The translations under genes were made by a program, and so were the position numbers. Shown here piece by piece: positions 1-22,053 of a DNA stretch of 22,053 nt. The notes beneath the pieces are model-generated. The model was not told where the DNA came from and did not search any database. It saw only the letters and a list, made by a program, of their open reading frames with translations. The DNA is from a virus. The number at the start of each line of letters is the position of its first letter. Within the stretch, counting starts at the first letter, position 1. Where the stretch lies: IMG/VR virus record IMGVR_UViG_3300042453_002992, positions 1 through 22,053 of that record; one strand, written 5' to 3'.

Positions 1-1116
1 CCGTCCGAGGGCCTGGCCGAGATCGTAGAGAGCATGGCCGGCAAGGCCGGCTGGGCCGGCGGCCAGCTGCGCATCGTGGCCGGCGTCTCGCGCGCCGCCG
101 TGGCCACCATCACCGAGGACTGGCTCACCGACGAGGAAGACATCCAGATCGTGCCCGAGCCGCCGGCAGAGGAGGCCGTCAACGTCTACCGGCCCACGAT
201 CGCGGACAAGGATCAGGGCTACACCGCGGTGCCCTCGCCCGAGGTGCGCAGCAGCACCTACATCGCCGCCGACGGCCGCGAGCTGGCCCGCGAGATCACG
301 CTGGGCGCCGTGACCGACGCGATCCACGCCCAGCACGTGTGCGGCGTGCTGATGCGCGACGCCCGCAACGCGCTCACCGTCACGCTGTCGTGCAACCTGC
401 GGGCCTACCAGCTGGAGCTGTTCGACGTCGTCGAGGTGACGCTCGCGCGCTTCGGCTGGTCGGCCAAGACCTTCGAGGTCGTCGACTGGCAGTTCAGCCT
501 GGCCGGCGGGGTCACGCTGACGCTGAAGGAGACGGCCGCGGCCATCTTCCAGCCGGACGCGGGGTTCGCGGAGCTGGACCTGACGCCCAACACGCAGCTG
601 CCCGATCCCAGCGTCGTGACCACCCCGAGCGGCCTGGTCGTGACGACCGCCATCGCAAGCCTGGACGACGGGCAGCCGGTCGTGCGCGCGCTCGTGCAGT
701 GGAACCAGGTCGCCGACATCGGCGTGCTGCAGGGCGGCGCCATCGAGATCCAGTACCTGCAGATCGGCAGCATCGACCAGCCGGTCGGCTGGCAGAACAC
801 GACGCCGATCACCGTCACCTGGACCAACGCGGCAGGCTCTGCCGTGGCCTGGAACTCGCTGCAGCAGGCCGACCCGTCGGGCGCGGCGGGATGGCAAACC
901 CTGCGCGTGGCTGGCAACCAGTCCAGCCACGTTATCCCGGCGCTGAAGGCGTCGGCCAGCTACCTGTTCCGCCTCCGCGCCGTCAACGCCATCGGCGTGG
1001 CCAGCCGCTGGGGCGTGCAGCAGCTCGTGCTGACCGCCGCGCCGCCCCTGGCCGCCACCGTCGAGACCTGGTTCGCCGCGGACGCCACTGGCGTGTCGTG
1101 GTCCAACGCGGTGTGA
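1..1116 (+). CDS. Tail tip attachment protein (J-like), C-terminal part
   Basis: The frame is open from the first base of the window, so the gene begins upstream and about 371 residues are visible. An ATG at position 34 is internal, not the start. The segment reads like the C-terminal part of a lambda J-type central tail fibre or tail tip protein: a beta-rich domain (about residues 75-190, with FGWSAKTFEVVDW) followed by a fibronectin III-like domain (about 215-345, with SYLFRLRAVNAIG). In the J family this protein sits at the tip of siphovirus tails and contacts the host receptor. It is followed by a small tail gene and a tailspike, as expected for the end of a tail operon. The exact family is inferred from composition and position. 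Confidence 0.7.
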   Translation, partial: PSEGLAEIVESMAGKAGWAGGQLRIVAGVSRAAVATITEDWLTDEEDIQIVPEPPAEEAVNVYRPTIADKDQGYTAVPSPEVRSSTYIAADGRELAREITLGAVTDAIHAQHVCGVLMRDARNALTVTLSCNLRAYQLELFDVVEVTLARFGWSAKTFEVVDWQFSLAGGVTLTLKETAAAIFQPDAGFAELDLTPNTQLPDPSVVTTPSGLVVTTAIASLDDGQPVVRALVQWNQVADIGVLQGGAIEIQYLQIGSIDQPVGWQNTTPITVTWTNAAGSAVAWNSLQQADPSGAAGWQTLRVAGNQSSHVIPALKASASYLFRLRAVNAIGVASRWGVQQLVLTAAPPLAATVETWFAADATGVSWSNAV

Positions 1117-1120
1117 CGAC

Positions 1121-1474
1121 ATGGCGCACCCCAGCGGCACCTTCTCCAGCGCGTATGCCGGCCAGCTCGAGGTCGTCGTCAAAGGCGTCTTCGAGTACAG
1201 CGTGCGGCGCGACGCTGGGTTTCCATCGACCAACGGCACACCCAACGCCCTCGTGCGCGGCTACGTCGGACCGGCCGGCGCCCGGCAGTACACCCAGCCG
1301 ATCGACCGGTACGCGCCGACCGTGACGGCCATCTTCGACTACCCAGGCGGCAACGTCGTCTGGGACTTCGGCACCGAGACCGTCGCGTTCACCTTCGGCG
1401 GCGCCAGCGGAATCATCACCTTCTCGTTCAAGGACCTGCGCATCGACCTGGTGCTGCGCAGGTCGACCAACTGA
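1121..1474 (+). CDS. Small tail-associated protein, unknown function
   Basis: A 117-residue protein whose ATG lies 4 nt after the J-like stop codon. It has no signal peptide or membrane segment. The sequence alternates hydrophobic and polar residues with many Tyr, Phe, Val and Gly (for example TVTAIFDYPGG and GIITFSFKDLRIDLVL), which suggests an all-beta fold. Its place between the tail tip protein and the tailspike points to a tail accessory or adaptor role. I do not recognise the family. Confidence 0.6.
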   Translation: MAHPSGTFSSAYAGQLEVVVKGVFEYSVRRDAGFPSTNGTPNALVRGYVGPAGARQYTQPIDRYAPTVTAIFDYPGGNVVWDFGTETVAFTFGGASGIITFSFKDLRIDLVLRRSTN

Positions 1475-1483
1475 GGCATCGAC

Positions 1484-3415
1484 ATGGCGTTCCCTCACAC
1501 TTTCGCCGCGCGCAGTGGAGCGATCCCGACCAGCGAGCTGGATGCGAACTTCGCGGCGCTGGAGGATACGGGAGAGTCCAACAAGGGCGCGGGGCTGGTG
1601 AAGTTTCTGCAGGCGGGCGACGGCGCGAAGCCGCGCACGACACAGGGCAAGCTCCGCGAGCAGGTGGCCATTACCGACTTCGACTCCGTGGCACAGGCAC
1701 TCGTATCTGGCGCTCGCCGCATGTACGTGCCGCCGGGGAACTACTCGCTCGCAACAACGGTGTCCGTCACGCTGCCCAACGACGTCGAACTGTATGGCCC
1801 GGGCCGCTTCGTCTACACCGGCGCGGCTTCCACGAGCCCCATGTTCACGATCCAGTGCGCCGGCTACTCGTTTGCGGTGCGGGGACTGACGTTCGACGGC
1901 GACAACCTGGTGCCCGGCGCGCTCCGCATCGAGAACACCGCGGCCATGTCCAGCGACACGCTGCCGTCGTGCTACATCGATGGCTGTACGCTGATCGATT
2001 TCCGCATGGCGACGGCCAGCCTGTGGAACAACGGTGCATACATCGCGGGCTCGTTCGAGCGCGTTGAGATCCTTAACAACAACGTGCGCAACATCACGCG
2101 CGCGGCGGGCACCGGCACGCCGGGGACCAACGGCACGAGCGGCATCACGGTGCAGCACTACGACTCAAGCAAGTGGGTCCGCCACTGTCTGCACAAAGGC
2201 AACGCGTACATCAATGTGACCTCCGACGATGCGCTGGGATCCAGCTACAACGTCGACCTGGACGGGTTTAAGTTCTTCGCGCCGCTGCCGTCCACGTCGA
2301 GCGGCCAGTACGCCCAATCGGTCCTGACGTCGGCGGGCAACACTTACCACAACTGCCGCGGCAGGGCGCTGAAAGTGCAGGCCGTCGGCAGCGCCACCGG
2401 CGAGACCGTGATGCGCGACGCTGACTACACCGCCTACGGCGGCTCGACCGAGATCAACTTCCAGCTCGGCGTGGGCTCGGTCAGCAACTGCACCTTCATC
2501 TATCGCCCATACGGCGGTGGTGGCGCGACGTCCCCGATACAAAGCGCACTGACGCTGGTCGGGTTCTTCCAGGGGTCCGACTACAGCGAAGACACGGGCA
2601 GCGCCATCGTCAACGGTATACAGGTTCTCAGCAGCATCGGCTCGGGAGTGGGCAGCAACATTACCGCGATCGTCGATGCGCGAGTCGGGTCCGGCGTGGC
2701 TACCCCTCTGCGCCCGCTAATCAGTGTCAGCAACGTCTCGGTCAACAAGAACCCGATCGGCTGGATTGCGCAGATTGGCTATGAGGGCACGACCTACGGC
2801 ACGCTTCGACTCGACAACATCGTCGTGCCGGCGATCGCCAACGCGGCCGTGGCCACGAACGGAACCGACACCAACTTCGACATCGTGGCGACCAACGTCG
2901 TCAACGTCGACGGCTTGACGACGCCGGCCAATGCCAAAGCATTCGTCACCGACACGTCAGGGAGCGGGGTGTCCTACGGCGGCACGATCAGCGGCGGCTT
3001 GTGCCAGGGCTTCCTGCAGACCTACAACGTCGGCGCCGACCAGAGCCGGGCGCCATTACTGCACGGGGCGGCGCTGGCCGACGCCGCTGGCCGCGCAGGC
3101 GGCGCCGCGTCGGTGCAGTCGGTATCGCTGGCCGACGATGCCAGCGCCGCGTTCGACCGCCGGTTCTTCACGAACAACCGGGGCCTGTTCGCGGTCAGCG
3201 TCAACTACGAGTACACGACCCAGGGCCTGTTCGCCACGGGCAGCAATCAGATCTACAAGATTGCTGTGGCGTCCGGCGATGTGTTCTCGGTATCGACCTC
3301 CGGCGCCAACCCGGACACGGACAACAAGTTCAACATGTGGTTCACGGGCGGCAAGCTCAATGTGAAGAACCGCCTCGGAGACAGCGTGATTGTGACTGTG
3401 ATGTTCCTGGGCTGA
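1484..3415 (+). CDS. Tailspike / receptor-binding protein with right-handed beta-helix
   Basis: A 643-residue protein. Residues 1-30 are a short N-terminal segment (PTSELDANFAALED). Residues 33-68 carry the linker seen in many phage tailspikes (GAGLVKFLQAG, then KLREQVAITDFDS). From about residue 70 to 480 there are repeated short beta-strand and Asn/Gly turn patterns (YVPPGNYSLATT, VRGLTFDGDN, VEILNNNVRNI) typical of pectate-lyase-like beta-helices. The last 120 residues form a distinct beta domain that may trimerise or bind receptor. In the family such proteins bind, and often cut, surface polysaccharide. No catalytic residues can be assigned by eye, so enzymatic activity is not claimed. 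The ATG is 10 nt after the previous gene. Confidence 0.75.
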   Translation: MAFPHTFAARSGAIPTSELDANFAALEDTGESNKGAGLVKFLQAGDGAKPRTTQGKLREQVAITDFDSVAQALVSGARRMYVPPGNYSLATTVSVTLPNDVELYGPGRFVYTGAASTSPMFTIQCAGYSFAVRGLTFDGDNLVPGALRIENTAAMSSDTLPSCYIDGCTLIDFRMATASLWNNGAYIAGSFERVEILNNNVRNITRAAGTGTPGTNGTSGITVQHYDSSKWVRHCLHKGNAYINVTSDDALGSSYNVDLDGFKFFAPLPSTSSGQYAQSVLTSAGNTYHNCRGRALKVQAVGSATGETVMRDADYTAYGGSTEINFQLGVGSVSNCTFIYRPYGGGGATSPIQSALTLVGFFQGSDYSEDTGSAIVNGIQVLSSIGSGVGSNITAIVDARVGSGVATPLRPLISVSNVSVNKNPIGWIAQIGYEGTTYGTLRLDNIVVPAIANAAVATNGTDTNFDIVATNVVNVDGLTTPANAKAFVTDTSGSGVSYGGTISGGLCQGFLQTYNVGADQSRAPLLHGAALADAAGRAGGAASVQSVSLADDASAAFDRRFFTNNRGLFAVSVNYEYTTQGLFATGSNQIYKIAVASGDVFSVSTSGANPDTDNKFNMWFTGGKLNVKNRLGDSVIVTVMFLG

Positions 3416-3461
3416 CGGCAGATTGCCGAGTCGTCTTCTGCAAACCGGACCAGAGGCCGCG

Positions 3462-3782
3462 ATGACTGAGCCGCAGCTGACCGAGGACCGCGTGAAGGTC
3501 CTGATCTCCGAGGCTCTGGAGCGCCACGAGCGCCGCGTCATGGATCACCTCGACTCCGGCTTCGACAAGCTCAGCCAGACCTTCGCGTCGGCCTTCCCCG
3601 GCGGCGACCCGCACGGCCACCGCATGGCGCACGAGAAGGCGATCCGCGACGCCACGGGGCGCGACAAGCTGCGCTCCGAGGTGCTGGGCAAGTTCGTCAC
3701 CGGTGGCCTGTGGGCCGCTGCCGGCTTCCTGGCGTTCGCGGCCTGGGAAGCGCTCAAGTCTCACGTGAAAGGCAACCCATGA
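3462..3782 (+). CDS. Lysis-cassette membrane protein, unknown
   Basis: A 106-residue protein. The start at 3462 is preferred over an in-frame ATG at 3423 because a GAGG lies just upstream of it and the extra residues look like non-coding sequence. The N-terminal 75 residues are charged and probably helical (RVKVLISEALERHERRVMDH). One hydrophobic segment lies near the C-terminus (about residues 78-95, GGLWAAAGFLAFAAW). It heads the lysis cassette and its stop overlaps the start of the holin-like gene (ATGA). It could be a second holin, an antiholin or a membrane anchor; I cannot choose between these. Confidence 0.6.
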   Translation: MTEPQLTEDRVKVLISEALERHERRVMDHLDSGFDKLSQTFASAFPGGDPHGHRMAHEKAIRDATGRDKLRSEVLGKFVTGGLWAAAGFLAFAAWEALKSHVKGNP

Positions 3783-4006
3783 AGAACATCCTCATCGCAG
3801 ACTGGCGCGAGAGCTGGAAGTGGCTTAGCGTGCAGATCTCGACGCTGCTCATCATCTGGGCCTCGTTGCCCGAGGCGCAGCAGTCGGCGATCCTCAGCCT
3901 GGTCGGCCTCGACCAGAACAAGCTGGTGGGCCTGATGGGCGTGGCGATCATCATCGGCCGCCTGGTCGCGCAGAACCGGCAGCCCGCGCCGGCGCCCGAG
4001 CAGTGA
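3779..4006 (+). CDS. Holin
   Basis: A 75-residue protein with two hydrophobic segments (about 18-30, ISTLLIIWASLP, and 50-65, LVGLMGVAIIIGRLVA) separated by a short polar turn. It starts in an ATGA overlap with the preceding gene and ends in a GTGA overlap with the endolysin gene, which indicates translational coupling. Size, topology and position just before the endolysin fit a small two-helix phage holin, which forms membrane lesions that release or activate the endolysin. The opening pattern (IADWRESWKWLSVQ) matches a holin type common in proteobacterial phages. Confidence 0.75.
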   Translation: MKNILIADWRESWKWLSVQISTLLIIWASLPEAQQSAILSLVGLDQNKLVGLMGVAIIIGRLVAQNRQPAPAPEQ

Positions 4007-4686
4007 GGCGCATCGACGAGATCAACATCCACTGCGCCGCCACCCGGCCGGGGTGGATGGCCGGGCGCACGGGCGCCGAGCGGGTCGCGGAGATCCGCCG
4101 CTGGCACGTCGAGCAGAACGGCTGGGCGGACATCGGCTACCACTTCCTGATCGACCGCGACGGCCGCGTCTACCCCGGCCGGCCGGTCCAGCGCACCGGG
4201 GCCTTCGAGCCGAAGGTCAACGCCACCGCGATCGGCGTGTGCCTGCTGGGAGGCCACGGCGCGGCGGCCACTGACGCGTTCGAGGCGCACTACACCCCCG
4301 AGCAGGCCGACGCCCTGCGCGACCTGATCGAGCAGCTGCGCGCCGAGCACCCGGGCATCCGCAAGGTGACGGGGCACAACGACTACAGCAGCAAAGCCTG
4401 CCCCGGCTTCCGGGTCGGCCGCTGGCTGGCGGGCAAGCCTGCGGAGCGCACCTTCGCGGAGTCGACGACGGCGGCCGGCGCCGGGTCGGCAACTGTCGCC
4501 GCCGGCGGCCTGGCCGTCGTCGAGGTCATGCCGCTGCTGTCCGACACCCGCTCGGCCATCGAGCAGGCCCGCGACACCACGGCCCAGGCCGACCCGCTCC
4601 GCTGGGTGCTGCTGGCGGTCATCCTGGCCGGCGCCGCCTACGCGCTGTGGGCCCGGTGGCGCGACTGGAAAGCGGGCCGCCGATGA
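4003..4686 (+). CDS. N-acetylmuramoyl-L-alanine amidase endolysin with C-terminal membrane segment
   Basis: A 227-residue protein with a GTG start that overlaps the holin stop (GTGA). The T7-lysozyme (Amidase_2) pattern is clear: His10 in INIHCAA, Tyr46-His47 in IGYHFLIDRDG, His125 in VTGHNDY, then Lys131 and Cys133 in SSKACPG. These match the zinc ligands (His, His, Cys) and the catalytic Tyr/Lys of the family, which cuts the amide bond between muramic acid and the peptide. After residue 150 comes an Ala/Gly-rich linker, and residues 201-217 (VLLAVILAGAAYALW) form a membrane segment followed by Arg and Lys. That tail suggests tethering to the inner membrane before holin action. The next gene starts in an ATGA overlap. 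Confidence 0.9.
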   Translation: MRRIDEINIHCAATRPGWMAGRTGAERVAEIRRWHVEQNGWADIGYHFLIDRDGRVYPGRPVQRTGAFEPKVNATAIGVCLLGGHGAAATDAFEAHYTPEQADALRDLIEQLRAEHPGIRKVTGHNDYSSKACPGFRVGRWLAGKPAERTFAESTTAAGAGSATVAAGGLAVVEVMPLLSDTRSAIEQARDTTAQADPLRWVLLAVILAGAAYALWARWRDWKAGRR

Positions 4687-5240
4687 TCCCGCTGCCCGGC
4701 CTGATCGGGCCCAAGCTCATCGCCGCTGTCGTCGTCGGCAGCAGCCTCGTCGCCGCCGGCTGGCTCGCCAGAGGCCAGATCGCCCGCGGCCAGATCGCCG
4801 AGCTGCGGGCCGAGCACGCCACCCAGGTTGCCGCCGCAGAGGCCGCTGCCCGCCAGGCCGTCGAGGCCGCCCGCGCCCGCGAGACGGAGATCGTCAACCG
4901 AACCGAGGAGATCGTCCGAGATGCCCGCACCACTGTCGAGGGCCTGCGCGCCGATGCTGCTGCTGCTGTCGCTGCTGCTGACGGCCTGCGGCTGGCCGCC
5001 GCGCGTTACGCCGCCCGCCGCTGCACCGGTCCCGGTGCGCCTGCCTCCGCTGCCGGGCGAGGCCAGGCAGCCGGCATGCCCGGCGACCTGCGAGATGCCG
5101 ACCGGCTCCTGCGCGTGCTCGCGGAGCTTGACGGCACAGCGGGAGCGCTGGCAGACCATGCTGACCGATCCCGAGCCGCCGGCCTCGCCTGCGAGCGCGC
5201 CTACGGCGCCGCCGTCGACGCGCTGAAGGCGGCGCGATAG
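4683..5240 (+). CDS. Rz: Rz-like inner-membrane spanin
   Basis: A 185-residue protein that starts in an ATGA overlap with the endolysin. The N-terminus is one membrane anchor (about 9-28, GPKLIAAVVVGSSLVAAGWL), followed by a long Ala/Glu/Arg-rich region (about 30-105) that should form a coiled coil in the periplasm. This is the architecture of i-spanins (Rz, DUF2514 type). With the nested Rz1 lipoprotein it would bridge the periplasm and fuse inner and outer membranes at the last step of lysis. Both the position after the endolysin and the embedded Rz1 support the call. Confidence 0.85.
   Translation: MIPLPGLIGPKLIAAVVVGSSLVAAGWLARGQIARGQIAELRAEHATQVAAAEAAARQAVEAARARETEIVNRTEEIVRDARTTVEGLRADAAAAVAAADGLRLAAARYAARRCTGPGAPASAAGRGQAAGMPGDLRDADRLLRVLAELDGTAGALADHADRSRAAGLACERAYGAAVDALKAAR
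4921..5226 (+). CDS. Rz1: Rz1 outer-membrane lipoprotein spanin, nested inside Rz
   Basis: A 101-residue frame wholly contained in the Rz gene. The start at 4921 has GAGGAG about 10 nt upstream. It opens with a lipoprotein signal peptide, residues 12-22 MLLLLSLLLTA, and lipobox LTAC with Cys23. The mature region is proline-rich (PPRVTPPAAAPVPVRLPPLP), a hallmark of Rz1. A frame that shows a signal peptide, lipobox and proline-rich tail exactly inside an Rz gene is very unlikely to be chance. In the family, Rz1 is anchored in the outer membrane and binds the C-terminus of Rz. Confidence 0.88.
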   Translation: MPAPLSRACAPMLLLLSLLLTACGWPPRVTPPAAAPVPVRLPPLPGEARQPACPATCEMPTGSCACSRSLTAQRERWQTMLTDPEPPASPASAPTAPPSTR

Positions 5241-5293
5241 CGACGATTCTGGGCGTGCTGCGTGCACTCAGACACGCAGAATCGGCGCTATAT

Positions 5294-5313
5294 CAGGTGG
5301 GGAAGTTCTTGGC
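5294..5313 (+). repeat. Direct repeat left of att core, candidate integrase arm site
   Basis: CAGGTGGGGAAGTTCTTGGC; 17 of 20 bases match the copy at 5480-5499 in the same orientation. The two copies flank the attachment core and may be arm-type binding sites for the phage integrase. Function is inferred from placement only. Confidence 0.45.
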
Positions 5314-5386
5314 CATCTGGGCGCACTTCGAGCACATCCGGCGCTGTACGCCGCAGGTGCGCACCCATGGCGGGGAGTGCGCGGCG

Positions 5387-5433
5387 GGATTGCAAATCCG
5401 TCCAGCCCGGTTCGACTCCGGGTCGCGCCTCCA
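5387..5433 (+). other. attP core: 3' end of tRNA-Cys(GCA)
   Basis: The segment runs from the anticodon loop (TTGCAAA, anticodon GCA) through a perfect T arm (CCCGG TTCGACT CCGGG) and acceptor 3' strand to CCA at 5433. The 5' half of a tRNA is absent or degenerate: the 5' side of the anticodon stem does not pair and the D arm is poor. This is the pattern of a phage attachment core that restores the 3' end of a host tRNA on integration. It lies 65 nt from the end of the integrase gene. Confidence 0.85.
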
Positions 5434-5460
5434 ATAAAATCAACAGCTTAGCGCTGATTC
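5434..5460 (-). terminator. Possible weak terminator after int
   Basis: Read leftward, a short CAGC-GCTAA-GCTG hairpin is followed by TTGATTTTATT. It could end leftward int transcription before the att core. The stem is only 4 bp plus weak flanking pairs, so the call is tentative. Confidence 0.3.
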
Positions 5461-5479
5461 GGCCACCGACCCGCCGCAG

Positions 5480-5499
5480 CAGGTGGGGAAGATGTTGGC
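5480..5499 (+). repeat. Direct repeat right of att core, candidate integrase arm site
   Basis: CAGGTGGGGAAGATGTTGGC, a near copy of 5294-5313 in the same orientation. It touches the integrase stop codon, so the P' arm would overlap the 3' end of int. Confidence 0.45.
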
Positions 5500-6452
5500 T
5501 AGCGAGCCCGCCTCAGCAGTGCGATGGCCTCGGCCTGGCGCTCGACCGAGTGGTGGGCGTAGCGCAGCGTGCTGGCCGGGGACTTGTGCCCCAGGATGCG
5601 GCCGATCGTGGCCAGGTCGACGCCTGCCGACGCCAGCGCAGACGCATGAGCGTGCCGCAGGTCGTGCAGCCGCACGTGCGGCATCTGGGCCGCGGTCCGG
5701 GCCAGCGGCCACCAGTAGTCGATGACCGACCGCGGCGGGATCTCGATGCGGCTGGCCGTGCTGATGATCGGGTGCATCGGCACGATCCTGGGCGAGCCGT
5801 TCTTGGTGTCGCGCAACAGGAAGCCGGCCGGCAGCCGCTCGGCGCGCTGGATCTCGGCAACCCGCATGCCGCTCCACCAGGCGATGCGGATCAGCGCCCG
5901 CACGCCAGGGTGCGGGCAGGCCCGCGCCAGCCGGACCATCTCGGCGCGGCTGATGACGATGTCGCGGGCGTTGCGCACCGTGGGCGACACCACGCGAGCG
6001 CCAGGGTCCTCGCCGCCGTCCTCTGTGCGCTTCCAGAACCAGCGGCAGGCCGCGCGCAGGTAGGCGATGCGGTTGCGGATGGTGGCCGGCTGCAGAGCGC
6101 CCTCCTGGTCGGCCGCGTACTCGGCGCAGACCTTCGGCAGCTGGTCCAGCGCGCGGCCAGTCCACCAGTCGCGCATCTGCTCGAGCTCGCGCTGGACGTT
6201 CGCGCCGTGCTTCAGCGCTGGCGCCCGGTGCTTGCAGTAACCAGTGACAGCGTCGTCGATGTGGTGCCGAGGCCGGGCGACGCCGGTCGCGATCGCGTAC
6301 AGGGCCGCGCTTTCCTGGCGGTCGAAGGCGTCGGCCTGGGCGCGGGTCCACCCGGGCGGCAGAAGTTGACGCCGGCGAACGCGCTGGCCGTTGACCCGGC
6401 GGTCGAAGTCGAACCGCCACTGGCCCGACTTGCGGTCACGGTAGATCGGCAT
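5499..6452 (-). CDS. int: Phage tyrosine recombinase (integrase)
   Basis: A 317-residue site-specific recombinase. The catalytic set is complete: Arg197 (SGMRVAEI), Lys217 (DTKNGSPR), His263 and Arg266 (LHDLRHAHAS), His289 (LGHKSPAS) and the nucleophile Tyr298 (TLRYAHH). Residues 1-30 look like an arm-binding domain (YRDRKSGQWRFDFDRRVNG) and about 65-140 like the core-binding SAM-like domain. The start at 6452 is preferred over an in-frame start at 6524 because of GAGGAG about 11 nt upstream and the fit to the arm-domain start. The gene points at the tRNA-Cys attP core. It lacks features I would associate with an integron integrase and is judged a phage integrase. Confidence 0.93.
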   Translation of the reverse strand: MPIYRDRKSGQWRFDFDRRVNGQRVRRRQLLPPGWTRAQADAFDRQESAALYAIATGVARPRHHIDDAVTGYCKHRAPALKHGANVQRELEQMRDWWTGRALDQLPKVCAEYAADQEGALQPATIRNRIAYLRAACRWFWKRTEDGGEDPGARVVSPTVRNARDIVISRAEMVRLARACPHPGVRALIRIAWWSGMRVAEIQRAERLPAGFLLRDTKNGSPRIVPMHPIISTASRIEIPPRSVIDYWWPLARTAAQMPHVRLHDLRHAHASALASAGVDLATIGRILGHKSPASTLRYAHHSVERQAEAIALLRRAR

Positions 6453-6607
6453 CGCGCCGCGTACTCCTCGATGTCCGTTTGCGCGAATCGTACCGCGCCG
6501 CCGCCGACGCCCAGCCGGTAGCACGCCAGCATACCCGCGGCAGCCAGGTCGTAGACCGCCCGGCGGCTGATGCAGAGGAGCTTGGCGGCTTCGGTGGCGG
6601 TGAGCAT
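6212..6607 (-). CDS. Excisionase-like winged-helix DNA-binding protein (xis), with long overlap into int
   Basis: The frame encodes 131 residues. Residues 1-54 are a clear HTH_17/excisionase-type domain: TATEAAKLLCISRRAVYDL (helix-turn-helix), then RLGVGGGAVRF (wing) and DIEEYAARCR. Residues 55-131 run out of frame through the first 241 nt of int and look like a shadow of that gene (Ser/Thr/Arg/Pro-rich), so the functional part is probably the first 54 residues. Position just upstream of int fits a recombination directionality factor. The start has no obvious Shine-Dalgarno sequence, perhaps because its upstream flank is the border of the cassette array. Confidence 0.75.
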   Translation of the reverse strand: MLTATEAAKLLCISRRAVYDLAAAGMLACYRLGVGGGAVRFAQTDIEEYAARCRSTVTASRASGGSTSTAGSTASAFAGVNFCRPGGPAPRPTPSTARKARPCTRSRPASPGLGTTSTTLSLVTASTGRQR

Positions 6608-6613
6608 TGAGCG

Positions 6614-6697
6614 GGCTAATGCGTTGTGTGGCTGGGCGTCAAGGCGCGTTAGGCGGAATGCGGCGGGTCCTGGCGTTCCGTCTACTTCACGTTAGCC
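6614..6697 (+). repeat. Degenerate left border of the cassette array
   Basis: This stretch holds GGCTAAT (6614-6620), a perfect GTTRRRY box GTTAGGC (6648-6654), a hairpin CGGAATGC/GCGTTCCG (6655-6681) and GTTAGCC (6691-6697). The last one contains the VUT stop codon as TTA. 6614-6654 could be a decayed attC, and 6648-6697 a remnant between two recombination boxes. No regular attC arms can be paired, so it may instead be a secondary insertion site. Confidence 0.45.
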
Positions 6698-7186
6698 GGC
6701 TGCCGCTTCTCGCTGCAGTGTGCGTGCCAGCAGTGCGGCCCATATCGCCCCGCCTGCTACTTTCGCCACAAACTGCAGCAGCACAATGTGCGGCATCAGC
6801 GCGCCGAAGGCCAGCGTCGGGAAGATCAGCGAATCCACCGCAGCGCCAGCCACGTTCGACCCGTTGGCACGGAACAGCCAAGAACCGCGCAGCCGCGTAA
6901 AGGTCGCCCAGTCCACCAGCGCGGCGGCACTGAAGGCGCAGGCGCTCGCCACCGCAATCATTCCAGCCGCAGGGTTGAGCGCGTAAGTGAGCAGGCCAGT
7001 GCTTGCGATCAGCGCACCCATCTGCCACGCCTTCAAGCGCACATGCAGCCAGTCGCGCAGCGCTAGGTCCAACCCGATCAGCACAAAAGCGTTGATGGGG
7101 CTCACCCACGGCCCCCAGGTGGCAACGGCAAGGTTCGCCAGCGTCATGGCGGCGGCGTACACGAAAACGGCAATGCTCAGGGTCAT
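6692..7186 (-). CDS. VUT/YhhQ-family transporter (queuosine precursor or 7-deazaguanine type)
   Basis: A 164-residue protein that is mostly membrane: about five hydrophobic segments, starting with IAVFVYAAAMTLANLAVATW. Family landmarks can be read: FVLIGLDLALRDWLH resembles the conserved FLATDLTVR of E. coli YhhQ, FTRLRGSWLFRANGSNVAGAAVDS resembles its FNRLRQSRRW/GNVSDT region, and FVAKVAGG its FKV segment. Known family members import preQ0/preQ1 or related queuosine precursors; at 164 residues this is shorter than YhhQ (about 221). The start overlaps the stop of the DpdA-like gene (ATGA), so the two are co-translated. The stop codon TAA lies inside the array border box at 6691-6697. Confidence 0.82.
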   Translation of the reverse strand: MTLSIAVFVYAAAMTLANLAVATWGPWVSPINAFVLIGLDLALRDWLHVRLKAWQMGALIASTGLLTYALNPAAGMIAVASACAFSAAALVDWATFTRLRGSWLFRANGSNVAGAAVDSLIFPTLAFGALMPHIVLLQFVAKVAGGAIWAALLARTLQREAAAG

Positions 7187-7932
7187 ATCAGGCTTCCTTG
7201 GTCTGCAGGTTGAAACTCCGGGACGGTGAAGCCCCAGCGTGCGGGCGCGTTGTGCGCCTCAATGCGGCTGCGCATCACGGCTGCGCGCATGTCTTTGTTG
7301 GGCGGCATGTAGTTGCCGCGCCAAGTCTGGTCTATGCCGATGTTCCGTCCGATGTTGGTGCTGTCGGCGCTGGCGAACGGCAGGCGCGTGAACACCTCTG
7401 GGTTAAGCATGCGCAGGCCGTGCAACTTCACCAGCGGCTGGCCGTCGTCGTTGCACACCACGCGCATGGCGCGGGCAATCTGGCCCCACCATGCGGCAGT
7501 GCCGATGGTTGCGAACGCGCCCGAGCTGCCAATGCACACGCGCGGCCACGCTGCGGCCAGCCGCTCAAGCCGGTCCAGGCTTTCGTGCATGTGCCACACC
7601 GGGGCGCCAAACCAGCGCGGCAGCGGCCACTCGGCCAGCAGCGCGTCGTTGTCGGCTTCGTCGCCGTCTATCACGTCGGGCACCACGGCAAAGTCGCACG
7701 CGGGCACCAACTTGCAGGCAGCAGCCCACTCGTAGTAGCCGCGCCAGTTCTGCACCGGCTCGCCCTTCTTCCAGGCACTGAAGGCGCCGTTGTCCACCGC
7801 GAAGCTCTGGCACACCTCCACGGCCACGCACAACTGGTCGGCGTGCGCGTAGCTCACAAAGGCGTGCCCGGCTTCAACAGCCTTGTTCGCTGCCGTCGCT
7901 GGCGTTATCGGTAGTCCGTGGTAATGGATCAA
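7183..7932 (-). CDS. DpdA/TGT-like TIM-barrel protein, probable 7-deazaguanine DNA transglycosylase
   Basis: A 249-residue protein counted from a TTG start at 7932; an in-frame TTG at 7971 is the alternative, and no ATG precedes residue 115. The motif order resembles phage DpdA and other tRNA-guanine transglycosylase relatives: FAVDNGAFSAW (Asp47), then YYEW, FAVVPDVIDG (Asp86), APVWHMHESLDRLERL, RVCIGSSGAFA, KLHGLRML (residues 169-176) and FASADSTNIGRN (Asp190). In the family these enzymes swap guanine for a 7-deazaguanine base. Short size and lack of a zinc site point to a DNA-acting DpdA rather than a bacterial tRNA enzyme, but I infer that. It is translationally coupled to the VUT transporter in the same cassette. 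Confidence 0.7.
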   Translation of the reverse strand: MIHYHGLPITPATAANKAVEAGHAFVSYAHADQLCVAVEVCQSFAVDNGAFSAWKKGEPVQNWRGYYEWAAACKLVPACDFAVVPDVIDGDEADNDALLAEWPLPRWFGAPVWHMHESLDRLERLAAAWPRVCIGSSGAFATIGTAAWWGQIARAMRVVCNDDGQPLVKLHGLRMLNPEVFTRLPFASADSTNIGRNIGIDQTWRGNYMPPNKDMRAAVMRSRIEAHNAPARWGFTVPEFQPADQGSLI

Positions 7933-7958
7933 GTGTTCATCTCGCTTCGGGAAGAGCC

Positions 7959-8016
7959 GGCTAACACGCAAATCAAGCTGACCGCCTACGGCGGCAGCTT
8001 ATTTGCAACGTTAGGC
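7959..8016 (+). repeat. attC site, 58 bp
   Basis: End boxes are GGCTAAC (7959-7965) and GTTAGGC (8010-8016). Inner arms are GCAAATCAAGCTG on the left and CAGCTTATTTGC on the right; the left arm has an extra C. A CCGCC-TAC-GGCGG tip closes the hairpin. The extra base sets the top strand to +. The stop codon of the gene at 8011-8535 (TTA on +) lies inside the right box. Confidence 0.88.
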
Positions 8017-8535
8017 AGCATCAACAGCCGGCCGGCGCAGCGTGTCGGCCAGTGCCGTCGCCGCCTCTTGCGTGGCGAATACCGCGAGCACCTTCCAGCG
8101 CGGCAGCCAATGCCCGCCATCCTTCATTTCTTCGGAGAACGTGGTGCAAACGTCCAGCGCCACGGCAGCGTATCGCTTCACGCGGTCAAGCTCGGTTTGC
8201 AGGCGCTTGCGTTCCTCTTCCAGTTCGGCCGCGTGGCGCCAGCCCTCGCGGCACGCTTGCCGAAGGTCGGCCAGTTCGGTATCGGCTTCGTCAAGGCGCG
8301 CATCGTCACCACGGCTCGCGGCCAGGCCACGCGCTACCGCAAGCTCGCGCTCTACAAATCCGCCGCCGCTGGTTGGGCTGCTGCTGCGCACGTTCGCGCA
8401 GGTGTCCATCACTGGCGCCGCGTAAAGTGGCAGCGCACGCTGGCCGAGATTCACATTTGCCAGCAGCGGGTCGGCTGTGACAAAAGCGTCTCGTCCGTCG
8501 TTGTTGACAACCATCCATGCAACAGGTTCAGTCAC
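8011..8535 (-). CDS. Phage-type coiled-coil protein with EPVAW/PLYAAP module, unknown function
   Basis: A 174-residue protein with a GTG start that overlaps the upstream 55-residue gene (GTGA). It opens with EPVAWMVVNNDG and LPLYAAP (about residues 36-42), a short module found at the N-terminus of many accessory phage proteins (Ea22/DUF551 neighbourhood). A Glu/Arg-rich segment (about 83-120, ELEEERKRLQTELDRVKR) should form a coiled coil. The TAA stop sits in the attC right box, as is usual for tight cassettes. The module is familiar but the biochemical role is unknown. Confidence 0.7.
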   Translation of the reverse strand: MTEPVAWMVVNNDGRDAFVTADPLLANVNLGQRALPLYAAPVMDTCANVRSSSPTSGGGFVERELAVARGLAASRGDDARLDEADTELADLRQACREGWRHAAELEEERKRLQTELDRVKRYAAVALDVCTTFSEEMKDGGHWLPRWKVLAVFATQEAATALADTLRRPAVDAA

Positions 8536-8699
8536 TGAGGCTCCTTTGCTTTGTCAATTTGTCGCGCCAGCCACTCAGCCCCAAGGCGCTTCAACTTTTC
8601 CCAGCGCGCATCGTTCAATCGCACGCTGCGCGGCTTGGTGGCTTCTTCTGCCGGCAGGGGCTTTCGCCCCTGGCCTCGTCCTGGGCCGCCTCGCGTCAC
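8532..8699 (-). CDS. Small basic protein, possibly ribbon-helix-helix
   Basis: A 55-residue protein found by filling the gap between two coupled genes. The GTG at 8699 overlaps the stop of the upstream gene (GTGA), and the TGA at 8532 overlaps the GTG of the downstream gene (GTGA). The core reads KPRSVRLNDARWEKLKRLG followed by AEWLARQIDKAKEP. A beta-strand-like RSVRL before two short helices is reminiscent of ribbon-helix-helix DNA-binding proteins, so it might regulate the promoter at 8906-8937, but that is inference. Overlaps at both ends make it a real gene. Confidence 0.72.
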   Translation of the reverse strand: MTRGGPGRGQGRKPLPAEEATKPRSVRLNDARWEKLKRLGAEWLARQIDKAKEPQ

Positions 8700-8875
8700 G
8701 CCACCGCCTTCAGCGCGGTCAGCGGCAGGGACATTTCGCCGCGCCGAGTTTTGCCAGTCACTTCGTCGTACTCCTTCACTTGGGCGTACTGCTCGCCGCC
8801 GATGGTGCGAAAGGCCAAGATCACGAACTTGCCGAACTTGCCTGCGACGATCTGGTTAACTTGAAAGCCGTTCAT
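8696..8875 (-). CDS. Small protein of unknown function, first gene of a cassette operon
   Basis: A 59-residue protein (MNGFQVNQIVAGKFGKFVIL...). The ATG at 8875 is chosen because GGAG lies 7 nt upstream; an in-frame ATG at 8923 would lie inside the promoter. The sequence is beta-rich with no membrane segment and resembles a small SH3-like barrel (FVILAFRTIGGEQYAQVKEYD). It is expressed first from the cassette promoter and is followed by two overlapping genes. Function unknown. Confidence 0.68.
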   Translation of the reverse strand: MNGFQVNQIVAGKFGKFVILAFRTIGGEQYAQVKEYDEVTGKTRRGEMSLPLTALKAVA

Positions 8876-8905
8876 TTGCTGTCTCCGGGTTGGTGTGTCG
8901 ATGGG

Positions 8906-8937
8906 TGTACTGTAGTACATCAATCAAACATACGCAA
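8906..8937 (-). promoter_or_regulatory. Cassette-borne promoter with palindromic operator
   Basis: Read leftward, TTGCGT (8937-8932), a 17-bp spacer and TACAGT (8914-8909) make a good sigma-70 promoter in a locally AT-richer stretch. A perfect dyad TGTACT-GT-AGTACA (8906-8919) covers the -10 box. The start codon at 8875 follows about 34 nt after the -10. The dyad suggests repression by a dimeric regulator, possibly the 55-residue protein of the same cassette. Confidence 0.62.
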
Positions 8938-8997
8938 GGGGTTCAGCAAAAGAAAGTTGTAACACTGCAAACAATGGCGCGCTCCGGCGCCAATGCT

Positions 8998-9055
8998 GCC
9001 TAACACTTCGTTCCAGCCGACTGCCTACGGCAGCGGCTGAACTCGGGCGTTAGGG
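8998..9055 (+). repeat. attC site, 58 bp, close to the aadA type
   Basis: End boxes are GCCTAAC (8998-9004) and GTTAGGG (9049-9055). The left part ACTTCGTTCCAGCCGAC and right part CGGCTGAACTCGGGC follow the well-known aadA attC almost base for base on the + strand. The left arm has the extra C (GTTCCAGCC against GGCTGAAC). The tip is CTGCC-TAC-GGCAG. The methyltransferase stop codon lies inside the right box. Confidence 0.93.
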
Positions 9056-9727
9056 CTCTCCGTGCTCAAAGAGCGCGGTTTGCCGTTGTGCCGCCTCTAG
9101 CCTTCGGCATGCCGTGCTGAAGTGGCGTTGGTCAATCTCGCAGCCGGTGAAGCTGCGGCCAGTTGTCACGCAGGCAACGCCGGTGCTTCCGCTGCCCATG
9201 TACGGGTCCAGCACCATTGCGCCGGCTGGCACCTTCGCCATGTCCAGGCACCACTGCATCAGTGCAATGGGCTTCTGTGTCGGGTGCGCCACGGTCTTGC
9301 CGTCGTTCTCAGCCTGGCGCGATGGCGGCGGGAACTGCTTGCGAAAGGCGTACACCCCATAACCGCCCTTCATCCACGCAATCTCACAGTCGCTCAGGAA
9401 CGTGCCGAATAGGTGATCCGCTTTCTTCAGCCACACCAGCGTCGTGCCCTTCGGCAGCCGCTGCGCGTAGTGGTTGCTTCCCCACAGCACCACGCGCGGG
9501 AAGTCCAGCCACCGCAGCGGGTCAAAGTCGGCCGCATCGCCTTCAATGTCGCCCCAGTCTGCGCGGCCTGTTCCGCGCTTGTGCGCTCCGCCGGTGAACC
9601 GCGTGCTGTCCGTGTCGTGCGCCATCCCATAGGGCGGGTCGCTCACCAGCGCATCGGCGCTCAGGCCCAGCAGCTCGCGGTTATCGCCGTGGTACAGCGT
9701 CGCCAGTCCTATGTTCTCAACCTTCAT
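9050..9727 (-). CDS. DNA adenine-N6 or cytosine-N4 methyltransferase, beta class
   Basis: A 225-residue methyltransferase. The catalytic motif DPPYGM (residues 30-35) comes first and the SAM-binding motif VLDPYMGSGSTG (173-183) last, which is the beta-class order. HPTQKP (148-153) is the conserved motif before it, and GCEIDQ (195-200) follows as the SAM ribose acidic site. The ATG at 9727 has GAGG 6 nt upstream. It transfers methyl from SAM to an exocyclic amino group in DNA; the target sequence cannot be read. No restriction enzyme gene is next to it, so it is an orphan, as expected of a phage protection gene. It fills a cassette of its own. Confidence 0.9.
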   Translation of the reverse strand: MKVENIGLATLYHGDNRELLGLSADALVSDPPYGMAHDTDSTRFTGGAHKRGTGRADWGDIEGDAADFDPLRWLDFPRVVLWGSNHYAQRLPKGTTLVWLKKADHLFGTFLSDCEIAWMKGGYGVYAFRKQFPPPSRQAENDGKTVAHPTQKPIALMQWCLDMAKVPAGAMVLDPYMGSGSTGVACVTTGRSFTGCEIDQRHFSTACRRLEAAQRQTALFEHGEP

Positions 9728-9746
9728 CTTGTTCCTCAACCAAAAG

Positions 9747-9817
9747 CCCTAACAAGCAAATCAACCCGGAAAGTCAACGGCTACGCCGTTGCCTTCCGGT
9801 TATTTGCGCAGTTAGGC
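9747..9817 (+). repeat. attC site, 71 bp
   Basis: End boxes are CCCTAAC (9747-9753) and GTTAGGC (9811-9817). The arms GCAAATCAACCCGGAA and TTCCGGTTATTTGC pair except for extra bases on the left. The tip is AACGGC-TAC-GCCGTT. The extra left-arm C again gives + polarity. Read leftward, TTGACT and TGTTAG with 17-bp spacing could act as a weak promoter for the methyltransferase gene. Confidence 0.9.
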
Positions 9818-9821
9818 GTCT

Positions 9822-10157
9822 TCAAGTCGGCCACAGGTGGTTCCCGTGGCAGTCGTCGCCAGCCGCAGCGCCCAAGCACATGGCGGCGGCTTCGTCGGCG
9901 GTCATCGCGCCGCACTGCTGGCACGGCGGCTGCTCCCAAGCGTGCCGGGCTTCTGCGCACGGGCGGCAGCACCGAGCGCGCTTGTCCACGCCGTGCGCTA
10001 CCTCGCCGCAGCGCTGGCAGGTGTTCATGTAGTTGCCGGGCGCGTAGCCGTAGCGCAGCAGGTGCTGCCACTCCGCGCGCTCCGGCTCCGGCCGCCTAAC
10101 ACCCGGGTCGAGCCGACCTTCGTCGGCGGGTGGCACATGTGCGTCTTCATGCTTCAT
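9822..10157 (-). CDS. Zinc-ribbon-like small phage protein
   Basis: A 111-residue protein with three Cys pairs: CQRC (47-50), CCRPC (63-67) and CQQC (79-82), plus Cys94 and Cys103. The pattern GNYMNTCQRCGEV...DKRARCCRPC belongs to a common phage protein type with a metal-binding ribbon. The ATG at 10157 has AAGGAGG 5 nt upstream. Start and Shine-Dalgarno both lie inside the attC at 10094-10192, so residues 1-21 are encoded by the attC left part. A start at Met44 would give just the conserved domain. Function unknown; probably nucleic-acid binding or a structural zinc knuckle. Confidence 0.72.
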   Translation of the reverse strand: MKHEDAHVPPADEGRLDPGVRRPEPERAEWQHLLRYGYAPGNYMNTCQRCGEVAHGVDKRARCCRPCAEARHAWEQPPCQQCGAMTADEAAAMCLGAAAGDDCHGNHLWPT

Positions 10158-10192
10158 CTGCGCCTCCTTGGCGGCTCAAACTATCGTTGGGC
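10094..10192 (+). repeat. attC site, 99 bp, with a gene start in its loop
   Basis: End boxes are GCCTAAC (10094-10100) and GTTGGGC (10186-10192). Arms are GGGTCGAGCC on the left and GGCTCAAAC on the right. A GCCGAC-CTTC-GTCGGC hairpin lies inside. The variable part holds the Shine-Dalgarno and ATG of the leftward zinc-ribbon gene and the stop of the next gene. The arms are less symmetrical than in the other sites. Confidence 0.68.
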
Positions 10193-10551
10193 GTCTTCAG
10201 GCGGGCCAGCAGTTCTTGTGCTCGCTCTGCGGATGCGGCATCCAGCCGGGCGCTGTACGCCTCATAGCCCTTGTGGTTGCCCATGTCGTAGTCGACGCGG
10301 ATATCTGCTCCCTGGCACATCACGCTGCGCACCCAAGACCACAGCTCTCCCTCAATCTGGGCATCCATCAGCGCGGCCTCGCGGCTCACGTCATTCGCGC
10401 TGCGCTCGCTGCCTGGTTTGGCCCCTAGCGTTAGCACAAGAGCGTGTAGCGCACAGGTCTGCACTATCTTGTCGGCAAGGCCGGCGCGCTCCGGCACCAG
10501 ACGCCCAACCCGGCGCTCAACCGGACCTTGGCCGGCACTGTCTGTGGTCAT
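10147..10551 (-). CDS. Cassette protein of unknown function
   Basis: A 134-residue soluble protein. The ATG at 10551 overlaps the upstream stop (ATGA) and has GGAG 5 nt before it, both inside the attC loop at 10503-10593. Residues 1-16 are encoded by that attC. The central part (about 60-118, MDAQIEGELWSWVRSVMC...YDMGNHKGYEAYSARLD) looks like the real domain, helical and acidic. The C-terminus (LKTPNDSLSRQ) reads through the right box of the next attC because GTTGGGC offers no stop, and ends at 10147. I do not recognise the family. Confidence 0.65.
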   Translation of the reverse strand: MTTDSAGQGPVERRVGRLVPERAGLADKIVQTCALHALVLTLGAKPGSERSANDVSREAALMDAQIEGELWSWVRSVMCQGADIRVDYDMGNHKGYEAYSARLDAASAERAQELLARLKTPNDSLSRQGGADEA

Positions 10552-10593
10552 TTCAGCTCCTGTCGGCCAAGGCCGGTTAGCTCTACGTTAGGC
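10503..10593 (+). repeat. attC site, 91 bp, right border of the array
   Basis: End boxes are GCCCAAC (10503-10509) and GTTAGGC (10587-10593). Arms GCTCAACCGGACCTTGGCCG and CGGCCAAGGCCGGTTAGC pair with extra bases on the left arm, giving + polarity. The loop contains the Shine-Dalgarno and ATG of the leftward gene at 10147-10551 and the stop of the phage gene at 10548-10940. Array and phage operon meet here. Confidence 0.88.
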
Positions 10594-10940
10594 CGCGCGT
10601 CGTCGCGGCCATGCCAGACGTCATCCAGCTGCTCGCGGTACGCATACCGATCCTCCGGGCACTCGTGCGCCGCGTTGATGTGCCACGCGCACAGCACCTC
10701 CCAGCAGCCCTGAGTCGGCAGCCCGGTCCACGGGCCGCGCGGCTCTGTCCGATGCCGCTCCCCGGCGTCTAGCCCGACCAGCGGCAAGATCCACCCGCGC
10801 CGCATGCCAGGGTGCCGGCGCCACTCCGGGTCGATGCCGCGGCGGCGCAGCAGGGCCTGCAGGCGCTCGATCGGCGGCAGCTCGCGCGGCTTCTGGCGGC
10901 GCGGAGCGAGCGGCAGAGCCAGCTGCTGTCCCACAGCCAT
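10548..10940 (-). CDS. Early phage protein of unknown function with attC-encoded C-terminus
   Basis: About 130 residues. The ATG at 10940 forms a TGATG joint with the upstream gene; a GTG at 10943 is possible. The body is basic at the N-terminus (LALPLAPRRQKPRELPPIERLQALLRRRGIDP is the reading, of which PPIERLQALLRRRG is probably a helix), then a Trp- and His-containing domain (CWEVLCAWHINAAHECPEDR) followed by REQLDDVWHG. The last residues, PNVELTGLGRQELK, are encoded by the attC at 10503-10593, so the natural C-terminus may have been replaced when the array was inserted. Unknown function. Confidence 0.65.
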   Translation of the reverse strand: MAVGQQLALPLAPRRQKPRELPPIERLQALLRRRGIDPEWRRHPGMRRGWILPLVGLDAGERHRTEPRGPWTGLPTQGCWEVLCAWHINAAHECPEDRYAYREQLDDVWHGRDDARPNVELTGLGRQELK

Positions 10941-11200
10941 CACCCCGCCAACCGGTGCCGCCGCACGCTGACGATGCCGGGCGGCAGCGCCTGGTGCTCC
11001 TGGCCGTCGGCGCGCTCGATGAATGCGCTCTCGCCGCCGCCCGTGGCCCGCAGGTAGTCCACCTCGACCTTGGCGGTATCCACCAGGGTTTTGCTCAGCT
11101 CGTTGATGGCGCGCGCCTTGTCGAGCTCCAGCTGACCACTCTTGACGCCCTCAAGGGCTGCAAACAGGTGCGCGCGCAGGGCGCCCATGTCTTGGCTCAT
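10940..11200 (-). CDS. Small early phage protein, helical
   Basis: An 86-residue protein (MSQDMGALRAHLFAALEGVK...). The ATG at 11200 overlaps the HNH gene stop (ATGA). The pattern ALEGVKSGQLELDKARAINELSKTLVDTAKVEVDYLRATG is typical of a small helical phage protein seen next to HNH genes in Burkholderiales prophages. The C-terminus is positively charged (VSVRRHRLAG). Role unknown. Confidence 0.7.
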   Translation of the reverse strand: MSQDMGALRAHLFAALEGVKSGQLELDKARAINELSKTLVDTAKVEVDYLRATGGGESAFIERADGQEHQALPPGIVSVRRHRLAG

Positions 11201-11877
11201 GCTTCTGTCTCCTCCTGCGCCTTCGCGCGGCGGTTGATGACGCGGCTCAGTGTGCCGCGCAGCTGGATGAGGCTGGCGACCTCCGGCCCAAAGGCGTGCA
11301 TGCTGTTGCGGCGCATGCTCTCCTCGCGGCTGATGCACTCGAGCACGTCGTCGGTGATCTCTGCCACGGCGTGTCGCTTGCGGCCGTCGCGGAATACCAC
11401 GACGTGCCCGGCCGGCACCGGGCCGTGCGCCTGCTCCCAGACGTGCCGGTGGCACATGACCCAGTCCCTCGGCGGGTAGCCGGTGTCGTGCAGCTTGATC
11501 TGCAGGTAGCCGCTGGATGCAACGCGCAGGCTTCCGAGCGGCAGGTAGTTGGCCGGCTTCTGACCGGGTCGGAATTGGGTGTTCTTGCCCCAGTCAGAGC
11601 CGAGCTTCAGGCCCTTGTTCCATCCGGCTTGGCCGGCCTGGAACCGTGTGCCGAGGCCGCGCTGGCCGTCGGTTCGGCCGCCTTCGGGGCCGTTCAGCCA
11701 GGCCTCGTCCTTGCGCAGCCCGAGCCGGGTCGCCGCCTTTGCCACCTGGTGATAGGCCACGCCAAGCCGCGCAGCCAGCTCGGCCGTCTTCGTCACGGGA
11801 AAGTCGCGGCGCAGAACCTCGATGGCCGCCGCGTCTGGTGCCCAGCGCTTGCGGTTGATGCCTCTGGCTTTCGTCAT
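11197..11877 (-). CDS. HNH endonuclease with N-terminal helix-turn-helix
   Basis: A 226-residue protein. Residues 20-57 look like a helix-turn-helix (TKTAELAARLGVAYHQVAKA). Residues 105-195 form an HNH_3-type nuclease: GYLQIKLHDTGYPPRDW, then CHRHVWEQAHGPVPAGHVV (His143 and His145), VFRDGRKR and finally ISREESMRRNS. In this phage subfamily the usual HHID is often replaced by VFRDG or similar, as here. The ATG at 11877 overlaps the previous stop (ATGA). Such proteins may be homing-type nucleases or act in recombination or packaging; the role here is not known. Confidence 0.82.
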   Translation of the reverse strand: MTKARGINRKRWAPDAAAIEVLRRDFPVTKTAELAARLGVAYHQVAKAATRLGLRKDEAWLNGPEGGRTDGQRGLGTRFQAGQAGWNKGLKLGSDWGKNTQFRPGQKPANYLPLGSLRVASSGYLQIKLHDTGYPPRDWVMCHRHVWEQAHGPVPAGHVVVFRDGRKRHAVAEITDDVLECISREESMRRNSMHAFGPEVASLIQLRGTLSRVINRRAKAQEETEA

Positions 11878-12089
11878 GCCGACGGCCCCTGCACGCGCGC
11901 CCAGTGCGTCACGATGGCGTTCAGGTTGACGCCCTCGCTGCTGCGCCAGATGTCCGCGTGCGTGTCCAGCCAGCCCATGCCCAGGGGCTCGTTGGCGCCG
12001 GTGCACCACAGCAGCACCAGCTCGTCGTCGTCGGGCCGGTGCGCGCTGACGTCACGCCACTGGATGGCCTCGCTGACGTCGCCCTTCAC
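11874..12089 (-). CDS. DUF551-family small protein
   Basis: A 71-residue protein starting at a GTG (12089) that overlaps the upstream stop (GTGA). It matches the DUF551 pattern: WRDVSAHRPDDDELVLLW, then MGWLDTHADIW and a final IVTHWARVQGP. DUF551 proteins are small, widespread accessory phage proteins without assigned biochemistry. An in-frame extension upstream exists but lacks a plausible start and overlaps the next gene. Confidence 0.8.
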   Translation of the reverse strand: MKGDVSEAIQWRDVSAHRPDDDELVLLWCTGANEPLGMGWLDTHADIWRSSEGVNLNAIVTHWARVQGPSA

Positions 12090-12328
12090 CACGCCAGCCC
12101 CCGAGCCGCCACCACTGCCAGCATCCCGGCAGCGAACGACAGCAGTGCGATGACCGCCCCTGTCCAGTCCAGCCGCGACCGGTCGCGCTCGATGCGCCGG
12201 GGTCCTGCCTGCACACGCCCGGAGCGGCGCACCCGTTCCCAGGCGCGTTCGTTGTGCTCGTGCACCATCAGCAGGGTCGGAACCCAGCGGCCGTCGGGCG
12301 CGGTCGGCGCCCACTGTGTGTCTCTCAT
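12086..12328 (-). CDS. Small C-tail-anchored membrane protein
   Basis: An 80-residue protein, ATG at 12328 in an ATGA overlap with the PEP-CTERM gene. Residues 1-60 are polar and strongly basic (RRSGRVQAGPRRIERDRSR). Residues 62-77 form a single membrane segment (WTGAVIALLSFAAGMLAVVA) with only three residues after it. This topology puts the basic domain in the cytoplasm. Function unknown; one of several small membrane proteins in the operon. Confidence 0.7.
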   Translation of the reverse strand: MRDTQWAPTAPDGRWVPTLLMVHEHNERAWERVRRSGRVQAGPRRIERDRSRLDWTGAVIALLSFAAGMLAVVAARGLAW

Positions 12329-13008
12329 GTCGTCCTCCTGCGGGCCACGGCCCACACGCCGGCCAGGCCGGCCAGCATCAGCGCCCAGGTGCTGGGCTCG
12401 GGGATCGGCTCGACCGTCTCGGGCAGCAGCGGCAGTGCCGCGGCGCCGGTGTCGGCCGTCCAGTCGATCTGCTGCACGTCACGCTCGCCGCCGGCCAGCG
12501 CGCGCAGCTGCGGCTCGTCGCGCTGCAGGTCGCCCAGGCGCTGCGCCCAGCTGGTGCCGCCGGTGCCGCCCGGCACCTCGAGTACCTGGCCGACCGGCTG
12601 CTCGGGCGGCGGCTGCGTCGTCAGGCCGGCGCGCGTCACGCGGCTGACGTTGCGGCACACGGTCGGCACGATCAGGCAGTGGCCCTGCTCGCAGTACACC
12701 AGGCCGCGCTCGACGGCCCGGGCCGGCCAGCCGGCGCGCGAGACGCTGCGGCACACGGTGCCGCCGCCGAAGTGCATGTCGCGCAGGCCCTCGTACCGGT
12801 AGGCGCCGGCGATGCCGTCGCGGGTGATGGTGGCGATCTCGTCGTACCGGCGGGCGGCCATGCGGGCCTTCAGCGCCTGGCGAGCGGCGACGGGGATGTC
12901 TTGGTAGCGGTCGACGGCCGCGACCACGTCGCCGGTAAACGGGTTCGCGCCCGGGCGGTCCCAGGAGCAGGCGGCCACGGTGGCGGCCAGGGCGGCGGCG
13001 GCGATCAC
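12325..13008 (-). CDS. Phage-encoded PEP-CTERM protein (MHFG type)
   Basis: A 227-residue secreted protein. The GTG at 13008 overlaps the upstream stop (GTGA). The N-terminus is a short hydrophobic signal with a lipobox-like VAAC at Cys14, although it has no basic residues in front. The middle contains MHFGGGTVCRSVSRAGW and GLVYCEQGHCLIVPTVC with six Cys. The C-terminus is a textbook PEP-CTERM sorting signal: PEPSTWALMLAGLAG, a membrane helix, then RRR. I recall an MHFG family of PEP-CTERM proteins with this pattern. In hosts with exosortase, such proteins are cut after PEP and displayed on or released from the surface. A role in surface remodelling or superinfection exclusion is conceivable. 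Confidence 0.85.
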   Translation of the reverse strand: MIAAAALAATVAACSWDRPGANPFTGDVVAAVDRYQDIPVAARQALKARMAARRYDEIATITRDGIAGAYRYEGLRDMHFGGGTVCRSVSRAGWPARAVERGLVYCEQGHCLIVPTVCRNVSRVTRAGLTTQPPPEQPVGQVLEVPGGTGGTSWAQRLGDLQRDEPQLRALAGGERDVQQIDWTADTGAAALPLLPETVEPIPEPSTWALMLAGLAGVWAVARRRTT

Positions 13009-13256
13009 TGGCGCGGCTCCAGGTGGAACCGGTGATAGACGGCCGAGCCGAAGGCCAGCGCGCGCTCGCGCCGGGCCTGGCCGGCGGCCACCAGCCGGTC
13101 CAGGGCCTGGCGCTCGTCCAGGCTGAGGTAGCAGGTGTCCAGGCCGTCGATGTGTTGCAGGCGCTTCCGGTCCTCGTCCAGCGTCGGCAGCGGCGCCGGC
13201 CGGCCGCGCAGCAGGCGCTGCAGGGCGCCGACGATCCATCCCGTGATGCTCACCAT
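13005..13256 (-). CDS. Small early protein with amphipathic N-terminus
   Basis: An 83-residue protein. The ATG at 13256 overlaps the upstream gene by 7 nt; GTG at 13253 would give a 4-nt overlap instead. The N-terminus MVSITGWIVGALQRLLRG looks like a membrane-binding or short transmembrane helix, followed by a charged domain (LDEDRKRLQHIDGLDTC and ERQALDRLVAAGQARRE). It may be a small membrane-attached protein. No family recognised. Confidence 0.6.
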   Translation of the reverse strand: MVSITGWIVGALQRLLRGRPAPLPTLDEDRKRLQHIDGLDTCYLSLDERQALDRLVAAGQARRERALAFGSAVYHRFHLEPRQ

Positions 13257-13789
13257 CTCGCTTCCTCCATCTGCGCCACGTCGGCATCGGCAGGTGCGGC
13301 CTGGCCGCTCCAGGGCGGCGGCGCGTCGACCGTGGTGCCGGACTGTGGAAACGGCCAGTGCCCGGCCGCCTTCGCCATCAGGTCGTTGATGACGACCTCG
13401 GACCAGTCGGCCGCGGCCATCGCGGTCGGGCGGTCAACCAGACGCGCCAGCTCGTCCATGACGGCGACGCCTTCTCGGGCCGCCACGTACTCGAGGCCGC
13501 TGAAGCCCACGCGGCGCGTCCGGCGGTAGCGGTCGATGACCGCCTGCATCGTGGCCACCTGGCACGTCATCTCGGCTTGGCCGACGCCCAGCATCTCAGC
13601 TACCCGCGCCCATGTCAGCACCCCGCCGGCCATCTGCCACATCGTCTCGGCCGTGGCGCGGCCTTCGGCCATGTCGGCGAGGTTCATCGAGTGCACCAGG
13701 CCCAGGTCGAGCAGCTGCTCGCGGTCCAGCCGCGGGCGCAGCCAGCGCGGCAGGGCGGGCACGGGCTGGCGGCGGCAGCGCTTACGCAT
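13250..13789 (-). CDS. Early phage protein conserved in Burkholderia-type phages
   Basis: A 179-residue protein. The ATG at 13789 overlaps the dNMP kinase stop by 8 nt and is preferred to a start at 13813. The opening MRKRCRRQPVP and the central MNLADMAEGRATAETMWQMAGGV belong to a protein type repeatedly found in Burkholderiales phage early regions, sometimes labelled Fis-like regulator without proof. It is helical and has no visible enzyme motif; the C-terminal 35 residues are Pro/Ala-rich. Function unknown. Confidence 0.68.
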   Translation of the reverse strand: MRKRCRRQPVPALPRWLRPRLDREQLLDLGLVHSMNLADMAEGRATAETMWQMAGGVLTWARVAEMLGVGQAEMTCQVATMQAVIDRYRRTRRVGFSGLEYVAAREGVAVMDELARLVDRPTAMAAADWSEVVINDLMAKAAGHWPFPQSGTTVDAPPPWSGQAAPADADVAQMEEARW

Positions 13790-14342
13790 ACCGGCGCTCG
13801 ACCGTCTCGGCAACGGCGCGCACCTGGTCGCGCAGATCGTGCAGCGTGCTGGTGTTGCAGATCGTCAAATCGCAGGCGATGCTGTCGACCTGCTGCTCGC
13901 TCACGTGCTCGGCCACGGCCGGCGCGTCGCGCAGCACCCGAACCAGCACGCCGCCCTGCTCACGCACCCAGGCGGCCTCGTTGCGGAAGCGCAGGTCGCT
14001 GATGACGATGTGCGAGGCCGCTGGTGTGCGGCCTGGGGCCAGGCCGGCGCGCGCCGCCAGGCAGCGCACCCAGTAGTCCGGGTCGTCGGCCCGGAGGGCC
14101 TGGCCGATGATCTGCATGTGCTGGCGGACGCTGCGGCCCAGCACCGGCAGGCTGATTTCCTTGAAGGCGCGGTCCGTCATCCAGTAGGTGTCGAAGTCGT
14201 GCAGGCGCAGCTGCGCCTCGACCATGACGCGGATGGGTGCGGCGAAGCTGTGCCGGACGTAGTCGTGCTCGGCCAGCATCTCGGCGACGGTGTCCTTACC
14301 AACCCCAGCGCGGCCGACGAGGCCGATTAGGCGGGTCTGCAT
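13782..14342 (-). CDS. Deoxynucleoside monophosphate kinase-like P-loop protein
   Basis: A 186-residue kinase. The Walker A motif GRAGVGKDT (about residues 9-17) is of the dephospho-CoA/dNMP kinase type, with Asp in the position after Lys as in T4 gene 1 product. LGRSVRQHMQIIGQALR and YWVRCLAARA are the following family segments, and VISDLRFRNEAAWVREQGG is the conserved Walker-B-like region. The product would phosphorylate dNMPs for phage DNA synthesis. The ATG at 14342 forms a TGATG joint with the previous gene. Confidence 0.85.
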   Translation of the reverse strand: MQTRLIGLVGRAGVGKDTVAEMLAEHDYVRHSFAAPIRVMVEAQLRLHDFDTYWMTDRAFKEISLPVLGRSVRQHMQIIGQALRADDPDYWVRCLAARAGLAPGRTPAASHIVISDLRFRNEAAWVREQGGVLVRVLRDAPAVAEHVSEQQVDSIACDLTICNTSTLHDLRDQVRAVAETVERRYA

Positions 14343-14617
14343 CACAGGCTCCACAGATGAAACGCCAGCACGCCGACCAGGGCCAGCGCGGCGCCCACCA
14401 GCGCGCCCTTCAGCGCGTCCCCGGCCCGGCCGCGGCACTGGCCCGGCGTGGCGCACGCGCGGCGCCCCTGGTCGCAGTCGTTGACGCAGCGGCCTGGCAG
14501 CAGCACCTGCACCGGCCGGCCATCGACCGGCCGCAGGATGGGCCGATGCCGCGGCACGCGCGGCGCCAGCGTGCCGGGCTGGCTGTCGCCGGCGGGCGTG
14601 AATCTCCAGTCAGACAT
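14342..14617 (-). CDS. Small C-tail-anchored membrane protein
   Basis: A 91-residue protein starting at ATG 14617 with an 8-nt overlap of the upstream gene. The first 65 residues are soluble, with four Cys (CVNDCDQGRRACATPGQC) that could bind metal or form disulfides. Residues 70-88 are a membrane segment (ALVGAALALVGVLAFHLW). A long in-frame upstream extension is a shadow. Function unknown. Confidence 0.65.
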   Translation of the reverse strand: MSDWRFTPAGDSQPGTLAPRVPRHRPILRPVDGRPVQVLLPGRCVNDCDQGRRACATPGQCRGRAGDALKGALVGAALALVGVLAFHLWSL

Positions 14618-14879
14618 CCAGTGCCTCCAGTCGTTTCTGGTCGATGCGCAGCACGTAGGGCTGAGCTGGGTCATCGACGACGGCCAGGCCGCGTGCAACG
14701 GCGTAGGCGATGGCCTCGCGCGCCATGTCGACCACCTCTTCGCAGTGCTCGCGGGCGTCGACCATCGGCCGGCAATCCCAGGCCCGCAGGCCGCCGCTGC
14801 GAACGGCGACACCGAAGGACTGGATGTCCGCCACGACGGCCCGGTCCGCGATCCGCACGGCCAGCTGCTTCACGGTCAT
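14610..14879 (-). CDS. Small early phage protein, unknown
   Basis: An 89-residue soluble protein, ATG at 14879 in a TGATG joint (GTG at 14882 possible). It has an acidic helical middle (MVDAREHCEEVVDMAREAI) and ends YVLRIDQKRLEALDV. Position and size fit accessory early genes; no motif allows a functional call. Confidence 0.65.
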   Translation of the reverse strand: MTVKQLAVRIADRAVVADIQSFGVAVRSGGLRAWDCRPMVDAREHCEEVVDMAREAIAYAVARGLAVVDDPAQPYVLRIDQKRLEALDV

Positions 14880-15172
14880 CACTGCAGCGCCCCGCGCCCG
14901 CTGACGATGCGCTGGTGGTTCTCGCTGATGTTGTTGCGGAAGCCCAGGCCGTAGTTGGCCTCGACGGCCAGGATGCGGCCGTCGCGCTGCAGCGCATCCA
15001 GTGCGTCGCGCAGCGCGGCGCGCCCGCCCTGGACAATCACGGACAGCTGCGTCTCGATCTGCTCTGCCCGGAGGCCTGGCAGGATCGCCAGCAGCCGCAG
15101 AATCCGGCAGCGCTCGTCGCTGCCGGGCTCGTGGGGCTTGAGCCGGTGCAGGCTCAGGTCTTCCTTACTCAT
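14879..15172 (-). CDS. Winged-helix-like early phage protein
   Basis: A 97-residue protein. Residues 22-75 resemble a winged helix: RCRILRLLAILPGLRAEQIE, then ALRDALDALQRDGRILAVEANYGLGF, in which the last part would be the wing. It could bind DNA as a small regulator. The ATG at 15172 overlaps the upstream gene by 8 nt. The assignment is by pattern only. Confidence 0.65.
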   Translation of the reverse strand: MSKEDLSLHRLKPHEPGSDERCRILRLLAILPGLRAEQIETQLSVIVQGGRAALRDALDALQRDGRILAVEANYGLGFRNNISENHQRIVSGRGALQ

Positions 15173-15374
15173 GGGCTTCGCCTTGTTCGTGTTGTTGACG
15201 GGCGCGCGCGATCCGCCGCGCGCCGATGCGGGTCAGCGGCCCGGCCACGGGGTGCCGGAGCGCTGCAATCAGGTGGTGAGGCCAGCCGGGCTGCCAGTGC
15301 CGGGCGAAGCTGGCAGCGAGGTCCGCGTGCCGCGGCGCCAGCAGGGCCTGTAGTGACGGGCAGGGCGCGTTCAT
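15165..15374 (-). CDS. Small early protein, unknown
   Basis: A 69-residue protein with ATG 15374 in an ATGA overlap. It is rich in His, Trp, Arg and Ala (FARHWQPGWPHHLIAALRHP) and ends in a basic helical tail (RRIARARQQHEQGEAHE). No signal or membrane segment. Longer upstream frames are shadows of the neighbouring gene. Confidence 0.6.
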   Translation of the reverse strand: MNAPCPSLQALLAPRHADLAASFARHWQPGWPHHLIAALRHPVAGPLTRIGARRIARARQQHEQGEAHE

Positions 15375-15604
15375 CGGGCCGCCCGCCTGGCGTCCAGCCG
15401 CCGCAGGGCACGCCGGGTTTCGATGCGGGCCAGCTGGGCCCAGTGCGCGTCGCGCTGCCGGGCGTAGTCGCGCAGCGTGTCGCTGTCGAGCACGCCGTCG
15501 GCGTGCGCCTCGTCGATGGCACGGTCGCAGGCCTGGGCCTGGATCCGCAGCCACGTGGCGCGGGTGGCATCCAGCAGTCGCTGGGCGACGGTGGCGGCGT
15601 TCAT
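15371..15604 (-). CDS. Small helical early protein, unknown
   Basis: A 77-residue protein with ATG 15604 in an ATGA overlap. Strongly helical with many Ala, Arg and Asp (TVAQRLLDATRATWLRIQAQ, then ALRRLDARRAAR). No motif recognised. It belongs to the coupled leftward operon. Confidence 0.6.
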   Translation of the reverse strand: MNAATVAQRLLDATRATWLRIQAQACDRAIDEAHADGVLDSDTLRDYARQRDAHWAQLARIETRRALRRLDARRAAR

Positions 15605-15774
15605 GCGCACGCCTCCGGCCGCGCCGTGCAGTCCACACGCGGCGTGGGCACACCGGTGTCGGCCAGGGCCGGCACGTTGTCGGGCAGCGGGTCGCCGCCG
15701 CCGCAGCCGGCCAGCATCACGACCAGGAAGGCTACGACCGCAGCGGCGGCCAGGAAGCGGCCCGTGACGCTCAC
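15601..15774 (-). CDS. Small lipoprotein
   Basis: A 57-residue protein starting at a GTG (15774) overlapping the upstream stop (GTGA). It has a full lipoprotein signal: basic residue Arg6, hydrophobic core LAAAAVVAFLVVM and lipobox LAGC with Cys24. The mature part is only 34 residues with two further Cys (VDCTARPEAC). Expressed early from PL, it could be a superinfection exclusion lipoprotein, but that is inference from location and size. Confidence 0.72.
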   Translation of the reverse strand: MSVTGRFLAAAAVVAFLVVMLAGCGGGDPLPDNVPALADTGVPTPRVDCTARPEACA

Positions 15775-15962
15775 GGCTGGCCCCGCTGGGCGTCGCGCTG
15801 GGCGCGCAGGCAGTCGGCGAAGCGGGCGCGCTCGATGTCGCGCTGGCGGGCCAGGAGCATCTGCCGGCCCTGCTCGTGGCGGTAGGCCTGCAGGTAGTCC
15901 ATGCCGGTGGCGGCCTGGACGCGCGCCACGGCGTCGGCGCATGGGATCAGGGTCGGCGTCAT
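15771..15962 (-). CDS. First gene of the leftward early operon, unknown
   Basis: A 63-residue protein (MTPTLIPCADAVARVQ...). The ATG at 15962 is selected because GGAG lies 6 nt upstream; it is 22 nt from the expected PL start point. In-frame starts at 15974 and 15992 lie within or too close to that promoter. The protein is basic, helical and soluble (LLARQRDIERARFADCLRAQ). Being first after PL it could be an antiterminator, but no N-like arginine-rich motif is certain. Confidence 0.65.
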   Translation of the reverse strand: MTPTLIPCADAVARVQAATGMDYLQAYRHEQGRQMLLARQRDIERARFADCLRAQRDAQRGQP

Positions 15963-15990
15963 CGTGTGCTCCATCGGGTTGATGGAACGC

Positions 15991-16032
15991 ACGATACCGT
16001 TAGCGGTCTTAGCCTGTCAACCGGAAACGGTA
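15991..16032 (-). promoter_or_regulatory. PL promoter with two repressor operators
   Basis: Read leftward: TTGACA (16020-16015), 18-bp spacer, TATCGT (15996-15991). Two operators share the core ACCG-N4-CGGT: 16019-16032 (AACCGGAAACGGTA) over the -35 box, and 15995-16008 (TACCGTTAGCGGTC) over the spacer and -10 edge. The layout mirrors PR. It should drive the whole leftward operon into the cassettes and int. Confidence 0.85.
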
Positions 16033-16039
16033 CGCAAGA

Positions 16040-16055
16040 TGCGGCCTATGCCGCA
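16040..16055 (-). terminator. Hairpin after the repressor gene
   Basis: A perfect 6-bp stem TGCGGC-CTAT-GCCGCA lies about 20 nt beyond the repressor stop and just before PL. There is no good U-run on either strand, so termination would be weak; it might instead insulate the repressor transcript from PL. Confidence 0.4.
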
Positions 16056-16075
16056 ACATCCCTAACTTGAGGGTG

Positions 16076-16507
16076 TCAGGCCAGTTGGGGTTTCCGCGAC
16101 AGCAGTCGCACCAGCGCCGCGCGCGCTTTGACGCTGTCAGGGGCCGCGACAAGGGCTTGCAGTGCAAACGCGACAGCAGCCTGCTCAGAAGAATCAAGCG
16201 CGTCCAGCAGCGCCGCCAGCTGCTCGATCACAGCGTCAGGCTTCGGCGCGTAGGACTCGCTGGGCTCGCGGGCCGTTCTAAGTGGCTCGTCCGTCATCAA
16301 GCTGCTCATCGGGATGCGGAAATGATCCGCAATCAGGCCGAGCGACCGCATTGACGTACCTTCGACGCCCTCGCGAATGCGTTGCAGTGTCCCCCGGCCC
16401 ACAACGCGCACCTCCCGATGGATCGCGTCAATGGACGAGTCCGCGGGTAGGCCGCACAGAGCGCAGAGCCTACGCCACAACTCTGGAAGTTGATCCGGGC
16501 GACCCAC
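16076..16507 (-). CDS. CI-like repressor, short form without peptidase domain
   Basis: A 143-residue protein from GTG 16507; GTG 16540, 11 codons earlier, is an alternative. The N-terminal half is a helix-turn-helix of the CI/Cro type: ELWRRLCALCGLP, SSIDAIHREVRVVGRGTLQRIREG (recognition region) and SMRSLGLIADHFRIPMSSLM. The C-terminal half (ESYAPKPDAVIEQLAALLDALDSSEQ...) is helical and probably oligomerises. No LexA-type Ala-Gly cleavage site or Ser/Lys dyad is visible, so RecA-stimulated self-cleavage is unlikely and induction must work in another way. It lies between PL and PR, divergent from cro, and should bind the four ACCG-N4-CGGT sites to keep lysogeny. Confidence 0.8.
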   Translation of the reverse strand: MGRPDQLPELWRRLCALCGLPADSSIDAIHREVRVVGRGTLQRIREGVEGTSMRSLGLIADHFRIPMSSLMTDEPLRTAREPSESYAPKPDAVIEQLAALLDALDSSEQAAVAFALQALVAAPDSVKARAALVRLLSRKPQLA

Positions 16508-16530
16508 CCCCCAATGTTCAGGGACGCTCC

Positions 16531-16572
16531 AACCGGGCACGGTTGACGAACCTATACCGGAAGCGGTACATT
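16531..16572 (+). promoter_or_regulatory. PR promoter with two repressor operators
   Basis: TTGACG (16543-16548), 18-bp spacer, TACATT (16567-16572). Two operators with core ACCG-N4-CGGT: 16531-16544 (AACCGGGCACGGTT) touching the -35 box, and 16555-16568 (TACCGGAAGCGGTA) over the spacer and -10 edge. Spacing and placement match PL. The repressor promoter would run leftward from the same interval and has no strong boxes. Confidence 0.85.
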
Positions 16573-16580
16573 GTGGATTC

Positions 16581-16796
16581 ATGAACGCCGCGATCCCATC
16601 TGCAGAGCAGGTCCGCGCCGCCCTGAAGCGGGTGCCAACGGCTGACCTCGCCGACTTGGCGGCCTCCTCAGGGGTGCCCTTGCCGACCTTGGTCAAGGTG
16701 CGCAACGGGCAGACATCAAACCCGCGCATTGAGACCGTCCGCGCGGTGTGGCCCGCCCTGTGCGCCATGTCCATTTGCGGCGCTGCAGCTCCCTGA
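16581..16796 (+). CDS. Cro-like helix-turn-helix regulator
   Basis: A 71-residue protein with a helix-turn-helix (about 12-50: VRAALKRVPTADLADLAASS, then GVPLPTLVKVRNGQTSNPRI), typical of Cro or antirepressor-type regulators. It is the first gene from PR, opposite the repressor, as expected for cro. The ATG lies only 8 nt after the -10 box, so the mRNA should be leaderless or nearly so; no Shine-Dalgarno sequence is present. It likely represses PL and PR early in the lytic cycle. Confidence 0.8.
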   Translation: MNAAIPSAEQVRAALKRVPTADLADLAASSGVPLPTLVKVRNGQTSNPRIETVRAVWPALCAMSICGAAAP

Positions 16797-16840
16797 TGCT
16801 TTCGACCCTGTCTCCTCCCGACGGCTTTGCCGTCATTGGG

Positions 16841-16876
16841 CCCCCGTCGGCGCCGAGCCGGCGGGGGTATTTTTTT
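16841..16876 (+). terminator. Strong intrinsic terminator after cro
   Basis: An 11-bp stem CCCCCGTCGGC / GCCGGCGGGGG with loop GCCGA is followed by TATTTTTTT. A smaller GACGGC-TTT-GCCGTC hairpin sits just upstream (16819-16833). This resembles a tR1 site that lets only antiterminated transcripts reach the replication genes. Confidence 0.9.
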
Positions 16877-16890
16877 CGGTGAGGACCAAC

Positions 16891-17139
16891 ATGCCGCCGC
16901 GCCCGATGAAGAAGATCATCCTGCTTCCCCCGGTCAGAGAGACCGAAGAAGTCGAGGTGGCCCTTCTGCGGGCCGCCTGCCGGGCGCATTGCGCGCTGTC
17001 GGAAATCCGCCGGCGCGCCTACCGAATGTTCGTGTTCGGGGACCCGCACCAAGACGGGACGACTGTTCATGCCGACAGTGTGTTCCCCGACGGCGATCCA
17101 GTCGAGGAAACGAGCGCGACGCAAGGTGCTACACGATGA
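16891..17139 (+). CDS. Small early protein, unknown
   Basis: An 82-residue protein. The ATG at 16891 has GAGG 7 nt upstream and lies 14 nt after the terminator. It begins MPPRPMKKIILLPPV and continues with a helical part (EVALLRAACRAHCALSEIRRRAYRMFVF). No family recognised. The next gene starts in an ATGA overlap. Confidence 0.65.
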   Translation: MPPRPMKKIILLPPVRETEEVEVALLRAACRAHCALSEIRRRAYRMFVFGDPHQDGTTVHADSVFPDGDPVEETSATQGATR

Positions 17140-17462
17140 CGGCGCGCCGCAAGGAACCGCTCCCGGCGCACCTGCTGCGCCCCGCTGACCCGACAGTGCG
17201 GGACCGGGCCCGCCGCAAGGCGCCGGCAACGGTGTCCGCCGACTACCCGCCAGGCCACTTCACCGCGCTGCTGTGGCCGGCCACCAACTGGCCGCATGAG
17301 GGCTGGACGCCGCAGTGCGCGCGCGACCTGGCCCGCGATGCGCGCATCACGCGCACGTTCAGCGAGCTGGCCACGGGCGCGATCGACGCCGGGCGCGTGT
17401 GGCCGATGCTGTTGCCCAACACGCCGACGCATGACGCGCCGGGGCGGCTAAAGGCCAGATGA
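17136..17462 (+). CDS. Small early protein, unknown
   Basis: A 108-residue protein, ATG 17136 in an ATGA overlap and stop overlapping the HNH gene start (ATGA). Basic N-terminus (MTARRKEPLPAHLLRP), then FTALLWPATNWPHEGWTP and a helical domain (RDLARDARITRTFSELATGA). No clear motif. The coupling on both sides shows a real gene. Confidence 0.65.
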   Translation: MTARRKEPLPAHLLRPADPTVRDRARRKAPATVSADYPPGHFTALLWPATNWPHEGWTPQCARDLARDARITRTFSELATGAIDAGRVWPMLLPNTPTHDAPGRLKAR

Positions 17463-17983
17463 CCGACATGCAGGGCTTGCTTTCGGTTCCGATGGGCGAC
17501 GAGATAGAGGCGCTAGGGGCGCTCGACTGCGCGCATCTGAGCACCGAGGTTCGGCAGCGCGGCATCCGTGGGGGAGGGGTGCAGTTCCGGCACCAGTGCT
17601 TGAGCTGCGGCGCGGCGACCAGCAACCCGCTCAAGCAGTCTACGTTTGCTGTGCCGCCGCCGCTTTGGGATGAAAGCCTGGCGGACCAATGGGACCTTGA
17701 TCGGCGCATTGCATCGGCGCAGGCGTACGAGGCCAGGCTGGAGAAGAAGCGCCAGGAGGGTCGCTCACGACACGAGCAATACCTGCGCACCGAGCGATGG
17801 CAACAGTTGCGCGCTCGCGCGCTTCAGCGCGACGGGTACGTCTGCCAGGGTTGCCTTGAGAAGCCAGCGGTAGACGTGCACCACCTCACGTATGCCAACC
17901 ACGGAGACGAGCTGCTGTACCAGCTGGTCTCGCTGTGCAAGTCGTGCCATGAGCGCGCGCATCACAGAGGCAGTGGGCAGTAG
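17459..17983 (+). CDS. HNH nuclease with zinc-binding Cys motifs
   Basis: A 174-residue protein. Residues 44-53 have HQCLSCG, a possible first zinc site. The C-terminal domain (105-170) is a classical HNH: YLRTERWQQLRARALQRDGY, CQGC, VDVHHLTYANHGDE, and SLCKSCHERAH. The two CxxC pairs bind structural zinc and the His pair in VHHLTY is the catalytic site of the family. It lies just ahead of the replication gene. Such proteins may aid replication, recombination or packaging; the exact role is not readable here. Confidence 0.85.
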   Translation: MTDMQGLLSVPMGDEIEALGALDCAHLSTEVRQRGIRGGGVQFRHQCLSCGAATSNPLKQSTFAVPPPLWDESLADQWDLDRRIASAQAYEARLEKKRQEGRSRHEQYLRTERWQQLRARALQRDGYVCQGCLEKPAVDVHHLTYANHGDELLYQLVSLCKSCHERAHHRGSGQ

Positions 17984-17986
17984 TCC

Positions 17987-20284
17987 ATGGCCGAGCCGAT
18001 GACCGATCAGTCCCCAGCGGAGATGCTGGCCAACCTGCCCGCCGCCATGCGGGAGCGGCAGCAGTGGCTGGTGTGGCGCTTCGAGACTTTCGACGGCGAC
18101 AAGAAGCCGCGGAAGGTGCCGTACTACGTCAACGGCCAGCGCCGACGGGGACAACAGGGCAGCGACGACGATCGCGCGCAGCTGGCCAGCTTCGACCAGG
18201 CCGTCGAGCAGGTGCGCGCGCGCCGGTACGACGGCGCCGGCTTCGCGTTCCTGCCTGGTGACGGCCTGATCGGCATCGACCTGGACGGCGCCATCGACCT
18301 CGACACCGGGGAGGTGTCCAAACGCTGCCAGTCGATCATCTCAGCGTGCGGCAGCTACACCGAGCTGAGCCCGTCAGGCCGCGGCGTGCACATCATCGTC
18401 CAGGGCACGACCACGACCTTCAAGAACAACGACGTCGGCGTCGAGGTGTTCTGCGGGCGGCAGTTCTTCACCTGCACGGGCCGGCGGTGGCCGGGCACGC
18501 CTGAGGACGTCAGGCCGATCGCGGACAGCGACATCAGGCGCCTGCGGGCCACAGTACGCGCGGGCAAGGCCCACGCCGAGCCTGCCGCGCCAACCCCTGC
18601 GGCGCCATCCGACGACCTCGCACAGCGCCTGGAAGGCGCCCTGCAGGCCCTGTCGCCGGACATGCCGCACGACGACTGGGTCGACGTCGGCATGGCGATC
18701 AAGGCGGGCCTTGGAGACCCCGGGTTCAGGCTGTGGGACTACTGGAGCAGCAAGGGCACCAAGTACCCAGGCACCGAGGCGCTGCGCAAGAAGTGGGACA
18801 GCTTCCGCGGCTCGGGCATCACCGAGGCCACCGTGTTCGGCATGGCCAAGGCCGCCGGCTGGAAGCCTCCGCGCAAGCCGAGGCTGAGGCCCGTGTCGGA
18901 ACCCTCGCCTACCCCTTCAGCCGGCTCCGCGCGGAAGGAAGAGCGCGTCGCGAACGACGACGCACCGGTGGTCGATCTGCCGTTGGCCTCGTGGCGGCGG
19001 CGGATGATCCGCAGCGACAACGGCTGGAAGGACTGCCGCGAAAACGTCTTCATCCTGCTGGTCGAGCATCCAGCACTGCGCGGGCTGGTCGGGTATGACG
19101 AGTTCGCGCACCGCGTGATGAAGCTCGCCGACCCCCCGTGGGACTCACAGGCCGGCGAATGGACGACCAGCGACGACTACCTGCTGGGGCTGTGGATCAC
19201 CGAGCACATCAGGCTGACGGTGCGGTCCGAGGCCACGCTGGTCGCCGGCGTGGCCATGGCGGCGTTTCACGCCCGCTATCACCCGGTGCTGACCTACCTG
19301 GACGCGCTGCCGGCGTGGGACGGGGTCGAGCGTCTGCCCTACTGGCTGCACGAGTGCCTCGGCGCAGCCGACAGCACCTACAGCCGCATGGTCGGCACCT
19401 GGTTCGTCATGGGCATGGTGCAGCGCGTGCGCGTGCCAGGCTGCCAGATGGACTACATGGTCGTGCTCGAAGGTGCCCAGGGCAAGCGCAAGTCGACGGC
19501 CCTGCGCACGCTCGTCGGCAACGACGACTGGTTCGCCGACACCCCGATCAAGATCGGCGACAAGGACGCGATGCTGAGCCTGGCCGGCAAGTGGCTGTAC
19601 GAAGTCGGCGAGTTGGACAGCTTCAACCGGGCCGAGGTGACTGCGGTCAAGCAGTACGTGTCCAGCCGGGTCGACCGCGTGCGCGAGCCGTTCGCGCGGC
19701 GCAGCACCGACCGCCCGCGCAGCGGGGTGTTCGCGGGATCCACCAATCAGTCGGAATACTTCAAGGACCCGACCGGCGCGCGGCGATTCTGGCCCGTGGC
19801 CTGCGAGGGCGACATCGACGTGCTGAAGCTCGCCGAGTGGCGCGACCAGCTGTTCGCGGAGGCGATCGCCAGGCTGGCCAGCGACGACCCGGACGTCTCG
19901 CGGTACTACCCGACGCGCGAAGAGACCGAGCGCTACCTCGTGCCGGAGCAAGAGCAGCGCGAGATCGTCGACCCGTGGTTTGAGCGCCTGGCCGCTTGGC
20001 TGAACAGCAAGAACGTGTACGGCGACACCATGCACGAGGTCTGCGACATCGACTCGTTCACGTCGCACGACCTGCTGACCAAGGCGCTGGGCGTGCCCGT
20101 CGACCGCATCGACGGTGCGCGGCAGATGTCCACGCGCGTCGGCATTGCGATGCACAAGCTGGGTTGGGAGAAGCGGCGAGACGCCGCGCCTCCACGGCTG
20201 TGGCGCTACTGGCGGCCCGGGTGTTCCCGGCCGGCGGCAGCCGGAGGCTCTGCGGGTGGTCCCGCAGGGGAGGGCGACGCATGA
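17987..20284 (+). CDS. Primase-helicase replication protein (VapE/VirE C-terminal type)
   Basis: A 765-residue multi-domain protein. Residues 20-170 are a primase-polymerase-like domain with GIDLDGAID (about 95-103) and SPSGRGVHIIVQ (about 128-139). Residues 205-285 match a PriCT-type domain (ALSPDMPHDDWVDVGMAIKA and LRKKWDSF). From 330 on there is a VapE-type superfamily 3-like ATPase: Walker A EGAQGKRKSTALRTL (about 493-507), Walker B-like LYEVGELDSF (about 536-545) and STNQSEYFKDPTGARRFWPV. The last part is a small C-terminal domain. It should prime and unwind the phage origin; the iteron cluster just downstream supports this. ATG 17987 follows the HNH stop by 3 nt; Met5 at 17999 is an alternative. 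Confidence 0.88.
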   Translation: MAEPMTDQSPAEMLANLPAAMRERQQWLVWRFETFDGDKKPRKVPYYVNGQRRRGQQGSDDDRAQLASFDQAVEQVRARRYDGAGFAFLPGDGLIGIDLDGAIDLDTGEVSKRCQSIISACGSYTELSPSGRGVHIIVQGTTTTFKNNDVGVEVFCGRQFFTCTGRRWPGTPEDVRPIADSDIRRLRATVRAGKAHAEPAAPTPAAPSDDLAQRLEGALQALSPDMPHDDWVDVGMAIKAGLGDPGFRLWDYWSSKGTKYPGTEALRKKWDSFRGSGITEATVFGMAKAAGWKPPRKPRLRPVSEPSPTPSAGSARKEERVANDDAPVVDLPLASWRRRMIRSDNGWKDCRENVFILLVEHPALRGLVGYDEFAHRVMKLADPPWDSQAGEWTTSDDYLLGLWITEHIRLTVRSEATLVAGVAMAAFHARYHPVLTYLDALPAWDGVERLPYWLHECLGAADSTYSRMVGTWFVMGMVQRVRVPGCQMDYMVVLEGAQGKRKSTALRTLVGNDDWFADTPIKIGDKDAMLSLAGKWLYEVGELDSFNRAEVTAVKQYVSSRVDRVREPFARRSTDRPRSGVFAGSTNQSEYFKDPTGARRFWPVACEGDIDVLKLAEWRDQLFAEAIARLASDDPDVSRYYPTREETERYLVPEQEQREIVDPWFERLAAWLNSKNVYGDTMHEVCDIDSFTSHDLLTKALGVPVDRIDGARQMSTRVGIAMHKLGWEKRRDAAPPRLWRYWRPGCSRPAAAGGSAGGPAGEGDA

Positions 20285-20326
20285 CCTCGCCCCGTCGTCC
20301 GATGGCCCATGTGGCGGCTCCGATCC

Positions 20327-20539
20327 GTCCAACCTCGCCCGCCGTCCAACCTGCGCAAAGGTTGGACGAAAGGTTGGACGAGAGGTTGGACGACATAGGT
20401 GGCCGTCCAACCTTCCAACCCTCGTATGCGCATGTGGGCGCGCATGCAGGCGGGCGAGCGGGCGAGCGGGCGCCCGCCCACGCCGGCGCGCACGCGAGGG
20501 GACCAGGTTGGACAGGTTGGACGGAGGGAAAGGTTGGAC
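20327..20539 (+). repeat. Iteron cluster, candidate origin of replication
   Basis: Nine perfect copies of an 8-mer: GGTTGGAC at 20360, 20372, 20384, 20506, 20515 and 20532, and its complement GTCCAACC at 20327, 20344 and 20405; TTCCAACC at 20413 is a near copy. Three are spaced exactly 12 bp. Two inverted pairs form hairpins (20344-20367 and 20384-20412). The cluster follows the replication gene directly, as origin iterons do in many phages and plasmids. Confidence 0.8.
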
Positions 20540-20550
20540 GGAGTGGGGTG

Positions 20551-20838
20551 ATGAAGCTGATCGGCGAAGCGATGCCGGTGACCGCCGACATGGTCAGGGA
20601 CTACCGTCGGGTGCTGGGTGACGCCCACGTCACCGAGTGCGTGCGGCGCGGCCTGGCCGGCCAGGCCGGCTGGTTCTTCGCCCGCGAGGGATCGCTGGCG
20701 GTCGGCACAGCCTGGGGCGGCGACCCGGACATCCTCGCGCTGTTCCAGGCGCAAGGGCAGGGCGGCGCCTTCGTGATGATCCGCCCGCTGGCCGGCGACG
20801 GCGCGTGCATGGCGATGCAGGGCAAGGTCGCGGCATGA
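20551..20838 (+). CDS. Small early protein, unknown
   Basis: A 95-residue protein (MKLIGEAMPVTADMVRDYRR...), with GGAG about 9 nt upstream of the ATG at 20551. An in-frame ATG at 20281 overlaps the primase stop (ATGA) and would add 90 residues, but these are encoded by the iteron cluster and read as low-complexity repeats (RLDERLDERLDD), so the shorter start is preferred. Residues 40-70 (GLAGQAGWFFAREGSLAVGTAWG) look beta-like. No family recognised. Confidence 0.62.
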   Translation: MKLIGEAMPVTADMVRDYRRVLGDAHVTECVRRGLAGQAGWFFAREGSLAVGTAWGGDPDILALFQAQGQGGAFVMIRPLAGDGACMAMQGKVAA

Positions 20839-21200
20839 CCGCCCAGGAGCACATCGAGGTGACGCTGCGCCGCTGGGCGCGCGCGTTTGCCTGGCTGCGG
20901 CCCGACAGCGCCGACTGGGTGCCGGCCGAGCTGGTGCCTCCGCACCCGCTGACCGAGGCCGACATGCGCGACGCCGCAGCGACGCACCGCGCCGTCGAGA
21001 TGTTGGCCAGGCCGCTGCGCGAGTGCCTGGTGCGCACCTACGTCCTGCAGATGCCGGCCTGGCGCCAGGCGCAGCAGCAGGGCCTGCACGTCGAGGTCAT
21101 CGACAGATGGCTGCAGCAGGCCCGCAGCGCCGTCGACATGGCCCGGCGTGGCCTCGTCAGCTACCGGCCGCAGGCCCAGCCATGGGAGGGCATTCGATGA
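20835..21200 (+). CDS. Probable late-gene transcription regulator (RinA/antitermination type)
   Basis: A 121-residue protein, ATG 20835 in an ATGA overlap. The C-terminal part (about 60-110) has a sigma-region-4-like helix-turn-helix: ARPLRECLVRTYVLQMP, RQAQQQGLHVEVIDRWLQQA. The N-terminus ends with a segment often seen in late regulators (RRWARAFAWLRPDSADWVP). It is near the end of the rightward early operon, just before late genes, which is where Q-like or RinA-like activators sit. Homology is not proven. Confidence 0.6.
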   Translation: MTAQEHIEVTLRRWARAFAWLRPDSADWVPAELVPPHPLTEADMRDAAATHRAVEMLARPLRECLVRTYVLQMPAWRQAQQQGLHVEVIDRWLQQARSAVDMARRGLVSYRPQAQPWEGIR

Positions 21201-22006
21201 GGATCGACGTCAAGCTGCAGGGGTTCGACACGGTCGAGAAAGAGCTGCGAGCCATCGGTCGGTTCGGGTTCAACCAGGCGGCAGCGGCAGCCCTCAACGA
21301 CGCGGCCTTCGCCGTGCGCCGGGCCTACCAGGCGGACATGCGCAAGGTCTTCGACAGGCCGACGCCCTACGTCATCAGCAGCGTGCGCGTGACGCGCGCG
21401 CAGCCCGACAGGCTCATCGCAGAGGTGGAGCCGCGCTACCAGGGCGGCAAGGGCGTCGAGCCCGGCAAGGTGCTGGCCGCGCACATCGAGGGCGGCAGGC
21501 GTCGCAACAAGCGCAGCGAGGTGGCCCTGGAGCGGGCAGGCATCCTGCCTGCGGGCTACCAGACAGCCATCCCTCGGGAGCCGTACCCCGGCAGCGACGA
21601 CGGCCGCGGCAACCTTCGCGGTCCGTTCATCGTGCAGCTGCTGTCCTACTTTGCGGCCTTCAGCGAGCAGGGCTACCGGGCCAACATGACGAAGCGGCGC
21701 CGCGACCGGCTGGCCAACATCACGACCAGTGCGGCCGGGGTGCGCACGATCAGCGGGGTGCAGTACTTCGTGGTCTACGGCCGGCTGCGGCCAGGCCGCC
21801 GCGGCGATCACCTGGCGCCCGGCATCTGGGCCCGCACCGGCGCGCAGGGTATGAACATCCGGCCCGTGCTGCTGTTCGTCAAGCGCGGCACCTACACCGA
21901 GCGGCTGGACCTGGACAGCATCGCGCAGGCCGGCGACCTGCAGGCCCAGGTCGAGAAGCGGCTGCGGTTCCGCATCCGTCAGACCTTCGAGCGGGGCGCG
22001 GCATGA
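21197..22006 (+). CDS. Probable phage morphogenesis or minor tail protein (GpZ-like)
   Basis: A 269-residue protein, ATG 21197 in an ATGA overlap. The N-terminal pattern (VKLQGFDTVEKELRAIG, then NQAAAAALNDAAFAVRRAYQADM and FDRPTPYVISSVRV) is that of small structural proteins such as minor tail protein Z or head-tail components. The middle is basic with GGKGVEPGKVLAAHIEGGRRR, and the end has RPVLLFVKRGTY and RQTFERGAA. No enzyme motif. It opens the late region before the presumed terminase genes. The family is a best guess. Confidence 0.6.
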   Translation: MRIDVKLQGFDTVEKELRAIGRFGFNQAAAAALNDAAFAVRRAYQADMRKVFDRPTPYVISSVRVTRAQPDRLIAEVEPRYQGGKGVEPGKVLAAHIEGGRRRNKRSEVALERAGILPAGYQTAIPREPYPGSDDGRGNLRGPFIVQLLSYFAAFSEQGYRANMTKRRRDRLANITTSAAGVRTISGVQYFVVYGRLRPGRRGDHLAPGIWARTGAQGMNIRPVLLFVKRGTYTERLDLDSIAQAGDLQAQVEKRLRFRIRQTFERGAA

Positions 22007-22053
22007 GGGTCGCGGGTCCTTCCCAGCAGCCCTGCTGTGCGGGTAATCCGAGC
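22003..22053 (+). other. Start of the next gene or packaging region, cut by window end
   Basis: An ATG at 22003 overlaps the previous stop (ATGA) and the frame stays open to the window end (17 codons). The sequence GGGTCCTTCCCAGCAGCC followed by GGGTAATCCGAGC resembles segments I have seen ahead of terminase small-subunit genes, so it may be part of a cos or pac region rather than coding. Evidence is thin either way. Confidence 0.3.

Follow-up and report, generated by a model that had tools for sequence, protein, structure and literature searches.

Arrays of attC sites without an accompanying intI (CALINs) are already known in phages (Qi et al. 2023, PMC9892861), and five of six phage attCs recombined with IntI1 in that work. 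The complete integrons treated there comprise a chromosomal capture from Vibrio, the class 1 mosaic of P1 and one in a cryptic prophage of Shewanella, and in the CALINs of TJE1 and PH101 all cassettes lie in one direction, an arrangement termed typical. The stretch analyzed here, hereafter the window, comprises 22,053 nt of the record IMGVR_UViG_3300042453_002992 and contains an integron-type cassette array within positions 6614-10593. The phages of Qi et al. and the window have in common an attC array devoid of intI and the presence of methyltransferase cassettes.

Results

A sequence-only reading of the window had proposed five full attC sites on the + strand and a covariance search as the way to check them. 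Using a covariance model (R1) built from 20 attC sites of independent, unrelated bacterial integrons, with filters off, exactly five strong + strand matches were obtained in 6614-10593 (35-58.5 bits, E 2e-6 to 6e-12). These are the attCs of cassette 1 (7959-8016, 47.8 bits, E 1.8e-9), cassette 2 (8998-9055, 58.5 bits, E 6e-12), cassette 3 (9747-9817, 35.0 bits, E 1.9e-6), cassette 4 (10094-10192, 35.0 bits, E 1.9e-6) and cassette 5, at the right end of the array (10503-10593, 50.7 bits, E 3.9e-10). Apart from the reverse strand of the same five sites, the next-best match reached 15 bits. On the minus strand the five attCs scored only 7.8-23.9 bits, and consequently the extra base in the left arm alone, which had been read as a sign of + orientation, does indicate that strand. 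The suspected closeness of 8998-9055 to the aadA attC was borne out by 77-89% identity to aadA-type and other plasmid-integron attCs, and an 81% similar counterpart of 10503-10593 adjoins the relative of cassette 1 in the viral contig L038. Arm complementarity alone was dropped as evidence, since 50 dinucleotide shuffles gave similar scores in an R-box and arm scan (10-13 by chance), complementary arms not being rare in such GC-rich DNA. R1, which also weighs sequence and arm layout, is therefore the better test. A strict RYYYAAC/GTTRRRY scan overlooks two real sites, GGCTAAC and GTTAGGG.

The array belongs to the early operon of a temperate phage, which is read leftward, and has the early genes on one side and xis/int on the other, in agreement with the placement of five cassettes in such an operon by the sequence-only reading. 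The operon ends with a phage tyrosine integrase (5499-6524, minus strand; Pfam PF00589, PHROG 1), which is not an integron integrase, and also contains the gene of a small, excisionase-like HTH protein (6212-6607, minus strand; PF12728). No intI was found in the window, as that reading had also held: the best score with the IntI model TIGR02249, whose cut-off is 265 bits, was the 23.5 bits of the phage integrase, the record being a 22-kb fragment of a phage in which an intI could sit elsewhere. With five attCs within 2.6 kb and no neighboring integron integrase within this fragment, the region corresponds to a CALIN and not to a complete integron, which includes an intI gene. Homology between the window and the related contigs L003 and L002 ends at 6607, the start codon of the HTH gene, and in L003 the end of intI lies directly before the counterpart of this gene. 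A search of both strands of 6600-11000 for a sigma-70-like site that could act as Pc promoter, by consensus scan only, found none. Three of the related contigs carry terminase, portal, capsid, tape measure and tail genes, which indicates their phage nature; among isolate phages related to the window only a 67% DpdA-like match was found, in Pseudomonas phage Epa33.

The leftmost site of the sequence-only reading gave no R1 match at 6614-6697 and is not an attC. Instead, positions 6648-6697 or thereabouts (+ strand), with a crossover box GTTAGCC at 6691-6697, resemble over a short length the attI of the intI-bearing phages L216 and L217, and the homology of cassette 1 to L038-L042 has its boundary at 6680-6690. 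Based on this likeness, we assign the site with moderate confidence as a putative attI-like entry point of the array.

All genes of the array are on the minus strand and every one is antisense to its attC, unlike the usual cassette, in which the ORF is co-directional with attC. Cassette 1 (6692-8010) encodes a VUT/YhhQ-like transporter (6692-7186; PF02592, with phrog_887 also listed for this cassette) and a queuine TGT/DpdA-like protein (7183-7971, start uncertain), and cassette 2 (8011-9049) holds three ORFs with no assigned function (8011-8535, 8532-8699 and 8696-8923). Cassette 3 (9050-9739) encodes an N6/N4 DNA methyltransferase (PF01555, E 4e-17), and its gene ends with a TAA stop codon formed by the TTA of the R' box. 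In cassette 4 (9822-10157), which encodes a zinc-ribbon-like protein with a weak DZR_2 match, the Shine-Dalgarno sequence (SD) and ATG of the gene lie inside the loop of its own attC (AGGAGGCGCAGATG, antisense). Likewise, the SD and ATG of cassette 5 (10147-10551; an uncharacterized protein from the ORF list) are in the loop of its own attC (AGGAGCTGAAATG), also in the RNA fold of the site, and this gene runs through the attC of cassette 4 and overlaps the cassette 4 gene. Neither the reversal of the genes relative to the attCs nor the translation starts within some attCs had been mentioned in the sequence-only reading.

The same orientation prevails in related phages. By codon score, 51 of 68 phage cassettes are antisense to attC, one is sense and 16 are undecided; by longest ORF alone the same cassettes divide into 45 antisense and 23 sense. 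Phage genes served to train the codon score, which is invalid for the lower-GC bacterial control, where the longest ORF was used instead; by longest ORF the bacterial controls had the sense orientation in 63 of 75 and 35 of 39 cassettes (98/114 overall). An antisense SD and ATG in, or at most 60 nt from, the attC was present at 43 of 90 phage attCs versus 2/67 and 7/87 in the controls, and long phage attCs often contain both the ribosome-binding site and the start codon of the gene.

In about 17 phage contigs the phage integrase is accompanied by a genuine integron integrase, together with an attC array and a conserved attI (consensus GTGTTAYGCCGC...GCGGTCGAATT...GTTRRRY), and complete integrons with intI, attI and attC array were found in L187, L186, L206, L211 and others. 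The IntI of L003 and L052 lie above the TIGR02249 cut-off, the IntI contigs tested reaching 408-439 bits, and the catalytic residues of phage IntI are conserved. In the IntI tree two phage clades stand beside a chromosomal clade, a single origin of phage IntI being only one possibility; Burkholderiales chromosomes encode related IntI with up to 63% identity, and no isolate phage carries the phage IntI clade. The proposal that the window phage swaps genes through integrases of its hosts holds as regards a cassette array lacking intI, but the array need not rely on such integrases, given that relatives of this phage possess an IntI and an attI themselves.

Comparison of relatives for single cassettes present or absent at GTTRRRY boundaries, which had likewise been suggested, revealed just such mobile units bounded by G|TTRRRY. 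Cassette 1 has an 89-91% identical copy with other neighbors in L038, L039, L041 and L042, cassette 2 a 94% copy amid different neighbors in L101, and cassette 3 a 90% relative in L096, with homology spanning 9049-9751. In these three cassettes (89-94% DNA identity overall) homology breaks at or near the R boxes, and in L096 and L038 the interior of the attC diverges although the gene is 90% identical. The contigs L186 and L188 match at 100% across intI, attI and the cassette that follows, save for one extra cassette in L188, whose junctions are G|TTGGGC in attI and G|TTAGCC in attC; the left end of the L188 contig repeats the inserted cassette, possibly an assembly effect. A misjudged attC orientation, considered as a source of the apparent gene reversal, was ruled out by this junction, the two-strand model scores and the attI-intI geometry. 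On the intI side L206 and L225 share about 97% identity, and between the same two boundaries, the GTT of attI and the final R' box, they carry four and seven unrelated cassettes, respectively, an exchange of the whole array that homologous recombination in the flanks could have produced. Exchange of window cassettes with host integrons was not seen in the genomes scanned: a bacterial genome scan yielded nothing closely related to the DpdA-like gene, and of 351 Burkholderiaceae genomes just three had a match to the VUT-like gene, at 70-74%.

Discussion

We hypothesize that the region is very probably a phage integron's cassette array, from which the intI has been lost or in which it was never present. 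Five mobile cassettes, each closed by a + strand attC, would form the array of the window phage, entered at the attI-like site of its left end, the spot at which related phages encode IntI of phage-only clades. The intI was most likely lost between attI and the HTH gene, and for this reason the cassettes are expected to move once a second phage or the host supplies IntI in trans. As in bacterial integrons, entry and exit would occur at G|TTRRRY, with the bottom strand of attC in folded form. Since the genes are inverted relative to attC, phage early transcription would read the cassettes in the direction of attI, beginning with the most distal one, an integron Pc would not be needed, and the newest cassette would be the furthest from the early promoter. 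A cassette may furthermore bring its own translation signals, because ribosome-binding site and start are often in or beside the attC and the R' box frequently supplies the TAA stop. The cargo, comprising DNA modification (methyltransferases, DpdA-like protein with VUT) and many small uncharacterized proteins, would fit counter-defence and host adaptation.

The absence of intI from the window, the existence of phage CALINs and the related IntI on Burkholderiales chromosomes could also be explained by illegitimate capture of a CALIN from a chromosomal integron of the host, with no phage integron involved, a route that Qi et al. 2023 proposed for several phages. We regard this as unlikely, given that the genes run against their attCs, which sets them apart from chromosomal cassettes, that sister phages carry IntI and attI in exactly this place, and that the cassettes reappear in other viral contigs and had no bacterial copies in the genome scans above. 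Equally unlikely is that homologous or Red-type recombination between conserved attC or R-box sequences generated the diversity of the arrays, the attCs being passive linkers between modules. Phages are indeed mosaic, the attC interiors of L096 and L038 differ next to a 90% identical gene, and the difference between L206 and L225 covers the whole array. Nevertheless, the single cassette of L188 is inserted exactly at attI, with flanks that are 100% identical, the sites retain their arm pairing and extra base while sequences differ, and the lineage conserves both intI and attI. That the sites are ordinary conserved intergenic hairpins resembling attC, such as terminators or elements of RNA processing or translation control, is the least credible of all. 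They do lie between genes, mRNA hairpins are predicted for them, some with a start codon in the loop, and an Rfam search returned no family for them, which excludes described families only. However, an independent attC model matches them in the correct orientation, relatives carry IntI in cis, and the use of these palindromes as insertion boundaries in relatives already refutes such a reading.

Beyond the phage integron proposed for the window, we consider it reasonably likely that temperate phages infecting hosts of the Burkholderiales type evolved a dedicated integron class, with phage-only IntI clades, a conserved phage attI beside xis/int, virus-only inverted cassettes and attCs doubling as translation start regions, traded among phages including intI-less ones that use IntI in trans. 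Phages would thereby gain a site-specific, one-by-one swapping of accessory genes instead of random mosaicism, focused on DNA modification and other early genes that decide infection success. Integron function would be separable from Pc, the same attC/IntI machinery serving turned genes in a phage operon with start codons inside attC. Several questions become testable, namely cassette exchange in co-infected cells, the service in trans of an intI-less phage, and whether bacterial integrons have no access to the phage cassette pool.

Mobile (class 1) and Burkholderiales chromosomal integrons share with the phage integrons a TIGR02249 IntI, an attI at the 5' end of intI, the attC anatomy, an array beyond attI and insertion at G|TTRRRY. 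In contrast, bacterial cassette genes are co-directional with attC and read from Pc at attI, whereas those of phages face attI and are co-directional with intI. A single direction of intI and cassette genes is also found in the atypical integrons of Treponema (PMC3607928), but there intI itself is turned and transcribed towards attI, while the phages keep the usual intI/attI layout and have their genes turned relative to attC. The uncultured virus Rctr41k (KX853513) resembles the phage integrons in having a 47% IntI relative within a co-directional block of genes with methyltransferases; its single weak attC-like match (19.9 bits) does not amount to an array of the window type. The available text of Qi et al. 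2023 (PMC9892861) contains no description of reversed cassettes, of a clade of phage IntI that has a dedicated attI next to xis/int, or of starts inside attC. CALINs being already known in phages, what is new is the reversed, phage-dedicated form.

Results

The analyzed DNA corresponds to a complete IMG/VR virus record, a linear fragment of 22,053 bp comprising a leftward early-gene block, a primase/helicase, a phage integrase on the minus strand (5499-6524) and, from the ORF list, tail genes and an amidase. A tRNA-like stretch at 5389-5439, shared at 92-93% identity by several phages that have diverged elsewhere (L004, L005, L006 and L052), is probably the attachment core beside the phage integrase. 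Copies of GTCCAACCT / AGGTTGGAC, oriented both ways, cluster around the primase gene's 3' end (20327-20522) and could represent replication-origin iterons or repressor sites.

A sequence-only reading had proposed an integron-type cassette array without intI at 6614-10593. A covariance model, R1, was built from 20 attCs adjoining intI genes in plasmid and genome integrons, the window attCs being excluded, and with filters off it recovered five attCs on the plus strand within 7959-10593 (35 to 58.5 bits). No comparable R1 match was found elsewhere in the window, and on the minus strand the same five sites scored only 8 to 24 bits. The leftmost proposed site, 6614-6697, is not an attC according to R1.

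The VUT-DpdA cassette (6690-8024) is found with 89-91% identity in the viral contigs L038, L039, L041 and L042, where its neighbours differ, and the homology stops at or near the R boxes. Likewise, the three-ORF cassette (8010-9055) is present in L101 (94% identity), where different cassettes surround it. The methyltransferase (9049-9751) has a counterpart in L096 (90% identity), beside other palindromes. In L096 (1668-2590) this relative lies between two near-identical palindromes (CGCCGCAGCACCCGCTGCGGCACTCGCAGCGG), neither recognized by the attC model. By these comparisons the window units do behave as cassettes, and the refuting condition set in the sequence-only reading, palindromes that never serve as insertion boundaries, does not hold. 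Two contigs from different metagenomes, L186 and L188, show 100% identity across intI, attI and the cassette that follows, and L188 harbors one additional cassette with the junctions attI ...CCTG/TTGGGC... and ...GACG/TTAGCC... (slash, junction). At the left end of L188 (1-209) the start of the inserted cassette recurs after cassette A, and this B-A-B order reflects a cassette duplication or else an artefact of assembling mixed array variants. L206 and L225 share about 97% identity in the flank bearing intI and 94-96% in the opposite flank, whereas their arrays, of 4 and 7 cassettes, are unrelated to each other, homology being lost at the attI GTT and regained at the last R' box. These two contig pairs suggest that the system is active.

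Whole related records were searched with an integron-integrase model (cut-off 265 bits), and a bona fide IntI was identified in two of them, L003 (439 bits) and L052 (425 bits). Both intI genes directly adjoin the phage integrase; in L052 the opposite flank holds the VUT-DpdA genes. L003 matches the window up to precisely the HTH gene's start codon (6607), and intI takes the next position in L003. Further scans brought the IntI-bearing phage contigs to about 17, with conserved catalytic residues and TIGR02249-level scores in all those tested. A conserved attI is found at the 5' end of intI, and in fourteen contigs R1 attCs lie upstream of intI and on the strand opposite to it; the three that lack them, L003, L052 and L212, stop at or shortly past attI. 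In the window, the stretch at 6648-6697 is similar to the attIs of L216 and L217, and we read the window as a putative attI followed by cassettes, intI being absent; its loss would be the likelier history. L039 (5440-6997), with an attI-like site beside a phage helicase gene, provides a second example of a putative attI and cassettes where intI is absent. Virus Rctr41k (L273, KX853513) carries at 4680-5678 an IntI-like gene annotated xerD (47% to phage IntI), located in a co-directional block with methyltransferases and with one weak attC match only.

The sensible genes of the window array, encoding a VUT/YhhQ-like transporter, a queuine TGT/DpdA-like protein, an N6/N4 methyltransferase, a zinc-ribbon-like protein and unknowns, are all on the minus strand and the attCs on the plus strand, so that all cassette genes run antisense to their own attCs, an unusual arrangement. 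When ORFs were ranked by a codon score for which phage genes served as training set, the best ORF was antisense in 51 of 68 attC-to-attC phage cassettes, sense in 1 and undecided in 16. By longest ORF, 45 phage cassettes were antisense and 23 sense, compared with 63/75 sense in Burkholderiales chromosomal integrons and 35/39 in class-1-like controls. When a positive codon score was demanded in both sets, 20 phage cassettes, but no Burkholderiales control, contained an antisense ORF that uses the R' box TTA as its stop codon. An antisense Shine-Dalgarno with ATG lies within the attC in 14/90 phage attCs (controls 0/67 and 0/87), and within it or at most 60 nt away in 43/90 (controls 2/67 and 7/87). 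In window cassettes 4 and 5 the gene starts inside the attC, and RNA folding of several start-in-attC sites predicts that the start region falls within or close to the hairpin loop. In such cassettes the attC left arm would be translated as the protein N terminus.

Discussion

The 60 cassette proteins searched include four N6/N4 methyltransferases, DpdA-like and VUT proteins, a PAPS reductase, an HNH endonuclease and helicases, and most gave no family match. The adjoining VUT/YhhQ-like and queuine TGT/DpdA-like genes (6692-7971) may constitute a module for 7-deazaguanine modification of DNA or tRNA; the pair also occurs in viral contigs without model-detected attC (e.g. L043 and L046).

The phage nature of the IntI-bearing contigs shows in L211, L186 and L187, whose genes include those for terminase large subunit, portal, major head protein, tape measure, head protease and tail proteins. 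A 23-kb contig with the same layout, L271, from one Burkholderiaceae genome assembly, is a probable lysogen: it contains a tail gene, a phage integrase, an IntI at 71% identity, three attCs and reversed genes including a methyltransferase. Compared with the phage IntI of L206, phage IntIs show 59-99% identity and Burkholderiales chromosomal IntIs 63% at most. In the IntI tree two phage clades stand beside a Burkholderiales clade, apart from IntI1; none of the isolate phages in the searched collection was found to carry the phage clade.

The array noticed in the sequence-only reading is genuine and of wider interest than that reading described. Its sites and boundaries place it in the integron/CALIN kind, its recombination and expression being predicted. 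Qi et al. 2023 (PMC9892861) report, from phages, 17 CALINs along with a few integrons, recombination of 5/6 phage attCs with IntI1, unidirectional cassettes, the typical form, in two CALINs and divergent attCs in another. In Treponema integrons (PMC3607928) it is intI that is turned, whereas the genes are not turned relative to attC. In the open-licence literature searched, neither reversed cassette arrays nor attCs containing start codons were found described. Relative to known integrons and CALINs, what appears to be new is the gene orientation, together with the IntI and attI that phages of the lineage carry and the putative translation signals in attC.
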